From a virus: a DNA stretch of 64,000 nucleotides. Below the pieces are notes generated by a model, which did not search any database, had not been told where the DNA came from, and was given only the letters and a program-made list of their open reading frames with translations. Positions within the stretch are counted from its first letter, which is position 1; every line of letters starts with the position of its first letter. The translations under genes and the position numbers were made by a program. The stretch covers positions 25,856 through 89,855 of IMG/VR virus record IMGVR_UViG_3300010401_000001; one strand, written 5' to 3'. Of the stretch, positions 1 to 64,000 are shown piece after piece.

Positions 1-1
1 C

Positions 2-235
2 CGCGCGCTGCTGCTGGCGATCAAGGCAAAGCTGGAATCCGTCGAGTCTAAGATCGAGACGTTCGAGCAAGCGTTTCTCGCGCACATCGTGCTGCCCGAC
101 AACACGCTCGTCGGCGACCGCGTCAAGGCGCTGGTCGCCGAGGCGTATCGAACCGGGCGCATGGGCAACCTCGCGCTCGCGCCCGGCGACACGACCGGCG
201 ATGCCGACGTTGATGATGCGGAGCTGGCGCCATGA
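2..235 (+). CDS. C-terminal part of unidentified protein, truncated by window edge
   Basis: Reading from base 2 there is an open frame of 77 residues ending in TGA at 233-235. It contains an amphipathic, coiled-coil-like stretch (KAKLESVESKIETFEQAF) followed by an acidic tail. The start lies outside the window. Its stop overlaps the next ATG by four bases (ATGA), the linkage used through this whole operon, so it is probably a real gene end. No family recognised. Confidence 0.6.
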   Translation, partial: RALLLAIKAKLESVESKIETFEQAFLAHIVLPDNTLVGDRVKALVAEAYRTGRMGNLALAPGDTTGDADVDDAELAP

Positions 236-567
236 CCGCGCTCGACGCATTCCTGAGCGTTGCGCCGCTCATCGACGACCATCGCGATGAAGCCGCGCGC
301 GTCTGCGAAGAGACCGCCCGCTATGAGCGCGGCGAGCGCCAGCCGTTGCGGCTCGACCCGAACGATATCTCCAACCACGAGTTCAGCGACGCCGCCGCGG
401 GCATCGCCGCCGAGGTCGCGATGGAGGTCAGCGACGCCTTGAAGGCTGCGCGCGTGCGTTGCCCGCCGGCCGACGTGTGGGCCATGGCCGCGAGGCTCCT
501 CCGCTCGGGCTGGCAGCGCGGTCACCGGCTTCAGCCGATTGTGACCGGACGAGGAGCACCATCATGA
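232..567 (+). CDS. Hypothetical early phage protein, 111 aa
   Basis: Small mostly helical protein with an acidic N-terminal half (LIDDHRDEAARVCEETARY) and a basic end. The ATG overlaps the upstream stop and its own stop overlaps the next ATG, so it is translationally coupled on both sides. No known domain is recognised and no function can be given. Confidence 0.65.
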   Translation: MTALDAFLSVAPLIDDHRDEAARVCEETARYERGERQPLRLDPNDISNHEFSDAAAGIAAEVAMEVSDALKAARVRCPPADVWAMAARLLRSGWQRGHRLQPIVTGRGAPS

Positions 568-941
568 GCGATCTTGTTGCCCACATCAACCGCATCCACC
601 GAGACCTCCGCGACGGCGCCTTCTATACGCTCACCGCCGCCGCGCCCGGCTACACGACCATCACCGCACGCGATGCCGATGGCGACACCTCCACGCCATG
701 CCTGGACCGCGCCGACGTTCGCCGGCCGATCGAAGACCTCGAGCAGATCGCCGGACTTGTTCCGAGCGCGCCGGCTGTCGGACGCGCCGCGGCGCTCGCC
801 GGATCGGTGCGGCGCATCTTCGATCTGCTCGGCGAGATCGAGAAGACGGACGGCGCCGCCGCCGATGAGATCGTCGCCGCCATCGCGGCGCACCTGCGTT
901 CGTGGCGCCCGCTGGCGCTTGCTCCCGGAGGCGTGCTGTGA
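564..941 (+). CDS. Hypothetical early phage protein, 125 aa
   Basis: I chose the ATG at 564, which overlaps the previous stop and follows a GAGGAG Shine-Dalgarno at 551-556; a longer frame from 459 would run through the upstream gene. The N-terminal part (SDLVAHINRIHRDLRDGAFY) and the Ala-rich C-terminal helices suggest a compact helical protein. No family recognised. Confidence 0.6.
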   Translation: MSDLVAHINRIHRDLRDGAFYTLTAAAPGYTTITARDADGDTSTPCLDRADVRRPIEDLEQIAGLVPSAPAVGRAAALAGSVRRIFDLLGEIEKTDGAAADEIVAAIAAHLRSWRPLALAPGGVL

Positions 942-1009
942 TGGCAGTCGTTGCGCTGGCGCTGCTCGGTGCCGTCTACGCGATGCGCCGGGCGTTGAGG
1001 TCGGCATGA
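941..1009 (+). CDS. Micro-protein, 22 aa, membrane-like
   Basis: ATG at 941 overlaps the previous stop (TGATG), and its TGA overlaps the ATG of the following gene. The peptide MAVVALALLGAVYAMRRAL plus three residues is a short hydrophobic helix with a basic tail, so it could be a single-span membrane peptide. The case rests on its perfect fit into the chain of overlapping genes; it is too short to assign by similarity. Confidence 0.4.
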   Translation: MAVVALALLGAVYAMRRALRSA

Positions 1010-1443
1010 GTGGACAGCCGAGCATCAACGTGGCGGCCCGCGCTCATCTCGCCGTCGTGCTGCTCGAGACCACGCCGGCAACGGTCGCAGCTGTCGCTGA
1101 CCTCGTCCGTATTAGCGAGTGCCAAGTGTATCGCGCCTGGCGCGCCGCTCACCCTGAGCGCCCGCCGCGTGGCCGGCGGATCACCGAGGCGATGCGCGCG
1201 GCGCAGATCGAGCCGTTCGCCGCGCTCTGCGACGTGATGGTCGCGCAGCTGACGGATCGCCCGCAGCGAGCCGCGCAGATCTTCGCCGCAACGCGCGCGC
1301 TGCATGGAGATGTCGGAGATCGCCGGCTATGGCGAGCGCTACGCCGGCTGGTCGACACCCTGAGAGTGGCACGCCATGGCATGCGCTGCACCGGAGCAAC
1401 GTACACAAGGATCATAAACGGAGGTGGCATTTGCGAGCGTTGA
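1006..1443 (+). CDS. Helix-turn-helix-like early protein, 145 aa
   Basis: The start is taken at ATG 1006 because it overlaps the preceding micro-gene stop. Residues about 25-52 (PATVAAVADLVRISECQVYR) look like a helix-turn-helix with a recognition helix, followed by a long basic helical region. It may be a DNA-binding regulator of the early genes; that is inference from the motif only. Confidence 0.55.
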   Translation: MSGQPSINVAARAHLAVVLLETTPATVAAVADLVRISECQVYRAWRAAHPERPPRGRRITEAMRAAQIEPFAALCDVMVAQLTDRPQRAAQIFAATRALHGDVGDRRLWRALRRLVDTLRVARHGMRCTGATYTRIINGGGICER

Positions 1444-1943
1444 CACTCACTCAGCCATGGGCGGGTCTCGTCGCGTCCGGGATCAAGCGCGTTGAGAACC
1501 GGCCCCGCGCGATGATCAAGCGCACCGACTTTGGAGCGCTGTTCGCGATCCACGCGAGCCGCGAGATCGATTCGGCGGTGTACTCACGAATCCGCGACCT
1601 GGCGCCTGAACTTTTCCGCGGGCCAGGTTGCGCTGAGATTCGCACCGAGATGCCGTGGTATGCGCTGTCCAGGGTGACGAGCGCCGTGATCGGCGTGGCA
1701 CGCATCGACAAGGTGCTCGAAGGCGGCTGGAACGCCGAGTCGATTCGGGAGTTCGCGGACACGATCAGCTTCTCGGATGGATCGCTGCTCGGCCATGAAC
1801 AGCTGCGTTGGTTCTTTGGCCCCGTCGGTTACCTGACGCGCGAAGCGGTCGCCATCGCTAAACCGGTCCCGTGTCGCGGCCAGCTCGGGTTCTGGACCTT
1901 GCCGGATGACGTGTGCAATTCGGTAACTGCGCAGCTTGGTTAA
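1431..1943 (+). CDS. ASCH-domain protein
   Basis: The frame starts best at TTG 1431, seven bases after a GGAGG Shine-Dalgarno (1421-1425) and overlapping the end of the previous gene by 13 bases. The opening LRALTLTQPWAGLVASGIKR followed by VENRPR is the usual signature of the ASCH (PUA-like) fold, which binds nucleic acid or modified nucleotides; small ASCH proteins are frequent in phages. 170 residues is a normal size. A second ASCH-like gene lies at 2953. Molecular substrate unknown. Confidence 0.75.
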   Translation: MRALTLTQPWAGLVASGIKRVENRPRAMIKRTDFGALFAIHASREIDSAVYSRIRDLAPELFRGPGCAEIRTEMPWYALSRVTSAVIGVARIDKVLEGGWNAESIREFADTISFSDGSLLGHEQLRWFFGPVGYLTREAVAIAKPVPCRGQLGFWTLPDDVCNSVTAQLG

Positions 1944-1945
1944 GT

Positions 1946-2197
1946 ATGAACTATATGAACCATATTAAACACATCACTCTGCCAGACGGTTGGTCCATCG
2001 AAAGCGAAGATGCGTCCACTGTCGTGATCAAGGCTACAAAACTCCTTTTAGTTACGGTTGACTTGAATATGCGGGTGTATCGAGCAGATTTCGCAACCAC
2101 CGGGCGACCTCTCATCCCGAAGTCGTACGGAGGAAGAGGATGGAGAGACGAACTGATCGCCGACGCCATTACGTGGCTGAAAGGCATTGCCAAGTGA
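1946..2197 (+). CDS. Hypothetical protein, 83 aa, AT-richer gene
   Basis: ATG at 1946 gives MNYMNHIKHITLPDGWSI and onward. An upstream ATG at 1913 would overlap the ASCH gene. Codon use in the first 40 codons is visibly more AT-rich than in its neighbours, suggesting separate origin. The next gene begins with GTG overlapping its stop. No known domain. Confidence 0.6.
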   Translation: MNYMNHIKHITLPDGWSIESEDASTVVIKATKLLLVTVDLNMRVYRADFATTGRPLIPKSYGGRGWRDELIADAITWLKGIAK

Positions 2198-2520
2198 CTC
2201 CAACGCAATCCCAGACCTTCGCGATGCTCGCGCTCGACCGCGGGGCATCACCGGAACACCTGCCGCCGCGCACGCGCAGGTCGCTTCTGCAGTGCGGGTG
2301 GATCGACCGCGTATCGCGGATCCTGAACGACGCTGGCCGCGACGCGATGCTCAGGTCGTCGCACTTCTCGGCCGCGCTCAAGGAACTCGACGCCGCCGGC
2401 GACCCCGACAAGGCTCTCGCGCTCCGGGTCATCGTCACCGGAAGTTCGCTGGAGACGCGGCAGCGGAACCGGCGCCGGGCCGCGATCGCCAGCGCGGCGA
2501 TGCGGATGGCGGCGCGATGA
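2194..2520 (+). CDS. Hypothetical protein, 108 aa
   Basis: GTG at 2194 overlaps the previous TGA (GTGA). The first 50 residues (FAMLALDRGASPEHLPPRTR, then SLLQCGWIDR) resemble a small winged-helix or helical bundle, and the C-terminus is Arg/Ala-rich. The stop overlaps the next ATG. Not assigned to a family. Confidence 0.6.
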   Translation: MTPTQSQTFAMLALDRGASPEHLPPRTRRSLLQCGWIDRVSRILNDAGRDAMLRSSHFSAALKELDAAGDPDKALALRVIVTGSSLETRQRNRRRAAIASAAMRMAAR

Positions 2521-2795
2521 TCCTGGCCTGGCTCCTGGTCCGCGCGTCCGCCCGGCTGCTGGTCGCGATCGCTGATGACCTGCTGGTGATCGCCCGCCTG
2601 AAGTGGCGAGACTCTATGGGAGGCGCGAAGTGGCGATGGTCGCGAGAGCGGATCGCCTGGTGGGCGGTATGCATTGTTCCGCATGCTGTCGCTCGATGGT
2701 TGATGTGGGGCGGTGGCGAGCGAATCCCGCTGCCAGCCAGCTGGGTCCCGTACCTGTTCGGGCGCGCGCTCGGCGTCGAAGGGCGCAGGCGATGA
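2517..2795 (+). CDS. Small membrane-associated protein, 92 aa
   Basis: ATGA overlap with the previous gene. The N-terminus (MILAWLLVRASARLLVAIAD) and a second Trp-rich hydrophobic stretch (IAWWAVCIVPHAVARWLMW) suggest one or two membrane-associated helices. Position within the early operon gives no clear job. Confidence 0.5.
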   Translation: MILAWLLVRASARLLVAIADDLLVIARLKWRDSMGGAKWRWSRERIAWWAVCIVPHAVARWLMWGGGERIPLPASWVPYLFGRALGVEGRRR

Positions 2796-2956
2796 CCAGA
2801 GAAGAAGCGAAACGCAAGCTACACGAAGCGCTGGCGAGCGATGACCCAGAGAAGAACCACAAGGATGCCGACGATGTGCTGTGCGCGTTGTTGGTTTCGT
2901 TGGGATACGGAGACGTGGTTGAGCTGTACCAGCGATTGGAGAGGTGGTACGCATGA
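2792..2956 (+). CDS. Hypothetical protein, 54 aa
   Basis: Short, charged, helical protein beginning MTREEAKRKLHEALASDD. Both ends overlap their neighbours by four bases. No family recognised. Confidence 0.55.
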   Translation: MTREEAKRKLHEALASDDPEKNHKDADDVLCALLVSLGYGDVVELYQRLERWYA

Positions 2957-3693
2957 CCGCGCCACGCGAGCGAGGGATCATCTTCAGCGCGCCGATGGTG
3001 CGAGCCATATTAGAAGGTCGCAAGATGCAGACTAGGCGCGTGCTGACGCCGCAACCACTTTACACGCCGAGTTCAGGGCTGATTTGGAATGGTGTCGCGT
3101 ACGGTGTGACGACTGACGGTCGACCATTTACAGGAACGATCGTAAATAAGTGCCCGCATGGCAGGCCGGGAGATCGAATGTGGGTCCGCGAGACGTGGAC
3201 CCACGACGCGCCAGACCTCGAGACGTGTCGTGCTGCCTATGAGGATGCGAGTCCTGGTATCGGCTACGGTCCGTACTACCGCGCCACCGAGGTCGCTCAA
3301 GATACGCTGAAATGGCGACCAGCGATCTTCATGCCGCGCTGGGCATCTCGCATTACGCTCGAGATCGCCAAGGTGCGCGTTCAGCGCCTGCAGGAGATCA
3401 GCGATGACGACGCGCGGGCAGAGGGCGTCGATCCGTACACGCCGCCGACCGGTCATATCTCGCCGGACCAGCGCGTCCCAGGGCCGGGATTCGAAAACTG
3501 CCGGCTCGGCGACCAACCGCACCGGCTACCGTTCGCTGACCTATGGGACTCCATCAACGGCAATCCGCGCGCCATGCTCGACGACGACGGCAATCCCGTG
3601 CTCGACGATAACGAGCGCCCGATTATGCACCCACCGAAGTCGTGGGCGAGCAATCCTTGGGTGTTTGCGATCACTTTTCGGAGGATCCAATGA
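2953..3693 (+). CDS. Phage ASCH-like protein
   Basis: The 246-residue product begins with RGIIFSAPMVRAILEGRKMQ and RR, and later has MPRWASRITLEIAKVRVQRL; both blocks are strongly typical of a widespread phage and prophage family of ASCH-like proteins. The final part (SWASNPWVFAITFRRI) is also family-typical. I start at ATG 2953, which overlaps the previous stop. The role in phage biology is not established; nucleic-acid binding is inferred from the fold. Confidence 0.75.
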   Translation: MTAPRERGIIFSAPMVRAILEGRKMQTRRVLTPQPLYTPSSGLIWNGVAYGVTTDGRPFTGTIVNKCPHGRPGDRMWVRETWTHDAPDLETCRAAYEDASPGIGYGPYYRATEVAQDTLKWRPAIFMPRWASRITLEIAKVRVQRLQEISDDDARAEGVDPYTPPTGHISPDQRVPGPGFENCRLGDQPHRLPFADLWDSINGNPRAMLDDDGNPVLDDNERPIMHPPKSWASNPWVFAITFRRIQ

Positions 3694-4079
3694 AGCCAGT
3701 CGATCAAAGCACTTTTGGTTTTCCCGGCGGAAACTGCTTCTCAGCGTGCGTAGCGTCGATGCTAGAAATCCCGCTTGCCGACGTTCCATATTTCATGGCC
3801 GATGACCGATGGTTCGAGAAATTCAAGCGCTGGCTTGAGCAGCGGGGATTCTGGGCGGTGTGCTTCAAGCTCGACGGCGACTGGCTGCCTGATGGGTTAC
3901 ACATCCTGTCCGGAAATAGCCCGCGCGATCCAGAAAACCCAGATGCGCTGCACAGCGTGGTGGCGCGCGGAAACGCAATCGTCCACGACCCACATCCGAG
4001 CCGGTCCGGTCTGTTATCGCGCGATGACGTCGTGCTGCTGATCCCGCACGACCCAGCGCAGATCGGAGCACGGTCATGA
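3690..4079 (+). CDS. Papain-fold (C39/NlpC-like) cysteine peptidase-like phage protein
   Basis: The 129-residue protein has the pattern G-NCFSACVASMLEIPLADVPYF with a Cys preceding a helix (the nucleophile position), and a later ALHSVVARGNAIVHDPHPSR with the catalytic-type His and an Asp. This arrangement is known from small phage proteins with a papain-like fold. Whether it cuts anything is unknown. ATG 3690 is preferred over 3642 because it overlaps the previous gene stop. Confidence 0.65.
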   Translation: MKPVDQSTFGFPGGNCFSACVASMLEIPLADVPYFMADDRWFEKFKRWLEQRGFWAVCFKLDGDWLPDGLHILSGNSPRDPENPDALHSVVARGNAIVHDPHPSRSGLLSRDDVVLLIPHDPAQIGARS

Positions 4080-4210
4080 CCATCGCCTGCTCAACGTCAC
4101 GCCTTCCACATGTACAGAGTATTCCTCGAACTTTGTCCGTCACACGCACTGCCACATCCGACATCCGACCCCACGTCACCGACGGCATCCCGCGAGCAAC
4201 CGGCGGGTGA
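4076..4210 (+). CDS. Possible small protein, 44 aa
   Basis: ATG overlaps the previous stop and the frame runs 44 codons to TGA at 4208-4210. The composition (many Thr, Ser, Pro, Arg) is not distinctive. It is supported only by the overlap pattern. Confidence 0.35.
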   Translation: MTIACSTSRLPHVQSIPRTLSVTRTATSDIRPHVTDGIPRATGG

Positions 4211-4239
4211 CACGTCACACACGCCATCGAGGTTCAGAG

Positions 4240-4398
4240 ATGACGAACTGTCATTACGCCGCTACGACGCTCGGCTTCCTGGCCGCGCTTTACCTGGCAA
4301 CCGGCCACCCCGAGCACAGCGAGCTCGTCTACGTCCGGCTGCTCACGCACATCGTGCTGCACGAAGGTACCGGCGCGGAATGGAGCTACGCGTCGTGA
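4240..4398 (+). CDS. Hypothetical protein, 52 aa
   Basis: ATG at 4240 follows a GAGGTTCAGAG purine-rich stretch; an alternative GTG at 4207 would overlap the upstream stop. The product begins MTNCHYAATTLGFLAALYLA and looks like one short amphipathic or membrane helix. It ends the first early block; a 43-bp gap with a promoter follows. Confidence 0.5.
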   Translation: MTNCHYAATTLGFLAALYLATGHPEHSELVYVRLLTHIVLHEGTGAEWSYAS

Positions 4399-4429
4399 AC
4401 GGTCAGCGAAGCATCTGACACTGGTTCGG

Positions 4430-4441
4430 TACGATGCTGCA
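4430..4441 (+). promoter_or_regulatory. Leaderless-type promoter of xis-int
   Basis: TACGAT at 4430-4435 ends six bases before the ATG at 4442, with no Shine-Dalgarno between. This is the same box-to-start spacing found before many isolated genes in the window, so the mRNA probably begins at or next to the A of the start codon. Confidence 0.5.
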
Positions 4442-4882
4442 ATGACCCCGTCAACTCAAGTGAGCCGCTTCCTCGACACCGCCGCCGCCGCGGTCTACCT
4501 CGGGTTCCGCACCCGGGCAGGGATCCGCTCGCTGGTCTACTCGGGCGAGCTCGTACCCGACGGTCGCGGCTACCGAGGCGGCTACGTGTTCCTACCCGAG
4601 ACGCTTGACGCGTGGACCCGCTCCCGCATGGAGTCGATGCATGGACGACGAGGGCATCAAGCAGCTCGGCAAGAACCTGTGGGCGGTCCGCGTCAAGCGG
4701 ATCAGCGCGGCGACGGGCAAGACGGTGAACCGCAAGGCGACGGTGAGCGGGAGCAAGGCCGACGCGCGGCGCAAGCGCGACGAGCTTCGCGCGGAGCTCG
4801 CCTCAACGCAGGCGGCGCGACCGCGGACGCAGCTCAGGTCATACGCGACATCGTGGCTCGGGCGCAGAGCCGACGACCCTGA
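4442..4882 (+). CDS. Excisionase-like HTH protein overlapping integrase
   Basis: Residues 8-60 (SRFLDTAAAAVYLGFRTRAG, then IRSLVYSGELVPDGRGYRGG and YVFLPETLDAW) have the winged HTH layout of MerR/Xis-type excisionases. The frame stays open to 4882, so its last 80 codons overlap the integrase in another frame and read as low-complexity Arg/Gly/Gln sequence. The functional part is probably the first 66 residues. It would direct excision together with the integrase. The overlap could also mean that an original stop codon was lost. Confidence 0.6.
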   Translation: MTPSTQVSRFLDTAAAAVYLGFRTRAGIRSLVYSGELVPDGRGYRGGYVFLPETLDAWTRSRMESMHGRRGHQAARQEPVGGPRQADQRGDGQDGEPQGDGEREQGRRAAQARRASRGARLNAGGATADAAQVIRDIVARAQSRRP

Positions 4883-5747
4883 GACGAAGGCGACCACGGT
4901 CCGCAAGTATGGCTACGGGCTCCAGCACATCCTACCCGTGCTCGGCGACCTGTACCTGGACGCGATCGCGCCGGCGGACATCGAGCGCTACGTCGCGTTC
5001 CGCATGCGCCAGGTCGGCCTCAAGGGCGGCAACACCGTGCTCAACGAGCTGCGGCTGCTGCGCACGCTCGCGCATGATGCGCACCGCAACGGCTACTGCG
5101 ACCGGGTCTGGACCGACGGCGTGCGCCAGCCCAGAGTCCGCGAGTACGACGAGACCAGGCCGAACCTGCTGACCGGCGAGCAGTGCGACCGGCTCCTCGC
5201 CGCGATCCCGACGCAGTGGCGCGCGCTGGTTCTGTTCCTGGTCACCACCGGCCTGCGGTTCGGCGAGGCGTCGGCGCTGCACTGGGAGGACGTCTCGGGC
5301 GGGCAGGCGACGATCCGGTACACCAACGACCGTGGCAGGCTGACGACCGTCAAGACGCACAAGAGCCTGCGCCGCGTGCCGATGCTGCCCGTGGTGATGG
5401 AGCTGCTCACCGTCAAGTCGAGCGGGCTGGTGTTCCCGTCGCGGAAAGGGACGCTGCACAAAGGGTCGCCGCTGAAGAAGGTGCTCGACGCGGCGTGCGC
5501 GGCGGTGTTCGGGCCGGGCGGGCTGCGCGTTACGGCGCACGGGATGCGCAGGACGTTCAATAACGAGGGCCGCTTGGTTGCGAGCACGCTGGTGCTGCAG
5601 TCGATCACCGGCCACGCCACGGACGCGATGACCGCGCACTACTCGATGGTCGGCGCCGAGGAGAAGGCGGCGGTGAGTCGGGCGGTCGCGGAGCGGGTCG
5701 GGGCGGTGGAAGGCGCGGCGAGGAAGGGGCCAGAGCAGGTGAACTGA
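4641..5747 (+). CDS. int: Tyrosine recombinase (phage integrase)
   Basis: Begins MDDEGIKQLGKNLWAVRVKR, a typical DNA arm-binding N-terminus, followed by the core-binding domain and the catalytic domain. Visible catalytic residues are the Arg in TTGLRFGEASALHWEDV, the Lys in KTHKSLRRVPM, the HGMRR box, the His of SITGHATDAMTAHYS and the nucleophile Tyr in the same stretch. 368 residues is the usual length. I start at ATG 4641 rather than the in-frame ATG 4605, which lies inside the HTH gene. It would catalyse integration and excision; the candidate attP lies 3 kb downstream. Confidence 0.95.
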   Translation: MDDEGIKQLGKNLWAVRVKRISAATGKTVNRKATVSGSKADARRKRDELRAELASTQAARPRTQLRSYATSWLGRRADDPETKATTVRKYGYGLQHILPVLGDLYLDAIAPADIERYVAFRMRQVGLKGGNTVLNELRLLRTLAHDAHRNGYCDRVWTDGVRQPRVREYDETRPNLLTGEQCDRLLAAIPTQWRALVLFLVTTGLRFGEASALHWEDVSGGQATIRYTNDRGRLTTVKTHKSLRRVPMLPVVMELLTVKSSGLVFPSRKGTLHKGSPLKKVLDAACAAVFGPGGLRVTAHGMRRTFNNEGRLVASTLVLQSITGHATDAMTAHYSMVGAEEKAAVSRAVAERVGAVEGAARKGPEQVN

Positions 5748-5751
5748 GCGC

Positions 5752-5787
5752 TTGACGGCGCGGCCGAGTATGTACATAGTATGGACA
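5752..5787 (+). promoter_or_regulatory. Leaderless promoter of second early operon
   Basis: TTGACG at 5752-5757, a 17-bp spacer and CATAGT at 5775-5780 form a sigma70-like promoter. The -10 ends seven bases before the ATG at 5788 and there is no Shine-Dalgarno, so transcription should start at the start codon. Confidence 0.55.
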
Positions 5788-5994
5788 ATGAAGGCTGAGC
5801 CCGCAGAGATGGCGACCGCGGACAACCTGACCGACGCGCAGATCGACGAGTTCCGGTATTCACTACCGCGAGGTCATTTCGCGCTGCAGTGGACCATCGA
5901 TTCGATCGTCGATCCGCCTGGCAACCGCCGCAATAATGCGCGGCGAGAAGTCGCTGCGCTCATCAACGCCCGCGCGAAGGCGGTGCGGAGATGA
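5788..5994 (+). CDS. Hypothetical protein, duplicated in 9659-9985
   Basis: 68 residues. From about residue 8 it reads ATADNLTDAQIDEFRYSLPR and continues almost identically to the C-terminal 62 residues of the gene at 9659, at both DNA and protein level. Start chosen at ATG 5788 because a promoter lies directly upstream. No known domain. The duplication suggests recent copying within the phage. Confidence 0.65.
   Translation: MKAEPAEMATADNLTDAQIDEFRYSLPRGHFALQWTIDSIVDPPGNRRNNARREVAALINARAKAVRR
5813..5994 (+). repeat. Direct repeat copy 1 (about 180 bp)
   Basis: This stretch matches 9808-9985 with scattered, mostly silent third-position differences. Both copies are in frame and on the same strand. 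The pair is a tandem-type gene duplication separated by about 4 kb and could recombine to delete the att region and the genes between. Confidence 0.8.
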
Positions 5995-6209
5995 CCGGCC
6001 GACCTCGATCCACCGCGCCCAAGCGCGACCAGCTCATCAAGATCCTCGTGACGCCCGAGCTCTGCGCGCTGGTCACCGCTGCCGCAAAGCGCGAAGGGCG
6101 CTCAGTCAGCGACTGGGGTCAGCGGCTGTTCGAGCGCGAGGTGACCGCGATGGCGGATCGGGATACCGCGCGCGCGGCGCCCGGCAGGGCGCGGCGAGGT
6201 GGACGATGA
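5991..6209 (+). CDS. Small DNA-binding-like protein (ribbon-helix-helix type), 72 aa
   Basis: Starts MTGRPRSTAPKRDQLIKILV and continues TPELCALVTAAAKREGRSVS, then DWGQRLFE: a basic N-terminal tail, a beta strand with alternating residues and two helices, the layout of ribbon-helix-helix proteins. It could be a repressor of the early genes. ATGA overlaps on both sides. Confidence 0.5.
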   Translation: MTGRPRSTAPKRDQLIKILVTPELCALVTAAAKREGRSVSDWGQRLFEREVTAMADRDTARAAPGRARRGGR

Positions 6210-6448
6210 GCACACCGTGGGACGACTGCAAGATCGCGATCGGCGTCGACAACGACGAACCGTTCAACGACAGCCAGATCTTCGACAACCTTTGCGCCGG
6301 TCGCGGCCTTCCGCGTGGCTGGGTACTCGATGAGGTAGACGGTCGCGGCGCGCGCTGGGTTGCCGTGTTCCGCGTTGCGGGCTTCCCGACCGCGTACGCC
6401 GGCAAGCGCGTACGCTCCACGCTGCGCGCGATCGGAGCGCTCACGTGA
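6206..6448 (+). CDS. Hypothetical protein, 80 aa
   Basis: Begins MSTPWDDCKIAIGVDNDEPF. Mixed alpha/beta composition, no recognised motif. Its stop overlaps the GTG of the following gene. Confidence 0.6.
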   Translation: MSTPWDDCKIAIGVDNDEPFNDSQIFDNLCAGRGLPRGWVLDEVDGRGARWVAVFRVAGFPTAYAGKRVRSTLRAIGALT

Positions 6449-6711
6449 ACGCTGCGCCTTCTACGTCAGCAGCGAATACGCTGCGCGCCGTGAAGCTCAA
6501 GAGCACCGAGCTGCGCGCCCATCTACGCAACCTGACCGCAGTCGTCACGCGTGCGATCGCGGATATCGACGCCGAGATGCGGACCCCGTCGACCGCTGAT
6601 CGTGGCAAGCGAATCGCGCAGATCTGCAATAGGATGCAGCTCGCCAACGATATGGCCAAGCGGTTCGGGCTGTCGCGGCGTCGGCCGGCGAAGCCGAGGG
6701 GCTCGCGATGA
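6445..6711 (+). CDS. Hypothetical basic helical protein, 88 aa
   Basis: GTG start overlapping the previous TGA. Mostly helical, with a strongly basic end (GLSRRRPAKPRGSR), so nucleic-acid contact is possible. No family recognised. Confidence 0.6.
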   Translation: MNAAPSTSAANTLRAVKLKSTELRAHLRNLTAVVTRAIADIDAEMRTPSTADRGKRIAQICNRMQLANDMAKRFGLSRRRPAKPRGSR

Positions 6712-7136
6712 AGACGGCGTCCAAGTACGAGCGAGGCGATCGCGTGGTCAGCATCGCTAGCTGGAACCGCCGGACGGCAGGTACCGTTTCGCGCGCTGGA
6801 CGCGGCGTATCCGTCACGGTCCGCTGGGACGGCGGAAATAATGACGAGCGCGTTTTTCTGGACAACATCCGCATTGAGACACCTGATGATGTCGCCAAGC
6901 GCGAGCACGAAGCAGCGCTGCGCGCGTGGCGAGATCGCCGGCCGCAGACCACGGTCGCGCGCGTAGACCTCGATGGTAGATGGGGCAGGGGCGGCAACGA
7001 AGAGATCGGCGCTACGGCGGTCACGCGGACGCCAGCCGAGATGCGCACTGCAGCCGAAGAGCTCCGCGCGCTCGCGGACTGGTTTGAAGCGCGACCCGCG
7101 GTGGTTGTTGTCGCGCAAGGAGGCAAAGGACGATGA
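6708..7136 (+). CDS. Hypothetical protein with SH3/KOW-like N-terminus, 142 aa
   Basis: Residues 5-55 (SKYERGDRVVSIASWNRRTA, later GVSVTVRWDGG and RVFLDNIRI) look like a small five-strand SH3-like barrel of the kind that stabilises or binds nucleic acid. The remainder is helical. Coupled to both neighbours by 4-bp overlaps. Confidence 0.55.
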   Translation: MKTASKYERGDRVVSIASWNRRTAGTVSRAGRGVSVTVRWDGGNNDERVFLDNIRIETPDDVAKREHEAALRAWRDRRPQTTVARVDLDGRWGRGGNEEIGATAVTRTPAEMRTAAEELRALADWFEARPAVVVVAQGGKGR

Positions 7137-7363
7137 GCGACTGGAAGGAACCCAAGCGCGGCGAGATGGTCACCTGCGAGACCGTCGCGGCGATCGTGCT
7201 TCACGCGCGCCTCATCACGGACCGCGAAGTCCGTCTCAGCGGCCACCGAACGCCAAAACCGCTAGCCTTGTGCGGATCACCGGTCGACTGGGACACGCAG
7301 CGTCCAGTTAGCGCGGTGCATTGCCGGTCGTGCCTCGCAGCCCTGGCAGGGAGCAGCCGATGA
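7133..7363 (+). CDS. Hypothetical zinc-binding-like protein, 76 aa
   Basis: Contains one Cys near the middle (LALCGSPVDWD) and HCRSCLAAL near the end, a C-x(n)-HCxxC pattern that could bind one zinc. It also carries C and H residues in its N-terminal half. Function unknown. Confidence 0.55.
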   Translation: MSDWKEPKRGEMVTCETVAAIVLHARLITDREVRLSGHRTPKPLALCGSPVDWDTQRPVSAVHCRSCLAALAGSSR

Positions 7364-7563
7364 CTACTGATCACGAAGCAACTGAGGCAACTGAGGACGT
7401 AGCAACGCCAGAGGACCAACGTGTCTGCGACTGCGGCGCCACGCCCGACCCATCGGAGTCGCCGACCGCCGGCGACTACACCGAGAATGGCATCGAGAAG
7501 TACATCTGTCTGCGTTGCTGGGCACGCGAGAATGGCAGCGATGGCGGAGTGATACCATCATGA
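7360..7563 (+). CDS. Hypothetical zinc-ribbon-like protein, 67 aa
   Basis: Acidic N-terminus followed by VCDCGATP and YICLRCWARENG, a CxC...CxxC zinc-ribbon pattern. ATG 7360 overlaps the previous stop; the longer frame from 7321 lies inside the previous gene. Confidence 0.55.
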   Translation: MTTDHEATEATEDVATPEDQRVCDCGATPDPSESPTAGDYTENGIEKYICLRCWARENGSDGGVIPS

Positions 7564-7952
7564 CCGTCACCAGACCAACCGCCGAGGAGACCGGCGCCAC
7601 CGCGCGCCGTTACCTCGATAGCGCGAACCGCGAGGTCGCCCGCATGGCGGCTGGCGTGCTGCTGCTGGCCGAGCGCTGTCTCTGCCGGGGTTCGTTCCGC
7701 TGCACGCCGTGCCTGGAGGAGATGGAGGCCGACGGGATGCACGATCTCGACATCGAGGCCGCGCGCGGCGACATGCTGCTCACGCTCGAGCTGCTGCGGC
7801 TGCTCCCACCGGGCACGCTCATCACCTGCCACAAGTGCGGAGATTCGTCACCGGCTCCAGGTGACGCAGAGTTCTGCGGGTGCGGCGGAAAGCAGACCGT
7901 GAGCGAGGCGATTCGCTGGTACGAGAGCCAGCTGAAGGTTCTGAGCAAATGA
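7560..7952 (+). CDS. Hypothetical cysteine-rich protein, 130 aa
   Basis: Shows two Cys clusters, CLCRGSFRCTPC around residue 42 and CHKCGDS...FCGCGG around residues 90-112, separated by a helical segment. It may bind two zinc ions. ATG 7560 overlaps the previous TGA. Confidence 0.55.
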   Translation: MTVTRPTAEETGATARRYLDSANREVARMAAGVLLLAERCLCRGSFRCTPCLEEMEADGMHDLDIEAARGDMLLTLELLRLLPPGTLITCHKCGDSSPAPGDAEFCGCGGKQTVSEAIRWYESQLKVLSK

Positions 7953-8023
7953 GCGTCGACACCGCTGAACGCGATCGGCTCGTAGCTGCGATCCTCGCGA
8001 TCGTCGAGGATTGCGTGCCATGA
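7949..8023 (+). CDS. Micro-protein, 24 aa
   Basis: ATG overlaps the upstream stop and its TGA overlaps the next ATG. The peptide (MSVDTAERDRLVAAILAIVE, then DCVP) is a plausible amphipathic helix. Supported by the overlap pattern only. Confidence 0.35.
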   Translation: MSVDTAERDRLVAAILAIVEDCVP

Positions 8024-8553
8024 AGCTGTCCGTTCCGCATCCCGGCGAAGGGTCGCCGGCCATCGGAGACGAGATCGCGTGGCGCCGCGAGCTGAAGCAA
8101 CTGCGGGTTCGCGTTGCCCAGCTTGAGGCAGAGCAAGGAGTCCGCCAGGCGCCATCGATCGAGGTCAGGCGCGGCGAGGTTCACGGCCCACGATGTGGGA
8201 TTCCATGCGGAGTGGTCGTCAGCGAGGAACAGCCGCGCGTTGAATGCGCGGCGTGTGGCACGAAGCTCGACCCGATCGAGGTGCTGCGCGACTACGCCAG
8301 GCATGAGCGGAACTTCTGCTACTCGCTTGAGCACCTCCGCAAGGAGCAGCGTGACCTGACGTCCAAGATCGAAAAGCTCAAGGCATTGTGGCTTCGTCTA
8401 CGCGGCAAGGTACGGATGCAGATGCCGGAGCTTCCTGATCGCGAGGGCTCCCGGAAATGGGACCGCGACCAGTGGATGAACTGGCTCGTTGAGCGGGTCC
8501 TCGCGTATGCGACCGCGGATGATGTGACCAGCGAAGTAGGTGGCGAGCTATGA
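8020..8553 (+). CDS. Coiled-coil protein with zinc-type Cys pair, 177 aa
   Basis: Residues 20-45 (RRELKQLRVRVAQLEAEQG) and 95-130 (LEHLRKEQRDLTSKIEKLKA) are predicted coiled coils. Between them lie PRCGIPC and CAACGTKLD, which could form a zinc ribbon. It probably dimerises. No known role. Confidence 0.6.
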   Translation: MKLSVPHPGEGSPAIGDEIAWRRELKQLRVRVAQLEAEQGVRQAPSIEVRRGEVHGPRCGIPCGVVVSEEQPRVECAACGTKLDPIEVLRDYARHERNFCYSLEHLRKEQRDLTSKIEKLKALWLRLRGKVRMQMPELPDREGSRKWDRDQWMNWLVERVLAYATADDVTSEVGGEL

Positions 8554-8633
8554 AGGGCCACCGGGGCGATGTCCGGCCAAGTAGGTGTCCTGAATGTGTC
8601 CCGATGATGCTCGTCATGTTCGAGTCAACTTAG
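8550..8633 (+). CDS. Possible small protein, 27 aa, with CPEC
   Basis: ATG overlaps the previous stop and the frame (MKGHRGDVRPSRCPECVPMM plus seven residues) ends in TAG at 8631-8633. The CPEC codons coincide with the left pair of octamer repeats of the putative attP, so the frame may be only a by-product of that site, or the repeats a by-product of the gene. Confidence 0.3.
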   Translation: MKGHRGDVRPSRCPECVPMMLVMFEST

Positions 8634-8809
8634 CAAGGTATCATAATCTTTGAGGAGCCACCCAGATTTGAACTGGGGAATGGTGGTTTTGCAGACCACT
8701 ATATTACTGAACTAAGTACTGAACAACACAACCTAACCTATGAACATCACGCAAGCACGGGAACGACAGGGCAACATCGGAATGGGCCGGATGTGTCCTT
8801 GAGGTGTCC
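8583..8809. other. Candidate phage attachment site (attP)
   Basis: A core resembling the 3' half of a tRNA-Cys (8653-8699) lies between two pairs of octamers. On the left are AGGTGTCC (8583-8590) and ATGTGTCC (8594-8601); on the right ATGTGTCC (8791-8798) and AGGTGTCC (8802-8809). Each pair is spaced by 11 bp, one helical turn. Paired arm-type sites around a tRNA-derived core are the hallmark of tyrosine-integrase attP regions. The left pair lies in the coding frame of a doubtful 27-aa gene. Confidence 0.5.
8653..8699 (-). other. tRNA-Cys(GCA) 3' half, no 5' acceptor strand
   Basis: On the minus strand this reads as a 5-bp anticodon stem with loop CTGCAAA (anticodon GCA), a five-base variable loop, a perfect T arm around TTCAAAT and the 3' acceptor strand TGGCTCC. 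The matching 5' acceptor GGAGCCA and a folding D arm are absent upstream. It is therefore not a working tRNA; identity from the anticodon stem to the 3' end is what phages keep to rebuild a host tRNA on integration. A degenerate phage tRNA is the alternative. Confidence 0.6.
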
Positions 8810-8832
8810 CGTGCGGCGCGAGGAGAACGCCC

Positions 8833-9465
8833 ATGACCAAGAAGATCACGAACACGACCCAAGAACTCGTCGATCGCCCCGAGATGATGCTGGTGGATAT
8901 GCTCGCCGGCGGACCAGGGGCGATCGAGCGCTCAGAGGCGCGCGGACAGCGCGAGCTTGTCTGCGCCGCCGTCCTGCCGACCGATGGGCTCGGTCTTCAG
9001 TACCCGCCACAGCGCGCCGTCTGGGAGGCGATGGGCATCAAGCTCGGCGACCAGGTCGCAGGTGACGAGATGTTCACCAACGTCTCGCTGCCGGTTGATT
9101 GGCTGAAGCGACCGACCGACCACTCGATGTGGTCGGAACTGATCGACGATCGCGGACGGGTGAGGGGCCGCATATTCTACAATGCCGCGTTCTACGATCG
9201 ATCGGCCAGCATCACGCCGGTAACGCGGTTCACGGTCAGACGGGACTTCGACCGCGTCGACTACAGCAAGGTCATGCAGTACCGGGTGCTCGACTGCGGC
9301 AAGGTGGCGTTTGCCAGCTCGGAGCATCCGATCCCTATCGTCAACGGCAAGCAGGACTGGGAAGCGACAGATCGTCTCGAAGAGCAAGCGGTGGCCGAGT
9401 GCAAGGCGTGGCTCGAACAGCACGGGTACCCGGACTTCGCGAACCCCGCGGCGTACTGGGCGTGA
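8833..9465 (+). CDS. Hypothetical protein, 210 aa
   Basis: First gene after the att region, with a GAGGAG Shine-Dalgarno about 8 bases upstream. The sequence is mixed alpha/beta with aromatic-rich blocks (RGRIFYNAAFYDRSASITPV, later FTVRRDFDRVDYSKVMQYRV) and contains few cysteines. It looks like a well-formed globular protein but I recognise no family. Its stop overlaps a GTG micro-frame. Confidence 0.7.
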   Translation: MTKKITNTTQELVDRPEMMLVDMLAGGPGAIERSEARGQRELVCAAVLPTDGLGLQYPPQRAVWEAMGIKLGDQVAGDEMFTNVSLPVDWLKRPTDHSMWSELIDDRGRVRGRIFYNAAFYDRSASITPVTRFTVRRDFDRVDYSKVMQYRVLDCGKVAFASSEHPIPIVNGKQDWEATDRLEEQAVAECKAWLEQHGYPDFANPAAYWA

Positions 9466-9515
9466 TTCTGTCCCAGCATCGCAACAACGAGCCGCGACGA
9501 AAGCGCGGCGCATGA
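9462..9515 (+). CDS. Possible micro-protein, 17 aa
   Basis: GTG overlaps the previous TGA and gives MILSQHRNNEPRRKRGA followed by TGA. Very basic. It may be only a coupling or reinitiation leader between 9465 and the gene at 9529. Confidence 0.25.
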   Translation: MILSQHRNNEPRRKRGA

Positions 9516-9528
9516 AAGGACGACGAAA

Positions 9529-9662
9529 GTGAACATCACAAAAACCGAGGTAACTGGCGAACGGTTGAGATCGAGGTGTCATTCTCTGCCGCGCTCGTCT
9601 TTCCGCGCTCGACGAGCGCGAAGCTAGCGGAACCTCCACAGCAAGCGGAGCCAGTACCATGA
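9529..9662 (+). pseudogene. Small phage gene with one-base frame disruption
   Basis: GTG at 9529 opens MNITKTEVTGER, but that frame then turns into low-quality sequence and stops at 9627. In the -1 frame the DNA reads on as TVEIEVSFSAALVFPRSTSA plus a Pro/Gln/Glu tail and ends in a TGA that overlaps the next ATG (9659), exactly as all neighbouring genes do. The two parts together look like one 45-residue protein, with one base missing near 9556-9564. This is either a real deletion or a sequence error. Confidence 0.5.
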
Positions 9663-9985
9663 CGACGACCCACGCCAGGCCACGTCACCTCTATCGCCTT
9701 CCCGACGGTCGCGAAGTAGCGATCATCTTCGACCATGGCGAAGTCCCGCCGCAGACGTCGGCGTTACAGATCGAGAGCGGTGAGGTCGTCCCGATGACGC
9801 TCGTGGCGACCGCTGACAACCTTACCGACGCACAGATCGACGAGTTTCGCGAGTCGCTACCGCGAGGTCATTTCGCGCTGCAGTGGACCATCGATGCGGT
9901 CGTCGATCCACCGGGAAACCGCCGCAACAACGCGCGACGCGAAGTCGCCGCGCTCATCAACGCCCGCGCGAAGGCGGTGCGGTGA
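9659..9985 (+). CDS. Hypothetical protein, 108 aa, with duplicated C-terminal part
   Basis: The N-terminus (MTTTHARPRHLYRLPDGREV, then AIIFDHGEVPPQT) looks like a small beta-rich domain. From residue 47 on it is nearly identical to the gene at 5788 (TADNLTDAQIDEFRESLPRG and onward). No function known. It is coupled to neighbours on both sides. Confidence 0.65.
   Translation: MTTTHARPRHLYRLPDGREVAIIFDHGEVPPQTSALQIESGEVVPMTLVATADNLTDAQIDEFRESLPRGHFALQWTIDAVVDPPGNRRNNARREVAALINARAKAVR
9808..9985 (+). repeat. Direct repeat copy 2 (about 180 bp)
   Basis: Second copy of the repeat at 5813-5994, same strand and frame, differing mainly at silent positions. Confidence 0.8.
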
Positions 9986-10338
9986 TGCTGCAGGACGACT
10001 CGGTTTCACTCGCCGCACAGCCGACCACCATGACCGAGCAAGACTGGCGCGCCCTTGGCGAGCGCCTCTTCGGCGCGAGCATGGACCAGTGGCGCTTCAA
10101 ATGCCCGACCTGTGGGCACGTCATGTCGATGGAGAAGGCCCGCGCCATGCCAGAGGAGGCCAAGGCCAAGCTGCGCAATCGCTGGTCAATCGAACAGGAA
10201 TGCGTCGGTCGCTACCTCACCGATCAGGGCTGCGATTGGTGCGCGTACGGCCTGTTCAGCGGCCCGTTTTTCGTCACGCGTGGCGATAAAACGACGCCAG
10301 TGTTTGGGTTCGACACCTCACCTGCAGAGGCCCCATGA
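9985..10338 (+). CDS. Zinc-ribbon-like phage protein, 117 aa
   Basis: The ATG shares one base with the previous stop (TGATG). It contains FKCPTCGHVMS, then C-V-G-R and GCDWCAYGLFSGPFFV, a four-Cys pattern spread over the central part that resembles small uncharacterised phage zinc proteins. It may be a regulator or an adaptor. Confidence 0.6.
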   Translation: MLQDDSVSLAAQPTTMTEQDWRALGERLFGASMDQWRFKCPTCGHVMSMEKARAMPEEAKAKLRNRWSIEQECVGRYLTDQGCDWCAYGLFSGPFFVTRGDKTTPVFGFDTSPAEAP

Positions 10339-10607
10339 AGATCGAAGACGGCATGACCACCGAACAACGTGCGGTGCAGGATAGCCTGGAGGCCAAGGCG
10401 CGCGACCTTGCCAGGACGCTCGACAGGTCGCTCAACCCGGCGATGCGGAATCCTCGCGACAAGGAGAAGCGCACCGTCGGGTTCGCGCTATTGATCTTCG
10501 CGTTCGGCGACGCGCCGCAGCCGGCGACCTGGATCAGCAACGCGGATCGCGGTGACATGATCCATGCGGTCGAGGAGTGGCTCGAGCGCGCGAAGGCGCG
10601 GACGTGA
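10335..10607 (+). CDS. Hypothetical helical protein, 90 aa
   Basis: Begins MKIEDGMTTEQRAVQDSLEA; helical with a short hydrophobic centre (TVGFALLIFAFGDA). ATGA overlap upstream, GTGA overlap downstream. No family recognised. Confidence 0.6.
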   Translation: MKIEDGMTTEQRAVQDSLEAKARDLARTLDRSLNPAMRNPRDKEKRTVGFALLIFAFGDAPQPATWISNADRGDMIHAVEEWLERAKART

Positions 10608-10843
10608 GCGCCGCCTTCCACCGCGCGGTAGCGCTCGACACCCGCATCAGCGTTGCGGTCGCCGAGCTCAGCGTCGGGATGCTGATCGACCCGCGGCTGT
10701 GCGCGCGGCTCGGCATCGGCGCCGAGCTCGACCAGGTCGTGGCGACGCTGCAGCGTAACCTCGACACGCTGCGGGCCGAGCTGCGCCGCATGACCGACGA
10801 CCCGTATCCGCAGCAACCAGGCGAGAGAGGACCGACGACATGA
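10604..10843 (+). CDS. Hypothetical helical protein, 79 aa
   Basis: GTG 10604 overlaps the previous stop. The product is helical with a coiled-coil-like end (LDQVVATLQRNLDTLRAELR). Function unknown. Confidence 0.55.
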   Translation: MSAAFHRAVALDTRISVAVAELSVGMLIDPRLCARLGIGAELDQVVATLQRNLDTLRAELRRMTDDPYPQQPGERGPTT

Positions 10844-11262
10844 GCGACGATAGACCGAGCATCGCGGAGCTGAAAGCGAGCATGGACGCCGCAGACCCGG
10901 CGCCATGGTACTCGAGCACAAGCCGATACCAGTCAGACTGCGTGTTCACCGGCGGACCCGATGCGGCAGTCAACGGAGATGCCCGCGTTGTGGTTCAGGC
11001 CAACCCAAACTTCCCGTATCGCGGCAACCTGGATGGCATCGTGGCAATGCGGAACGCCGCGCCGGTGCTGCTCGAGATCGCAGCGGCTGCGCTGGCGTTG
11101 AAGCAGGCTGGTATCGAAGGTGACGAGGTGATTCGTCTGATGAACGCCGCAACCACGGCGGATGAATATAGTGCAGCCTGCGCGTTGGCTCCGCGCGTCG
11201 AAGAGAAAAGACGTGACGCGCTGCGCGCTCTTGATGTTGCACTGTCCAAGGTGCGACCGTGA
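10840..11262 (+). CDS. Hypothetical protein, 140 aa (phage ead/Ea22-like layout)
   Basis: N-terminal SIAELKASMDAADPAPWYSS then a region with VVVQANPNFPY and a long C-terminal helix with MRNAAPVLLEIAAAALAL. The 'PW' segment and the 'RNA-P-LL' helix resemble the Ea22-like and similar accessory proteins of phages, which sense nothing known. I give this only as a resemblance. Confidence 0.55.
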   Translation: MSDDRPSIAELKASMDAADPAPWYSSTSRYQSDCVFTGGPDAAVNGDARVVVQANPNFPYRGNLDGIVAMRNAAPVLLEIAAAALALKQAGIEGDEVIRLMNAATTADEYSAACALAPRVEEKRRDALRALDVALSKVRP

Positions 11263-11483
11263 ACTCGGCGCCGCTCACCAAGTCGTCGGCCGAGACCGTT
11301 CAGACGGTTGAGCACCATCACCTGAGCCACCGGCGCAACGTGGCCGCCGAGCCGTGCGATTTCTGCGGCGCAGAGGTAGGCCGTTCATGCCGACGGAGGC
11401 AATGGAACGCAGCCACCCGTAGCTACAAGCCGGTGATTGGCAGCCGGGTGCGCGCGCCGCACATGACGAGGTCGGCCCAGTGA
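11259..11483 (+). CDS. Small zinc-finger phage protein, 74 aa
   Basis: GTG start. EPCDFCGAEVGRSCR followed by VRAPHMTRSA gives the C-x2-C-x(6)-C...H pattern of a small phage/actinobacterial zinc-finger family in which the last ligand lies in a His-containing tail. Probably binds nucleic acid. Function not established. Confidence 0.6.
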   Translation: MNSAPLTKSSAETVQTVEHHHLSHRRNVAAEPCDFCGAEVGRSCRRRQWNAATRSYKPVIGSRVRAPHMTRSAQ

Positions 11484-11709
11484 AGGTCGACCTCGACGAC
11501 CTCGAGCACAAGGCTCGATTGCAGAACCACGGCGTGCTGTGCGCTGAGCCGCCTTGTTGTTGCTGCGCGCCAGTAACTATTGCGCTGATCGCTCGCATCC
11601 GCGAGCTCGAGGCCGCTGCGCGCGAGGTCGCAGATGCTCCTCACCGACATGCTCAGGCCGGCCGCATCGGAATCATGCGGTCGGTGCTCGACAAAGGCGT
11701 GGTGTTGCC

Positions 11710-11713
<4 letters not shown>
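11480..11713 (+). CDS. Small Cys-rich protein, 77 aa, coupled to the kinase gene
   Basis: GTG start. It carries CAEPPCCCCAP, four adjacent or near-adjacent cysteines, followed by a helix (IALIARIRELEAAAREVADA). Its TGA overlaps the GTG of the kinase gene, which puts the kinase under the same translation chain as the phage genes. Confidence 0.55.
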
Positions 11714-15117
<3,404 letters not shown>

Positions 15118-15127
15118 GGTAGGGTAA

Positions 15128-15301
15128 ATGATGAAGCAAAAACCGAAACAAAAACTAGCACTTCGACACGAAACCATCCGCCAGCTGGAGGCGCTCGACC
15201 TGCGCCGCGCCGTCGGTGGTGACGGCGCGCCGCTGGCGTTCGACACCGGGCAGATCCACTGTGGGACGAGCGTCGCGGCAGCGACGGCCGGCGGAGGGTG
15301 A
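15128..15301 (+). CDS. Orphan lanthipeptide-like precursor peptide, 57 aa
   Basis: Ten bases after the kinase stop. The peptide reads MMKQKPKQKLALRHETIRQL, then EALDLRRAVGG and a 24-residue end containing IHCGTSVAAATAGGG. The leader matches the pattern of class I lanthipeptide precursors (K-L-x-L-x-K/H-E-T-I-R-x-L...L-R-x-V-x-GG). The tail after GG holds one Cys and several Thr/Ser, the minimum for one thioether ring. No dehydratase or cyclase is present in the window, so any modification would need host enzymes. A GTAGGGTAGGG purine-rich stretch precedes the ATG. Confidence 0.55.
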   Translation: MMKQKPKQKLALRHETIRQLEALDLRRAVGGDGAPLAFDTGQIHCGTSVAAATAGGG

Positions 15302-15312
15302 GGCATCGACCG

Positions 15313-15371
15313 ATCTAAATTCGCCATGCGAAACTTGTTGACATTTCGCATGGCGAATTTAGATTAAGGGA
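15313..15371 (+). promoter_or_regulatory. Double-palindrome operator with leaderless promoter
   Basis: A perfect 21-bp inverted repeat (15313-15333 and 15344-15364) has a 10-base loop. Each arm is itself a palindrome, TTCGCCATGCGAA (15320-15332) and TTCGCATGGCGAA (15345-15357), with centres 25 bp apart. TTGACA (15338-15343) lies in the loop and TAGATT (15360-15365) forms the -10, ending six bases before the ATG at 15372. A dimeric repressor bound to both sites would block the promoter. This is an AT-richer island in GC-rich DNA. Confidence 0.8.
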
Positions 15372-15830
15372 ATGACGAACACGAACGCCGGTACCACCGT
15401 AAATGAGTCCACGATTGCCCGCGTAGCGAAGTACATCGCCCAACCGTACGGCGCCCTTTGGGCGTCCATCGCCCACGATCTCGTCGGGGCCCGTCTCTCC
15501 GAGGTCGCAGCCGAGCTTATGGATTCCGCCGAGGGCGATCCCGACCCCGATGTCAGCGCGACCTGGCGCGCCTGCGCGTTCGTGTTAGCCGAGGATGCGC
15601 GTCAGGCGGCTCCGACGCAACCCGTGGCGCGCGGGCTGGCTGACGTTGCGCAGATCGTCGGCGAGGTCAGCGTGGTCGCCGGCGCGGCACGCTGGGCCGC
15701 CGGTGCAGTCGCACTCCACGTCCGCCGCGCCCTCGACCGGCGCCGCCAGGAGCAACTCGCCGGTATCGAGCCGAGCTCGCTGATCGAGCTTGACGAAGTT
15801 CCCACGGCTGGCAAGCAGGTGTCGCGATGA
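15372..15830 (+). CDS. Hypothetical helical protein, 152 aa, first gene of regulated operon
   Basis: Starts at ATG 15372 directly behind the operator. Helical and Ala-rich (GALWASIAHDLVGARLSEVA; later GLADVAQIVGEVSVVAGAAR). No HTH can be made out with confidence. It opens a four-gene operon tied by ATGA/GTGA overlaps. The tight control suggests a lysogeny or maintenance function, but no family is recognised. Confidence 0.6.
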   Translation: MTNTNAGTTVNESTIARVAKYIAQPYGALWASIAHDLVGARLSEVAAELMDSAEGDPDPDVSATWRACAFVLAEDARQAAPTQPVARGLADVAQIVGEVSVVAGAARWAAGAVALHVRRALDRRRQEQLAGIEPSSLIELDEVPTAGKQVSR

Positions 15831-17044
15831 TCGCCGTCGACGCCGCGCGTGGCATGCACGTCGGAGAATTGCGCCGTCTCCGCGATGACCCGGTCGCGCG
15901 CCGACAGGTCGAGCTCCGTGATGCCGGAACGGACATCGTGCTCGGCGTGCTCGACGGACTTGGCTACCGCTACAGTGGCACCGGCGGCTGGCACATCACC
16001 GCGTACGCCACGCCCGAGCATATGCTCGGGCTCGTGAATATCGCCAAGGGGATCGCGGTGCTCACGTCCGTGCCACTTGATTCGCACATCGTCGAGGCGT
16101 TGACCGTACCGGCTCAGGCCACCGGACCGCAGGTGAGTGGCGCCGCGGCGTGGACATCGCCCGACGCCGGCGAGGGGCACCGGGCGAGCGCTCCCGAGGG
16201 ATGGGTGCAGCTGTTCGTCGACGTGAGAGCCTCAGCTCGTGGGGAGCCCTACACCGCCGCGCGGCGAACGCCGGCGCCGCGGATCACCTGCCGGGCTCGC
16301 GTCGTGCGATGGGGGCTGGCCACGTGCTACGAGGGCCGGCCCGGCGACCCTGGGCCGCGGTCCCTTGCGCCGCGGGAAGGCGACGAGCTGGAGCCATTCG
16401 CCGACTGGCCACTGGACCGCGAGATCCGCCGGCGAATGGCCGCCGTAGCCGATGACCGCCTCCGCGCGCTGGCTAGGCGACTCGCCGTCGTCGCTGGAGT
16501 TGATCTGGAGCCGTACCTCGCGCGGCCGCACTCGCCGGGTCTGTCCAGTGCCTGGCGCGCGGCTGCGCTCCCATACCACCCGTTAGGATACGCCGGGGCG
16601 CGCGACGTCGCGACCTCGGTCACGTCCGCCGCGCCACATCGCCTGCTCCGCGAGCACGGCGTCACGTGGTGCGCAGCCTGGGAGACGAACCATGTGGCCG
16701 GGGCGAGCTACCACAGCCTGCTCGAGCAGCTACTGCGGCGCATCCTCGTGCAGCGCCTCGAGCCGATCGCCGCGGCGATCCGCGAACAGCTCGAACCGCT
16801 CAGCGACATGACGCCGGCGCCCGGCCAGCAGGAGCACATGCCGCTGCATGCGCTGCACGCCGCGATGGAGCCTGCGGTCGCCGCGTCGATCGATCCGATC
16901 GCCAAGCGGCTGCTCGGCTACTTCGACTTAGATACTAGGAAAATGACCAGGCCGGTGCGCGCCGAGCTGCTGGCGATCTACTACTCAGCCGGGCCGGTCG
17001 TTGTCGACATCCCGCACGACCAGTCCGGCCGGAGGGATTCGTGA
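15827..17044 (+). CDS. Hypothetical protein, 405 aa
   Basis: Largest member of the operon. N-terminal 100 residues are mixed alpha/beta (GGWHITAYATPEHMLGLVNI); the centre is Arg- and Pro-rich with TCRARVVRWGLATCYEGRPG; the C-terminal 150 residues are helical (LEQLLRRILVQRLEPIAAAI). Two Trp-containing blocks (ALPYHPLGYAG, CAAWETNHVAG) are candidate conserved motifs. I recognise no family. Its place behind a double operator and before a ribbon-helix-helix protein would fit a replication, partition or lysogeny factor. Confidence 0.6.
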   Translation: MIAVDAARGMHVGELRRLRDDPVARRQVELRDAGTDIVLGVLDGLGYRYSGTGGWHITAYATPEHMLGLVNIAKGIAVLTSVPLDSHIVEALTVPAQATGPQVSGAAAWTSPDAGEGHRASAPEGWVQLFVDVRASARGEPYTAARRTPAPRITCRARVVRWGLATCYEGRPGDPGPRSLAPREGDELEPFADWPLDREIRRRMAAVADDRLRALARRLAVVAGVDLEPYLARPHSPGLSSAWRAAALPYHPLGYAGARDVATSVTSAAPHRLLREHGVTWCAAWETNHVAGASYHSLLEQLLRRILVQRLEPIAAAIREQLEPLSDMTPAPGQQEHMPLHALHAAMEPAVAASIDPIAKRLLGYFDLDTRKMTRPVRAELLAIYYSAGPVVVDIPHDQSGRRDS

Positions 17045-17382
17045 GCTACGGGGCCCGCGTCGACGCGTTGCTTGACCGCCTCGGCGGCGACCTCACCGAG
17101 GCGGACTTTCGCGCGCTCGCGCTGGCCTGCATCGACCAGGCTGGCGTAGGCACGCGAGACCAGGATGCAATCCGTGGGATCCTGCAGGCGGATGCCTTCG
17201 CGCGGGATGCGATCGCCGCTCGGATCGCCGACCTCGATACTATTGATCCGGCGCCGGGCTGGGAGGACCGCGCGGTCGCCCGGGCGCGTCGCGAGGGCGT
17301 GCTGCGACCGGTCGCCACATGCGCGCTCTGCAGCCGCGATGACGGCCGCCACGAGCCGGGCTGCGAGGCGCCGCTGGTATGA
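17041..17382 (+). CDS. Hypothetical protein with C-terminal zinc pair, 113 aa
   Basis: GTG start overlapping the previous stop. Helical first 90 residues, then ATCALCSRDDGRHEPGCEAP, a CxxC...H..C pattern that may bind zinc. Same operon as its neighbours. Confidence 0.55.
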   Translation: MSYGARVDALLDRLGGDLTEADFRALALACIDQAGVGTRDQDAIRGILQADAFARDAIAARIADLDTIDPAPGWEDRAVARARREGVLRPVATCALCSRDDGRHEPGCEAPLV

Positions 17383-17753
17383 CTCGCCGAATCACACCAT
17401 GGACGCTCTACGCGAGCGTCGAGCTCCCATCTCACTGGATCGGCACGGATAAGTCCAAAGCGCTCTATCAGTGGCCGCGGTCTGGCAAGTGGTCGCAGCG
17501 CGAGCTGTACTCCGGACACCTGCCCGACCTGTATCCGGTCGCCGCCGCACTCGCCCGCGGCACAGGGTGGCCAGGGGCCGGCGTTGGCCGGCGCCGATCG
17601 GCCGGCGATGTCTCCGGCACGAACCGCACGATCCGCATCCCTGACCGCGACTGGAAGGCGATCGGCGACATCGCCGAGCGGCAAGGACAGCAGACCAGCG
17701 AGACCGTGCGCGAGGCCATCAAGCTGGCGATCGCCCGCGGCAGTACGCGGTAA
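17379..17753 (+). CDS. Ribbon-helix-helix protein, 124 aa
   Basis: The C-terminal 45 residues (NRTIRIPDRDWKAIGDIAER, then QGQQTSETVREAIKLAIARG) have the beta strand plus two helices of Arc/MetJ-type repressors. RHH dimers bind short palindromes in pairs, which matches the double operator at 15313-15364, so autoregulation of this operon is likely though unproven. The N-terminal part is Trp-rich and of unknown role. Its TAA is followed directly, without a single spacer base, by the convergent amidase stop. Confidence 0.65.
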   Translation: MTRRITPWTLYASVELPSHWIGTDKSKALYQWPRSGKWSQRELYSGHLPDLYPVAAALARGTGWPGAGVGRRRSAGDVSGTNRTIRIPDRDWKAIGDIAERQGQQTSETVREAIKLAIARGSTR

Positions 17754-18605
17754 TCACCGGGCCGGAACGTCGCGCCACCGCGCTATGCCGAGCAGCCGGG
17801 CACGAGCCAGCGAGGCCGGGCCCACGAAGCCATCGGTGACGAGCGGCGAGTTCGTCAGCCCGCGCCGGCTCGCCTCGGCGTTCAGCCATGTTTGCCGCGC
17901 GCGACCAATGTGAAGGTCCTCGTCGGCCGAGTAGTCGAGCGCCTCGGCCCCGCGCGCGTGGAGCGCTCCGTAGATGGCATCTCCCGGATCGCCGCGGCCG
18001 CGCGCGCTGGTATTGTCGCGATGGCCGAACACGCCGACGCAGTCCGGGCCCCCGAGGTTGTGCCGATGCCCGCCGTCGCTCACCTCCATGCGGAGCAGCG
18101 GCGCGTTGCGGTACGGCGCGCAATGGAACTGGAACGGGATGCCGATGGCGTCGCAGAGCCCGGCGGCGATGAGCGCCGTGGCGTCGATCGTCGCCTGGCG
18201 GATCGCGCCGTCCTTGGCCACGAACATCTCGATCCCGACGCTCCAATCGTTGCTGCCCTCGGCGTGGTAGGCGCACGTGTACGCCAGGTCGCATAGGCAC
18301 ACGACCGTGCCGGCGCTGTCGACGAGGGCCTGCGCCGCGCTCGAGGTCGGATCCGTGCGCCAGATGTCGGCGTATCGCGCCGCTTCGCCGCCGGGCCCCG
18401 CGCCGGGTACGACGTGCTGATCATCGCCGGTGACGCTGTGGATGATGACCTGGCGTACCCACAGCGTCTTGCGCGGCCGGTAGTCGCGGATGTCGAGGTA
18501 CGCCCAGTCCGGACCGTTGCCGGGCGGCAGCCGCGGCGGGATCACGGTGACACCGGTGACGGGAACGATCAGGCCGGCAATGAGCAGGCCGCCGGAGGTC
18601 GTCAT
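17754..18605 (-). CDS. N-acetylmuramoyl-L-alanine amidase (endolysin)
   Basis: Starts MTTSGGLLIAGLIVPVTGVT at 18605; the longer frame runs through the next gene. The Amidase_2/PGRP-like fold is visible as VRQVIIHSVTGDD (first zinc His), the central AYHAEGSNDWSVGIEMFV, and GVFGHRDNTSARGRGDPGDA (second His and acidic/Asp ligand). It would cut the bond between MurNAc and L-Ala of the stem peptide. The hydrophobic N-terminus may serve as an export or signal-anchor segment. It is the last gene of the late operon. Confidence 0.85.
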   Translation of the reverse strand: MTTSGGLLIAGLIVPVTGVTVIPPRLPPGNGPDWAYLDIRDYRPRKTLWVRQVIIHSVTGDDQHVVPGAGPGGEAARYADIWRTDPTSSAAQALVDSAGTVVCLCDLAYTCAYHAEGSNDWSVGIEMFVAKDGAIRQATIDATALIAAGLCDAIGIPFQFHCAPYRNAPLLRMEVSDGGHRHNLGGPDCVGVFGHRDNTSARGRGDPGDAIYGALHARGAEALDYSADEDLHIGRARQTWLNAEASRRGLTNSPLVTDGFVGPASLARARLLGIARWRDVPAR

Positions 18606-18997
18606 TTGCTGTCTCCGCAGAACACGATCTGCCCGTTCTGGATGAAGCCGTGAAACGCGCAGAAATGGCTCTCGTTGAGGTACTCGGGTAGCGCGCCGGC
18701 GGCGAGCGCGGCTTCGCGGCTCGCGTAGGTCGGGATCCTCCGGATGCTCGGCGACAGCGTCAGCGTCTCGAACGTGTCTCCGGTGCGCTGCCAGACCGCG
18801 CCGTTCTGCTGCCACCCCGGGGTCGGCGAGCCGTCGAACGCCGGGGAGAACGGGATCACGTGCGAGCAGCCCTCGTGTCCCTCAGGGCAGTCGAAGTGCA
18901 CGCCGCGCGGTACGTCGTCACCTGCCGGCTGGCCGGCATACCGCCCGGTCACCCACCGCGGGTGGCAGTCGACCAGCCGCGTTAGGCGCTCGCTCAC
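18602..18997 (-). CDS. DUF6527-like phage protein, 131 aa
   Basis: Contains VHFDCPEGHEGCSHVIPF, then WQRTGDTFETLTLSPSIRRI and FCAFHGFIQNGQIVFCGDS. This pattern of a CPxGH-type segment, a 'LSPSI' block and a C-terminal CHxFI-x-G-x-I-x-F-x-D end is that of a small phage family found beside lysis genes (DUF6527 and relatives). Probable metal-binding protein; role unknown. Confidence 0.6.
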   Translation of the reverse strand: MSERLTRLVDCHPRWVTGRYAGQPAGDDVPRGVHFDCPEGHEGCSHVIPFSPAFDGSPTPGWQQNGAVWQRTGDTFETLTLSPSIRRIPTYASREAALAAGALPEYLNESHFCAFHGFIQNGQIVFCGDSK

Positions 18998-19233
18998 GGC
19001 TTGGCCAGCGCTGCGCGGACCGCGGCGTCCTTGGCCTCGAGCAGCTTCCTCAGCGCGACCGTGCGCTCCGGGTTGCGCGGCAACGGGAACTGCACGGGCG
19101 TTCCGGCCGGCATCTCACCGGCCGCAACGATGATCCGGGCGAGGTCGCCGAACGGCTTCGACACGGCCTGCAGCGCCGGCGGCAAGTGCTCGTAGGCGAA
19201 GAACTGGATGATGTGCTCGACGGGCTCCATCAC
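18994..19233 (-). CDS. Acb2/Tad1-like hairpin-domain protein (putative anti-CBASS/anti-Thoeris sponge)
   Basis: 79 residues. EHIIQFFAYEHLPPALQAVS, KPFGDLARIIV, and RNPERTVALRKLLEAKDAAV match the layout of the Acb2/Tad1 helical-hairpin family: an F-x-Y/H-P-P opening, a helix ending in L-A-x-x-I, and the S/N-R/P-E-x-(T/S)-x-A-(L/I)-x-K-L-E-A-x-x-A end. Characterised members bind cyclic nucleotides made by CBASS or Thoeris systems and so block abortive infection. The gene sits in the lysis block, overlapping its neighbours by four bases. Assignment is by pattern, not by search. Confidence 0.6.
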   Translation of the reverse strand: MMEPVEHIIQFFAYEHLPPALQAVSKPFGDLARIIVAAGEMPAGTPVQFPLPRNPERTVALRKLLEAKDAAVRAALAKP

Positions 19234-19526
19234 GCCGCTCCGTCCGCCGGGTACTTCGCCAGCTCGGCCGCGTTCGCTGCCGCGGCCGCGGCATCGTCAG
19301 CCGCTTCGCCCGGGGCCAGCTTGTCGAGCTCGGCGATGATGTCGGCCGGCGAGAGCTGCGACGAAACACCGGCCTCGAGCGTGCGCAGGATGGCGTCGAC
19401 GGTCTGCAGCGCGGTGGCCGCGCCGGCTCCGCCCACGCCGGTGAGCGACTGGACGAGCTCGAGCGCGCGAAGCACGGGCTCGCCGTACTTCGCGAGGTCA
19501 GCCTTGATGGTGTTGGTGAGGCTCAT
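19230..19526 (-). CDS. Hypothetical helical late protein, 98 aa
   Basis: Begins MSLTNTIKADLAKYGEPVLR; all-helical with an Ala-rich, acidic C-terminus (APGEAADDAAAAAANAAELA). No membrane segment or signal. Located between the holin-like and Acb2-like genes, so it may be a lysis accessory protein. No family recognised. Confidence 0.6.
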   Translation of the reverse strand: MSLTNTIKADLAKYGEPVLRALELVQSLTGVGGAGAATALQTVDAILRTLEAGVSSQLSPADIIAELDKLAPGEAADDAAAAAANAAELAKYPADGAA

Positions 19527-19527
19527 G

Positions 19528-20361
19528 TTACTTGCCCCCGGCGATGAAGGGCTTGACGCCGGCGATCAGCTGGCCGAGCGCGGCCTGCATGCTCGCGAGC
19601 GACTGGTCGTCTTTGGCGATCCATGCCGCGGCGATGGCGCGATACACGAGCGCGAACAGCGGATCGATCTTCGCCCGCTGGGCCTGGTACGACGCAAGCG
19701 CGGCGCCGGACGCGGCGACCTTCGCGGCACACTGGTCCTTCGTCTCAGCCGCGGGGTCGCAATGCGCGGTCAGGCCGAGCTCGTGGGCACGGTCATAGGC
19801 CAGGAAGCCATCGCGCGCGGAATCGGCAGCGATGAGCGCGGACCTGATCGTGGTCTCGCGCTGCGAAGCGCCGCACCCCATCACGGAGAACAGCGCGACG
19901 CCGGCGGCGGCCAGCATGAGCATCACCTGGGGGCGAGTGTACCCGGCCTGGCTGGACCTCGGCGGCGTGACCTGGGCGTCGGCGATGTGGAGCAGGCCGA
20001 GTACAGCCGTCGCGACCACGCCGCTCAGCGGCGTGCCGCCTATGTAGGCTTGCAGCGTCGTTCCGGCCACGCCGACGCCGGCCGTGATCCACGCGAGCCG
20101 CTTGCCTTGGGCGATCCAGTGCGTCGAGGCGTTGAGGCGCAGCAAGTAGCCGACCAGCACGTACATCAGCGTCAGGATGCCGACGAATGGCCCGTGGACG
20201 GCCAGGTAGCTGGCGATCGCGTCTGGCGTCGGCGGCGGAACGGCCGGGGCCTCACCGGTGGCGGCGCGCGCCACGCCGAGCATCCATGGGACGGTGATGA
20301 GCACCAGGGCGCCTGCGATGCAGTGCATGGCGAGTCGGATTGCAAATCGTATCGATTTCAT
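19528..20361 (-). CDS. Multi-TM holin-like protein fused to a lipoprotein-like domain
   Basis: The first 170 residues carry about four hydrophobic segments (RLAMHCIAGALVLITVPWML; VGILTLMYVLVGYLL; LAWITAGVGVAGTTLQAYIG; SGVVATAVLGLLHI). Then VMLMLAAAGVALFSVMGCGA looks like a type II signal peptide with the lipobox V-M-G-C inside the protein, followed by a 110-residue soluble helical part. Holin plus outer spanin functions may thus be joined, or an internal start (GTGATG near 19925) may give a separate lipoprotein from the same DNA. Confidence 0.65.
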   Translation of the reverse strand: MKSIRFAIRLAMHCIAGALVLITVPWMLGVARAATGEAPAVPPPTPDAIASYLAVHGPFVGILTLMYVLVGYLLRLNASTHWIAQGKRLAWITAGVGVAGTTLQAYIGGTPLSGVVATAVLGLLHIADAQVTPPRSSQAGYTRPQVMLMLAAAGVALFSVMGCGASQRETTIRSALIAADSARDGFLAYDRAHELGLTAHCDPAAETKDQCAAKVAASGAALASYQAQRAKIDPLFALVYRAIAAAWIAKDDQSLASMQAALGQLIAGVKPFIAGGK

Positions 20362-20936
20362 GGTCTTTCCTTGAGCTGGTTCGGTGTCCTGAGCTGGTCG
20401 AGCTGGCCTTGGAGGCGATCGACCTGACGGCTAAGGGTCTGGATCTCGTCGGTGACGTGCTGCTCGTCGCCGCCGCGGTGGTAGAGGAAGGCAGCGGCCG
20501 CGAGCACTGCCACGACGGTGCCGCGCAGGGCCCAGCTGGCGGCCTGGCGCGCGGGGCCCACGACCTGGGCGTGAGCCGCGACGGTCTCACCGATCTGGCC
20601 GACCGTGCCTCCGAGTAGCTGGACCGTGGTCCCGAGCTCGCGGTGCTGCTTGAGCAGGCGCCGCTCGAGACGTCGGATCACCGCGCTGAGCTCCATCGGC
20701 ATGACCGGAGCGCTCGGGTCCCGGTCGCTGCGATGGATCGCGTCCCAGTCCCGTCGGGTCGCGACGAGTGGCTCGTCATAGGGCGACGCCGTGTCGTCGC
20801 CGTCGTCGGCTTCAGGCAGTTCGTTCTGGGCCGCGACCACGGGGATGCCGCGGGGCCAGGTCCGCATGTGCCTCCGACGCTCCGCGTCGGTCGGCAGCCG
20901 CCTGGTCGGGTGGTCTGGGTCATCCGGATCGTCCAC
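20358..20936 (-). CDS. Single-TM coiled-coil protein, spanin/holin-like
   Basis: GTG start at 20936. An acidic disordered N-terminus (about 1-80), a coiled-coil helix (AVIRRLERRLLKQHRELGTT), one membrane segment at about residues 138-156 (ALRGTVVAVLAAAAFLYH), and a C-terminal coiled coil (IQTLSRQVDRLQGQLDQLR). This is the layout of inner-membrane spanins or type III holin-like phage proteins. It is the first gene of the lysis block. Confidence 0.6.
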   Translation of the reverse strand: MDDPDDPDHPTRRLPTDAERRRHMRTWPRGIPVVAAQNELPEADDGDDTASPYDEPLVATRRDWDAIHRSDRDPSAPVMPMELSAVIRRLERRLLKQHRELGTTVQLLGGTVGQIGETVAAHAQVVGPARQAASWALRGTVVAVLAAAAFLYHRGGDEQHVTDEIQTLSRQVDRLQGQLDQLRTPNQLKERP

Positions 20937-21088
20937 TCCGGACAGGTTCGCCGGGGCTGATGAAACGGTCGAGTCGGCGGACTTGCTCCGCAGCCCGGCG
21001 CTATCATGTCTCGGAGGTGCCTGCCCTGCGGTGCAGGAGCGCGATGCGGTCGATCACGTTTGGCGACCCCGGTCACCGGTCCGAACCG

Positions 21089-21106
21089 ATCCGGAGCACT
21101 CCGGAT
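21089..21106. other. Perfect short inverted repeat
   Basis: ATCCGGAG at 21089-21096 and CTCCGGAT at 21099-21106, two bases apart. No T-run follows on either strand, so an operator or mRNA hairpin is more likely than an intrinsic terminator. Confidence 0.4.
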
Positions 21107-21168
21107 ACGCCGGGCGGTCTCGCCACGCGCGCCGGCGCCCGCCCTGGTTACATCCAGCCCACCCCCGT

Positions 21169-21422
21169 CACGAGACGCGCCGGCCGCGCCGCTCGCCATC
21201 GGCCGCAGCGATCGCGGCGTCGAGCGCATCCTGCTCGATGAGCAGCGCCCTGACGTGCGCCCGGCCCGAGGTCAAGCACAGAAACCGCGGCAGCAACCGG
21301 CGCGTCTCCGCGCACGCTCGGCAGTGCTCCGCCTCGACGTCTATGATCTCAGCAGCGCAATCCTTGCACCGGCGGGTGAGCGGTCGCGACCTTGCAGTGG
21401 CCAGTCAGTCGTCCTGCTCCAT
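21169..21422 (-). pseudogene. Zinc-ribbon protein frame with early in-frame opal codon
   Basis: From ATG 21422 the frame reads MEQDD, then TGA (21405-21407), then in the same frame LATARSRPLTRRCKDCAAEI, IDVEAEHCRACAETRRLLPR and on to TGA at 21169. The CxxC...CxxC part is clearly protein-like. A single TGG-to-TGA change would explain it. The remaining frame offers only CTG codons near its beginning, so without readthrough it is probably not made. Confidence 0.45.
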
Positions 21423-21681
21423 GGCCCGCTGATCGTACAGCTGTCGGGAGCGGCGCGGTTCCCTATTGCGTAGGTGAGAGGAATCACGCACCGTCGCACG
21501 CCGCGCCGCCCTCCCGACCTTTGCATCGTGGCATTACGGCTCGGGGTGTCCACTCCGGAAGATCTGTCTCACCGCGCGCATTGCGTGAGGTCACAGATTT
21601 TGTTGTAGTGCGCTACGGCGCTATGTCGCCTTACAACATGACGGTCTTCCCTGGCCGTCCTCACAAGAAAGGTATCGATAG

Positions 21682-22635
21682 ATGAGGAATCAGTATTTTG
21701 CGTTGTTGATGTGCTGTGCCGTGACGTCTGCGTGCGAGCTATCGGACCGCCCGGACGATCGGTCGTCGCAGGCGCAAGCGGTCCTGGCCGCGCCGACCAC
21801 GATCGCGCCCACGAGCGGGTATGGTGACCCCGGTTCCGTCACGACGGTCGACGCCGCGGGCAACGTGAACTGGGTCGGCGGCAACTGGCACGTCCCGCTT
21901 CCGGTGTCCGTCGGCGACGTGATCGGTTCGGTCTCGGCGATCGTCCGTGACAACGGCGCAGCGAACGGCCACACCGCGGACGGCAACGTCATCGTGATGC
22001 AGCTGATCTCGCACACGTCGTTAGGCGACAACGCCCGGGCTACGATCATCAGTTCGGGCAGCGGGTCGCAGCAGACGTTGACGCTCGCTCCGAGCGGAGG
22101 ATACCGCGTGCAGAGCGGTGAGGATATGCTCGTGATGTTAGTTGGCTTCCGGGCCCTCGTGCCGTCAATGGCCGGCCTCGTCACCGTGTCACCGCTCGCA
22201 CCGAGTGGCACAGCGACAATCGGGACGTTAATCCTGTCATCGGGTGGCGTAGCCCTGAAGCCGGCGGGCGTTACATTCGTCGGGGATGCAGCAGGTTCGG
22301 TGTCCTGGACTGGAGGCGCGTGGAGCGTCCAGATCCCGTGCAACTTCGGTGACACGATCGATCAGCTTACGACCATCGTAATAGATGGTATCAGTAGCCC
22401 GATCACTGCGAGCGTTGTGGTGGTAGGTCAGAGCGGAGGTCCAGTAGCCCCTGGAGGCGTTCCTCCGTTGAGAACGATCGCGACCCTCACGACGGCTGGG
22501 GACGGTAAGTCCCATCCAGTCGTATTCACGCCGGGTTATGTCGTGCAACCCGGTGAAGGCATAATAGAAACATTCACCCCTACCGCGCCATCTATACAGT
22601 CTTCTGTAGGCCAAATACTGATGACCAAGAACTAG
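21682..22635 (+). CDS. Lipoprotein with two tandem beta-rich domains
   Basis: MRNQYFALLMCCAVTSACEL gives a type II signal peptide with lipobox V-T-S-A-C (Cys18), so the mature protein is lipid-anchored. The rest is beta-rich and shows an internal duplication: GDPGSVTTVDAAGNVNWVGG with NWHVPLPVSVGDVIGSV, and later FVGDAAGSVSWTGGAWSVQI with PCNFGDTIDQLTTIVIDG. It lies alone on the plus strand between lysis and tail fibre genes with its own ribosome site. Lysogenic-conversion or superinfection-exclusion lipoproteins are found in such positions; that function is inference. Confidence 0.75.
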   Translation: MRNQYFALLMCCAVTSACELSDRPDDRSSQAQAVLAAPTTIAPTSGYGDPGSVTTVDAAGNVNWVGGNWHVPLPVSVGDVIGSVSAIVRDNGAANGHTADGNVIVMQLISHTSLGDNARATIISSGSGSQQTLTLAPSGGYRVQSGEDMLVMLVGFRALVPSMAGLVTVSPLAPSGTATIGTLILSSGGVALKPAGVTFVGDAAGSVSWTGGAWSVQIPCNFGDTIDQLTTIVIDGISSPITASVVVVGQSGGPVAPGGVPPLRTIATLTTAGDGKSHPVVFTPGYVVQPGEGIIETFTPTAPSIQSSVGQILMTKN

Positions 22636-22640
22636 ATCGA

Positions 22641-23678
22641 TCAGTTATTCTTTGCGATTAGCCTCCATAGGCTTGAGGTACCGTCATATAAGAACGTAAA
22701 GGCAACGTGGGTAATCATTGTCAGCGAAGCTAGTGAAGGGTTAAATAAGCGGTTAGCTGCCAAGCTATTAGAGTCGTTGTGCGTAAACGTGACCGTATCC
22801 CCGGTCTCGTTGTAAATGATTAGAATCCTCCCGTCGGATGGCGCGCTGGGTGCTGCAATACCGGTCACTACTGGTGCACCGCCGGAAGCATTTGTGAACC
22901 GAATGATCACAGATGTCGAAAGTCCTGTAGGGTTGTAATTATTATTGTTTCCGGTGGATAGCGCGGCCGGAGATATACTTGTGTACGATAGAGCACCGCC
23001 TACACCACCGCTAAATGTAGCGCGACCGCTAACGGCAAGTGTACCGCTGACGATTTCATTTCCTCCGACGGTCAGGTTTCGCGTTACCGTAGCATCGCTA
23101 CTCCGTTTTGTAGTTGCTTGGTGATTCAGCGTCTGCGTACCAGTGCCATTACTCGTGATGTCAATGGCAATTCCAGCGAATGCATTTGAATCCGATGATA
23201 TCGCCAACTTTAAGTTGTTCGCGTCGACCTTGATTACCCAGTAGTCCGTACCGGCTGTCAGCCCTCCGGGCAGCGCTCCGCCGCTATTCGAGGTCCGCAC
23301 GGGACCGTCGCCGGTCTCGAGACCGTGCGCCGTCTTCGTCAGCTGGTCGGTCGTACTGTCAGCCGTGAAGGTGAAGTCGGTGAATGCGAGGAGCTGCCCG
23401 CCGATCGTGATCGCCCCAGCTACTACGGCCGCTGCATCGCAGGTCAGCGTGTTTGCGACCTCCAGCGTACCCGCGATGCTGTGGTTGCCCGATAGCGCGC
23501 CATCGTTTAGGTACTGAGCCCATAGGAAGTTCTCGTGAAATAACGAGTTGACCCGGCCAGCGCTCGCTGGCGTTCCGGATTGGAAGCCTCCGTCGCGCTC
23601 TCCACTGGTGGGTACGACAAGATTCGCCCCTCCGACATCGGCCCAGCGCACGTTCGCAATTGTCGGCTTAGTGCTCAT
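22641..23678 (-). CDS. Tail fibre / receptor-binding-type protein
   Basis: Starts MSTKPTIANVRWADVGGANL at 23678; the longer frame lies inside the next gene. 345 residues, beta-rich with low-complexity GTLEVANTLTCDAAAVVAGA-type repeats, an inserted domain (HGLETGDGPVRTSNSGGALP, DYWVIKVDANNLKLAISSDS) and a globular end (IIYNETGDTVTFTHND). It lies downstream of the DUF2612 gene where fibres are encoded in myoviruses. The inserted domain also occurs in the tail sheath gene. Confidence 0.7.
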   Translation of the reverse strand: MSTKPTIANVRWADVGGANLVVPTSGERDGGFQSGTPASAGRVNSLFHENFLWAQYLNDGALSGNHSIAGTLEVANTLTCDAAAVVAGAITIGGQLLAFTDFTFTADSTTDQLTKTAHGLETGDGPVRTSNSGGALPGGLTAGTDYWVIKVDANNLKLAISSDSNAFAGIAIDITSNGTGTQTLNHQATTKRSSDATVTRNLTVGGNEIVSGTLAVSGRATFSGGVGGALSYTSISPAALSTGNNNNYNPTGLSTSVIIRFTNASGGAPVVTGIAAPSAPSDGRILIIYNETGDTVTFTHNDSNSLAANRLFNPSLASLTMITHVAFTFLYDGTSSLWRLIAKNN

Positions 23679-23682
23679 ATCC

Positions 23683-24393
23683 TCAAAGCTCCTGATCTGC
23701 GGCGTTGAACCACACCGCGGTGTCCCAGACGCCCGCCGTGTCCCAGTACAACGTTCTCGCCGGGTCTTGCCCGGTCCACTCGACGATGCGGCGCACACCG
23801 TCGCTGGTCGCGCGCAGCACGAGCTCGACGAGCACGGCCGCGACCGCATCGGACAGCGCGATGCCGTCGACACGCAGCACGGATGCCGCGACGCCGGTGA
23901 TCACCGTGGTGATGGTGCCGGCGTCTCCGATGACGAGCCGGGCGACCTTCTGCACGTCGTTGACCGATCCGTTGCTCTTGTTCGCCGAGATCTGCGCGCG
24001 CACGTATCGGCGGTAGATCTCGTCATCGCTCACGCCATCGCGCGCGCGGCCCACGATGACCCCGATCACGTCGAGCTGCACCCCGACCGCCGTGTCCACG
24101 TTGCGCTGCGTCAGCACGGCGAGCATCGCCGCCGCGAGGTCGTTGGCCGGCGCGAGTAGCGCCGTGATCGCCTTCTCGGTGTTCGTCAGGTGCGCGGGGT
24201 CGGTGCTCCGGTACATGCTCGGCAGCCGCGACAGGGCCCGCGCCACGTAGTCGCGCGGGGGTAGCGTGCTCGTGATGGCCACGGCCGCGGTCGGCAACAC
24301 CACCACCGGGGCGCTGTCGGCCGGCGCCGCCCAGCGCAGGGCCGCGGCCGAGCCGGCGATCGCGGGCGCGCTCGGCTGTTGCTCCTCGATCAC
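23683..24393 (-). CDS. DUF2612/gpI-like baseplate protein
   Basis: 236 residues; LPSMYRSTDPAHLTNTEKAI followed by DVIGVIVGRARDGVSDDEIY and RRYVRAQISANKSNG is characteristic of the DUF2612 (P2 gpI-related) tail proteins that link baseplate wedge and fibre. ATGA overlap with gpJ upstream. Confidence 0.75.
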   Translation of the reverse strand: MIEEQQPSAPAIAGSAAALRWAAPADSAPVVVLPTAAVAITSTLPPRDYVARALSRLPSMYRSTDPAHLTNTEKAITALLAPANDLAAAMLAVLTQRNVDTAVGVQLDVIGVIVGRARDGVSDDEIYRRYVRAQISANKSNGSVNDVQKVARLVIGDAGTITTVITGVAASVLRVDGIALSDAVAAVLVELVLRATSDGVRRIVEWTGQDPARTLYWDTAGVWDTAVWFNAADQEL

Positions 24394-25763
24394 GGGACCC
24401 CGGTGCTCGTCGCCACGGCCACGCGGCTTGTGTCGTACACGGCACGCTCGAACAACGAGATGGGGATCGTCGTCGACAACGACGGCGATGCCGTGGTGCC
24501 GATCAGCGGCAGCGCGACGTCGAGCACGCCGGAAACCGTGAAGACCTGCGCCGATACCCGCGCCGCCACCACGTTGGTGCCGTCATCGAGCGCGTTGCCG
24601 CTCGTGGCGATCGCCGCGGCGATCTGCGCTGCGCCGTCGACCGGAAACGCGCTCGGATCCACTACGACGGTTACCGAGACCCAGACCGGGATCTCCGTCA
24701 CCCGCGAGAATGCCATGGTCTGCGGCGTTCCCTCGCTGTCAAGCGCCGTGCCGATCACCGTCCCGAACGTCCTGATCCCGTCCGCGACGTTGTCGAGCAG
24801 CGCGTCCCAGATGTCCTGGTCCGCGCCGCCTTTCACCATCGCCAGCACGGAGTGCGGCGGGATCCCGTTCGCGTCGGTGCCGTCGGTGACGTTGCTGAAC
24901 ACGGTGCAGCTCGTGACCGGCGTCGGGCCGTCGGTCAGCCCGAGCAGCGCCGCGCGGATCGCTCCCTTCGTGGACGTGCCGGGCTGCTCGAGCTCGATCT
25001 CGCGTAGGGCGCGCAGCTGGGCATTGGTCATCACCGGCGAGCCGACCGCGGCGTCCAGGATGTTGATGACCCCCGACCACCCGCCGACCGGTGTGTCGAT
25101 GCTGACGATGTCGCCGCTCACCGCGACGATCGGTCCGGACACCGTAGCGCGCGTCAGCACGTCGACGAAGCCGGTCCCGGCTCCGAGGAAGCGCCACGTC
25201 GCGCCGCCGTCGGTGATGTCCACGCCGCGCGTCGTACCGCTCGGCCCCCCGCTCGGCGCCGACGGCCCGCCGACGGTGCAGAGGTAGATGTTGCCGGCGT
25301 TGGTGCGCTTATCACCGGCCACGTAGACCGTCGAGCCGAGCCAGGCCGTGGCCGCGGCGATGACCTGGTCGCCGGCGTCCTGGGTCGTGAACTGCTGCCC
25401 GGTGCTCGAGGTCGACGCCAGGGAGCCGGCCGTGATTGGCGTGGTCGGCGTGCCGGTGAGCGTCAGCGTGACGCTGCTGAACGTCGCCGCGCGGCGCTTC
25501 GTGCCGGTCAGCGCGCAGATCGCATCGAGCGCGGCGTCGAGCGCCTTGTTCGGGTCCTGGCTCGAGACGATCGCCTCGAGGAGCTCGTTCAACAGCGCGA
25601 ACAGCTCCGCCACGATGCCGATCTGCTGGCCGTCCGGGGAGCGGTCCGAGACGTCCATCGAAGCCCCGAAGAAGCCCCGCCACTTCGCGTTGATCTGGTC
25701 GCGGACGTCTGCGAGCGTGGCGATCTGCAGTCCCTGGGTAGTCAGCGCCGGTATGGGCACCAC
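24390..25763 (-). CDS. Baseplate J-like protein
   Basis: 457 residues with the typical layout: N-terminal DVRDQINAKWRGFFGASMDV, GQQIGIVAELFALLNELLEA, a beta-rich variable centre, then LRALREIELEQPGTSTKGAI and RAALLGLTDGPT as in gpJ proteins of P2-like and related baseplates. It forms the outer wedge of the contractile baseplate. Confidence 0.85.
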   Translation of the reverse strand: MVPIPALTTQGLQIATLADVRDQINAKWRGFFGASMDVSDRSPDGQQIGIVAELFALLNELLEAIVSSQDPNKALDAALDAICALTGTKRRAATFSSVTLTLTGTPTTPITAGSLASTSSTGQQFTTQDAGDQVIAAATAWLGSTVYVAGDKRTNAGNIYLCTVGGPSAPSGGPSGTTRGVDITDGGATWRFLGAGTGFVDVLTRATVSGPIVAVSGDIVSIDTPVGGWSGVINILDAAVGSPVMTNAQLRALREIELEQPGTSTKGAIRAALLGLTDGPTPVTSCTVFSNVTDGTDANGIPPHSVLAMVKGGADQDIWDALLDNVADGIRTFGTVIGTALDSEGTPQTMAFSRVTEIPVWVSVTVVVDPSAFPVDGAAQIAAAIATSGNALDDGTNVVAARVSAQVFTVSGVLDVALPLIGTTASPSLSTTIPISLFERAVYDTSRVAVATSTGVP

Positions 25764-25842
25764 ATCATCGTCGGTGTCGCGACGGTAACGGTCGAATCGG
25801 TGCTGGCCGCCGGCCGATGTCAGGATCGTCAGGGCCTCGGAT

Positions 25843-25856
25843 TATGGTGGGCGTAC
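25843..25856 (+). promoter_or_regulatory. Leaderless-type promoter
   Basis: TATGGT at 25843-25848 followed by GG ends eight bases before ATG 25857. No Shine-Dalgarno intervenes. Same motif as at 35012. Confidence 0.5.
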
Positions 25857-26054
25857 ATGAGCACGCGCTGGCACATCCACTGCCTCCGCTGCGCTGAGTC
25901 GCGCACGATCACTGGCGCCGGCAACGCGGCCCTGACCCGGCCACGTATCAGCGAGCTCGCCGCCGCCGGCAACGGCGATGCGGTGTGGCTGGCGCAACAC
26001 GCGGCGCATCGGCTCGTGCCGGTCACCGAGTACGGGGCGGTTGTCGCCTGCTGA
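25857..26054 (+). CDS. Small cargo protein, 65 aa
   Basis: MSTRWHIHCLRCAESRTITG has an HxxxCxxC start like a zinc ribbon. The rest is Ala-rich. It is on the opposite strand to the late genes, with its own promoter box, so it is a cargo (moron-type) gene. Function unknown. Confidence 0.6.
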   Translation: MSTRWHIHCLRCAESRTITGAGNAALTRPRISELAAAGNGDAVWLAQHAAHRLVPVTEYGAVVAC

Positions 26055-26092
26055 TCGGCTGCTCACGCTGCGCCGCTGGTCACCCGATCGGC

Positions 26093-26437
26093 GTGTTCGC
26101 GGTAGGCGACCAGGTGGTTCTCGTCTCGAGCCGGCCCCGAGCCGACGGCCTTCAGCCCGGCACAAAAGGCACCGTGGTATCGTGGTCAATCCTGGCCGGC
26201 GCACAACACCAGGAGGTGCGCGTGCGGCGCAAGCGCGGCCAGGTTGCCGCGTTCGCCCCGTGCGAGCTCGCGCCAGCTGCCGCGCCAGCGACCAAGTCGA
26301 TGTCGGACTACCGCGCGATGTCGCGCGAGGAGTTCAGGGCGCGGTTGCGCGAGCGCCGCGTGGTCGTGCATGTGCTGTCCGATGCAGAAGCCGCTCTCGC
26401 CGAGCGCAGCGCCCGGCGGATCCAGGCACGCCGATAG
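26093..26437 (+). CDS. Small cargo protein with SH3/KOW-like start, 114 aa
   Basis: From GTG 26093: FAVGDQVVLVSSRPRADGLQ, PGTKGTVVSWSI and EVRVRRKRGQVAAFAPCELA form a small beta-barrel-like domain; the C-terminus is helical and Arg-rich. The frame is open upstream and a CTG at 26051 overlaps the previous stop (CTGA) in the style of this genome; using it would add the motif CSRCAAGH. The start is therefore uncertain. Confidence 0.55.
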   Translation: MFAVGDQVVLVSSRPRADGLQPGTKGTVVSWSILAGAQHQEVRVRRKRGQVAAFAPCELAPAAAPATKSMSDYRAMSREEFRARLRERRVVVHVLSDAEAALAERSARRIQARR

Positions 26438-26680
26438 CCACCCTTGCGGGCCCCTCTTACCGCCCGGACATCGCTGCAGCGCGCCGGGTTGACGGTCTCG
26501 TAGGCCAGGTTCGATCGGCAGCCCACACGCTCTGGGTGGACCGTCTTGCTGGCGAGGGCTACGACGTTGGCCTTGCGGCCCAATATGGCGTACCCCGCCG
26601 CGTCGGGGTCAGAGAGGCTCATGAAGCTTGCAAGTCGGCATTGAACCGAGGTGGTGCGGCCACCGAGTCATGAGTATCCG
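26438..26680. other. Intergenic region upstream (in plus sense) of tRNA
   Basis: No supported gene. A minus-strand frame (start 26622) runs through it with MSLSDPDAAGYAILGRKANV but continues into the opposite strand of the gene at 26093, so I do not call it. Confidence 0.4.
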
Positions 26681-26754
26681 TTGCGCGGGCAGGATTTGAA
26701 CCTGCGACCTCCGGGTTATGAGCCCGGTGAGCTACCTGGCTGCTCCACCGCACG
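26681..26754 (-). tRNA. Initiator tRNA-fMet (CAU)
   Basis: 74 nt on the minus strand fold as a full cloverleaf: acceptor CGTGCGG/CCGCGCA, D stem GAGC/GCTC, anticodon arm CCGGG-CTCATAA-CCCGG, T arm GCAGG-TTCAAAT-CCTGC, discriminator A. The initiator hallmarks are present: a C1-A72 mismatch, three G-C pairs next to the anticodon loop, and A11-U24 in the D stem. CCA is not encoded. It lies 30 bp downstream of a nucleotidyltransferase gene on the same strand and inside the baseplate gene block, so it is phage-borne. Confidence 0.92.
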
Positions 26755-26784
26755 CAGCAACCATGCCCTACGGGGATTCGCGCG

Positions 26785-27246
26785 TCAAGGATCGCCTCGC
26801 CCGGCTCTCAGCATCGATAACGGCACAGCATCGAGCCTCAGGCGCGGGCGATCGTCCTGGATCGGCAGGCCGGTCCCGTCGCTGAATAGCGCGCTCTGAA
26901 ACTGGAAGTCGATCCGCCGCGCTACCTTCGCGCCGCGCCGCCAGCGCCGGGTCATGCGTCTGCTCTGCTTGAGCTCCTCGCGGCACTTCGCGAACGCGGC
27001 CGGCGACCAGTCCGAGCCGATACCGTCCCAGTCCGGACCGAACCAGAGATCGAGATCCTCGCGCTCAACCAGCACACGGATGTCGAGGTCGCCGGGCTCA
27101 TCGGCAGTCAGGTACGAGCCGACCAGGTAGACCGGGCCGCCGTACGCGAAGGCGATGTGGTTGGCCTGGCCACGAAACGCGGCCGCGAACGACTCGGCGC
27201 GCTCACGCGGCGTCGGAGCTGCCGGCGAAGCGTCGGTACCGATCAT
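26785..27246 (-). CDS. Nucleotidyltransferase-like protein
   Basis: 153 residues with VYLVGSYLTADEPGDLDIRV at 39-58, the GS-x(n)-D-x-D signature of the polymerase-beta-type nucleotidyltransferase fold, plus a later Asp/Phe block (RRIDFQFQSALF) that could give the third carboxylate. It overlaps the gp25 gene upstream and is followed by the tRNA-fMet on the same strand. Family members modify tRNAs, proteins or drugs; action on the adjacent CCA-less tRNA is a tempting but untested idea. Confidence 0.7.
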   Translation of the reverse strand: MIGTDASPAAPTPRERAESFAAAFRGQANHIAFAYGGPVYLVGSYLTADEPGDLDIRVLVEREDLDLWFGPDWDGIGSDWSPAAFAKCREELKQSRRMTRRWRRGAKVARRIDFQFQSALFSDGTGLPIQDDRPRLRLDAVPLSMLRAGRGDP

Positions 27247-27653
27247 GTTCCGGGCACGATCTGCACCTGGCCGTCGCCGAACCTGGTGATGATCGTCGCG
27301 CTCACGGTCAGGTTGCGTGTCGTGCCGTCAAAGCTTGACTTGAACTCCGCGACGTCGAGCACGCCGGGCACCGCGAGCGCCTCGCCGCGCAGGACCCGGG
27401 CGATCTTCGCGGCGTCGTAGGGCTGCCCGAGGATGGCGTCCTGCTCGGTAACCACGCCGTCCTCGGTCTCGAGCCACGGCGTGCCCAGGTCGCGATTGAG
27501 GAACCACTCGTCGCGCCACAGGAGCCACGCCGTGCGCACCAAGATGAGCACGGCCTCGAGGCCGCTGGCCTTGCGCAGCGGCACGATGAGGTCGTTGTTC
27601 TGGTCGCGCGCGAACACGACCGGATCGGTTGATAGCGCGGTGGTCGCGGGCAT
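27243..27653 (-). CDS. gp25/gpW-like baseplate wedge protein
   Basis: 136 residues. LWRDEWFLNRDLGTPWLETE, then ILGQPYDAAKIARVLRGEAL and VLDVAEFKSSFDGTTRNLTV are the pattern of lysozyme-like-fold wedge proteins (phage DUF2634/gp25 group). It sits between spike and gpJ as expected in contractile tails. Confidence 0.75.
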   Translation of the reverse strand: MPATTALSTDPVVFARDQNNDLIVPLRKASGLEAVLILVRTAWLLWRDEWFLNRDLGTPWLETEDGVVTEQDAILGQPYDAAKIARVLRGEALAVPGVLDVAEFKSSFDGTTRNLTVSATIITRFGDGQVQIVPGT

Positions 27654-28309
27654 CAGAGAACCTTGACCTTCTGCGAGGTGTAGCTGGCGACCGCGGCGTT
27701 GAAGCTGTTGAGCGCCGCGGTGATCGCGCTGCCCGCCGCCGTCCCTCCGGTCGGGATGCCGCTGACCGCTGACGCGATGGCGGTTACAAGTGTGGTCAGC
27801 TGCGATAGGAAAGCGTTGCCGAGCAACACGGGTTCCGTGGCCGGCGAGCCGCCTAGGTTGAGCACGTCTTGGTCGTCGACCTCGGCGAACGTGCCAGCGG
27901 GGTCGTCGCCATCGAAGAACAGCCCGGTGATCGCGATCCCGTCAGCCTCGTGGTGGTGCCGGTCATCGTCCGGGTCAACCACGTCGTCAACCGACTTCAG
28001 CTTCGCGATGCTCGACGACGAGAACACGACGAGGCAGCGGTCGCCGACGCGCACCGGGTACTTGAACCGCTCGATGCCGCTGCCGATCCGCATTACCGGG
28101 ACGTCGGTCAGCGGCGCGATCACCGTGGTCTGGCGCTCGCCGTCGCCGTCGACGTGCGCATCCATGACCAGGAGCTACACCGTAGCGCGCCGGGTCGCCT
28201 TGTCGTAGGACTCGATCCGGCCGGGCAGAGCGGCGCGGAGCCCATCGAGCCGGTCATCGAGCGCGGCGTCGATTACCTCGTTGAGTAGCGGCGTCAGCGA
28301 GTCGCTCAT
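27653..28309 (-). pseudogene. Gp138-like membrane-puncturing spike with in-frame amber codon
   Basis: ATG 28309 overlaps the hub gene stop (ATGA). The N-terminus MSDSLTPLLNEVIDAALDDR and GRIESYDKATRRATV is that of Gp138-type spike proteins, but codon 45 is TAG (28175-28177). The same frame continues LLVMDAHVDGDGERQTTVIA with PVRVGDRCLVVFSSSSIAKL and ends normally at 27653. Family sequences usually have Gln here, so CAG to TAG fits. Translation could restart at ATG 28165, losing 48 residues. Either a nonsense mutation, suppression, or a sequence error. Confidence 0.75.
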
Positions 28310-29232
28310 ACCGATCTTCCTTCGATGTGAGTGGTCCACTCCGCTCCCCAGAAGTCTCCCTCGTGGGTCACGGCATCAATACGAAACGTGCCGTTGATGG
28401 ATTGGGTCCGCACTTCGATGCGCTCGCCTGGCGTGAGCTCGGGGAATAATGTGTGCTTGATCTTGAGCTTCGGGACCTTGAGCTCACGGCCCTTGCCAGT
28501 TCGGCGGCCTCGCTTGCGCGGCGCGCGGATCTTCGGCGGGTCAATCGTCGGAGCGCCGATGATGCCGCCATCGGGCGGCGACGACAGCACGCGCCGCACG
28601 CCCGGAACGACGTCGTCGTAGCGCATGATCTGCATGCGGCCGTCCTGAAACGACCAGTCCATGCCGAACTGCGCCAAGATGCGCGTCAGCTCGTCGGCGA
28701 CCCAGCCCGTGACGACCTCGCCCGTGGAGAGGCGCGTCTGCAGCTCGGACAGCCCGCTGAGGTCAGGAAGCGCTGTGCCGAACTTTTTGCACAGGTCGCT
28801 GACGATCGTCGTGACCGGGATGCCCTTGGCGTAGCTGCGGTTATGCCGGGCCTCGGCATAGGCCCGCGCCCCATCGCCGAGCTGGAGCTTGGTCTCCCAT
28901 TCGGTGCCGGTGTGCTCGTTACTGGCGAAGCGGCAATCGCCGATGAACAGCAGCCGAGGCGTGTTGTCGTATCCGGCCTCGATCCGCACCTTCGACGGCC
29001 CCCCCACGATGTTCTCGCGTGATACCTGGTTCAGGTTGATGAGCGTGAGCTCGGCCTGGTTCGGGGTCTTCTGCAGGTGCTTCTCGATCTTGAACTTGAT
29101 GCCCTGCGGCTGCGTGATCTCGTCGATGGTCTCGAGCTCCTCGAAAAACGACCGGTTGAGGCCTTCGATGTCGATGAGCTCGGGCGCGCGGATCACGGTG
29201 AGCTTGTAGACCCGGTCGAGCTCGACGCTCAT
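28306..29232 (-). CDS. Baseplate hub protein (late control gpD-like)
   Basis: 308 residues starting MSVELDRVYKLTVIRAPELI. It has KFKIEKHLQKTPNQAELTLI, then LLFIGDCRFASNEHTGTEWE and a second domain with SYAKGIPVTTIVSDLCKKFG and DWSFQDGRMQIMRYDD, as in hub proteins of contractile and long non-contractile tails. It caps the tail tube and carries the spike. Confidence 0.75.
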   Translation of the reverse strand: MSVELDRVYKLTVIRAPELIDIEGLNRSFFEELETIDEITQPQGIKFKIEKHLQKTPNQAELTLINLNQVSRENIVGGPSKVRIEAGYDNTPRLLFIGDCRFASNEHTGTEWETKLQLGDGARAYAEARHNRSYAKGIPVTTIVSDLCKKFGTALPDLSGLSELQTRLSTGEVVTGWVADELTRILAQFGMDWSFQDGRMQIMRYDDVVPGVRRVLSSPPDGGIIGAPTIDPPKIRAPRKRGRRTGKGRELKVPKLKIKHTLFPELTPGERIEVRTQSINGTFRIDAVTHEGDFWGAEWTTHIEGRSV

Positions 29233-29570
29233 GGTTGCTCCATGATGATCGCGTCGGCCGCTGTGAGGTGCACCATGACGACCCGGCCCCCCAGGTCGTT
29301 GAGGCCGGCCTCGACGCCGCTGCTGTCGTTGTCGATCAGGAACAGCCCAGCGGTGAACAGCGGGTTCAGGTACGTCGAGCCGAGCCGCACGCCCAACACG
29401 AGCTTGATTCCGAAGGCGATCGGTGTCGTCCCGTCCCGCTCCCACACGTCGAGGTACCACGCCAGGTCGTCGCTGTTCCAGCGCGCGCGCATCACATACG
29501 GCTCGGTGTCGAGCGTGATCGCGATCAGCTGCAGCGGGTCGCCGGGGACGAATGGGACGATGGTCGGCAT
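29229..29570 (-). CDS. Baseplate plug-like protein (Pam3 gp18 type)
   Basis: 113 residues, all beta: YVMRARWNSDDLAWYLDVWE, then GIKLVLGVRLGSTYLNPLFT and LFLIDNDSSGVEAGLNDLGG. This is the usual pattern of the small 'plug' protein encoded between hub and Dit-like genes in cyanophage Pam3-type baseplates. Confidence 0.7.
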   Translation of the reverse strand: MPTIVPFVPGDPLQLIAITLDTEPYVMRARWNSDDLAWYLDVWERDGTTPIAFGIKLVLGVRLGSTYLNPLFTAGLFLIDNDSSGVEAGLNDLGGRVVMVHLTAADAIIMEQP

Positions 29571-29573
29571 CGT

Positions 29574-30554
29574 TTATTGCCCTGGAAACGTCGGCGGGAA
29601 GTTGCGCTGGAAGCGCTGTAGGTCCTCGTTGCTGATCGAGTTGTCGATTGTGTCAGGTAGCGACTGCTGGAAGCGTTTTAGGTTGAGCCCGGCCGGCAAG
29701 TTGTTCACCTCCGACGTCGGGATCGGCGCGCCGACTCGTGCCTGGCGCGCCTGCTCGCGCAGGTCGTCGGTCATCTCTGTGCGGCGTTGTCCGGTAAACT
29801 TTTCGCCGGTTGTCAGGTCGGTGTACTCTGTCCATGGCATGGCCGGGTCCTTCTTGCCAAGAACGATGGCCTCGTCCTTGGACAACCCTGGTGGCCGGTT
29901 GTATCTGACCTCAACCTGAGTAACTACTCCAACAAATCTCCCCTTGGCGATGTCGTGTTTCCATTCGACGACGGCATCGGCGACGGCGGCCTTACCGATC
30001 GCCGCCTTCGCCTTCGCTTGTCCGCCGGCTCCGGCCATCGAGGTCCGGACGCGGACCTTGGTGCGCGTGTTCGTGATGACCACGACCTTGCGGAACTTCG
30101 CGGTAAAAAACAGCGCGCCTGGTCGCTGCTTCTTGGGATCTGGGTCGCTGCGGCCGGGGGACTTGTCCTTGTTCACCGGTACGGTCAGGTCGATGAAGGC
30201 CATCGAAGTGAACGTCCCCAGGGTCGTCTCGATGCGCACGGGCCGCCGGGCCGCCTTGAGCTCGCGGAGCCGCTGTAGAGCTTCGGCGGAGGGAAGCGCC
30301 GTGCTGGTCGTGCCGTCCGGTCCCGTCTCGGGCTGCCGCGTCGGATCGGTGGCAACGTCGCCGATCGGCGTGTCCGAGACGATGCACTCGAGCGTGACCT
30401 CGTCGGGAAGCTCGCGGATGTGGTCGGTGAAGTCGACGCCTTTCTCGACGGGGAACTTCGTGGCTTCTCCGGGAAAGCTGAACTCCTCGGACAAGGCGAG
30501 GTCCATCAGGTAGCTCGGCAGTGGCGGAGGCCCGCCGATGCGTACGAGGCTCAT
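29574..30554 (-). CDS. Dit-like baseplate protein, 326 aa
   Basis: Contains FPVEKGVDFTDHIRELPDEV and TLECIVSDTPIG at 37-67, the tail-protein block found in Dit-like baseplate components, then RRPVRIETTLGTFTSMAFID. The C-terminal half is basic and repetitive (KAKAAIGKAAVADAVVEWKH) and partly unlike the family, so it may be an added domain. The gene lies next to the tape measure gene as usual. Confidence 0.65.
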   Translation of the reverse strand: MSLVRIGGPPPLPSYLMDLALSEEFSFPGEATKFPVEKGVDFTDHIRELPDEVTLECIVSDTPIGDVATDPTRQPETGPDGTTSTALPSAEALQRLRELKAARRPVRIETTLGTFTSMAFIDLTVPVNKDKSPGRSDPDPKKQRPGALFFTAKFRKVVVITNTRTKVRVRTSMAGAGGQAKAKAAIGKAAVADAVVEWKHDIAKGRFVGVVTQVEVRYNRPPGLSKDEAIVLGKKDPAMPWTEYTDLTTGEKFTGQRRTEMTDDLREQARQARVGAPIPTSEVNNLPAGLNLKRFQQSLPDTIDNSISNEDLQRFQRNFPPTFPGQ

Positions 30555-32239
30555 CCGTACACGTCCATGGTCTGGCGCAACACGCCGCCGAGCTCCTCGT
30601 GGAAGACCTTGCGTACCTGGTCGCCGACCGCCACCGGGTCGGCGTTCGGGCTGTGCACGTTGATGTCGCCGACGTTGATGTTCATGGCGGTCGGTCCGCG
30701 TTGTCCGCCGCCGATGCTGCCTTGCGGAAGCCGCGGAGCATCGAGGTCGTCGGGCAGGTTGTACTTCTTGTTGAACTCCTCGGGAGGTAGCTCAGTCGAG
30801 TCCTGGAGCATCTCGGCGTGCTCGCCGGATGGCAGCACGGCGGCGCCGGTTATTACCTTGCCCGCCACACCAGGTAGGTCGGCGACTGCCTTCACCAGAG
30901 CGATCAGGCCATGAATCACTGGCAGGTTGGCTACGAAATCAAACGCCGCCGAGAACCCGCTTTTGATCGCCTCCCATGCCGTTCGCGCAGCTCCGGCGAT
31001 CGCATCGAAGGCATCGTGAAACGCCTTCTTCACCTTCTCGGGGTGCTGCATCACCCAGCGAATGGCATAGACGAGCGCGGTCAGCGCCAGCACGATGAGC
31101 GTGATCGGATTTGTCGCGAAGGCGATCGCCGACTGGATCGCGAACACGCCGAGCACGATGCCGAGCGCGATGAGCAGCGACTTCACGAGCTCGCCGCCGT
31201 CCACGAACTGGCTCATCCAGTCGAGTAGCTCGCCGCCTTGCTCGACGACGAAGTCGATCGCTATGGCAAGGCCATCGAACGCATCGCCAAGCCATTCACC
31301 GATGGCCTTGCCGACACGCTCGATCGTCTCCTGGTTTTTGTCGAGCCACTCGTTGAAGCGCCCGACGGCCTCGGTGATGCGCTCGAACAGCGGCACGCCG
31401 ACCTTGCCGAGCGCGATCTGCAGCTTGTCCTTGAGCGTCGAGGTGACTCCCGAGAAGCTCTGCCCGAACGCCTGGGCGGCGTCCTTGAACGCCTCGCTGC
31501 CGAGGGCTTTCTTCACGACGGCCAGGCGCCCCTTGGCGTCGAGTTCGCGGAACTGATCCTCGGTCATGTGCACCATGCCGAGGAGCTGCTTCACGAACAT
31601 CATCCGGTTCGAGACGTTGCCCTGCAGCATCTCGGAGATCTCGAGGGCTGCGTAGCCGGCGCCGCGACCGCCCGCGAGCACCTTGGCGGCGATCACGCCT
31701 TGCTCGGTGATCTGCTTCAGGTCCTCGAGCTTGCCGCCGGTGTTGAACGTGGCCGCCGCGAGGCCCTTGCCGAACTCGAGGATCTCCGCGGTAGTGACCG
31801 GCGTCTGCGTCGAGAACTTCTGCCACTCAGCGTAGAGCTCCTTGGCCTGACCTGTCGCATGTTCGAAGCTTCCGCCGAGCTGGCCCTCGATCATCGCCGC
31901 AAGCGAGATCGTCGAGTCTTGGACCTCCTGGTTGAACTTGACGAGGTGCTCGTAGCCGAAGTCGGCAGCGAGGTAGGTCAGGTACCCCTTGATGGCGGCG
32001 CCTGCGGCGTCGAAGGAATGCGCGGCCTGGTCGCCGGCGCGCGCCGCGGCGTTGCCAGCTCCCGCCGCGGCTGGTGCGACCCCGCCGAGCAGCTTGCTCA
32101 GGGTCCCGGCCCCCGCGCTGAGCTGGCCGAGCGCGGCCTGCGCCTGGCCCATCTGTCCCGTGCCCTGCGCCCACTGCGCCGTGTTGACCCGGAGCCCAAG
32201 CGTCGCGAACAGCGCTGCGATTTCTCCGCCGTCAGCCAC
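30551..32239 (-). CDS. Tail tape measure protein
   Basis: 562 residues from GTG 32239, which overlaps the chaperone stop. Ala/Gly-rich helical N-terminus (QWAQGTGQMGQAQAALGQLS), a domain with EFGKGLAAATFNTGGKLEDL and MFVKQLLGMVHMTEDQFREL as in short tape measure proteins, then hydrophobic stretches (LIALGIVLGVFAIQSAIAFA; LIVLALTALVYAIRWVM). Length would predict a short contractile tail. It sets tail length and later enters the cell envelope. Confidence 0.85.
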   Translation of the reverse strand: MADGGEIAALFATLGLRVNTAQWAQGTGQMGQAQAALGQLSAGAGTLSKLLGGVAPAAAGAGNAAARAGDQAAHSFDAAGAAIKGYLTYLAADFGYEHLVKFNQEVQDSTISLAAMIEGQLGGSFEHATGQAKELYAEWQKFSTQTPVTTAEILEFGKGLAAATFNTGGKLEDLKQITEQGVIAAKVLAGGRGAGYAALEISEMLQGNVSNRMMFVKQLLGMVHMTEDQFRELDAKGRLAVVKKALGSEAFKDAAQAFGQSFSGVTSTLKDKLQIALGKVGVPLFERITEAVGRFNEWLDKNQETIERVGKAIGEWLGDAFDGLAIAIDFVVEQGGELLDWMSQFVDGGELVKSLLIALGIVLGVFAIQSAIAFATNPITLIVLALTALVYAIRWVMQHPEKVKKAFHDAFDAIAGAARTAWEAIKSGFSAAFDFVANLPVIHGLIALVKAVADLPGVAGKVITGAAVLPSGEHAEMLQDSTELPPEEFNKKYNLPDDLDAPRLPQGSIGGGQRGPTAMNINVGDINVHSPNADPVAVGDQVRKVFHEELGGVLRQTMDVYG

Positions 32240-32890
32240 CGCTGCGCTCCTTGCGCCGCTTCTCGGCGCGCTCACGGGTCTCGTCGCGCGCGTCGAGCAG
32301 GAGGTTCAAGAGGTCGACCTCGTTGAGCGACATGGCCTTGACGTTGGTCCATGCCTGCGCCGGGTCATCCGACTCCAGCACGAGGCGGTACCCTAGCCAG
32401 TAGCGCTCGTGCTCTGGCTGGAGTCCTCGGAGGGCGAGATCTTCGCCATCAGCGCCTTGGGGTCGAACCCGATCAGGCCGAGTCCGTCCAAAAAACCCGA
32501 GAACGACACCTCCAGCGCGAGCGTGACGGCGGGGAAGATGTACTTCTGCCGACCCGTGAACGCGTTGTTCAGCGCGTCCTTGCCCTTCAGGTCGTACGTC
32601 CCGGCGCCATCGCCACGCGCGATGAGCGTCGTCCTCTTGAGGAGCCGCTCGAGGTACGACGTGAGCTTGCCGCTCATCAGCTCGCGCGCGAACATCGCCA
32701 GCGCGTCGCCGACCATGACGCGGCCGCGCTGAGCCGCCCCGCCCGCCGGTGCGACGATTGCCGTCATGTCGGCGAGCAGGTCGGTTGCGTCGCAGAACAG
32801 CAGCTCGGTGGAGATGATTTCCACGGAGCCGTCGTCGGAGCGCCAGGTTTTCTGGCCGGCGGTCGTTCCCATGTTCTTCGCCGCGCTCAC
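32232..32890 (-). CDS. Tail assembly chaperone GT, produced by -1 frameshift
   Basis: The 165-residue chaperone frame and a second frame ending at 32232 overlap. In the -1 frame the DNA reads QGADGEDLALRGLQPEHERY, then WLGYRLVLESDDPAQAWTNV and KAMSLNEVDLLNLLLDARDE, clearly coding. The best slip site is GAC-CCC-AAG at 32456-32464 (minus), where a Pro-tRNA on CCC can re-pair one base back. The product would be about 219 residues. G/GT frameshifts at this locus are conserved in tailed phages, and the downstream gene is the tape measure as expected. Confidence 0.7.
32393..32890 (-). CDS. Tail assembly chaperone G
   Basis: 165 residues, beginning MSAAKNMGTTAGQKTWRSDD and containing KYIFPAVTLALEVSFSGFLD and GLGLIGFDPKALMAKI. 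It lies between tail tube and tape measure genes and ends in TAG at 32393. The shorter product of the frameshift pair. It would bind the tape measure protein during tail assembly. Confidence 0.75.
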   Translation of the reverse strand: MSAAKNMGTTAGQKTWRSDDGSVEIISTELLFCDATDLLADMTAIVAPAGGAAQRGRVMVGDALAMFARELMSGKLTSYLERLLKRTTLIARGDGAGTYDLKGKDALNNAFTGRQKYIFPAVTLALEVSFSGFLDGLGLIGFDPKALMAKISPSEDSSQSTSATG

Positions 32891-33291
32891 TGGTCACCTC
32901 CGGCCTGCATCACCATCTGGTCGGTGATGAAGGTCCATTCCATACCGATGATCTTGTTGCCGCGCTTGACGGGCGCGTGCTTCTGGATCGCCGTGTTCAC
33001 GCCAATGACGAGCGTGCCGTCGTTGAGATCCTCGAGCTGAAACGGCGCGATGACGCGTGCGTTGTGCGCGATGGATAGCTCGCGGTTTGTCGGCGACTCC
33101 TGCGATAGCGTGATCTTGAACGTCCCGCTCTCGTTGGCGTTGAACACGAACGTCGCGAAGCCCTGACTTCCGACGTGCAGATCCACTGCGTTCTCTTGGC
33201 GCTCGGCGCCCGCGAACTCGCCATCCATCACGCCCTGCATGCGGATCGGCCCCCAGCTCGAGGCCGTCTGCTTTGGATCGAAGGTTGGCAT
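32887..33291 (-). CDS. Tail tube protein (DUF3277)
   Basis: 134 residues. VNTAIQKHAPVKRGNKIIGM, EWTFITDQMVM and FVFNANESGTFKITLSQESP are DUF3277 features; this family forms the inner tube in DUF3383-type myoviruses. It lies between sheath and chaperone genes, the normal order. Confidence 0.85.
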   Translation of the reverse strand: MPTFDPKQTASSWGPIRMQGVMDGEFAGAERQENAVDLHVGSQGFATFVFNANESGTFKITLSQESPTNRELSIAHNARVIAPFQLEDLNDGTLVIGVNTAIQKHAPVKRGNKIIGMEWTFITDQMVMQAGGDQ

Positions 33292-33303
33292 CTGCGGGCG
33301 CTC

Positions 33304-34947
33304 CTAGAAGGTGAGGTTGACGTCGACGGGAATGACTGTGTGGATCGCACCCGCAAAGGACCCGCTCACCACGAGGCCGGGCAGGTTTCGGTTGTCGAGG
33401 TCGGCCTGCGGAATGTCGTCGAAGGCCGGCACTGTCACCGTTGCCCCGGCGCGCAGCACGCCCTGCGTGATGGACTGCGCCACGAATCCGCGCGCGGCCT
33501 GCGCTAGCTGCGAGGCCCCCTCCGGCGTCTGGGGCACGATGTCATTGCCGACCAGCACGCCGAGGAGTGCCTTCTGCAGCCCGTCCGACAGGAAGTCGGC
33601 GTTGCGGCGGATGTCGATGAACTTGTAGACCGCCGAGAAGACGAACGACTCCCAGAAGAACGGCCGGTCCGTCGCGACCTGCTCGTAGCTGTTCATGCGC
33701 CGGCCGCCGGGCGTACCAGGGATGCCGCGTAGCCTGACCTTATGCGAATCGGTCAGCGTGACGGGCGTGACGAGCTCGAGCGTCTTGAACTTCGCGGTCG
33801 CCTTGCCAGGGTCGGTCGGTAGCCAGCGCCCCATGATGCCGGCGGCTAGGAAGTTCGCCGGCGATGGGTGGTAGCATCCCATGCTCGCCGCGTACCCGGC
33901 CGACAGGCTCTGCGCGCCGACATCGGTGCCGCCGCTCACATCGGTCGTTACGCATGCCGAATCGCACGTGTCCCACGCGTAGGTGCGCCCGTTCACCTCC
34001 ACCCACGCCTCAGCATCCTGAACATACGCCGAGCTATTGTAGTTCGTGAGCAGCGTGTACCAGCCCTGGTCGGCCTTGAGGATCGCGTCGAGGTCGGCGG
34101 TTAGCAGCACGTTGCTCGGCGATGCGTGGGTCTGCGCGATGCTCATGACGTCTGGGTCGTCGATGGAGAGCGATGCCCACGACGTTCCGGCCGTCGCCAC
34201 CGCGCGGAGCTTGTCGGTCTGCCCGGCCCCAGCGATCTGCGACACCGTGAAGTTCGAGCCCAGCACCGTGGCGAGTCCGGCCACGAGCTGCGCGATGATG
34301 ACGTCGTTGACGCCGCGCTGGAGCGTGTGGGTTCCCGAGCCGGCCGCGGTGATGTCGATCGCGGTGTTCGCGAGCGCGTTGGCCTTCGAGGTCGCTAGCT
34401 TATAGCTGTTGACGTCGACGGCGATGATGAAGACGTTGGTGTCGACGGCGATCCCGGTGCCGGTCGGCAACGTGCCAGTGGTTGACAGCCTGAACGGCCC
34501 ATCCCCCGTGGCCATGCCGTGGCCGGGCTCGGAGATGGTATCGGTCGCCGTGTTGACGTCGCCCACCGCGAACGGCAGATCGGCAAGCGCGAGGTAGCTC
34601 GCAACGCCATCGGCGAAGCCGCGGCCCTTGGCCGTGATCTCGTAGAGCTGACCGACCTGTACGGCCGAGATCCCGATGTCGTACTGCTGCAGCACCGTGC
34701 CCGCGGCGCGCCCAATCGCGATCAGTCGCGGGTGCGGCTGTTGCGCGAAGATCACCGCCGCGGCGCGCGCCTCCGGGCCATCGACCGGGAAGTCGGCGAT
34801 GACCGCGGCGAGGGAGCTGTAGTAGCGGATCCGCTGCACGAACGACGCGGTGTGGCTCAGGATGAGCGGGATGCCGAAGCCCTGCCGCGCGAGCCCGGAG
34901 CTCTGGATCGTCAGGTTGATGACTACGTGGTCGGTCGCGGCGCCCAT
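33304..34947 (-). CDS. Tail sheath protein (DUF3383) with inserted domain
   Basis: 547 residues. N-terminus IQSSGLARQGFGIPLILSHT and C-terminal RRNADFLSDGLQKALLGVLV with GFVAQSITQGVLRAGA are DUF3383 sheath features. Residues about 125-215 contain an insertion, HGMATGDGPFRLSTTGTLPT with FIIAVDVNSYKLATSKANAL and AIDITAAGSGTHTLQRG, which is homologous to a segment of the tail fibre gene. The insertion would face the outside of the sheath. Confidence 0.85.
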   Translation of the reverse strand: MGAATDHVVINLTIQSSGLARQGFGIPLILSHTASFVQRIRYYSSLAAVIADFPVDGPEARAAAVIFAQQPHPRLIAIGRAAGTVLQQYDIGISAVQVGQLYEITAKGRGFADGVASYLALADLPFAVGDVNTATDTISEPGHGMATGDGPFRLSTTGTLPTGTGIAVDTNVFIIAVDVNSYKLATSKANALANTAIDITAAGSGTHTLQRGVNDVIIAQLVAGLATVLGSNFTVSQIAGAGQTDKLRAVATAGTSWASLSIDDPDVMSIAQTHASPSNVLLTADLDAILKADQGWYTLLTNYNSSAYVQDAEAWVEVNGRTYAWDTCDSACVTTDVSGGTDVGAQSLSAGYAASMGCYHPSPANFLAAGIMGRWLPTDPGKATAKFKTLELVTPVTLTDSHKVRLRGIPGTPGGRRMNSYEQVATDRPFFWESFVFSAVYKFIDIRRNADFLSDGLQKALLGVLVGNDIVPQTPEGASQLAQAARGFVAQSITQGVLRAGATVTVPAFDDIPQADLDNRNLPGLVVSGSFAGAIHTVIPVDVNLTF

Positions 34948-35011
34948 GAGGACAGGGTCGCCGTGGGGCGCGGGGCGGTCGAAAAGCGCTCATCGTGTCG
35001 AGGCGGTGCGG

Positions 35012-35024
35012 TATGGTGGAGCGA
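35012..35024 (+). promoter_or_regulatory. Leaderless-type promoter
   Basis: TATGGT (35012-35017) followed by GG, seven bases before ATG 35025. It lies in the 77-bp divergent gap between this gene and the sheath gene. Confidence 0.55.
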
Positions 35025-35249
35025 ATGGATCCCAAGCTCCGTGCACTTCACTACCGAGCGCTCGCGATCGGCGAACGCGTCGACCACTTCGTCAAGATTC
35101 TGCTCGATGACCGAATGCCGAACCGCGTACCCGGCAAGCCGGTACCACAAGAAATCGTGGTCGCCGTCACCGGCCAGGCGCTGCTCATGGCGCTACTAGA
35201 GCGAGAAGATGATCAGCTTAGGCTTGCCATGGAGGCGCATAACCGATAA
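35025..35249 (+). CDS. Small cargo protein, 74 aa
   Basis: MDPKLRALHYRALAIGERVD then HFVKILLDDRMPNRVPGKPV. It resembles short helical phage proteins but no named family. It is the first of four plus-strand cargo genes between sheath and neck genes. Start fixed by the promoter box. Confidence 0.65.
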   Translation: MDPKLRALHYRALAIGERVDHFVKILLDDRMPNRVPGKPVPQEIVVAVTGQALLMALLEREDDQLRLAMEAHNR

Positions 35250-35295
35250 AAGCCAGCCCGATAAAAAAGCCCGGCACGGCGTCAGCGGTCCGGGG

Positions 35296-35308
35296 TATCG
35301 TGGCTGGA
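35296..35308 (+). promoter_or_regulatory. Leaderless-type promoter
   Basis: TATCGT (35296-35301) followed by GG, seven bases before ATG 35309; no Shine-Dalgarno. Confidence 0.5.
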
Positions 35309-35608
35309 ATGCAACCACGTATGCTCGCAAAGCTCCTGGTGACGTCCGGAAATCCTGCGCCGAAGCCCGGCGATCTCGTAGTAGTCGAAGTCCCGGCCAA
35401 CTGCACTATTCACAGCACGGATGCCGCGCGGCTCACTCGCCTGCGTGTCATGGCTCGCGAGCTTCGCGACGCCATCAAGACCGGGCAGAGCGAGGCGGTC
35501 ATCCTCCGTCTCGCCTATGGCGTGTCCGAGTTCGCCGACGTCACCGACGCCGATGCCGGCAGTATCGTCGACGTGCGCATCAGCTCGACTATGGAGGCGT
35601 CCCGATGA
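35309..35608 (+). CDS. Small cargo protein, 99 aa
   Basis: MQPRMLAKLLVTSGNPAPKP with GDLVVVEVPANCTIHSTDAA, then a helical C-terminus. An in-frame GTG at 35300 is also possible, but the promoter box favours the ATG. Overlaps the next gene by four bases. No family recognised. Confidence 0.6.
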   Translation: MQPRMLAKLLVTSGNPAPKPGDLVVVEVPANCTIHSTDAARLTRLRVMARELRDAIKTGQSEAVILRLAYGVSEFADVTDADAGSIVDVRISSTMEASR

Positions 35609-36210
35609 CGCGCTGCAACTACATCCCGCCCGATGGCCTGTCCGTCATCGCGATCGCCAAGGAGCGCGGCAGCACGACCGACGGAGACATCCAGGCGCTG
35701 GTCGACAGGTTCGGGTGCAAGGCGGAAGCGGCGTACCAGATGACCGCCGAGGAGGATTCCGACCGCGAGCAGTTCTCGTGCATCGACCACGTCGGTCATC
35801 TATGCGGCGACGAGTACTGGCTCGTGGAGCCGGTGTACAGGCCGCCCGGCGATGTTGCGATCTCGATCGTCAACACGCAGGGCATCGCGCGCGCGGGGTT
35901 CGGATCGCCGATGATCCTCGCGCCGGTCCCGACCACTACGCCCATCGTTGATCTCGGCACCAACCCGACCCGCGAACAGATACACGCCGCCGGGTTCAAC
36001 GACGACAGCGATGAGTACCGCAGGGCTCGCGCCGCGAACACGCACCGGCCGCCAAACAGTACAGGATTCGATCCCAATCTCGTCGCCGACGCAACCTCCG
36101 CTGGTGGCTACATCGCGTCATGCCAGTTCTGCGGCAGCCGACAGGCCATCGACGCCCTGGACATCACCATGTGCTGCCCGAGCTGCCGGGCGAAGCATGG
36201 GTTACCGTAG
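35605..36210 (+). CDS. Cargo protein with C-terminal zinc ribbon, 201 aa
   Basis: Begins MTRCNYIPPDGLSVIAIAKE. The end, ASCQFCGSRQAIDALDITMC followed by CPSCRAKHG, is a clear CxxC...CCxxC zinc ribbon. The central part is loop-rich. In an operon with the gene before it. Function unknown. Confidence 0.65.
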   Translation: MTRCNYIPPDGLSVIAIAKERGSTTDGDIQALVDRFGCKAEAAYQMTAEEDSDREQFSCIDHVGHLCGDEYWLVEPVYRPPGDVAISIVNTQGIARAGFGSPMILAPVPTTTPIVDLGTNPTREQIHAAGFNDDSDEYRRARAANTHRPPNSTGFDPNLVADATSAGGYIASCQFCGSRQAIDALDITMCCPSCRAKHGLP

Positions 36211-36264
36211 ATCGACGCTCTGCTCGATGCTGTCCGGTACGAGCGTCACCTCCTGGAAGCCATC

Positions 36265-36816
36265 ATGCGCGCGCTGACCAGCGACGACCCAACCCGGGCA
36301 GCACCATACGCCGTCGGTGACGAAGTCCGGTGGCGCACCGGTCCGTGCGACTTCGTGTGGCACCTCGGCCGCGTGACCTCCATTGTCGATGACCGACCCA
36401 ACGATGGCATCGACAAGCCGTTCTGGATCGTGCGCGTTGACACCGCGGGCGAGCGGCGCTTCTCCGGTCCGGTCATCCAGACGTGCCTGCGAAGGGAATA
36501 CCCGGCCGACGACAGCCTACGGTCGTCAGCCGCCGCCACGGCATCCGGGCTCTGCAAAGCCGTGATCGCCGTACCCGGCGTCAACGCCGTCACCGTGGTT
36601 GAGTACGACCGCGGCGAGGTCGAAGTCTTCGCTGACGGCGGAGATCCGGACGCGATCGCGCGCTGCATCTACGACAACACGTGGCCCGGGGTCGTGCTCC
36701 GCGGCCAGGAAACCGGCGACATCGGCAACGGTACGCGAGTCGCGTTCTCGCGCGGAGCAGCGAGCCGACACCCGGGCACCGGCGGCATTGTCCGCATCAC
36801 GTTCGTAGAGCGCTGA
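36265..36816 (+). CDS. Cargo protein with SH3-like start, 183 aa
   Basis: MRALTSDDPTRAAPYAVGDE then VRWRTGPCDFVWHLGRVTSI suggests a small barrel domain at the N-terminus; the C-terminal half is mixed alpha/beta. It ends six bases before the convergent end of the giant neck gene. No family recognised; a TACGAG box lies about 30 bases upstream but not at leaderless spacing. Confidence 0.6.
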   Translation: MRALTSDDPTRAAPYAVGDEVRWRTGPCDFVWHLGRVTSIVDDRPNDGIDKPFWIVRVDTAGERRFSGPVIQTCLRREYPADDSLRSSAAATASGLCKAVIAVPGVNAVTVVEYDRGEVEVFADGGDPDAIARCIYDNTWPGVVLRGQETGDIGNGTRVAFSRGAASRHPGTGGIVRITFVER

Positions 36817-36822
36817 TTCGGC

Positions 36823-39800
36823 CTACGGCTTGACGACCGTCTGCTCGCCGCCACCCGGAGTCGTCGCATCCACGCTCACGAACTCTCCGCCCGGCTCGCT
36901 CACGTCGATCTTGATGTGCAATTGTACCTCGACCATCGCCAGCGGATCGAGCATTCCCGAGCGCGTGCCCGGCATGACGCGCACCTTGCCGAACGTCCCG
37001 ACGCCGACATCGCCCTTGCGCAGCACCTTCCCGACGCTCGGCAGCTCCAACGCTGCCGTGACCCTGGCAAGCACGAGCTCGGCGCGGCGCGCGCCAGTCG
37101 CCTCGCCGGCGAAGCACCGCAGTTCGAGCGTGGGGTGACGGGTCCCGCGGGCGTGGCTCACGACGCCGCCGTTCTCGCGCCGCGAGATCAGCCAGTCGTC
37201 GCTGACCGAATCGACGTCCACGATCCGCATCGAGATGTACAGCCCTGCCGGCGCCGGGCCGGCGACAGAGCCGCCAACATTCGCCCAGATCACCTGGCTG
37301 GGCGCGAGCCCGGATCCGATGACCACCCACTGGTAGATCGCATCCTCCCACGCCGTGGTCGGGTCCACCGGTACAACCGGCAGGTCATCATCCGGCGCCA
37401 ACGCGATGACCGGACACGCCGCGCCAGGGACAGCCGGCGCCCACGGCTGATCATCGTCCACCGGCAGCGGCGGAGGCGGTGGGGCGGCGTTCCAGCTCGG
37501 CAGCGCCTCGTCGTCCGGATCGAGCTCATTGGGCCCGCGCGGCGCCCAGCTGATCGCAAAAGACCAGCTCTGTTCCTCTGCCCCCGGCATCAGCGGAAGC
37601 CCGTCTTCGACTGGGACGGCGTACAGGACCGCGCCGATCGGCGCTCCGCTCGCCACGGCAACCTGCGTACCTTCATCGAGCACGGTCACGGCAGGCGGCG
37701 TGAACTCGTCGGCTGGGGTCGCATAGACTACCGCGCCGACTCGGACCACCCCCATCGCGACAGCCGGCATGTCTTCATCGAGCGCGACCACAGCCGTCGT
37801 CGCCAGTTCATCGACCTGGCCGCCAGCCGCAGGCGCCGCACCAAACAGCGGCATGGCGCCCGCGCCGGTGGCAACGTCATCAACGATGCTTGCCGTAAGC
37901 GGTAGCTCATCTACCGCGCCGGTCACTGCGAGCGCGGCGAGCTGCCCAGCCGCCAGTGACCAGCCGGCCGCCGGATCGTCGGATGTGACCACTACCGGCA
38001 GCTCGTCCGCCTGCGCCGCCGGCGACGGAGCCGATGTCGACCAGGACATCAACGCGCCAACGTTGATCGCGCGTACCACGTCGTCGTCCACGCCGATCGA
38101 CGGCGTCGACAGGTCCTCGAAAGCGATCGTGACGAGCTGAGCGCCTTGATCCGTCGGCGTAGCGTTCCAGACCTCGGCGAACGTGCCCGGGTTGGCGAAG
38201 CGCACCGCGACCATATGCTGGACGTAGCCGTTGACCGTAAGCGAAAGCGGCGCGCTGTCGTTCGCCACGAGCACGAGGCCGCCGGCCGGCGTCGCGGTGT
38301 CGGGGGATCCCGCGGACTGGACGGTCCCGTTGCCGAACCAGTACGACACGATTAGGCAGCGCTTCGTCGTCGTGATCGCTGCCGCCGTGACCGTGCCGCC
38401 GGTCGAGCTCGCCCGCTCGACGTGACTGAACGCATGCGGCGCGCCGACAGGCACGCCCTTGAGCTCGAGCCAGCCGATCGACAGCTCATCGCCGGCACCG
38501 CTGGAGCCGCCGAAGAACGCCGACGCGGTAAAGTTCGTCTTGGCGTTTGCCGCCGTGGTACGCCGCCAGACGCCAGCGAACGAGGATGTGAACGTCAGGT
38601 AGGCGTTGTTCGTGATGACGGTGTAGCTGCCGCCGTCGTTGTCCGTGGGGTCGACGTTGCCGCCGGCCTGCGCCTGGTTGCCGCGCATGACGGTTACGAG
38701 GATCTGCGACCCCGCGGTCGTGTTGGTGCCGGCGACAGGGCCGACCACGTACCAGTGCACGCCCGCATCGACCACGGTCGCGCCGGCCGTGGTGCTGGTC
38801 GGCCCGGCGCCGCTCGACGCCGAGGTCCCGCCCTGTGAGCACTGGTACAGCGTGCCGCCGTTCTGCACGCGGTTGATCCCGCCGGCCGTGGGGTCGACGA
38901 CGTATGCCGTCGACGTCGCCCATGCGGGGATGGGGGCGACAGTGGTCAGCGTGCCGCTCTGCGGCGGAGCCTCGAATGAGCGCTGGACGTCGCTGGATCC
39001 GCCTGTGCCGGATGCGACCGGGGGAGGCACGAAGTCGTCGCCGATAGCGCTCAGGAGCGCGGCCGCGCTCGGGATCTGTGCCGCGGCCGACGCAGCCGCG
39101 GTCGGCTCCTCGATCATCGCGGATGGCGCGCCCGCGGGCACGATCTCATCGCCGGACGTCGTGGTCGCGAGCGCGTTTGCCAGCTGCATCGGAGCCGGCG
39201 TCGCTACGATGTCGTCGTCAACGATCGCCGCGGCGGCGCTTCCCGCGATGTCGTCCTGCATCGCCGCCGGCTGAACTGCCGCGGCCGGCGCTGCTCCCGT
39301 CCATGCCGCGGCAGGTACATCCTCGTCCACAAAGCTCGGGGCGGTTACGACGGGTAGATCGTCGGCCGCAGCATGGCCAGTTGCCAGTGCGGACGTGGCT
39401 GGCTGGCTCGGCGCCTGACCGGCCTGATCTTCGATGCCAACCGTCGCGGTGACCGCGAGCTCATCTCCGGCCGATAGTGGCTGTGACGCCGGCGGTGTAG
39501 CGGCCGGCGTCGTTGTGGTCCCAGGCGCGTCATCCGGACCGAATACCTCTGGCAGGCTCGCCAGAATGCGCCCGATCAGCGCCTGCTTGGTCGCGGTGCC
39601 GAACGTCGTGGTCCCGTTGTGCGGGCCCCCGGCGGTTGCATAGCCACCATCGTTACCGGTGAATGCGCAGTGATTGCCGGCCCCGTTGTGCCACCCGTAG
39701 CTCGGCGGAGAGCTGCCAGACGGCCCAGCCGAACCGGTCATCGTCCAGTTGTTGAACGTGGAGTCGTCCTCTGCCGAGGACGCGAGCCCCAGGAACAGGC

Positions 39801-40257
39801 AGTTTGCGAGCGTCGACGTCAGGCTCGGCGACGTCACCGAGGTGGTGGCGGTCAGCTGCGTTCCGGTGACGATCTGGTGATACGGCGTCCCGCTGGTTCG
39901 ACATCCGCTGTACGAGTTCGGCTCGAGGCACCACGACGTCGCACCATTGAATGCGATCGTCGGAGACGGGTCAGTCGCTACCGTGGAGCCGAGCGCGCGC
40001 TTCCAGAAGATGACCGTTGCGGTCTCGTTGGCGCCCGCGGCTCCGCCGTTCGTGCTAACGCTCGCAGCGTTGCCGTTGACGTCGACGGCGAGCTGGAATC
40101 CCTGCGCGCTGGACAGCGTCGGGATCGTGCCGTCCGTCGTTACGACGATCTCGATGATGTCGTTCGCGGCCCACGTGAAGCTGTTGAAATCGACGACCAA
40201 TGTCGCCGATGTGCCGCCCTGGTCGTTTCCCTCAGATCGTAGTTGTGGGATTCCCAT
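36823..40257 (-). CDS. Giant neck-terminator fusion protein with acidic-proline repeats
   Basis: 1144 residues. The N-terminal 240 residues and a second block around 430-680 are beta-rich, decoration- or lectin-like domains. Between and after them lie dozens of repeats of 15-25 residues marked by D/E-D/E-x-(L/V)-P (SDDPAAGWS, AVDELPLTAS, LDEDMPAVAMG). The C-terminal 150 residues (AIYQWVVIGSGLAPSQVIWA, ISMRIVDVDSVSDDWLISRR, HPTLELRCFAGEATGARRAE, GTRSGMLDPLAMVEVQLHIK) match the gp12-like neck terminator family, normally a short protein on its own. The repeats may form a flexible fibre or collar around the neck. Confidence 0.75.
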   Translation of the reverse strand: MGIPQLRSEGNDQGGTSATLVVDFNSFTWAANDIIEIVVTTDGTIPTLSSAQGFQLAVDVNGNAASVSTNGGAAGANETATVIFWKRALGSTVATDPSPTIAFNGATSWCLEPNSYSGCRTSGTPYHQIVTGTQLTATTSVTSPSLTSTLANCLFLGLASSAEDDSTFNNWTMTGSAGPSGSSPPSYGWHNGAGNHCAFTGNDGGYATAGGPHNGTTTFGTATKQALIGRILASLPEVFGPDDAPGTTTTPAATPPASQPLSAGDELAVTATVGIEDQAGQAPSQPATSALATGHAAADDLPVVTAPSFVDEDVPAAAWTGAAPAAAVQPAAMQDDIAGSAAAAIVDDDIVATPAPMQLANALATTTSGDEIVPAGAPSAMIEEPTAAASAAAQIPSAAALLSAIGDDFVPPPVASGTGGSSDVQRSFEAPPQSGTLTTVAPIPAWATSTAYVVDPTAGGINRVQNGGTLYQCSQGGTSASSGAGPTSTTAGATVVDAGVHWYVVGPVAGTNTTAGSQILVTVMRGNQAQAGGNVDPTDNDGGSYTVITNNAYLTFTSSFAGVWRRTTAANAKTNFTASAFFGGSSGAGDELSIGWLELKGVPVGAPHAFSHVERASSTGGTVTAAAITTTKRCLIVSYWFGNGTVQSAGSPDTATPAGGLVLVANDSAPLSLTVNGYVQHMVAVRFANPGTFAEVWNATPTDQGAQLVTIAFEDLSTPSIGVDDDVVRAINVGALMSWSTSAPSPAAQADELPVVVTSDDPAAGWSLAAGQLAALAVTGAVDELPLTASIVDDVATGAGAMPLFGAAPAAGGQVDELATTAVVALDEDMPAVAMGVVRVGAVVYATPADEFTPPAVTVLDEGTQVAVASGAPIGAVLYAVPVEDGLPLMPGAEEQSWSFAISWAPRGPNELDPDDEALPSWNAAPPPPPLPVDDDQPWAPAVPGAACPVIALAPDDDLPVVPVDPTTAWEDAIYQWVVIGSGLAPSQVIWANVGGSVAGPAPAGLYISMRIVDVDSVSDDWLISRRENGGVVSHARGTRHPTLELRCFAGEATGARRAELVLARVTAALELPSVGKVLRKGDVGVGTFGKVRVMPGTRSGMLDPLAMVEVQLHIKIDVSEPGGEFVSVDATTPGGGEQTVVKP

Positions 40258-40283
40258 GGGCGGGCCTCAGCGGTAGCTCGGTG

Positions 40284-40637
40284 TTACTCCGGCTCGTACA
40301 GCGAGGTGTCGCCGCGGTCGAACACGTTGGCGATCACGTGGCGCCGGTTGAACTCCGTGGCGCCAGCTGCGATGGCGGCGTCGTGCTGATCCGGGGAGAG
40401 CCCGGCGTAGGTTACGATCGACGGAGAGGCGTCCTGCGGCGTACGGATGTTCGTTGCCGGCTGCACGATGGTGAGCACGTTTGCGGTCAGGAACGTGGTG
40501 AGTTCCAGGAGCGACACGGTGCTGACGATGTGGCTCCCCGTCCAGCTTCCGTCTTCGTTGGGGGTAATGCCAGGCGGTACCGTGCCGTTGCCGGTTCCGG
40601 GTCCGAGTGTCGCGACTGGGTCGAGAATGATTGCCAT
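40284..40637 (-). CDS. Hypothetical structural-region protein, 117 aa
   Basis: Begins MAIILDPVATLGPGTGNGTV and contains LTTFLTANVLTIVQPATNIR and FNRRHVIANVFDRGD. Located just before the neck fusion gene, so probably a neck or decoration protein. No family recognised. Confidence 0.6.
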   Translation of the reverse strand: MAIILDPVATLGPGTGNGTVPPGITPNEDGSWTGSHIVSTVSLLELTTFLTANVLTIVQPATNIRTPQDASPSIVTYAGLSPDQHDAAIAAGATEFNRRHVIANVFDRGDTSLYEPE

Positions 40638-40701
40638 GCCCGCGATGGTCGCTCAGCGAGCTCCGCCGGGCGAGAAACGGCAGACCCTGACCGCGCCTCG
40701 G

Positions 40702-41181
40702 CTAGTGCTCTTCGTGGCGGAGCGAAAACTCGAACACGAGAGATCCGGTCGCGGCGCCATCGAACAGCGAGATCGATCCGGCGTTGCTCGCGCCGAGGCT
40801 GATCATCTCGTTGGGGTTGGCCGTCTGCCAGAGGTCCCACGACGTGGTGCCGAAGCCGAGGATCGGACCAGCATTCGTCGCGGTGGTTCCCGACGTCGGC
40901 CGGCTCGCGCCGGTGATGGTCGTCGAGGGCACGCTCGCGTCGGTTCCGACGATCGACAGCGCCGTGCCGCCCGTGCTCGCCGTTCCCCACTTTCGCGTGC
41001 GGATGAAGATGCTGTCGAGCTGGGTCTTCGCGGCGTTCTTGCCACTGCCCTTGATGTAACTCAAATACAGCGACCGGGTGGTGCCTGGCTTGAGGAAGCA
41101 CGTCTCGGTCTCGGCGTTGGCCGTCGCGCTGCAGGTCAGGTTGCCGGCCGTCGCCAGCTGATCGTTGTACACGAATGGCAT
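40702..41181 (-). CDS. Beta-rich structural protein, 159 aa
   Basis: MPFVYNDQLATAGNLTCSAT and LKPGTTRSLYLSYIKGSGKN, then Gly/Thr/Ser-rich strands (TTSWDLWQTANPNEMISLGA) are typical of virion decoration proteins. In the late operon between neck genes. Exact role unknown. Confidence 0.6.
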   Translation of the reverse strand: MPFVYNDQLATAGNLTCSATANAETETCFLKPGTTRSLYLSYIKGSGKNAAKTQLDSIFIRTRKWGTASTGGTALSIVGTDASVPSTTITGASRPTSGTTATNAGPILGFGTTSWDLWQTANPNEMISLGASNAGSISLFDGAATGSLVFEFSLRHEEH

Positions 41182-41218
41182 GCATCAACGGTCACGCCGC
41201 GAGGCGGATTGGTCGAAT

Positions 41219-41578
41219 TCATGCTGCGCGGGGACGGTCGCGTACGAGCTTGGCCAGGCTCGTCGATGGATCGGCGATCGCCTCGGCCTGCTCACGAGGC
41301 GACAGGATCCGACCATACGTCTCGAGCTGCTCCGCAGTAGCCGTCATCGCGAACGCCTCGTCGGGGATGAGCATCGTCCCGACGAGCGGAGACCACTTCT
41401 CAGCGCATGGGTCGCACAGGTACCCCACGTATCCCGACTCCGGGCCGGGCTCGTTGCGATAGCCGTGCTGCTTGTGGCAGTTCATGCAAAACAGCGGGAT
41501 GCACCACACGCCGTCGATCATGATCCGGCCGCGCACCTCGCGCGCCGTGCAGATCGGCAGGATGTCTTGGCTGGGCAT
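41219..41578 (-). CDS. Zinc-ribbon phage protein, 119 aa
   Basis: VWCIPLFCMNCHKQHGYRNE followed by YVGYLCDPCAEKWSPLVGT is a two-knuckle zinc ribbon of a type seen in many tailed phages; the C-terminal helix is AEQLETYGRILSPREQAEAI. It overlaps its upstream neighbour by one base. Confidence 0.65.
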   Translation of the reverse strand: MPSQDILPICTAREVRGRIMIDGVWCIPLFCMNCHKQHGYRNEPGPESGYVGYLCDPCAEKWSPLVGTMLIPDEAFAMTATAEQLETYGRILSPREQAEAIADPSTSLAKLVRDRPRAA

Positions 41579-41799
41579 CAGCGCCTCCAGAAGTAGCCGT
41601 GGGTGATCCGATGCTGCGGGATCGCGGCCGGCAATGGGTTGCTCACGCCGCCGGTGATCTTGCCGTCTTGATCGTATACGGCGAGGCCGATCACCTCGCC
41701 GGTCTCGGGATGCACCTCGGTCACTCTGGCGAGGACCTCGTCGCCCTCGAGGCAGTAGACAACCATGGTGTCCGGTTCATACTTCGTGCTCGCGGCCAT
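41578..41799 (-). CDS. Hypothetical protein, 73 aa
   Basis: MAASTKYEPDTMVVYCLEGD, then EVIGLAVYDQDGKITGG: a small beta-rich protein. A TATCAC box ends six bases before its ATG (41806-41811, minus), a weaker match to the leaderless promoter motif. It starts a small cargo pair inside the neck gene region. Confidence 0.6.
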   Translation of the reverse strand: MAASTKYEPDTMVVYCLEGDEVLARVTEVHPETGEVIGLAVYDQDGKITGGVSNPLPAAIPQHRITHGYFWRR

Positions 41800-41844
41800 G
41801 CCACGGTGATACCCCGCGCGGTGCGGCTCGGGCGAGATCAGGTC

Positions 41845-42138
41845 TCAGCCCGAGCGAGGCATTCCGGGGCCAGGGAGGCGCGTCGGGGCCGGCCTGGGTC
41901 GCTCGCTTCGCATCGGCGCCCATCCGCGTATGCATCCGTGCGAGCACGGCTCCCACGGCCCGCCGCACCACGAACACGCCCCGCGCATCGTCGCCGCCCC
42001 GGACATGAGCCGGTCGCGGAACGTCGGCTCGCGCGACGGCTGCATCAGCAGCGCTAACGCCCGCGGCCGGTGACGGCGTATCCGCGACAAGCGCCCGAGG
42101 ACGACGCCGACCGCGAACCACACGCATAGCGTGATCAC
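41845..42138 (-). CDS. Single-TM Cys-containing protein, 97 aa
   Basis: GTG start overlapping the previous stop. The N-terminus (ITLCVWFAVGVVLGRLSRI) is a membrane anchor, followed by a basic part and CSWCGGPWEPCSHGC, a possible metal site. Function unknown. Confidence 0.5.
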   Translation of the reverse strand: MITLCVWFAVGVVLGRLSRIRRHRPRALALLMQPSREPTFRDRLMSGAATMRGACSWCGGPWEPCSHGCIRGWAPMRSERPRPAPTRLPGPGMPRSG

Positions 42139-42347
42139 GGGGCTGCTTCCCTACACTCGCCGCGGCAACCGCTTGCTCCGCACGTCCCCGCGGCCTCGCG
42201 CCACCACTTCACTCCATCGCGGCGCGTCACCCAGTGCGTGCGGTTCGCCAGGTAGTCGTCGACCTCGGCATCGGTCATGCGCACGCGCCGCAATCCGCTT
42301 TCGAGCGGCCAGCGGTCGCCGCCGACCGTGCGGTACATTTCGATCAC
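42135..42347 (-). CDS. Hypothetical protein, 70 aa
   Basis: GTG 42347 overlaps the previous TGA; the product begins MIEMYRTVGGDRWPLESGLR and ends with three close cysteines (CGASGCRGEC). A longer frame from 42419 lies within the upstream gene. No family. Confidence 0.55.
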   Translation of the reverse strand: MIEMYRTVGGDRWPLESGLRRVRMTDAEVDDYLANRTHWVTRRDGVKWWREAAGTCGASGCRGECREAAP

Positions 42348-42757
42348 GGCACCGTCCCAGCCGGGCTCGGCGCCCGCGCGATCTGCACCTCGCGGTGCGT
42401 CTCCCCGAACCCCGGCCACGTCTTGACCCTGATCACTGTCCAGAGCTCACCCGGACCCATCATCGCGATGATGTCCGGGTCGGCGCCGAGGTAGGCAACG
42501 ACGTCCGGGCCGATGCCCGGCGTGGCGCGCTCAGCAACGAGGTCGGCGTCCGTGTAGAGCATCAAGATCTCGTCGCCGCGCCGGCCCTCTGGCACATCCA
42601 TGAGCTGGCGTCCGGCAATTGGCTCGACCCCGGCGGTGATGGCGAACGTGGTCTGTGCGCCGGCCACGGGGCGGCCGCGAACAGGCGTGCTCTGCGCGGT
42701 CCGGGTGACCTGGAGGTCGACAGAACCGAGCGAGATGATGGAGGCGTTGAGGCTCAT
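42344..42757 (-). CDS. Head-closure/neck-type protein, 137 aa
   Basis: MSLNASIISLGSVDLQVTRT, then GDEILMLYTDADLVAERATP and GPGELWTVIRVKTWPGFGET. The beta-rich pattern with a C-terminal strand pair resembles small head-closure proteins of tailed phages, and it lies in the connector region. The specific family is uncertain. Confidence 0.55.
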   Translation of the reverse strand: MSLNASIISLGSVDLQVTRTAQSTPVRGRPVAGAQTTFAITAGVEPIAGRQLMDVPEGRRGDEILMLYTDADLVAERATPGIGPDVVAYLGADPDIIAMMGPGELWTVIRVKTWPGFGETHREVQIARAPSPAGTVP

Positions 42758-42993
42758 GGGGTTGCTCCGAGCGCTCGCATGACGCTTGCCGCGAGGTCCT
42801 CGCGCTCGACCTCGCCGACGTGATGCGCCATCCAGTCGAGCAGAAGGCGCGTCACCTTCGCCGCTTCGGCGCCCTGCACATGATCTAGCGTGCTGCCATC
42901 ATCGACCATGAGGACCCGCGCTGTCGCCGCACGGTGCAGCTTACGGAACGCGGTCGCGTCGCGCGGCTCGATCAGCGCTATCAGGTCTTTCAT
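42754..42993 (-). CDS. Hypothetical helical protein, 79 aa
   Basis: MKDLIALIEPRDATAFRKLH and LLLDWMAHHVGEVEREDLAA; all-helical. Overlaps genes on both sides by four bases. No family recognised. Confidence 0.6.
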   Translation of the reverse strand: MKDLIALIEPRDATAFRKLHRAATARVLMVDDGSTLDHVQGAEAAKVTRLLLDWMAHHVGEVEREDLAASVMRALGATP

Positions 42994-43289
42994 CGCCGAC
43001 CTCTTCGTCTCGCCCAGCGCGGCACCGGCGGCGCTGACTTGTTACCCGGGCGTCGCGCTCCGGGGCAATGATCCGGCTCGGCCGGGCTCGGCGCACTCGG
43101 CGTCCGCAGCTTGATCGTGTCGCCGTCGACCACCGCGACCATGTAGTCGACGCGTGGCGCGTCAACCGGTACGTCGAGCCCGATGGCAGCTGCCTGGTCG
43201 GCCGGGATGCAGACGCGGTCTCCGGTGGCCAGGCCGAGCGCCGCCTCCGCGGACCGGCTGCGCCGTAGCGCATCGAGTTCGTCGATCAT
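42990..43289 (-). CDS. Hypothetical protein, 99 aa
   Basis: A short helical start (MIDELDALRRSRSAEAALGL) is followed by beta strands (DYMVAVVDGDTIKLRTP) and a disordered basic, Pro-rich tail. Overlaps at both ends. No family. Confidence 0.55.
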   Translation of the reverse strand: MIDELDALRRSRSAEAALGLATGDRVCIPADQAAAIGLDVPVDAPRVDYMVAVVDGDTIKLRTPSAPSPAEPDHCPGARRPGNKSAPPVPRWARRRGRR

Positions 43290-43954
43290 CGCGGATCTCC
43301 GGTGTCGGTGATGGGGTCGTAGCCGTTATCGTCGATCGCCTCGACGCGCTTCAGAGCTGCGGCTGCGCGATCGATCCACTGCGCGAGCACTTTGCGCTCG
43401 TCGTTGGCGATCGCATCCTCGCCCCATGCCACATCGACACAGCGCTTTATCTGTTCGGCCTCGTCGCTGGTCTGGCGCTGGTCGATGGTGGCGGCGCCAG
43501 GCGGCTCCAGCTTCGGGCCCCACTCGTGAACGTAGTCCGCACCTCCTCCGACGGTGTTTTCCACCCAGCGTCCGCCTTCTGGCTCCTCGAAGACTCGGAC
43601 GACCGTCCACTCGTCAGGGGTGTCGTTGCTGCACTTCGCCCAATAGAACCCGGCCGGCGGAATCGTCGGGTACTCCGGCTCATGCGGTCGCTGGCCGACC
43701 ACGCCGATGATTTTCGACGGGTCTGGCTGCGCTGGGACGGGGCCGCCGAACGGCGCAAGGCCACCAGCGAACGCCGCGTCAACGTCACGCTGGATCGCGG
43801 CAGATTCCTCCGCCGTGTACTTCCGTGGGCTGAGCTGCTCGAACTCGAGCGCCGTCATGTATCGCACCGGCTCGCCAGGCCGGACGGTCCGCGCGTCACC
43901 GGAAGCAACGCCGGGCTCCGGCATGGCTAACGACGTGAACTTGCCATCACCCAT
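43286..43954 (-). CDS. Hypothetical protein, 222 aa
   Basis: MGDGKFTSLAMPEPGVASGD, then PPAGFYWAKCSNDTPDEWTV with VRVFEEPEGGRWVENTVGGG: the central part looks like a small beta domain found in several phage accessory proteins; the C-terminus is helical. It overlaps the next gene upstream by eight bases. Confidence 0.6.
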   Translation of the reverse strand: MGDGKFTSLAMPEPGVASGDARTVRPGEPVRYMTALEFEQLSPRKYTAEESAAIQRDVDAAFAGGLAPFGGPVPAQPDPSKIIGVVGQRPHEPEYPTIPPAGFYWAKCSNDTPDEWTVVRVFEEPEGGRWVENTVGGGADYVHEWGPKLEPPGAATIDQRQTSDEAEQIKRCVDVAWGEDAIANDERKVLAQWIDRAAAALKRVEAIDDNGYDPITDTGDPR

Positions 43955-44618
43955 TGGTTGGTTCCTCCTGCGTAAACTTTACCGTAACCGCTTCGACGGT
44001 ATCGGCGTCGCGTTCCGCTCGATACCCACGCTGGTATGCCGGCGTCCGCGTCGCCAGCTGCTCATCGGTCAGCGGCTTGGCCTCTTCGTCGCGCACCCCG
44101 GCCCATCGCTTGCGACCGGACTTCTCGTCGAACCGCGCCGGGCACGAGCACTCGCCGCCCGGCGCATGGATCGCGCACTCCCGCTCGTGGCCCGCGGTCC
44201 GGTCGATGCTGCGCTGTAGCTCCGGCGACACGCCATTGGGCTCGCACGAAGTAGCCGCGGCACCCATCGCAACGGCGGCAACCCCCGGCGGAGAGCTTCG
44301 ACGTCCTGACGTCTTGGCGTCCTTACTTTCAGCCAGGAGCGCGCGCAGCTCGTTGGCCTGCAGCTCGCCAAACGAACCTGGACCGTCATCGATGCTGCGG
44401 ATTACCCGCGAGATGGCGTCTCGGAGCGGCCCCACTTGCCGGGCAATGGCATCCAGTCGAATGACCTCGCGAGCTAGCCTGGCGATGTCGCTATCCTCAT
44501 CGGCCTGGTACTGCGCGAGCGTGCGCCGATCGCCCGATGGAACGTGCTCGTGAGCCTCCAGATCGAGGATTATCCCGGCCAGTTCGAGCACAGGGATAGG
44601 CGGGTAGTTCGGCAGCAT
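43947..44618 (-). CDS. Cargo protein with Cys/His cluster, 223 aa
   Basis: Start at ATG 44618 (MLPNYPPIPVLELAGIILDL), set by the promoter box; the frame is open to 44705 through the old gp10 gene end. It has a helical N-terminal half and GHERECAIHAPGGECSCPAR with C and H residues that could bind metal. It ends in DTVEAVTVKFTQEE, which is encoded by a DNA repeat seen again near 62.9 kb. Confidence 0.6.
   Translation of the reverse strand: MLPNYPPIPVLELAGIILDLEAHEHVPSGDRRTLAQYQADEDSDIARLAREVIRLDAIARQVGPLRDAISRVIRSIDDGPGSFGELQANELRALLAESKDAKTSGRRSSPPGVAAVAMGAAATSCEPNGVSPELQRSIDRTAGHERECAIHAPGGECSCPARFDEKSGRKRWAGVRDEEAKPLTDEQLATRTPAYQRGYRAERDADTVEAVTVKFTQEEPTNG
43967..44003 (-). repeat. Dispersed repeat copy A
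   Basis: CCTGCGTAAACTTTACCGTA then ACCGCTTCGACGGTATCGG (plus sense). It matches 62911-62944 at 31 of the first 34 bases and, less well, 63194-63228. Encodes TVEAVTVKFTQ on the minus strand. Confidence 0.65.
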
Positions 44619-44631
44619 CCAAACCACCCTA
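44619..44631 (-). promoter_or_regulatory. Leaderless-type promoter
   Basis: On the minus strand TAGGGT (44631-44626) followed by GG ends seven bases before ATG 44618. Confidence 0.5.
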
Positions 44632-44649
44632 CCACGCCGCCCTCGGCTC

Positions 44650-44706
44650 CTATCGCCTAATCTCGAACCCGATGGCGCCGGCGAGCTGGCCCTGCCTCGT
44701 GTCATC
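44650..44706 (-). pseudogene. Remnant 3' end of the gp10-like gene
   Basis: Directly behind the endonuclease stop the minus strand encodes DDTRQGQLAGAIGFEIRR then TAG. The intact gp10-like gene ends VDSGQLVASIGFEIRE. The match shows that this was the original gene end before the endonuclease gene was inserted. Confidence 0.7.
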
Positions 44707-45145
44707 TCCGCCGACCAGGCATGAGGTTGATCAGTAGCCTCGGCGGCTTCCGTCTCGCTATCGACATGCGCGCTATGGTGGCTTCTGGGAGCGGCTTTCC
44801 CTTGAGCGCCTCGCGCGTCTCAACGCTACGTACCAGGCCGCGCACACTGCCGCCGGCGGGTGCATGATTGGTGAGATCCCATCCAAGGGCTCGACCGAAC
44901 ATCATCCACCACGTCTCACAGTCGTTCAGCCGGTCGATACTATCCACAGTTTCCAGAACAGCTATCACGTAGCGGAGACCAACCTTCGCGAGCGATTTTA
45001 TCCACGCGGACTTATGCGTTCGCCTCTTCAGGCGGGATGGACACGCATGCTCACGCGGCCGATCCATGCCCGTCGATGACTGCCCGATATACCTGACAAG
45101 CAGCGTGCGCGGATCGACCAGCGCGTACACCAAAAAGCGACTCAC
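44702..45145 (-). CDS. GIY-YIG homing endonuclease
   Basis: 147 residues. FLVYALVDPRTLLVRYIGQS is the GIY-YIG core (VYA...YIG), followed by the helix with Arg (DRPREHACPSRLKRRTHKSA) and TWWMMFGRALGWDLTNHAPA with a Glu/Asn at the expected places; the C-terminus (REALKGKPLPEATIARMSIA) is a NUMOD-like DNA-binding motif. It overlaps the gp10-like gene end by four bases and is followed by a duplicate of that gene end, so it is a mobile insertion. Confidence 0.88.
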   Translation of the reverse strand: MSRFLVYALVDPRTLLVRYIGQSSTGMDRPREHACPSRLKRRTHKSAWIKSLAKVGLRYVIAVLETVDSIDRLNDCETWWMMFGRALGWDLTNHAPAGGSVRGLVRSVETREALKGKPLPEATIARMSIARRKPPRLLINLMPGRRR

Positions 45146-45600
45146 TCGCGGATCTCGAATCCGATACTGGCCACGAGTTGTCCGCTGTCAACGAGAACTT
45201 TGTCGGTACCCTTCCTGGCGATCGTCGCTGGGCTGTCCTCCGGACGCACCTGGTCGTCGACGATCGTGCGCTGGATCTTCCCCGCGGCCCACGCCCCGAG
45301 CAGCCCGAGCGCGCGGTCCCGGTCCATCTTGGCGAGCAGCACCGCGGCGAAGAGCCGAGCTTGCAGCGCCGCCAGCTCGGCTCTGAACGCCGGATCGCGC
45401 AGCGTCCGCCGCACGAATGAGCGCTCCGGGATGCGGCCGTCACGCGAGCCCAGCTCGTGGATCAGCGCGAGCTCGGCGTTCGTCATCCCGGTCCCCTCGT
45501 GGACCGCCCCAGCCTGGTGACCCACCACGCCGGCGCGGACCTCGGCGCGGCCGAGCTCGGCGACTTTGGCGAGGACGGATTCCCAGCGTTCGGTGCTCAT
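45142..45600 (-). CDS. HK97 gp10-like / virion morphogenesis protein
   Basis: 152 residues from ATG 45600: VRAGVVGHQAGAVHEGTGMT then NAELALIHELGSRDGRIPER with SFVRRTLRD, and the end KVLVDSGQLVASIGFEIRE. This is the pattern of small head-tail connector proteins (gp10-like and Mu gpG-like). The gene end appears to have been rebuilt when the endonuclease gene was inserted. Confidence 0.75.
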   Translation of the reverse strand: MSTERWESVLAKVAELGRAEVRAGVVGHQAGAVHEGTGMTNAELALIHELGSRDGRIPERSFVRRTLRDPAFRAELAALQARLFAAVLLAKMDRDRALGLLGAWAAGKIQRTIVDDQVRPEDSPATIARKGTDKVLVDSGQLVASIGFEIRE

Positions 45601-45752
45601 CGCCCCACTGCCAGAATCTGCTGTAGCGCCTGCTCTCGGAGCTGCCGCAGCAGCTCGTTGAGGTCGCAGAAAGGCGAGTCGTCTCCGTTGAGGTGGCGGC
45701 CGTCGCGGCGAAGCGGCGTTCGGCAACGAGGGCAGCGATTGACTATGGACAT
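45597..45752 (-). CDS. Small zinc-ribbon-like protein, 51 aa
   Basis: ATG 45752 to TGA 45597-45599, which overlaps the next ATG. MSIVNRCPRCRTPLRRDGRH, then SPFCDLNELLRQLREQALQQ: a CPxC knuckle, a lone Cys and a helix. Late-gene region, function unknown. Confidence 0.6.
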   Translation of the reverse strand: MSIVNRCPRCRTPLRRDGRHLNGDDSPFCDLNELLRQLREQALQQILAVGR

Positions 45753-45766
45753 AGGCGCTCAGGCGC

Positions 45767-45943
45767 TCATAACTTGGCCAGCGCCTCGCGGGCTCGTTCG
45801 ATCAGGACCTTCGGTAGCACCGCGCCAACCATGTCGTTCACGCGGCAGGCGCCATCGGTGTAGTCGACGGCGTCAAGGATTGCGAGCAAAACAGCGCGTA
45901 GTTTGTCGTTCTTCGCTGGCAGATCGCTCGTCTCTGGCATCAT
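45767..45943 (-). CDS. Small helical protein, 58 aa
   Basis: ATG 45943 follows a GGAG site five bases upstream. MMPETSDLPAKNDKLRAVLL, AILDAVDYTDGACRV and a C-terminal helix. No family recognised, but the composition and ribosome site make it a credible gene. Confidence 0.55.
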   Translation of the reverse strand: MMPETSDLPAKNDKLRAVLLAILDAVDYTDGACRVNDMVGAVLPKVLIERAREALAKL

Positions 45944-46030
45944 CGTCTCCGGATCAGGTGCAAGTGCAGGATAGGTCGGCCCCAGGGTAGGACTGCCGCC
46001 GTCCAGTTGGATGCGATTTCAAACTCCCAC

Positions 46031-46068
46031 CGCGCCTTGCGGCGCGCCTGCCTCCGTTCTCAACGGAG
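46031..46068. other. Two consecutive perfect hairpins
   Basis: CGCGCC-TTGC-GGCGCG at 46031-46046 and CTCCGTT-CTC-AACGGAG at 46052-46068 lie in a 178-bp gap (45944-46121). No T-run is present, so they are not classical intrinsic terminators; they may still slow or process late mRNA between head and neck genes. Confidence 0.5.
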
Positions 46069-46121
46069 AGACGTAGCTCATCTGTAGCGCACCGGACGAG
46101 CGGCGTCCATACCGACCATGG

Positions 46122-46427
46122 TCACCGCTGACACCCCACGGTCCGCGCTTCGCGGTCCTCGAGCACGACGATCGGATGCGCGCCGCCAGTGCACCAGATG
46201 CGGCTCCGGTACCACCCCGGCCGCTCCACGCTGCGATCCGGTAAGCCGCCGGCTCCGTCATACAGCTGGTCTCCGCCCGGCGCGCGTCGGCACTCGTAGA
46301 GCCCGCTCGGCCGCACGCCGTTGACGTACCAGCCTGCTGGGCACTTCGCCGCCGCCGGCCGTGTCACCATCGACCAGCACAGCAGCGCCACGCTCAGCAG
46401 CGCGCAGGCGACGTCGACCAGCATCAC
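46122..46427 (-). CDS. Small secreted or membrane-anchored Cys protein, 101 aa
   Basis: GTG 46427 overlaps the DUF4054 gene stop. The N-terminus VACALLSVALLCWSMVTRPA followed by AA is a signal peptide or anchor; the mature part has CPAGWYVNG, GLYECRRAP, RIWCTGG and a final GCQR, four cysteines suited to two disulfides. An unusual product inside a head gene block, perhaps acting on the host surface. Confidence 0.55.
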   Translation of the reverse strand: MMLVDVACALLSVALLCWSMVTRPAAAKCPAGWYVNGVRPSGLYECRRAPGGDQLYDGAGGLPDRSVERPGWYRSRIWCTGGAHPIVVLEDREARTVGCQR

Positions 46428-46813
46428 ACCGTGATCGGGAACCTCGCCCGGCTGGTCCGCACCAACGTGGCGTAGTTCTGCCCGTACGTGGTCTGGCCGA
46501 ATAGCCCGGACGCCATGCTCATCTGCGTCAGGTTCGCATAGCTGCGCGACAGGCCGCCCCGGCTCTCGCTGACCACCGGGCCGGCGATTGACGTGCCGCG
46601 GAGCTTGTCGAGCGTGGCGAAGTGCGCGGCGATGTAGACGCGCGCTAGTTTGGTGCGCGGCCCGTCCTCGCCGTCGAACATCGCCACGTTGACGAAGTCG
46701 TTAGCGAGGTTCAGGTAGAGCTCCTGTGCGGCAGCGCCAACGCTCGCCAGCTCAGGCGCCGGCCCCGGGTTCCCGGGCACTCCGACGACGTCTACCCAGG
46801 CGATGGCCGCCAT
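46424..46813 (-). CDS. Head-tail adaptor (DUF4054-like)
   Basis: 129 residues. ELYLNLANDFVNVAMFDGED, VYIAAHFATLDKLRG then GPVVSESRGGLSRSYANLTQ and FGQTTYGQNYATLVR are the features of DUF4054 neck adaptors, found after the major capsid gene in this phage type. Confidence 0.75.
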   Translation of the reverse strand: MAAIAWVDVVGVPGNPGPAPELASVGAAAQELYLNLANDFVNVAMFDGEDGPRTKLARVYIAAHFATLDKLRGTSIAGPVVSESRGGLSRSYANLTQMSMASGLFGQTTYGQNYATLVRTSRARFPITV

Positions 46814-46819
46814 GCCCGG

Positions 46820-46945
46820 CTACTTCTTGCCGGGATTGCCCGACTGCTTCGTGTCCGGCGCGGTCGGCGTCTGCTTCGCATCGGTCGTCGGCTTGGCCTT
46901 TGCCTTCTGCGACTCGATGTGTTTCTTGCGTGCGTCGAACGTCAT
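46820..46945 (-). CDS. Small Lys-rich protein, 41 aa
   Basis: ATG 46945, five bases past the capsid gene stop. MTFDARKKHIESQKAKAKPT, then a Pro/Thr/Lys tail. Short basic peptides right after the capsid gene occur in this gene order; role unknown. Confidence 0.5.
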   Translation of the reverse strand: MTFDARKKHIESQKAKAKPTTDAKQTPTAPDTKQSGNPGKK

Positions 46946-46950
46946 GGCGC

Positions 46951-47883
46951 TCACAGGCCGGTAAGGTAGCGAAATGCAACGGGATATGGGCAGGCGAACC
47001 CGCCGCACTTGCCGGCGCACGGTACATCGACGGTCCGGCCCCGGTACTGCTCGGGCAGCCGCTCGAAGTCGAGCGGCAGTAGCGCGCCGCCGGCGAGCGG
47101 GTTCATCACGCCGTTGTCGAGCGCCGGGACGAGCACCGCCTTCGGCGAGCCCGCGATGCTGTCGAGCCGCCACCACGGGATGACGGCCTTGAGCGCCGAG
47201 AACTTCTTGATGAACTCGAGGATGGTCGTGTCGTTGACCGACCCGCGCGGCGTCATGTCGATCTTGCCGTAGCGCACGAGCGGCAAGTACAGACTGAACT
47301 GCGTGAACATCACGTCGTTCTGGCCGGGCACCTGCGCCTGCTTCAGCGCGTCCTGCGCCTCTGTGATCAGCTTCGCCACGTCGGCGATGATCGCGTCGGC
47401 CGACGCCGATGCCCAGGTGCCAGCCGCGGCGGTCGCCTGGATGTTGGCGTTGTTCATCAGCCCGCCGACGCTGGTGCCGGGCACGCCGATCGCCAACGCG
47501 GAGTCGATGTCCTGCTCGATCGACGTCATCGCGCCGACCATGGTGTCCATCTGCAGATCGCTGCCGGACTCGCGCGCGGCGCGCACCGCGTCGATAGTCC
47601 AGCTCGCGTTGTGCTCGAAGGTCTGGATGGTATGAACCACCTCTTCCTTCGTCACGCTGCCGATCGGGATGTCGCGACCGCGGCCCCGCGAGCGCCGCGT
47701 GGATACCTGGAGCTTGGTGGTGGTGTACTTGTAGCTCGGGAGGTTCGGGCTCACGCCCTCCACCCTCGCCATGATCTTGCGCCCGACCACGCCCGGCACG
47801 AGCTGGTAACGGGTCTTGGGGTCGAACTGCGTCAGCTGCTGCTGGACGAAGTACGAATCCGCTGCGTCGACTCGCGATTCCAT
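46951..47883 (-). CDS. Major capsid protein (DUF2184)
   Basis: 310 residues from ATG 47883. LTQFDPKTRYQLVPGVVGRK, KEEVVHTIQTFEHNASWTID, then DALKQAQVPGQNDVMFTQFS, LEFIKKFSALKAVIPWWRLD and DFERLPEQYRGRTVDVPCAG are typical of DUF2184 capsid proteins. It follows the Gp24-like and DUF2213 genes in the normal order. Confidence 0.85.
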   Translation of the reverse strand: MESRVDAADSYFVQQQLTQFDPKTRYQLVPGVVGRKIMARVEGVSPNLPSYKYTTTKLQVSTRRSRGRGRDIPIGSVTKEEVVHTIQTFEHNASWTIDAVRAARESGSDLQMDTMVGAMTSIEQDIDSALAIGVPGTSVGGLMNNANIQATAAAGTWASASADAIIADVAKLITEAQDALKQAQVPGQNDVMFTQFSLYLPLVRYGKIDMTPRGSVNDTTILEFIKKFSALKAVIPWWRLDSIAGSPKAVLVPALDNGVMNPLAGGALLPLDFERLPEQYRGRTVDVPCAGKCGGFACPYPVAFRYLTGL

Positions 47884-47885
47884 GG

Positions 47886-48392
47886 TCAGGCTCCGATCAG
47901 GTTGATCTCGAGGATCCCGAGGTTTCCGCCCGTGGTCGTGGTGCGCCACTTCGCGAACGCCGAGACGTCGATGGTGTTGGTCCCGTCCGCCGTGCCCCGG
48001 AACGCGCCGATCTTCGTGTTGCCGCCATTGGCGATGGCGCGCACGAACACGCCCTTGGTCGGATCGACGTTGTCCTCGGGGATCACCTTGATGCGCCCGA
48101 AGCGCAGCACGCGCATCGTGACGCCGGGCAGGATGCCGACCGTCCCGAGCTCGTATGGGGACGGGTGGTCGGCCTCGTACACGGTGATCCCGTCGAGCGC
48201 GTCGGTGTTCGCGGTCAGGAGCAGGATCGTGTCATCGGCCGTGCCGCGCTTGACGCCGACACCGAACTGGATCGAGGCCGTGGCCTCGGACTGGAGCACG
48301 GTGTCGATGGCGCCCACGGCGGACGTCCACTGATCGGCGATGTCGCCCTCGACGCCGAGGGCGAGCGGGGAAGTGACTGCGGTCTGCGGCAT
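47886..48392 (-). CDS. Capsid cement / decoration protein (Gp24-like)
   Basis: 168 residues, beta-rich: MPQTAVTSPLALGVEGDIAD, GVGVKRGTADDTILLLTANT, and GVTMRVLRFGRIKVIPEDNV. Directly upstream of the capsid gene as for structural cement proteins of DUF2184 phages. Confidence 0.75.
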   Translation of the reverse strand: MPQTAVTSPLALGVEGDIADQWTSAVGAIDTVLQSEATASIQFGVGVKRGTADDTILLLTANTDALDGITVYEADHPSPYELGTVGILPGVTMRVLRFGRIKVIPEDNVDPTKGVFVRAIANGGNTKIGAFRGTADGTNTIDVSAFAKWRTTTTGGNLGILEINLIGA

Positions 48393-48395
48393 GGC

Positions 48396-50015
48396 TCAGT
48401 GCCCCTTGCTGTGGCTGGTTGCGTACTCGCCGACGCCGGCCTTCCACTGGTCGGACCAGGGCAGCTGGTCGGCGCGCTGCTGGTGTTCCGGCGCGCGGTT
48501 CGCCGGGGCGCTGTCGTGCCGCACCGCGAGCGTCTGCGAGGCGCGCGCGAGCGAGGCGCCGTACGCGGCGCGGTCATCGACGAGGGCGTCGAAGCGCCGG
48601 CGCAGATAGTCGTCGCTCACCTCGGGACCCATCGGCTCCTTGGGCACGAGGTGGCGGATCGCCTGGGTCAAGATCTCCCGATCCGTCAGGCTGTCGGCGC
48701 GGAGCGTGGGCAGCACGGCGGTCGCCTTTGCGACGAGCCCGGCGCGCTGGCGCACGAGCACCGGCATTTCGTTGCGGGCGTTGGCGAGGTCGCGCTCGGC
48801 CGCGTCGGCACGCTTGCGCAGCTCGAGCACGGCCGCGGTTTCCACGGCCGACGTGCCGGCGGCGATCTTGGCCTCGGTGGCCGCGAGGCGCTCCTTGACG
48901 GTCGTGAGCTCGGCCCGCAAACCGTCGCGGTCCGCGGCCAGGGAGTCGGCACGACTCCGCTGCTCCGTGGCCACTCGATCGGCCTCGTCCGCGCGCACGG
49001 TCAGGAGCCGAATCTGCTCTGCCGCATCCGGCGGCGGAGCGTGTCCGGTCTGGGTGGTGGTCATGGGTCCACGATGAGACCGGCTACCGGTTTGGTCGAA
49101 ATGACCATCACCCCGTCCCACTCCAGCTGCCGATACCGTCGGTGCGGTATGCGTGTGCCCGTCGGACATGCCGATGGTGATCGAGCCGTCTGGGTTGCGA
49201 ACCCAGTCGTGACTGTGGCTGATCGTTTCGCCCGCAGCGATTGCCCAGCTCGTGCTTCCGCTGTCCATCGCCGACGTGCCGGATACGCTCGACGGAACGC
49301 CGTACAAGTCTGACCCCATCGACTGCGCGCCGCTCACCATGTGCTGGTGCCCGCGCTCGATCGACGTCAACACGTCGTCGAGATCCTGCGAGCCCGCCCC
49401 CGTGATCGGCATCCCGACGTCGTCGCCGCGGAGCACGAGCTCGGCGTCGTCCATGCGGAGCTGGATCGACTGGCCGCCGCGCGCCGCAGACACGAGCGCC
49501 TGGTGGTTAACGCGGATCTCGCGCTGCACGCCGTCGTAGCGACCGGTCGGATTGTCCGGAGTCGCGTACTGCGGAGCGAACCCCGGAGTCTCGTCGTACC
49601 TGATCCGGTACCCGGGCGACAGCTCGCGCATGCCGCCCTCGACGCGCTTGATCGCCGCCGCATCCTTGATCAACGACGTCGTGGCGACGAGGTCTCCGTC
49701 ACGGCGCGCCGCACCGCTGACCGTGCCCACCTCGTGCCGGCGGACGTTGTCCGCGGTGACGTCTTCCAGCTCGCCATCGGCGCGCCGGGGGTGGCCGACC
49801 GTGATCGGCGCCCCATCATAGCTCGCCAACGAGTCAGGGTGGAACACCTCCTCGGGTGGCCGCAGCTCGTAGCGGAACGAGCCGTCGGCGCGGCGGTACT
49901 TGTAGATGCCGACGCGCGCCGCATGGCCGTCCGCGCGCAGGAAGCCCTGCGCTGTGCGGACCGGCGATCGCAGCGAGCCCGCGCGCTCATCGTAGCGGAA
50001 TACCGTCTTGCTCAC
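48396..50015 (-). CDS. DUF2213 prohead protease/scaffold protein
   Basis: 539 residues. The first 190 residues (FRYDERAGSLRSPVRTAQGF, LRPPEEVFHPDSLASYDGAP, ITVGHPRRADG, GMRELSPGYRIRYDETPGFA) are DUF2213, a capsid-maturation protease-like domain. Then come a His-rich linker and a long scaffold coiled coil (RDGLRAELTTVKERLAATEA). The C-terminal 100 residues (SDDYLRRRFDALVDDR) are shared with the gene at 57515. A self-cleaving scaffold is likely. Confidence 0.8.
   Translation of the reverse strand: MSKTVFRYDERAGSLRSPVRTAQGFLRADGHAARVGIYKYRRADGSFRYELRPPEEVFHPDSLASYDGAPITVGHPRRADGELEDVTADNVRRHEVGTVSGAARRDGDLVATTSLIKDAAAIKRVEGGMRELSPGYRIRYDETPGFAPQYATPDNPTGRYDGVQREIRVNHQALVSAARGGQSIQLRMDDAELVLRGDDVGMPITGAGSQDLDDVLTSIERGHQHMVSGAQSMGSDLYGVPSSVSGTSAMDSGSTSWAIAAGETISHSHDWVRNPDGSITIGMSDGHTHTAPTVSAAGVGRGDGHFDQTGSRSHRGPMTTTQTGHAPPPDAAEQIRLLTVRADEADRVATEQRSRADSLAADRDGLRAELTTVKERLAATEAKIAAGTSAVETAAVLELRKRADAAERDLANARNEMPVLVRQRAGLVAKATAVLPTLRADSLTDREILTQAIRHLVPKEPMGPEVSDDYLRRRFDALVDDRAAYGASLARASQTLAVRHDSAPANRAPEHQQRADQLPWSDQWKAGVGEYATSHSKGH
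48571..48638 (-). repeat. Duplicated DNA segment, copy 1
   Basis: This 68-bp stretch matches 57561-57628 with about five differences. It encodes EPMGPEVSDDYLRRRFDALV plus DDR in both genes. Confidence 0.8.
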
Positions 50016-50070
50016 CCGGCCAGGGTCGCCGCGGGGCGCGGGGCGGTCGATTCTGTGAGCGGCGGCGTGC

Positions 50071-50082
50071 TACCGTGGCTCG
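50071..50082 (+). promoter_or_regulatory. Leaderless-type promoter
   Basis: TACCGT (50071-50076) followed by GG, six bases before ATG 50083, in the gap between divergent genes. Confidence 0.5.
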
Positions 50083-50484
50083 ATGAGCGAGCAGGCGAGC
50101 GGGATCACATATCACCCGATGGTCGCATCTACGGCAACAACTACCGTAACGGAGACCTTCCATGACCGACTGCTCAACCCCGATGTCGTCGACGAACTCC
50201 GCCGCGTCGAGCGCAAGCCGACGCCGAGCATGCTATGCGAGGTGTGCGACCGGCCGCCGCTCTGGTCGGTGAATCGCGGCAAGGGATGGAGCGTGCGGTA
50301 CTGGCCGCACCGCGAACGCATCGCCCTGATCCCGGTCGCCGAGTTCCGGTCGTCGAACTTCGTGGGGTACACCGTGTTCACGTGCGGTGACGAGATCTGC
50401 GTCTGGCGCGCGGTCCACCACGGGTACCCTGGGATGCTAACGTCGATTCGCGTCGCGCCCGATACGGTCAGCGTTGCACGCTGA
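50083..50484 (+). CDS. Cargo protein, 133 aa
   Basis: MSEQASGITYHPMVASTATT; later SMLCEVCDRPPLWSVNRGKG with VRYWPHRERIALIPVAEF. One CxxC pair and a Trp/Arg-rich centre. It runs against the late genes and its end overlaps the convergent gene at 50468 by 17 bases. No family recognised. Confidence 0.65.
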   Translation: MSEQASGITYHPMVASTATTTVTETFHDRLLNPDVVDELRRVERKPTPSMLCEVCDRPPLWSVNRGKGWSVRYWPHRERIALIPVAEFRSSNFVGYTVFTCGDEICVWRAVHHGYPGMLTSIRVAPDTVSVAR

Positions 50485-50878
50485 CCACGCCGGCGTACCA
50501 CTGCTGGAAGGTCAGCCCTTGCGCGTCAAGATGACCGCGGTCACCGGTCAGGTCGAAGACCTCGAACCCATGACGCGCTCGCACGCCGTGCTCCATCTCT
50601 CGGCGCATGCCGTCCGACAGCCGCGCGCCCCAGAGCACGATGCCGTCGCAGCGCTCGACCACCGCGCAGTCATCGACGAGGCCGGCATCGCGCTGAGCCG
50701 GGTCCCGGTCGTCCGCGCCGGATAGGACGGCCGCGATCCACGGCGCGATGAAGGTGGTCTCCGGGAAGGAACGGCGGAGCGCCGCGAAGCCTTCCTTGGC
50801 GCGGTACAGGTTGGCGCGGAGCGCTTCCTTCATCGCATCGCGACGCGCCACATCGTTTGATCCGGCCAGCCGAGTCAC
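50468..50878 (-). CDS. DUF4406/nucleoside deoxyribosyltransferase-like protein
   Basis: 136 residues from GTG 50878. RANLYRAKEGFAALRRSFPE, TTFIAPWIA, DCAVVERCDGIVLWGARLSD and GMRREMEHGVRARHGFEVFD follow the fold of the DUF4406/NDT-like phage proteins (helix, Rossmann strand, DG-x-x-L-x-G, E-x-E-x-A/G). These may handle nucleotides or bind cyclic nucleotide signals. It follows the gene at 50875 with a GTGA overlap, so the two form a small cargo operon. Confidence 0.65.
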   Translation of the reverse strand: MTRLAGSNDVARRDAMKEALRANLYRAKEGFAALRRSFPETTFIAPWIAAVLSGADDRDPAQRDAGLVDDCAVVERCDGIVLWGARLSDGMRREMEHGVRARHGFEVFDLTGDRGHLDAQGLTFQQWYAGVVSVQR

Positions 50879-51063
50879 GACTTCTTGCTCGGTAGGCCGC
50901 AGCGGGGCCGCGAAGTGGTGGTCAGCTCCCTAGCTGCACTGGATGCCGCTTGGTCGATCATCTCGTAGCGGTTTGCATTGTAACCGTGGTCGTATGCTTC
51001 GAACGCTTGCGACACGGCTGACCGCACCACCTCGCGCACCTGTTCATCGGTGAATGACATCAT
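50875..51063 (-). CDS. Small helical cargo protein, 62 aa
   Basis: MMSFTDEQVREVVRSAVSQA, FEAYDHGYNANRYEMID and a basic tail. Start at 51063 is set by the promoter box upstream; the open frame extends further but without a ribosome site. No family recognised. Confidence 0.55.
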   Translation of the reverse strand: MMSFTDEQVREVVRSAVSQAFEAYDHGYNANRYEMIDQAASSAARELTTTSRPRCGLPSKKS

Positions 51064-51076
51064 CCTCACCACCGTA
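51064..51076 (-). promoter_or_regulatory. Leaderless-type promoter
   Basis: On the minus strand TACGGT (51076-51071) followed by GG ends seven bases before ATG 51063. Confidence 0.5.
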
Positions 51077-51094
51077 CCACCGCCGCCTGACACC

Positions 51095-51949
51095 TCACAC
51101 GCCGAGTCGGTCGAGCTCCGCGTAGATGTCATCGAAATTAGCCTGCTGCAAGCAGTGGCACATGATGGCCCATCCCGCGTGGCCATCGGCCGGCGGCGCG
51201 TCGTAGCGAAACACCTTGCCGTGCCGCGCCTCGTGGTGAGGCCGCGGATGCAGGTTCGGCACGTGGATCCAGATGTAGCTCCCGATCCCGAGCTCGGCGT
51301 TTCGTGCCTGCGTCACCCGGCTCGTCAGCTTTTGAACCTGGTCGTGAGAGATCAGCCGCGCATGCCGCTCGGCGATGCCGAACCTGTCCTCGATCTGCCG
51401 CTGCATCGACTCGGCGCGCTCGCCGGCCGCCGCGGCGCGCGTGATGATCGCCTCGACGTGCCCGAGCACGTCGCCCTGCAGCCGCTTGATCAGCGACACG
51501 TTCTCGTGGACGAACCCGGCGATCAGATCCGGAACGGCGCCGTCCGTCACCACGACGTCGGTCCCCAGGGCAGCCTCGGCCTGGCGTGCGAGCTCGCCGC
51601 GCTGCTGCGCCGCGACCCGGCCGCCGAAGTCGGCCGCGACCACCTCCAGCTGCTTCTCAGCGATGTCGTGGTCGACCACGGCGCGCACGCGCTTCATACG
51701 CCGGCGCCCCTCCGCGCCCTGGTGCTCCTGGTGATCGTCGGCGCGATGCATCCACGCCCAGGTCGATAGCTCGTGCCGCACGACCTCGCGGAGCTGGTCC
51801 ACGACGCCGACAAGGCGGTGCGCGTAGTCGCTCTCGACAAGCGTCGGTGGCCGCGGCGCAGGTACCGCGCGCCGGACCACGCCGGGACCAAACCGCCGCG
51901 CCATGGCGACGCGTTGCGCGGTCTGGCGGAGAGCGAGCGAGGCGCTCAC
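51095..51949 (-). CDS. Mu gpF-like head morphogenesis protein
   Basis: 284 residues. The C-terminal part (DRFGIAERHARLISHDQVQK, SRVTQARNAELGIGSYIWIH, RPHHEARHGKVFRYDAP, AGWAIMCHCLQQ) is the phage Mu gpF-like motif: IA-x-x-x-x-R-x-I-x-x-x-Q, Y-x-W, R-x-x-H-x-x-x-x-G and the final C-x-C. It follows the portal and scaffold genes as a minor head protein. Confidence 0.85.
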   Translation of the reverse strand: MSASLALRQTAQRVAMARRFGPGVVRRAVPAPRPPTLVESDYAHRLVGVVDQLREVVRHELSTWAWMHRADDHQEHQGAEGRRRMKRVRAVVDHDIAEKQLEVVAADFGGRVAAQQRGELARQAEAALGTDVVVTDGAVPDLIAGFVHENVSLIKRLQGDVLGHVEAIITRAAAAGERAESMQRQIEDRFGIAERHARLISHDQVQKLTSRVTQARNAELGIGSYIWIHVPNLHPRPHHEARHGKVFRYDAPPADGHAGWAIMCHCLQQANFDDIYAELDRLGV

Positions 51950-53208
51950 TTACCGGCCAGCTGCGGCGCCCGGCCGGTGATGGTGGCGAGCTCGCGGACC
52001 GCCCTCGCCGTGCCGCGCGTCGCTTCTCGGAGCGACGCATGCGCGTCCTCGAGCCGCGTGCGCATCTCCGACGCGATGTCGCCGCGCCGGTCCGCCTCGT
52101 GGGCGCTCATGCTCTCCGCGGCCGCGCTGGCCGCGGCGTGCTCTGGATGTCCATCGGCAAGACGGACGCCGCGGTCCGCGTGAAGCTCAGCCTCGCGCTG
52201 CATCGCAGCGGCCGCGCGCTCGTGCTCCCGGTCGGCCTGCTTGAGCTCGGCCGCCGCGCGCGTCTGGTGACCGTGCAGCGCCTCGAGCGCGGTCTGCGCC
52301 ATCGCGGCATGCTCGCGGTACGTCCCGGTCGAGGACGCCGGCTCGTGCGCGTAGCTGGTCTCTCCGACGTGGCCAGCGACGTGCCCGATCTGGGTCGATG
52401 CCTGCTCGTGTGCATCGGTCGGGTCATGGGCGTCGCCATGCTCGGGATGGGCATGGAGCGTCGCCAGCGCGCGCGCAGCGGCGCCCTGGTGCTCGTCGAG
52501 CGTGGCCTTTACTTGAGCAGCGCGCTCCTGCACCGACGCGTGCACGGCGTCGTACGCCGCCAGCTTGGCGGTCGGAACCGGCGCGACGTGGCCGACCGCG
52601 ACCGCCCGGTGCTCGTTGGCGATGGCCTCGCGCTCATTGGCAGCCTCGTGCTCTCCGCGCGCGGCATGGTCGGCGTGCCCGCTCGCCTTGGCGATCGCGG
52701 TTGCGTCGGCGCGCACCCGCGCCACGCGGCTCTCGTCGTGCGCCGTGCCGTGGTCGGCGGCGAAGCGGCCGTTGTAGGCATCGGGGGCTCGCGGTGCTTG
52801 ATGGCGAGCGCTGTGCGGCCCCGGCGCAAACTGCCCATCCCCGCCGCGGTACGGGTTGTATCCCGCGTCGGTGCGCGGTTCACCGAGCGATTCCGGGCCG
52901 TCCTCAACGATGCTAGCTAGCCGATCCTTGAGATCGTTCGCGGCGGCATCGATTCGATCGGCATCATCGCTCATTCGTTGCCGCTCGTCGGCATCCTGCG
53001 ACGTGTCGGCTGCTCGGCGCACCAACCGAGCTGCGAGCACGCACTGGCGAAACGCGGACCTGGTACGATCCTCGTCAGGGGTGGCGCGTGCTTCTTTCCA
53101 CGCCGCTCTAGCATCGAGCGTCGCCGTTGCTGCTGCTCGACGCTGGATCTCCGCGTTGGGAGGATCGATCATCTCGGTTACTGTATCAGAACGGAACATC
53201 ATCGTCAT
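51946..53208 (-). CDS. His/Ala-rich coiled-coil head-region protein, 420 aa
   Basis: Starts MTMMFRSDTVTEMIDPPNAE at 53208; the longer frame lies in the neighbouring gene. It contains DAGYNPYRGGDGQFAPGPHS (about residue 120), then a long His-, Ala- and Glu-rich helical region (HEAANEREAIANEHRAVAVG; AAELKQADREHERAAAAMQR). The NPYR-x(3)-G-x-F-A-x-G motif occurs in head-associated proteins encoded beside portals and is repeated in the next gene. Scaffold or internal head protein by position. Confidence 0.65.
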   Translation of the reverse strand: MTMMFRSDTVTEMIDPPNAEIQRRAAATATLDARAAWKEARATPDEDRTRSAFRQCVLAARLVRRAADTSQDADERQRMSDDADRIDAAANDLKDRLASIVEDGPESLGEPRTDAGYNPYRGGDGQFAPGPHSARHQAPRAPDAYNGRFAADHGTAHDESRVARVRADATAIAKASGHADHAARGEHEAANEREAIANEHRAVAVGHVAPVPTAKLAAYDAVHASVQERAAQVKATLDEHQGAAARALATLHAHPEHGDAHDPTDAHEQASTQIGHVAGHVGETSYAHEPASSTGTYREHAAMAQTALEALHGHQTRAAAELKQADREHERAAAAMQREAELHADRGVRLADGHPEHAAASAAAESMSAHEADRRGDIASEMRTRLEDAHASLREATRGTARAVRELATITGRAPQLAGK

Positions 53209-54187
53209 TCGCCGGCTGGTGATGTCGCTCGGCGTGCATCGCCGCCGCGTAGTACTTGCGCTCCTGTTCATCCGCCCATGCTTCGGCGTGCTTGGCTTCG
53301 ATCTCCGCGCGCCGATGATACCGGTCTCCCTCGTATCCGCGTGTGGTCTCGCTGCCAGCTCCGTACTGCTCGACGAACGCCTCGGAGATCTTGGACGCCG
53401 CGTTGATGCGGTCTTTCTCGCCGCGGATCCGGGTCGCCTCCTGCTGCATGAACTTGTGGCCCTCCTTGTCCCACGTCGACTGCAGTTCATGCGGCAGGTT
53501 GCTGGCAACGGCCGAATGGATCTCGCGGCGGCGTTCCACGGATGCCGCCGCCGCCTTTTTCGCCGCCTCTATACGCTTGGGGTTCTTCTTCTTCTCCCAG
53601 ATGACCGGTGGTGTCTCCGCATGCGCAGCCTTGGCCTCAGCATGCGCCGCTTTCGCTGCCACGTGCGCGTCGGTGAGCTTTGCCACCGCAGCCCCGTGCT
53701 TCGTAACCGCCGCTTCGTACTTGCCGACCGTAGCTTCGGCGCGGGTCGCCTTGTTAGTCGTGATCCGGGCAGCGTTTACGTTCTTGGCCGTGGGGTTTGC
53801 TCGTGCGACTTCAGCCGCCGCTCGAGCGTTACCGATCGCCGCGCGCGCAGCGGTGACCGCAGCTGCATGCGCCACCTTCGCAGCCGTGTGTTTCTCTGTG
53901 GCCTTGTCGACGCGATCCTTGGTCTTGGCGACCTGGGCGCCGGCCCTTTCGACGGCAGCAGCCCGATCCGCCGACCGCGCCGATCTGTGTATACCCGGGG
54001 CGAACTTCCCACCCTTGTCGCGATACGGATTGTAGCCTTGCTCGCTCGTCGCCGCTCCGACATCGTCGTGCCGCACGACGGTAGCGAGCGCGACCAGGAC
54101 CGCCTTCCGGTTTGCTTCGGTCGGCTCGCTGCGTGCGAGCGTCGCCGCCGAGCGAGCCGCCTCGAGAGCTGCGCGAGCCCCGGTCAC
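53186..54187 (-). CDS. Ala/Lys-rich coiled-coil head-region protein, 333 aa
   Basis: GTG or ATG start at 54187 overlapping the portal stop. It has SEQGYNPYRDKGGKFAPGIH at about residue 49 and then long Ala/Lys/Glu helices (KDRVDKATEKHTAAKVAHAA). The motif pairs it with the gene at 51946, so the two look like diverged duplicates. Possibly scaffold or ejected internal protein. Confidence 0.65.
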   Translation of the reverse strand: MTGARAALEAARSAATLARSEPTEANRKAVLVALATVVRHDDVGAATSEQGYNPYRDKGGKFAPGIHRSARSADRAAAVERAGAQVAKTKDRVDKATEKHTAAKVAHAAAVTAARAAIGNARAAAEVARANPTAKNVNAARITTNKATRAEATVGKYEAAVTKHGAAVAKLTDAHVAAKAAHAEAKAAHAETPPVIWEKKKNPKRIEAAKKAAAASVERRREIHSAVASNLPHELQSTWDKEGHKFMQQEATRIRGEKDRINAASKISEAFVEQYGAGSETTRGYEGDRYHRRAEIEAKHAEAWADEQERKYYAAAMHAERHHQPANDDDVPF

Positions 54188-55814
54188 GCCTCGTCCTCGG
54201 TATCGATCTCATCTCCTTCACCGTCCGCGCCGTCATCGCTGCCGAACTCTTCACGCAGCGCGGCCAGCTCTGCGCGCTCGTCGTCGCTCAGATCTTCCTG
54301 GTCCTCGCTGTCCCGTCCCATCGCCGCGCGATCTTCATCGCTCAGCTGCTCGGGCGCCTGCGCCGCGATCGCCGCCTGCGCCTTCCTGCGCTTCCAGTCG
54401 ACCTTGATCTCGCCGTGCTGCGGGTACTTGTCGGCGCCGTACCAGGACTCCGCGACGTCGTCGGCACTCACGATGTTCGCGTTCACCTGCGCAACGGCCC
54501 TGTCCGTGTCGGTCTTGCGCGTCTCGGCCACCTCCTTGTCCGACGGCGACCACATCGACGGGTACTCGATGCTCCACACGTCCGGCACCGTTCCGCCCGT
54601 CGGCCCCTGGCCGGCGGCGAGCAGGAACCGCATCAGGTGCGTGTGCCGCGGCTTGATGCGCGTGCGGCGCCGCTTCTCGACGTTGCCGTACCACACGGCG
54701 GTGTCCTCGTCTCCGGTGCGGAGCCCGCTCTGGCTCTGCCCCATGAGCACGCTGACCGGCATGCCGTCGGAGGCCGCGCTCATCAGCACCTTGAACTCGC
54801 CGAGCACCTCGGCGAGGCCAGAGAGCGACGACGGGATCTTCGTGAACTTGTCCTTCACGTCGCCGACCACGGCTCGGATCGACGACTTCGCCATCGCCAT
54901 CGACCTGATCCGCTCGTAGGCGATTTCCTGGCCGTCCTTCGTCGCCATGAGCTCGCCGAACTCGTCCATACCGAGGAATCCCATGTCGTGCTCGTGGAGC
55001 AGCGTCGCCGCAGACGCCCAGGCCAGCCCGAAGTCGGCGAGGACCTGCTTGGGCCTGGTCAGCCTACTCACGCCCCACCCCAGCAGCTGCCCGGCGCGGT
55101 TCTGCCGCGATACCCGCAGCCCGGGGAACACGATGAGCCGCGAGGCGTGTATCACCTGACCGCCGAAGCTTGCCGTGAAGCCGTCAACGATCGGCGTGAA
55201 CATGTACATCGACGGCGTCGACCACCCGCGGTTGCCGAGGTCGCTCTCGAAGGCAATCGGCATGAGCTCGCGCGGCTCAAGCACGTGCAGCGCCTTGACG
55301 TCGCTGACCGCCTCCCAGCGTAGTGGCGTCGACAGGTCGCCCTGCGCGCCATCCACGATTGGAAAGATCGCCGAGCCGCCGAGTGCGTTTCTTTCTCCCA
55401 CGCATCGACGATGGCGTGCTCGACGCCGAGCTCCTCGGCCCATTGCTCGATCGCCTCGCCGAGCTCCTCATCCTGCAGCTTCAGGCTCCAGCCGCGCCGG
55501 TAGCCTTCCTCGGGCATGGCCTCGACGATGCGCGCGGCGAGGAACTCGGTCTCCCAGAGGTCGAGCGCTTCCAGGTCGGTGACGATGTCGCCGCGGAAGT
55601 GCGTGAAGATGCGCCGGTCGCGATGCGTGCCGTGGCCGGTGTAGTGGTTCGTGTAGGCGTCGGCTCGACGCTGGATGCTAGGCGCGGCCGGCGACGGCAG
55701 TAGATCGGCCGCGTCATAGCGCGCGGCCGTCGCGGACTTCGATGGCCTGCCGCGCGGGTTGCCGCTGACGCCGGGCCGGAACCGGCCGGAGGAGGTGCGG
55801 GTCGAGCGGCTCAT
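54184..55814 (-). pseudogene. Portal protein (DUF1073-like) with frame disruption
   Basis: From ATG 55814 the first frame gives MSRSTRTSSGRFRPGVSGNP, AARIVEAMPEEGYRRGWSLK and AIVDAWEKE. The match then jumps to the -1 frame, which runs RNALGGSAIFPIVDGAQGDL, KALHVLEPRELMPIAFESDL and IVFPGLRVSRQNRAGQLLGW to an acidic C-terminus (stop 54184). Together they form a normal DUF1073 portal of about 540 residues. One base seems to be missing in GAGAAAGAAACG (about 55385-55397). A portal is essential, so this is either a lethal lesion in a prophage, a sequence error or a programmed shift. Confidence 0.85.
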
Positions 55815-56140
55815 CGGAGCAGCCACGTCATCGCGCTGATGCACAGCGCTGCAGCGACCGCGGTCGGCAGCACAACCATGATCGCCATGGTCCATGTGCG
55901 CGTCCACCACGATAGCCTGGCCTCACCCCGGTGTTCCTCCGGCCCCATCCACAGCCATCGCCGCTGGCCGCGCACACGCCAGCGCGTTAGGCGCAGCGCG
56001 ACGCGCGTGGCTATCCTCATCGCCCGCTGCTCGCCGATGACGACACCAACAAGGCGAAGCAACGCGACGGGCACGCGCGCGAGCGATGTATTCACTTCGA
56101 CGATCGCCGTCGGATGGCCACCTTGGTCTACCTGTTCCAT
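55811..56140 (-). CDS. Small membrane protein, 109 aa
   Basis: ATG 56140, stop overlapping the portal start (ATGA). A basic, Arg-rich centre and a C-terminal hydrophobic helix (WTMAIMVVLPTAVAAALCIS). An unusual membrane protein at the head of the portal gene; could be a cargo gene. No family. Confidence 0.5.
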   Translation of the reverse strand: MEQVDQGGHPTAIVEVNTSLARVPVALLRLVGVVIGEQRAMRIATRVALRLTRWRVRGQRRWLWMGPEEHRGEARLSWWTRTWTMAIMVVLPTAVAAALCISAMTWLLR

Positions 56141-56189
56141 GCGTTACAGGCTCGGCGAGGATTCCTGTTCGGTCGAGATCAGGCCGTGC

Positions 56190-56202
56190 TACGGTGCACC
56201 CG
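56190..56202 (+). promoter_or_regulatory. Leaderless-type promoter
   Basis: TACGGT (56190-56195), seven bases before ATG 56203, no Shine-Dalgarno. It would drive the four-gene plus-strand cargo operon to 57506. Confidence 0.55.
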
Positions 56203-56385
56203 ATGCACACCGTCGACGAACTCCTCCACATGCACGGCTACCACGAGGGGACCGAGCAAGAGCGGCTGCTGCTCGTATTCAAGGACCCGTCTCGAGCGCG
56301 AGCCGAGAGCGCCGCGTACAGCGTTGCGCTGCCGCCGCACATGCGGACACTGGCCGATGCCTTTCTCGGAGACCTCGAGCAATGA
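56203..56385 (+). CDS. Small cargo protein, 60 aa
   Basis: MHTVDELLHMHGYHEGTEQE then RLLLVFKDPSRARAESAAYS. Mixed alpha/beta, soluble. ATGA overlap with the next gene. No family recognised. Confidence 0.6.
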   Translation: MHTVDELLHMHGYHEGTEQERLLLVFKDPSRARAESAAYSVALPPHMRTLADAFLGDLEQ

Positions 56386-56681
56386 CGCCTCACCGTCGCT
56401 CTCCCTACCTCCGCGACCGCATCGCCGACATGCCAGCGTTCCGCGGCCGCGAGCGGCCGTTGCCGATGTCACCAAGCGCGATGTGCAGCCGGGCGACCGC
56501 TTCGTCGCTTCCCGCCGTTGCCAATGGCACCGACACCGCAGCGCTGCCACACCTCGCATACCTGCCAAAGATCGGGTCGATCGACATCTGCTTCGACGAC
56601 TCGATCCCGCTCGGTATCGTCGAGATCGACGGTACGCGGCTCACGATCGACGAGCTGCGCGCGGCCGTGGATGGCACGTGA
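56382..56681 (+). CDS. Cargo protein, 99 aa
   Basis: Basic start (MTPHRRSPYLRDRIADMPAF) and an ordered end (LAYLPKIGSIDICFDDSIPL, GIVEIDGTRLTIDELRAAV). Start fixed by the overlap with the previous stop. Function unknown. Confidence 0.6.
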   Translation: MTPHRRSPYLRDRIADMPAFRGRERPLPMSPSAMCSRATASSLPAVANGTDTAALPHLAYLPKIGSIDICFDDSIPLGIVEIDGTRLTIDELRAAVDGT

Positions 56682-57133
56682 GCGAACGCGACCGCGATGA
56701 CGCGTTGCTCGTGGCCCTTGATGCCGAGCAAGAAGGCCGGTGGGAGATCGCGATGCAGATCCGCGCCACCGTGTTCGAGAATCGGCTGGCTGACGTCGTT
56801 GAGCGCTGGCCGATGCCGTGGTCGCGCGGAGAGTGGCATGGCGAGTTCGTGTCGCTCGACGGAGCCCCAACCGGTGATTTCAACTCCGACGACGTCTCCG
56901 CTGTCCTTGCCTTCGGCGAGGCAGTCGACGAGTGGCAGGACGGATCGCAGGCAGGAATCGCGCGCCTCAAGGACGGTCGCTTCGTGTCCTGGGAGTCGTT
57001 CAGCGACGTTTCGGGTAGCGGGTTCTCGGCCGATGGTACCGGCGGTGGCGCGGATATCTGGCTATCGACGACGGCAGGAGCCGCCCTTGAGAAGATCAGC
57101 GAGATCGGGCGCGAAATGCTGAGGTTTGCATAA
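56678..57133 (+). CDS. Cargo protein, 151 aa
   Basis: GTG start overlapping the previous TGA. DALLVALDAEQEGRWEIAMQ, GEWHGEFVSLDGAPTGDFNS and a C-terminal helix. Looks like a compact globular protein; no family recognised. Confidence 0.6.
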   Translation: MSERDRDDALLVALDAEQEGRWEIAMQIRATVFENRLADVVERWPMPWSRGEWHGEFVSLDGAPTGDFNSDDVSAVLAFGEAVDEWQDGSQAGIARLKDGRFVSWESFSDVSGSGFSADGTGGGADIWLSTTAGAALEKISEIGREMLRFA

Positions 57134-57137
57134 TCCT

Positions 57138-57506
57138 ATGAAACGACATGATCTATCGCCGCTCGCTGAAGCACAGGACCGCATTCGCAAAACGCTCGCC
57201 AGCCTGCCGCCGACTGCTGATACTTGGATGGCGGCAGAGCTGAAGGCCGTGCTCGCGCTCCTGGACCGCATCGGCCAGCATGAGGTGGCTGCGATAACCG
57301 CCACCGCACGCAAGCACACGCGAACCGGCAGCAAGCGCCGATGCAAGCATTGCAACCAGTTGCTTCGCGTGCTCGCTAACGGTGAACTGGAGCCGCACAT
57401 GCTCGCGCCTACGCCACATGGACAGCCTGGACTGCAATGCATCACGACTTCCACGCCTGTGCGCGAGCATCGATCTTCACATCCCTACCGACGACGCCTC
57501 CGGTGA
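57138..57506 (+). CDS. Cargo protein with zinc knuckle, 122 aa
   Basis: ATG 57138 (MKRHDLSPLAEAQDRIRKTL); TTG 57126 is an alternative start. Helical first half, then SKRRCKHCNQLLRVLANGEL with a later Cys, a possible zinc site. Its end lies eight bases from the convergent gene at 57515. Confidence 0.6.
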   Translation: MKRHDLSPLAEAQDRIRKTLASLPPTADTWMAAELKAVLALLDRIGQHEVAAITATARKHTRTGSKRRCKHCNQLLRVLANGELEPHMLAPTPHGQPGLQCITTSTPVREHRSSHPYRRRLR

Positions 57507-57514
57507 TGCCGCGC

Positions 57515-58333
57515 CTACCGCGCGGTCATCGCCCTGCCGAGTGACAACACGCCGTTGGTGCGGTCGTCGACGAGGGCATCGAAGCGGCGGCGCAGGTAGT
57601 CGTCGCTCACCTCGGGACCCATCGGCTCGGCCGGCGCCAGCTGCCTGATACCAGCCGCGAGGATCTCGCGGTCTGTGAGCGAATCTCCGCGAAAGGCAGG
57701 TCCAAGCACCGCCTCGACCTTGCGGACAAGGCCGACGCGCTCCCTGACCAAACGCTGGACATCCGCGTCGGCGCGCTTCGCCTTGCCCTGCGCCGTCATC
57801 GGAACGACCTCGGCACCGTTGACAGCGCAGCATGCCGTTGGGAACACCCGGGCGTCGATCTCGCGGCAGTACAGCTCTCGCCCAACGCTGTCTGGCGCCT
57901 TGGCCGCGACGGCCTTCGGGCATCGCGCACAGGACCATCCAACCCCGTTGGCGGCGATGCCGTACGCGGCGAGCTCGATGCTCGAGTACAACATCCACGC
58001 CTCCGGATCGCCGGCGCACTGATTCTCCCAGTACCGGCACGAGCCGGCATCGGCGTTGATCTTGAGCGCGACGCGAGGCCCGGTAGGATCGCCGACGTAG
58101 ATCTGCAGGCATTTCTCGTCCTGCTCCTTGTTGCACCGGCCGCAGTTGTACCGGCCCTGATAGTCGACGGTGCGCGGATTACCCGTGTACTTGTCCGCAT
58201 AGTCGAGCTCGTTGGCGGCCCGCAGCCGCTGGTGGTTCTCGTAGATCTCCCGGTCCGGGCTGACGTCGTCCGGCTCGACGCACAGCCCATCCGGGGCACG
58301 GGTCGGCGTCGTCACCTTGCGCTGTAGGTCCAT
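57515..58333 (-). CDS. Cys-rich protein sharing its C-terminus with the DUF2213 scaffold
   Basis: 272 residues from ATG 58333; the long upstream frame is spurious. The N-terminal 170 residues have several Cys pairs (YNCGRCNKEQDEKCLQIYVG, GWSCARCPKAVAAKAP, TACCAVNG), suggesting metal binding. The last 85 residues (VRKVEAVLGPAFRGDSLTDR, PMGPEVSDDYLRRRFDALVD) match the end of the DUF2213 scaffold gene at protein and DNA level. It might bind the same partner as the scaffold tail. Confidence 0.65.
   Translation of the reverse strand: MDLQRKVTTPTRAPDGLCVEPDDVSPDREIYENHQRLRAANELDYADKYTGNPRTVDYQGRYNCGRCNKEQDEKCLQIYVGDPTGPRVALKINADAGSCRYWENQCAGDPEAWMLYSSIELAAYGIAANGVGWSCARCPKAVAAKAPDSVGRELYCREIDARVFPTACCAVNGAEVVPMTAQGKAKRADADVQRLVRERVGLVRKVEAVLGPAFRGDSLTDREILAAGIRQLAPAEPMGPEVSDDYLRRRFDALVDDRTNGVLSLGRAMTAR
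57561..57628 (-). repeat. Duplicated DNA segment, copy 2
   Basis: Counterpart of 48571-48638; about 63 of 68 bases agree. Confidence 0.8.
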
Positions 58334-58338
58334 GGCGA

Positions 58339-58689
58339 TCACTCCACCGGAGCGCCCTGCGGGATCTCCCACACGTCCACGAGCGTAACGGTCCCAGCCC
58401 CGCTCGCCACGAGCTTGACGTTGTCGCCGGGCGCGGTCTCCCACACCATCTGTAGCACGATGGTGCCGACGATGTTGTGCGACAGTTTGGTGCGCTCGAT
58501 CGTCGGCGGAGAGGCGCTGTCGCTGAGCAGCTGAAGCGTCGCGGTCTGGCCCGCGGTGCACACGAACTGCGCCGTGATGAAGTGCATCACATACGCTGAC
58601 GAGCTCGGAGAGTAAGGCGTACCGATCACGCGCGTGGTGTGGGTGTCGACGGGCGCCCCAGGGTTCTTGTAACGGCCAAGCCAGCTCAT
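58339..58689 (-). CDS. Beta-rich virion-type protein, 116 aa
   Basis: MSWLGRYKNPGAPVDTHTTR, AGQTATLQLLSDSASPPTIE and GDNVKLVASGAGTVTLVDVW have the composition of a small decoration or fibre-tip protein. It lies between terminase and portal genes. No family recognised. Confidence 0.6.
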   Translation of the reverse strand: MSWLGRYKNPGAPVDTHTTRVIGTPYSPSSSAYVMHFITAQFVCTAGQTATLQLLSDSASPPTIERTKLSHNIVGTIVLQMVWETAPGDNVKLVASGAGTVTLVDVWEIPQGAPVE

Positions 58690-58725
58690 GAGGTGAGCGT
58701 AACGGGGCCGGGCAAGACGGACGAT

Positions 58726-59319
58726 TCACTTCGCGCTGAGCTTTCGAGGGCTACCCGCCGCCGATTGCATAAGGGCGTGCCCTGCAAGTTGATCCATCTC
58801 TTCGTCAATTGGGAGTTCACGTACGACAACCTCAGCGAATGATAGCGCTTCCCCTAACTCGCGTGCCGCTCCGAATGTGTCCGCCAGAGACGCGACAGTC
58901 CTGCGCTCCGCGAGGATGTCCGCGCACCTCTGCCGCGCGCGCTCCTGCCGAGCTCCGTCGCCACTCTCGAGCGCGACCCGGGCCACTTCTGCGAGCGTCG
59001 GCTGGCCGTTCGCCTGCCACTCTGCGGCAAGCTCCTCGATTTCGTCGTCGGTGATTTCCGATGGAGCTCCGACCTCCAACGCCCGTTCGAGCGCGCGCGG
59101 CAACGTGGCGGCGTACACGATATGGAACCCGATCGGCGTGTCCGGGTACCACTGGATGACCCAGACCTCGTCAGTCGCTAGCATGGCGGCGCGATCGTCC
59201 GGGTTCACCTTGTCTGGATCGTCGTGACATTCAGCGACGAGCCACTGCTCCACGTTTTGGTAGACCGCCTTGTGCGGGTTGTGCTCGATCGTCAGGTTGA
59301 TGTGCTTCGGAAGGTTCAC
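58726..59319 (-). CDS. Cargo protein, 197 aa
   Basis: GTG 59319 (MNLPKHINLTIEHNPHKAVY). EDVQ-like N-terminal alpha/beta part (VEQWLVAECHDDPDKVNPDD; VIQWYPDTPIGFHIVYAATL) and a helical C-terminal half. Its own leaderless promoter box lies directly upstream. No family recognised. Confidence 0.6.
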   Translation of the reverse strand: MNLPKHINLTIEHNPHKAVYQNVEQWLVAECHDDPDKVNPDDRAAMLATDEVWVIQWYPDTPIGFHIVYAATLPRALERALEVGAPSEITDDEIEELAAEWQANGQPTLAEVARVALESGDGARQERARQRCADILAERRTVASLADTFGAARELGEALSFAEVVVRELPIDEEMDQLAGHALMQSAAGSPRKLSAK

Positions 59320-59331
59320 GGCTCCATCCTA
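59320..59331 (-). promoter_or_regulatory. Leaderless-type promoter
   Basis: Minus-strand TAGGAT (59331-59326) followed by GG, six bases before GTG 59319. It overlaps the end of the upstream gene. Confidence 0.5.
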
Positions 59332-59547
59332 CCGAGATATTTTGATAAATTCCGGGTTAGCCTGGTCAGACTGGAACAATATCGACTCTGCATCGATCGT
59401 CACTGCTGTGCCGTCGTCAAGTGTGAGCATGAAGACCGCAGGAAATGGCTTCGTCGGGTCGGCATCTCTTCGTACGATCGTGCACTGAGTTACAGCACGT
59501 CCCTTCTTTGAAGCGAGCAAGCTGCAAATGTATTCGAGTTGGGTCAT
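59329..59547 (-). CDS. Small cargo protein, 72 aa
   Basis: MTQLEYICSLLASKKGRAVT and DGTAVTIDAESILFQSDQAN; small beta-rich protein with an AT-richer gene than its neighbours. Own promoter box. No family recognised. Confidence 0.6.
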   Translation of the reverse strand: MTQLEYICSLLASKKGRAVTQCTIVRRDADPTKPFPAVFMLTLDDGTAVTIDAESILFQSDQANPEFIKISR

Positions 59548-59562
59548 CAGGGATCCATCCTA
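59548..59562 (-). promoter_or_regulatory. Leaderless-type promoter (longer spacing)
   Basis: Minus-strand TAGGAT (59562-59557) followed by GG, nine bases before ATG 59547. Confidence 0.4.
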
Positions 59563-59593
59563 CTGCCACCGGTTCACCACTTCCAGTGTGGCC

Positions 59594-59872
59594 TCAAAGA
59601 CCTCGCGGGATTTGGCAGCTGCTCCAATCTATGGAGCGTCCCGGATGAGCTGCCATCCAACGACGCGCACGCTCTGCAAGCAGTTGGTCATCGAAGTCCA
59701 TGCCGAGCTCGCAATCCAACACGTCCACCTCGACGGCGCGCTCGCTGCCCTGCATAACCAACGCTACCCATCGATCGTTGATTCGAGCGACACTAAGCAA
59801 CGCACCGGCGCGCGGATGTCCTTGCGCATCGATCCAACCGATCCTGTTATCCATGTTCCCGATTAGTTCCAT
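59594..59872 (-). CDS. Small cargo protein, 92 aa
   Basis: MELIGNMDNRIGWIDAQGHP, LLSVARINDRWVALVMQGSE and a helical end. Beta-rich start. Own promoter box that overlaps the terminase stop. No family recognised. Confidence 0.6.
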   Translation of the reverse strand: MELIGNMDNRIGWIDAQGHPRAGALLSVARINDRWVALVMQGSERAVEVDVLDCELGMDFDDQLLAERARRWMAAHPGRSIDWSSCQIPRGL

Positions 59873-59884
59873 CCCGCCATCCTA
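59873..59884 (-). promoter_or_regulatory. Leaderless-type promoter
   Basis: Minus-strand TAGGAT (59884-59879) followed by GG, six bases before ATG 59872; overlaps the terminase stop codon region. Confidence 0.5.
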
Positions 59885-61858
59885 CCGCCGCCCGCCGACC
59901 GCCGCCAGCCGCGACATCGCCCGCCACTTCTCGCGGGGGTCCACCGCGCCGCGGTACCGCGCCACGAACTGCGACCACGCGTCGACCCGGTCCTTGCGCC
60001 GGCTACCCGGGAACGAGCACATCTCGCCGAGGAACCCTTCGTCGAGCGTCTTGCGGCTCTCGAGCTCGACCTGCGGGTAGAGCCACGACGCGCCGTCGCG
60101 CACGTAGGTCCGACACTCCGACCAGGTCGGCAAGGCGCCATGCGCGCGCTGCACCTTGTCCTCGTTCGGCGGCGGCTTCCAGGGCTCGACCTCGCAGCGC
60201 GCGCGCGTCCCGTCTGGCCACAGCAGCTCAACCTTGCGGTCGTGCTCGTCGAGGTACCAGCCGCGCTTGATGCTCCGCTCGACCTCCGCGCAGACGCCGG
60301 CGCCGAGCGCCTTGAGCTCGACCAGCACGCGCTCGATCATCCACGCGCCGATCAGCTCGTAGATGGCCCGGTACGTGCCGTCCACGCCGAGCACGCGCGT
60401 CCGGTCGTCCACCGCGAACCGCTCATCGCCGCGACATCCGCCGACGATCAGCCCGACCGCGGAGATCTTCGCGCCGGGTTTCGGATCGAGGCTGTTCGCG
60501 GCGTCGACGCTCAGCGTGAGCCGCTCGAGCTCGCCCGGCTTGATGACGATCGGCGACAGCTCGGCCCGCGGCACGCATCCGTCCGGCCGGCGCCTGAGCG
60601 CGGCGACGTTCTCGCCATCGAAGACGAAGAACCGCGCATGTGCGCGCTTGAAGATTCCATCGACGACGCGCTGCGCGTTCTGGTTGTACTGCCCCTCGTA
60701 TCCGGGCAGCTTGAGCCGCTTGTCGGCGAGTACGCCGGCGGAGAGCCGCGGGTGCATCGTCTCGCCCTTGGCGGTCCGCCAGTCTCGCCATCCGAACGGG
60801 GTCATCTCGGGCGCGTCGGCCGGCCCGTAGCCGTACTCTGCCGGGATGCAGAGGTGCGCCCAGCCCTTCGGGGTCCGCGGCGACCAGCGCGCAATCGACA
60901 GCAGATAGGCACTCACGCCTTCGACGTGGACGACCTGCTGCATGACGAGCCGGATGCTCCGGTGCTCGTCGTTGACGCGGGTCTCCATGGCGTTGGTCCA
61001 CTTGTTCTGGGCAGCGAGCCGCGTGCTCTCGTTGTGGACCCGGTCCGCGTCGTCCGGGTCGTCTCCGAACAGGCCGTCGACGTGCAGCCCGGTGAAGCCG
61101 CGCTGCCAGGTGCGCGAGTAGCGGACACCGCCCGCGCTGGTCGCCCAGTGGCTCACGCTGTCGACGTCGGGCCGGAGCACGATGTCGCGCGGCGCCGCGG
61201 GGTCGGGCTCGTCAGCCGGGTCTTCGACGTCGTAGGTGTCCCAGCTGATATCGAAGGTCTCTCGGTACCAGGCCGAGCGGATGATGTCGCGGGTCGCGTT
61301 GCTGTCGCGCGTGACGTTGGCGTCGATGCCCGAGGCGGCGCCGAACGCGAACGTCGGCGCGTGCAGCCAGATCCAGGCGCAGGCGCAGATCATCACGATC
61401 GTCGACTTCAACGTTCCTGGCGGCAAATTCTTGATCAGGTTTTGCACCAGCACGTAGCGAAACCACGGCTCCGGATCGCCGTCCTCCCATACCGCGCGCT
61501 CGGTGCGCGGCGGCTCGCCCTCCTGGACCTCCACCGGCCACTCGCGCTCCCAGGCGGCGCGCTGCCGCTCGATCATGTCGGCATGCTGGTCCGCCCATGC
61601 ATCCCAGTCATCGCTGTCCCGGGGCGGACCGTTGGCTACCACCCATCCCTCGAGCTGGAGCTGAGTATGGAGGCAGATTGCGTCGAGGTGCGGCCCCCAG
61701 TCGACACGGGTGCATCCGTTGACGACGCCAGCGGCCACGGCCTGCTGCACGAAGTCGCTCAGCCAGCGACGCGCGAGCTTGGCCCGTGCCCAGCGCGCGA
61801 TCGCGGCGCGATCGACCTCCCGATCCGATTCAGCTGGAGCTGCTACCGCCGTTGCCAT
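59882..61858 (-). CDS. terL: Terminase large subunit
   Basis: 658 residues. Walker A-like NLPPGTLKSTIV near residue 145-155 (Lys151), followed by the hydrophobic strand VMICACAWIWLHAPTFAFGA, an acidic block GLHVDGLFGDDPDDADRVHN that may hold the Walker B carboxylates, and the nuclease domain starting LTLSVDAANSLDPKPGAKIS. It cuts and translocates phage DNA into proheads. The start overlaps the DUF5681 gene by 29 bases. The N-terminal 140 residues are helical as in other large terminases of this type. Confidence 0.9.
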   Translation of the reverse strand: MATAVAAPAESDREVDRAAIARWARAKLARRWLSDFVQQAVAAGVVNGCTRVDWGPHLDAICLHTQLQLEGWVVANGPPRDSDDWDAWADQHADMIERQRAAWEREWPVEVQEGEPPRTERAVWEDGDPEPWFRYVLVQNLIKNLPPGTLKSTIVMICACAWIWLHAPTFAFGAASGIDANVTRDSNATRDIIRSAWYRETFDISWDTYDVEDPADEPDPAAPRDIVLRPDVDSVSHWATSAGGVRYSRTWQRGFTGLHVDGLFGDDPDDADRVHNESTRLAAQNKWTNAMETRVNDEHRSIRLVMQQVVHVEGVSAYLLSIARWSPRTPKGWAHLCIPAEYGYGPADAPEMTPFGWRDWRTAKGETMHPRLSAGVLADKRLKLPGYEGQYNQNAQRVVDGIFKRAHARFFVFDGENVAALRRRPDGCVPRAELSPIVIKPGELERLTLSVDAANSLDPKPGAKISAVGLIVGGCRGDERFAVDDRTRVLGVDGTYRAIYELIGAWMIERVLVELKALGAGVCAEVERSIKRGWYLDEHDRKVELLWPDGTRARCEVEPWKPPPNEDKVQRAHGALPTWSECRTYVRDGASWLYPQVELESRKTLDEGFLGEMCSFPGSRRKDRVDAWSQFVARYRGAVDPREKWRAMSRLAAVGGRR

Positions 61859-62306
61859 CGCTCGGCGCCTCCACTGCGGTCGCCGGGATGGGCACGAGCG
61901 GAATCACCTTGGCCGGCAGCGCCTGGTCGATCTTCGACAGGATGCGGAGCTCGTCATCGGTGAGCTCGCGGTCGTCCAGCCGGGGCGCGGCCGTCTCTAG
62001 CCCGGACTCGACCTTGAGCGACATGGCCGGCCTGCCAAGGCTCCGGTCGAGCAGCTCGCGGATCGCCCAGAAACGGCTCTTGGCGTCCTCCATGCCCGGC
62101 TCTGCGCCGGCGGCGATTCGCAACAGCATCATCACCAGGTCGGCCCCGCCATGGGTGAGATCGGCGATGAGCGTCGGCACCAGCCGACGCATCTGCATCG
62201 CCGCCTTGGTCTGGCCTCCGGGGTTCGGGCATTGCCCTTTCTGGAACCGAGTCGACTTCCCCTGCTCGGTGGCTCCGTGGAAGTTGTCAGCGCGCCGGCT
62301 GTTCAC
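61830..62306 (-). CDS. DUF5681-domain protein (small-terminase position)
   Basis: 158 residues from GTG 62306. STRFQKGQCPNPGGQTKAAM is the DUF5681 core (F-x-x-G-x-S/C-x-N-P-x-G), followed by helices. Proteins with this motif lie directly before terL in many phages and probably act as the DNA-recognising small terminase. The portal N-terminus also carries a similar GVSGNPRGRPSK motif. Confidence 0.7.
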   Translation of the reverse strand: MNSRRADNFHGATEQGKSTRFQKGQCPNPGGQTKAAMQMRRLVPTLIADLTHGGADLVMMLLRIAAGAEPGMEDAKSRFWAIRELLDRSLGRPAMSLKVESGLETAAPRLDDRELTDDELRILSKIDQALPAKVIPLVPIPATAVEAPSDGNGGSSSS

Positions 62307-63193
62307 GAGGCACGCTCCACAGCTCGCTCCACCACAAGCCAGTAATACGCCCCCTCGTCGGATAGCCCCAAGCCCCGCGCGGCGAGGGCGGAGCGAAGCG
62401 GCTCGAGGTCCGGCGGCTTGGGCATCTCGGCCGCGCCGGATTTGACCTTGCGCGCGCCGGCGGCGTCGCGCGGCGGCGCGTAGACGTGCATGCCAGCCTT
62501 GGCCGCCGTGGCGAGCTGCGCGGCTTGGCGCGGGCTGGCGTAGTCCAGGGTCTCGTCCTGCGCCGGCTCGGCACGATACGGAGTTGTATTGCGCGCCCCC
62601 GGGGACATTCGGGGCTGTACTGTTGTCCCCCCGGTTGCAGCGTTGCGCTGTACCACCTCGCTCACGGCGCGCCCGACCAGCCCCAGGCGGTCCACGGCTT
62701 CGTCCATCACGGCTCGGCGCTGGATCCGCGGCAGGGCCTGCACCTCGGCGGATCGCGCATAGGCCAGGGCCTGGGTCCCGCGCTCGAGGTGCTTGATGGC
62801 GTCGCGGAGGTCCTGCTCGTCGTTCACGGCCGCGCCAGGGGCGCCGCGCCGACCCTTGCCGCGATAGCGCTTCCAGCCGTCGTTGTCGCGACGGAACGGG
62901 TCGCCGCGATCCTGCGTAAACTTTGCCTTAACCGCCTCGACGGTCAGGCGCTCGGGTCGCCGCGCGGCACAAACCGCGCACCGCTCGCCGTTCTTGGGGT
63001 GCCCACAGCCCCGCCACTGCCCGAGCGCCTCGCGGCGGTCGCGGACCTTACGCATAGTGGCGATGGCCGCCTTGCGAGCCTTCATGCGGTGCTGTTTGCA
63101 GTAGCTGGTTCCGTCCGCCGCAGGACGCTTACAGCTTGTCGAGTAGGTGCACTCGTTGTCGAGTAGTCTTCGATGATACGTGGAGCTGTCCAC
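62303..63193 (-). CDS. Cys-rich protein upstream of terminase, 296 aa
   Basis: GTG 63193 (MDSSTYHRRLLDNECTYSTS). CKRPAADGTSYCKQHRMKAR and GCGHPKNGERCAVCAARRPE give two zinc-type clusters in the first 80 residues; then TVEAVKAKFTQ (encoded by the dispersed repeat), a basic linker and helices. It may be a DNA-binding regulator or HNH-like relic; no catalytic HNH triad is obvious. Confidence 0.65.
   Translation of the reverse strand: MDSSTYHRRLLDNECTYSTSCKRPAADGTSYCKQHRMKARKAAIATMRKVRDRREALGQWRGCGHPKNGERCAVCAARRPERLTVEAVKAKFTQDRGDPFRRDNDGWKRYRGKGRRGAPGAAVNDEQDLRDAIKHLERGTQALAYARSAEVQALPRIQRRAVMDEAVDRLGLVGRAVSEVVQRNAATGGTTVQPRMSPGARNTTPYRAEPAQDETLDYASPRQAAQLATAAKAGMHVYAPPRDAAGARKVKSGAAEMPKPPDLEPLRSALAARGLGLSDEGAYYWLVVERAVERAS
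62911..62944 (-). repeat. Dispersed repeat copy B
   Basis: CCTGCGTAAACTTTGCCTTA then ACCGCCTCGACGGTCAGG in plus sense; three differences from copy A over the first 34 bases. Encodes TVEAVKAKFTQ. Confidence 0.65.
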
Positions 63194-63228
63194 CTTAACT
63201 TAGCGTTAACCGCCTCGACGGGTATCGG
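63194..63228. repeat. Dispersed repeat copy C, in divergent gap
   Basis: CTTAACTTAGCGTTAACCGC then CTCGACGGGTATCGG; a weaker match to copies A and B. It lies in the non-coding gap between two divergent genes (63194-63274), where it could contain promoter or operator sequence. Confidence 0.5.
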
Positions 63229-63274
63229 TCGAATTATGGTGCGCGAGCGGACCGCCACATGCGATAGGGAATCG

Positions 63275-63847
63275 ATGACCACGATCAGATTTCCATCCTA
63301 CCTCGGCACCGTGGCGAACATGATGCCGTTCGTCTTCGGGGATCGCGACACGCTGCCCGGGCCATACGCCAGCTACGCCGAGATCGTCGAGCTCTGCGCC
63401 ATGACTCGCGGATCGACGTGCTACCTGACGGTCCACGAGTCGTGGGTACCTCGCGGTCAGACCCAGCGGCGCGGCGGAGTTCACACCGATGGCACGTCGG
63501 ATGGGCCGTGGGGAGGAGGGTGGGGAAGCGATAGCATCTACTTGGCCTCCACCGACGGAGACACGCTGATTTGGGATACTACCCTTCCGGCTTCGATGGT
63601 CGACTGTCACGGCGCTCCGCTCGTGCGACTCGGTGAGCCATCTGGGTCTCTGTCCGCCGGCGTACTGCACCGCTTCACAGACCGCACCCCACACGCGGCC
63701 AGGCCCGCCGCCACCGATCACCATCGCCAGTTCGTCAGGGTCGTGGGTCCAGACATCCACGGGTGGTACGCTCGGCATAGCACGCCTAACCCAGTGGGCG
63801 TGCTGCCACGCGCGCCCATCATCACGGCCGACAAGTTCACCGCCTGA
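63275..63847 (+). CDS. Hypothetical protein with HxD...H pattern, 190 aa
   Basis: ATG 63275 (MTTIRFPSYLGTVANMMPFV) follows an AGGGA site. The order RRGGVHTDGTSDGPWGGGWG, YLASTDGDTLIWDTTL, RFTDRTPHAARPA and RQFVRVVGPDIHGWY recalls the metal-binding HxD...H...R set of cupin-type 2-oxoglutarate dioxygenases, which phages use to modify proteins or bases. This is a weak, pattern-based suggestion. Confidence 0.55.
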   Translation: MTTIRFPSYLGTVANMMPFVFGDRDTLPGPYASYAEIVELCAMTRGSTCYLTVHESWVPRGQTQRRGGVHTDGTSDGPWGGGWGSDSIYLASTDGDTLIWDTTLPASMVDCHGAPLVRLGEPSGSLSAGVLHRFTDRTPHAARPAATDHHRQFVRVVGPDIHGWYARHSTPNPVGVLPRAPIITADKFTA

Positions 63848-63850
63848 CCT

Positions 63851-63958
63851 GTGCGACTCGTTCACTGCAACGTTCACAGCGATCCCGCGAGTGGCCGACC
63901 GCACGCGATGGCACCGCCGTGCGGCTCTGTCGGATCCGGTCGGCACCGCCCGCGGTGA
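63851..63958 (+). CDS. Possible small protein, 35 aa
   Basis: GTG 63851, three bases after the previous stop, gives MRLVHCNVHSDPASGRPHAM and ends in TGA overlapping the next GTG (GTGA). Supported by spacing only. Confidence 0.35.
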   Translation: MRLVHCNVHSDPASGRPHAMAPPCGSVGSGRHRPR

Positions 63959-64000
63959 CCGGCCGGCAGCGGGCACAGGTCGGTGCGCGGCATCGGCCGC
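63955..64000 (+). CDS. Start of a gene cut by the window end
   Basis: GTG at 63955 overlaps the previous TGA and the frame is open to the edge (VTGRQRAQVGARHRP). Too short to identify. Confidence 0.3.
   Translation, partial: MTGRQRAQVGARHRP

What the first reader, a model, noticed from the sequence alone, without database searches (positions are those of the whole stretch)
26681..26754. Phage-encoded initiator tRNA-fMet
The tRNA has the C1-A72 mismatch, three G-C pairs flanking the anticodon loop and A11-U24, all hallmarks of bacterial initiator tRNA. Phage tRNA genes are common, but they are almost always elongators. This one sits among baseplate genes, so it is unlikely to be host DNA.
Basis: partly seen in the sequence, partly recalled or inferred. 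Interest (0 to 1): 0.85.

Follow-up and report, generated by a model that had tools for sequence, protein, structure and literature searches.

The report
Phage initiator tRNA, switched in relative
A temperate virus of soil bacteria really does carry its own copy of the tRNA that starts every protein; other phages are known to do this, but in a close relative the same gene has been rebuilt into what looks like an ordinary valine tRNA, so it may show a start tRNA changing its job in nature.

Summary
The minus-strand gene at 26680-26754 is a well-formed bacterial initiator tRNA-fMet(CAU): C1xA72, A11-U24, GGG/CCC, C32, A37, A73, no encoded CCA. A covariance model of 20 initiators scores it 96.3 bits; a host-class initiator scores 103.2, the best other host tRNA 68. 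The record is an 89.9-kb temperate myovirus. A 49-bp attP identical to a tRNA-Cys 3' half points to a soil deltaproteobacterial host. The fMet gene is not the attachment site; it lies in a cassette inserted between two baseplate-wedge genes that adjoin in distant relatives.

The rarity claim is too strong: 292 of 50,697 phage records have fMet-like matches, and several isolates (I3, Myrna, CcrSC, D3, phiKX1) carry initiator-type tRNAs. The gene alone is a new member of a known kind.

Relatives gave the more unusual result. In a 92-93% identical phage the same gene has anticodon UAC, a restored C1-G72 pair, U3-A70 and G73: an initiator apparently turned valine-type elongator. The phage's second tRNA keeps its body but carries UGC, UAU or UAC in three relatives. 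Whether any of these is charged and used is untested.

The parts
26680..26754 (-). Initiator tRNA-fMet(CAU) gene, no encoded CCA
   Evidence: ARAGORN, Rfam 62.3 bits, initiator model 96.3 bits
25764..27242 (-). Inserted cassette between the phrog_120 and phrog_6 baseplate-wedge genes; holds the 153-aa gene, the tRNA and uncertain small frames
   Evidence: The two baseplate genes are 30-60 bases apart in L127-L129
26785..27246 (-). 153-aa protein gene ending 30 bases before the tRNA; nucleotidyltransferase-like motif GS-x8-DLD ... DF, unproven
   Evidence: Third-position bias 17 of 30 changes versus G002; motif shared with a 35% identical protein in G180; no significant family or fold match
26308..26622 (-). 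Possible small gene after the tRNA, 88% identical over 91 aa in G002; coding strand uncertain
   Evidence: tblastn, codon-position counts not decisive
27243..27653 (-). Baseplate wedge gene (phrog_120), upstream neighbour
   Evidence: PHROG E 3.7e-24
24390..25763 (-). Baseplate wedge gene (phrog_6), downstream neighbour
   Evidence: PHROG E 1.4e-43
4605..5747 (+). Tyrosine integrase: the phage is temperate
   Evidence: Pfam PF00589 E 9e-13
8652..8700 (-). Likely attP: 49 bases identical to the 3' half of a host tRNA-Cys(GCA)

Best explanation
A phage-owned initiator tRNA-fMet gene, most simply captured from a host of the deltaproteobacterial class the phage infects, carried in a small cassette inserted between two baseplate-wedge genes of a temperate myovirus. 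Most likely it is transcribed with the late structural operon, cut out by host RNase P and 3' processing enzymes, given its CCA by the host CCA-adding enzyme, charged by host MetRS, formylated, and used to top up or replace the host initiator tRNA while structural proteins are made. Shown: identity, ownership, position, sense orientation. Inferred: transcription, processing, charging, formylation, use. In the close relative G002 the same gene has been changed at the sites that set its identity (anticodon CAU to UAC, C1xA72 to C1-G72, U3.G70 to U3-A70, A73 to G73, C32 to G32, A37 to G37) with the fold kept, so the demand on this gene differs between relatives: initiator here, apparently valine-type elongator there.
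For: Cloverleaf and all initiator hallmarks; initiator model 96.3 bits versus at most 68 for other host tRNAs; nested in host-class fMet variation, nearest 5 of 75 different; identical in the 99% identical record G001; sense strand in a structural operon, absent from the same gene junction in distant relatives; initiator-type tRNAs also present in unrelated phages; in G002 the 1-72 and 3-70 pairs become Watson-Crick, as expected of a still folded tRNA with a new role.
Against: U3.G70 replaces the near-invariant C3-G70, a pair in the stem that the formyltransferase reads, so formylation could be weak. No promoter-like site nearby, and no expression data. No host-infection data. The gain of function by an extra initiator gene is not shown for any phage in the papers read. 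G002 shows that the initiator function is dispensable in this lineage.
Confidence: 0.6

Rival explanations
1. Counter-defence: the phage tRNAs replace host tRNAs cut or blocked by host tRNA-targeting toxins (VapC, HEPN nucleases, AtaT-like acetylases), and the anticodon-loop changes between relatives are escape changes. The 153-aa protein upstream could be an MNT-like antitoxin that silences a HEPN nuclease, making the cassette a two-part shield.
For: Changes concentrate in anticodons at two loci, 4 of 15 on 6 of 148 bases, p = 0.0009; loop positions 32 and 37 also change in G002; published mutational pattern for phage tRNAs (PMC10264068); nucleotidyltransferase-like motif next door.
Against: In the window gene itself the anticodon loop is identical to the host's, so it would be cut like the host's. 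The motif protein has no significant match to any MNT or nucleotidyltransferase family. Host defence content was not examined.
Confidence: 0.2
2. The tRNA is a processing signal: its cloverleaf lets RNase P and RNase Z cut the polycistronic late mRNA between baseplate genes, and the anticodon is free to drift.
For: Fold conserved while the anticodon changes; sense orientation inside an operon. In G002 an ATG follows the tRNA 3' end directly.
Against: Would not explain why the window and G001 genes keep every initiator hallmark, or why G002 changes fall on 1-72, 73 and the anticodon.
Confidence: 0.07
3. Attachment site or tRNA-dependent lysogeny: the gene marks the phage's integration site or rescues a host tRNA broken by integration.
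For: The phage has an integrase, and initiator genes in the host class carry partial second copies that look like island integration.
Against: The likely attP is a 49-bp tRNA-Cys 3' half near the integrase, long enough to rebuild tRNA-Cys; tRNA-dependent lysogeny has a core of about 10 bp and a phage tRNA of the same isotype (PMC10865867). Neither phage tRNA is Cys.
Confidence: 0.03
4. Passing cargo: a captured host tRNA without benefit, kept for a while and decaying; the G002 form is an early stage of drift.
For: U3.G70 in both phage copies, G73 and missing G20 in G002, a 96-base deletion right after the tRNA in G002.
Against: The fold is intact in all copies and two G002 changes improve pairing; the second tRNA is 72 of 73 identical between records whose flanks are 48-59% identical.
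Confidence: 0.1

Closest known systems
Host-class (Deltaproteobacteria MAG class) tRNA-fMet genes, e.g. L161 in G066 and L162 in G126
   Same: C1xA72, GGG/CCC, A11-U24, same T-arm, no encoded CCA; 5 of 75 bases different
   Different: Phage copy has U3.G70, A26 and lies in a phage structural operon
Initiator-type tRNA genes of isolated phages: Mycobacterium I3 and Myrna, Caulobacter CcrSC, Aeromonas AP1, Komagataeibacter phiKX1, Janthinobacterium Donnerlittchen, Pseudomonas D3
   Same: CAU anticodon, unpaired 1-72 and A11-U24; score 76-102 bits with the initiator model
   Different: Other hosts and other genome places; in the phages read none was checked for a switched relative
Single tRNA genes of Sinorhizobium phiLM21-like prophages (PMC12429752)
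   Same: Temperate phages with tRNA-Met, tRNA-fMet or, in one case, tRNA-Val as the only tRNA
   Different: There the paper does not state that the Val gene derives from the fMet gene, and its anticodon is CAC
Anticodon switching of tRNA genes (PMC3868979; Met/Val exchange described in PMC9976931)
   Same: Anticodon changes with the body kept; Met and Val identities are separated largely by the anticodon
   Different: Here it crosses from initiator to elongator type and includes the 1-72 pair, in a phage

Membership tests
Bacterial initiator tRNA-fMet (window gene) | No Watson-Crick pair at 1-72 | tested here: met
   C1xA72
Bacterial initiator tRNA-fMet (window gene) | Three G-C pairs 29-41, 30-40, 31-39 | tested here: met
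   GGG/CCC
Bacterial initiator tRNA-fMet (window gene) | A11-U24 (R11-Y24) | tested here: met
Bacterial initiator tRNA-fMet (window gene) | CAU anticodon for MetRS | tested here: met
Bacterial initiator tRNA-fMet (window gene) | C3-G70 in the acceptor stem (near-invariant) | tested here: not met
   U3.G70; 112 of 117 viral initiators have C3-G70. Usual, not a strict requirement for the class
Bacterial initiator tRNA-fMet (window gene) | Charged with Met, formylated, used at start codons | not testable with these tools
   Needs biochemistry
Bacterial initiator tRNA-fMet (G002 gene) | No pair at 1-72 and CAU anticodon | tested here: not met
   C1-G72 and UAC
Elongator tRNA-Val(UAC) (G002 gene) | A35, C36, G45 and a regular acceptor helix | tested here: met
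   determinants from PMC9976931
Elongator tRNA-Val(UAC) (G002 gene) | A73 and G20 | tested here: not met
   G73 and A20; so it is filed as valine-type by anticodon only
tRNA-dependent lysogeny | attB in a host tRNA that is not rebuilt, with a phage tRNA of the same isotype | tested here: not met
   49-bp core in tRNA-Cys; phage tRNAs are fMet and Ala-type
Minimal nucleotidyltransferase (153-aa neighbour) | GS ... DxD ... D motif | tested here: met
   VGSYLTADEPGDLDIRV ... RRIDFQFQ, shared with the G180 protein; read by eye
Minimal nucleotidyltransferase (153-aa neighbour) | Nucleotidyltransferase fold and family-level match | tested here: inconclusive
   Pfam DUF6932 E 0.2 only, model pLDDT 42, Foldseek E above 1 although several of its hits are MNT proteins

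The most novel reading that the evidence does not exclude
In this phage lineage tRNA genes are reassigned by changes at identity sites while the body is kept: a captured initiator tRNA has been turned into a valine-type elongator in one close relative, and a second tRNA body carries Ala, Ile or Val anticodons in three relatives. The same scaffold serves different tasks, driven by host tRNA-targeting defence or host range and not by codon demand.
Probability: 0.35. Interest if true: 0.75.

Novelty: new variant of a known kind. Interest (0 to 1): 0.5.

Why it matters
What phage tRNAs do is still debated (codon supply, escape from defence, lysogeny). An initiator tRNA cannot be explained by elongation codon usage, and two close phages that differ by an apparent initiator-to-elongator conversion at one locus give a direct test. 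At the one exact pattern scanned, it is the only initiator body with an anticodon not ending in U found in IMG/VR, and it resembles in nature the Met/Val anticodon exchange used in the laboratory to work out tRNA identity.

Tried and rejected
Elongator Met or Ile2 tRNA: rejected by hallmarks and model score. Host DNA in the window: rejected by collinearity with G002 across the record, including the junction of its ends. Attachment site or tRNA-dependent lysogeny: rejected. Codon supply: phage and host-candidate use of GCA, GUA and AUA are close, so no support. Host source of the second tRNA: one weak match in 96 class genomes. Recombination with a host tRNA-Val as source of the G002 change: G32 and G37 in its loop argue against it, but this was not tested systematically. 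The 153-aa neighbour as a CCA-adding or MNT enzyme: not shown. Wasted: one pattern scan with a wrong spacer length. Searches for more close relatives with the capsid protein, the 153-aa protein and two tRNA patterns brought only the records of G001, G002 and G155. A sharper grouping of changed sites was chosen after seeing the data and is not used.

Full report
What was checked. ARAGORN and Rfam both find one tRNA in the window, at 26680-26754 on the minus strand, anticodon CAU. A covariance model built from 20 initiator tRNAs gives it 96.3 bits; in a host-class genome the initiator gets 103.2 and the best other tRNA 68. Part of the conservation in that model comes from how its members were chosen (by an initiator pattern), but the gap to other tRNAs is large. 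The gene does not encode CCA; neither do the host-class initiator genes read here, and some Myxococcales are reported not to template CCA (PMC5143459).

Where it lies. The window is part of an 89,855-base virus record. PHROG matches give a contractile-tail phage: sheath, tape measure, baseplate hub and wedge, neck, capsid, protease, portal, terminase. A relative, G002, is collinear over most of the record and runs across its ends, so the record is probably close to a complete, circularly permuted genome. A tyrosine integrase lies at 4605-5747. About 2.9 kb away, at 8652-8700, 49 bases are identical to the 3' half of a tRNA-Cys gene; a 30-base part of it matches only two of 84,980 genomes, both soil Deltaproteobacteria MAGs. 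That is the likely attP and a pointer to the host. A kinase gene with WD40 repeats fits such a host but is weak evidence.

Insertion. In distant relatives L127, L128 and L129 the phrog_120 gene is followed within 30-60 bases by the phrog_6 gene. In the window phage about 1.5 kb lies between them: a 153-aa gene, the tRNA and one or two uncertain small frames. The tRNA is therefore cargo in the baseplate operon, in the sense direction, with no promoter-like or terminator-like site nearby. Co-transcription is inferred.

Origin. Of 144 genomes of the host class searched, 109 have a match; the nearest copies differ at 5 of 75 bases and share C1xA72. The phage gene falls within the range of that class, so capture from such a host is the simplest origin. 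None of 84,980 genomes matches a 26-base pattern of its 5' part, so the capture is not recent or the donor is unsampled.

The switched relative. Record G001 (99% identical) has the same tRNA. Record G002 (91-93% identical here) has, at the same place, a tRNA that ARAGORN calls Val(UAC). The two tRNAs differ at ten sites: 20, 26, 28, 32, 34, 36, 37, 70, 72, 73. Both have U3, which none of the 117 viral and 30 host-class initiators tabulated has, so together with the shared flanks they most likely descend from one phage gene, and the host copies make the initiator state ancestral. In G002 the 1-72 and 3-70 pairs are Watson-Crick, the anticodon is UAC, and the initiator-type C32 and A37 are gone; GGG/CCC and A11-U24 remain. 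It scores 79.2 bits with the initiator model, above every other host tRNA but well below initiators of its kind. Absence of the 1-72 pair is a main determinant of formylation (PMC4611024), and Met and Val identities are separated largely by the anticodon (PMC9976931). The changes are those expected of a move from initiator to valine-type elongator. Two valine determinants, A73 and G20, are missing, so charging with valine is a prediction only. A scan of IMG/VR for initiator bodies whose anticodon does not end in U found only G002; that is one exact pattern, and records very near the window may be left out of such scans.

The second tRNA. Outside the window, at 22898-22970 of the record, lies a tRNA-Ala(UGC). 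G002 has the same body with UAU and record G155 with UAC. Against G155 the only difference in 73 bases is position 35, although the flanks are only 48-59% identical. The body has C3-G70 and not G3.U70, so the Ala label taken from the anticodon is doubtful (identity set in PMC9976931). Taking both loci, 4 of 15 changes fall on the 6 anticodon bases, p = 0.0009; the hypothesis was framed after seeing the first locus. Codon use gives no motive: AUA is 2-4% of isoleucine codons in phage and host candidate alike.

What is known. Phage initiator tRNAs are not new. A search of 50,697 phage records gives 292 with fMet-like stretches, though some are host fragments (for example the Acinetobacter contig with secG and rimP) or 39-base 3' parts that could be attP sites (Arthrobacter). 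Initiator-type genes were read in I3, Myrna, CcrSC, AP1, phiKX1, D3, Donnerlittchen and an uncultured myovirus. Sinorhizobium prophages carry tRNA-Met, tRNA-fMet or tRNA-Val as their single tRNA (PMC12429752), a parallel worth following. Escape from anticodon nucleases by loop changes is a published idea for phage tRNAs (PMC10264068).

Function. The window gene most likely supplies initiator tRNA during late gene expression, as a top-up or as a replacement when the host's is attacked. The first is the plainer reading; the second is helped by the loop changes in relatives and by a motif in the neighbouring 153-aa protein that resembles a minimal nucleotidyltransferase (GS...DLD...D, shared with a 35% identical protein next to an amidase-like gene in G180). 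That reading is not established: no significant family or structure match was obtained.

Limits. Each locus is known from three records, and the relatives are metagenome contigs. There are no expression, charging or infection data. The host is inferred from one attP. The gene's own U3.G70 wobble leaves open how well it is formylated.

Noticed in passing
Record G000 22898-22970 (+), outside the window (L002 1501-1573): Second tRNA of the phage, anticodon UGC but with C3-G70 instead of the alanine pair G3.U70; same body with UAU in G002 and UAC in G155.
   Followed up: yes
window 8652-8700 (-): 49 bases identical to the 3' half of tRNA-Cys(GCA) of two soil Deltaproteobacteria MAGs: likely attP.
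   Followed up: yes
window 11554-15117 (+): 1187-aa frame with a Ser/Thr protein kinase domain and WD40 repeats, unusual cargo for a phage.
   Followed up: no
window 26785-27246 (-): 153-aa protein with a nucleotidyltransferase-like motif; distant homologue next to an amidase-like gene in bacterial genome G180 (L210).
   Followed up: partly
G002, at window position 26583-26678: 96-base deletion directly after the tRNA; in G002 an ATG follows the tRNA 3' end at once.
   Followed up: partly
L138 (record G008, 21638-21712): Another initiator-like tRNA in a distant relative, with C1xU72 and GCG/CGC in place of GGG/CCC.
   Followed up: no
L196 (phage D3) and L198 (Donnerlittchen): Initiator-type phage tRNAs with C33 instead of U33 in the anticodon loop.
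   Followed up: no
Genomes G126, G072, G122: Complete tRNA-fMet gene plus a 43-44 base 3' copy 12-77 kb away on the same contig, as left by islands that integrate into this gene.
   Followed up: no
L149 (record G005, 2221-2295 and 2406-2479): Two identical tRNA-Val(AAC) genes close together, plus a tRNA-Arg(CCG), in another relative.
   Followed up: no
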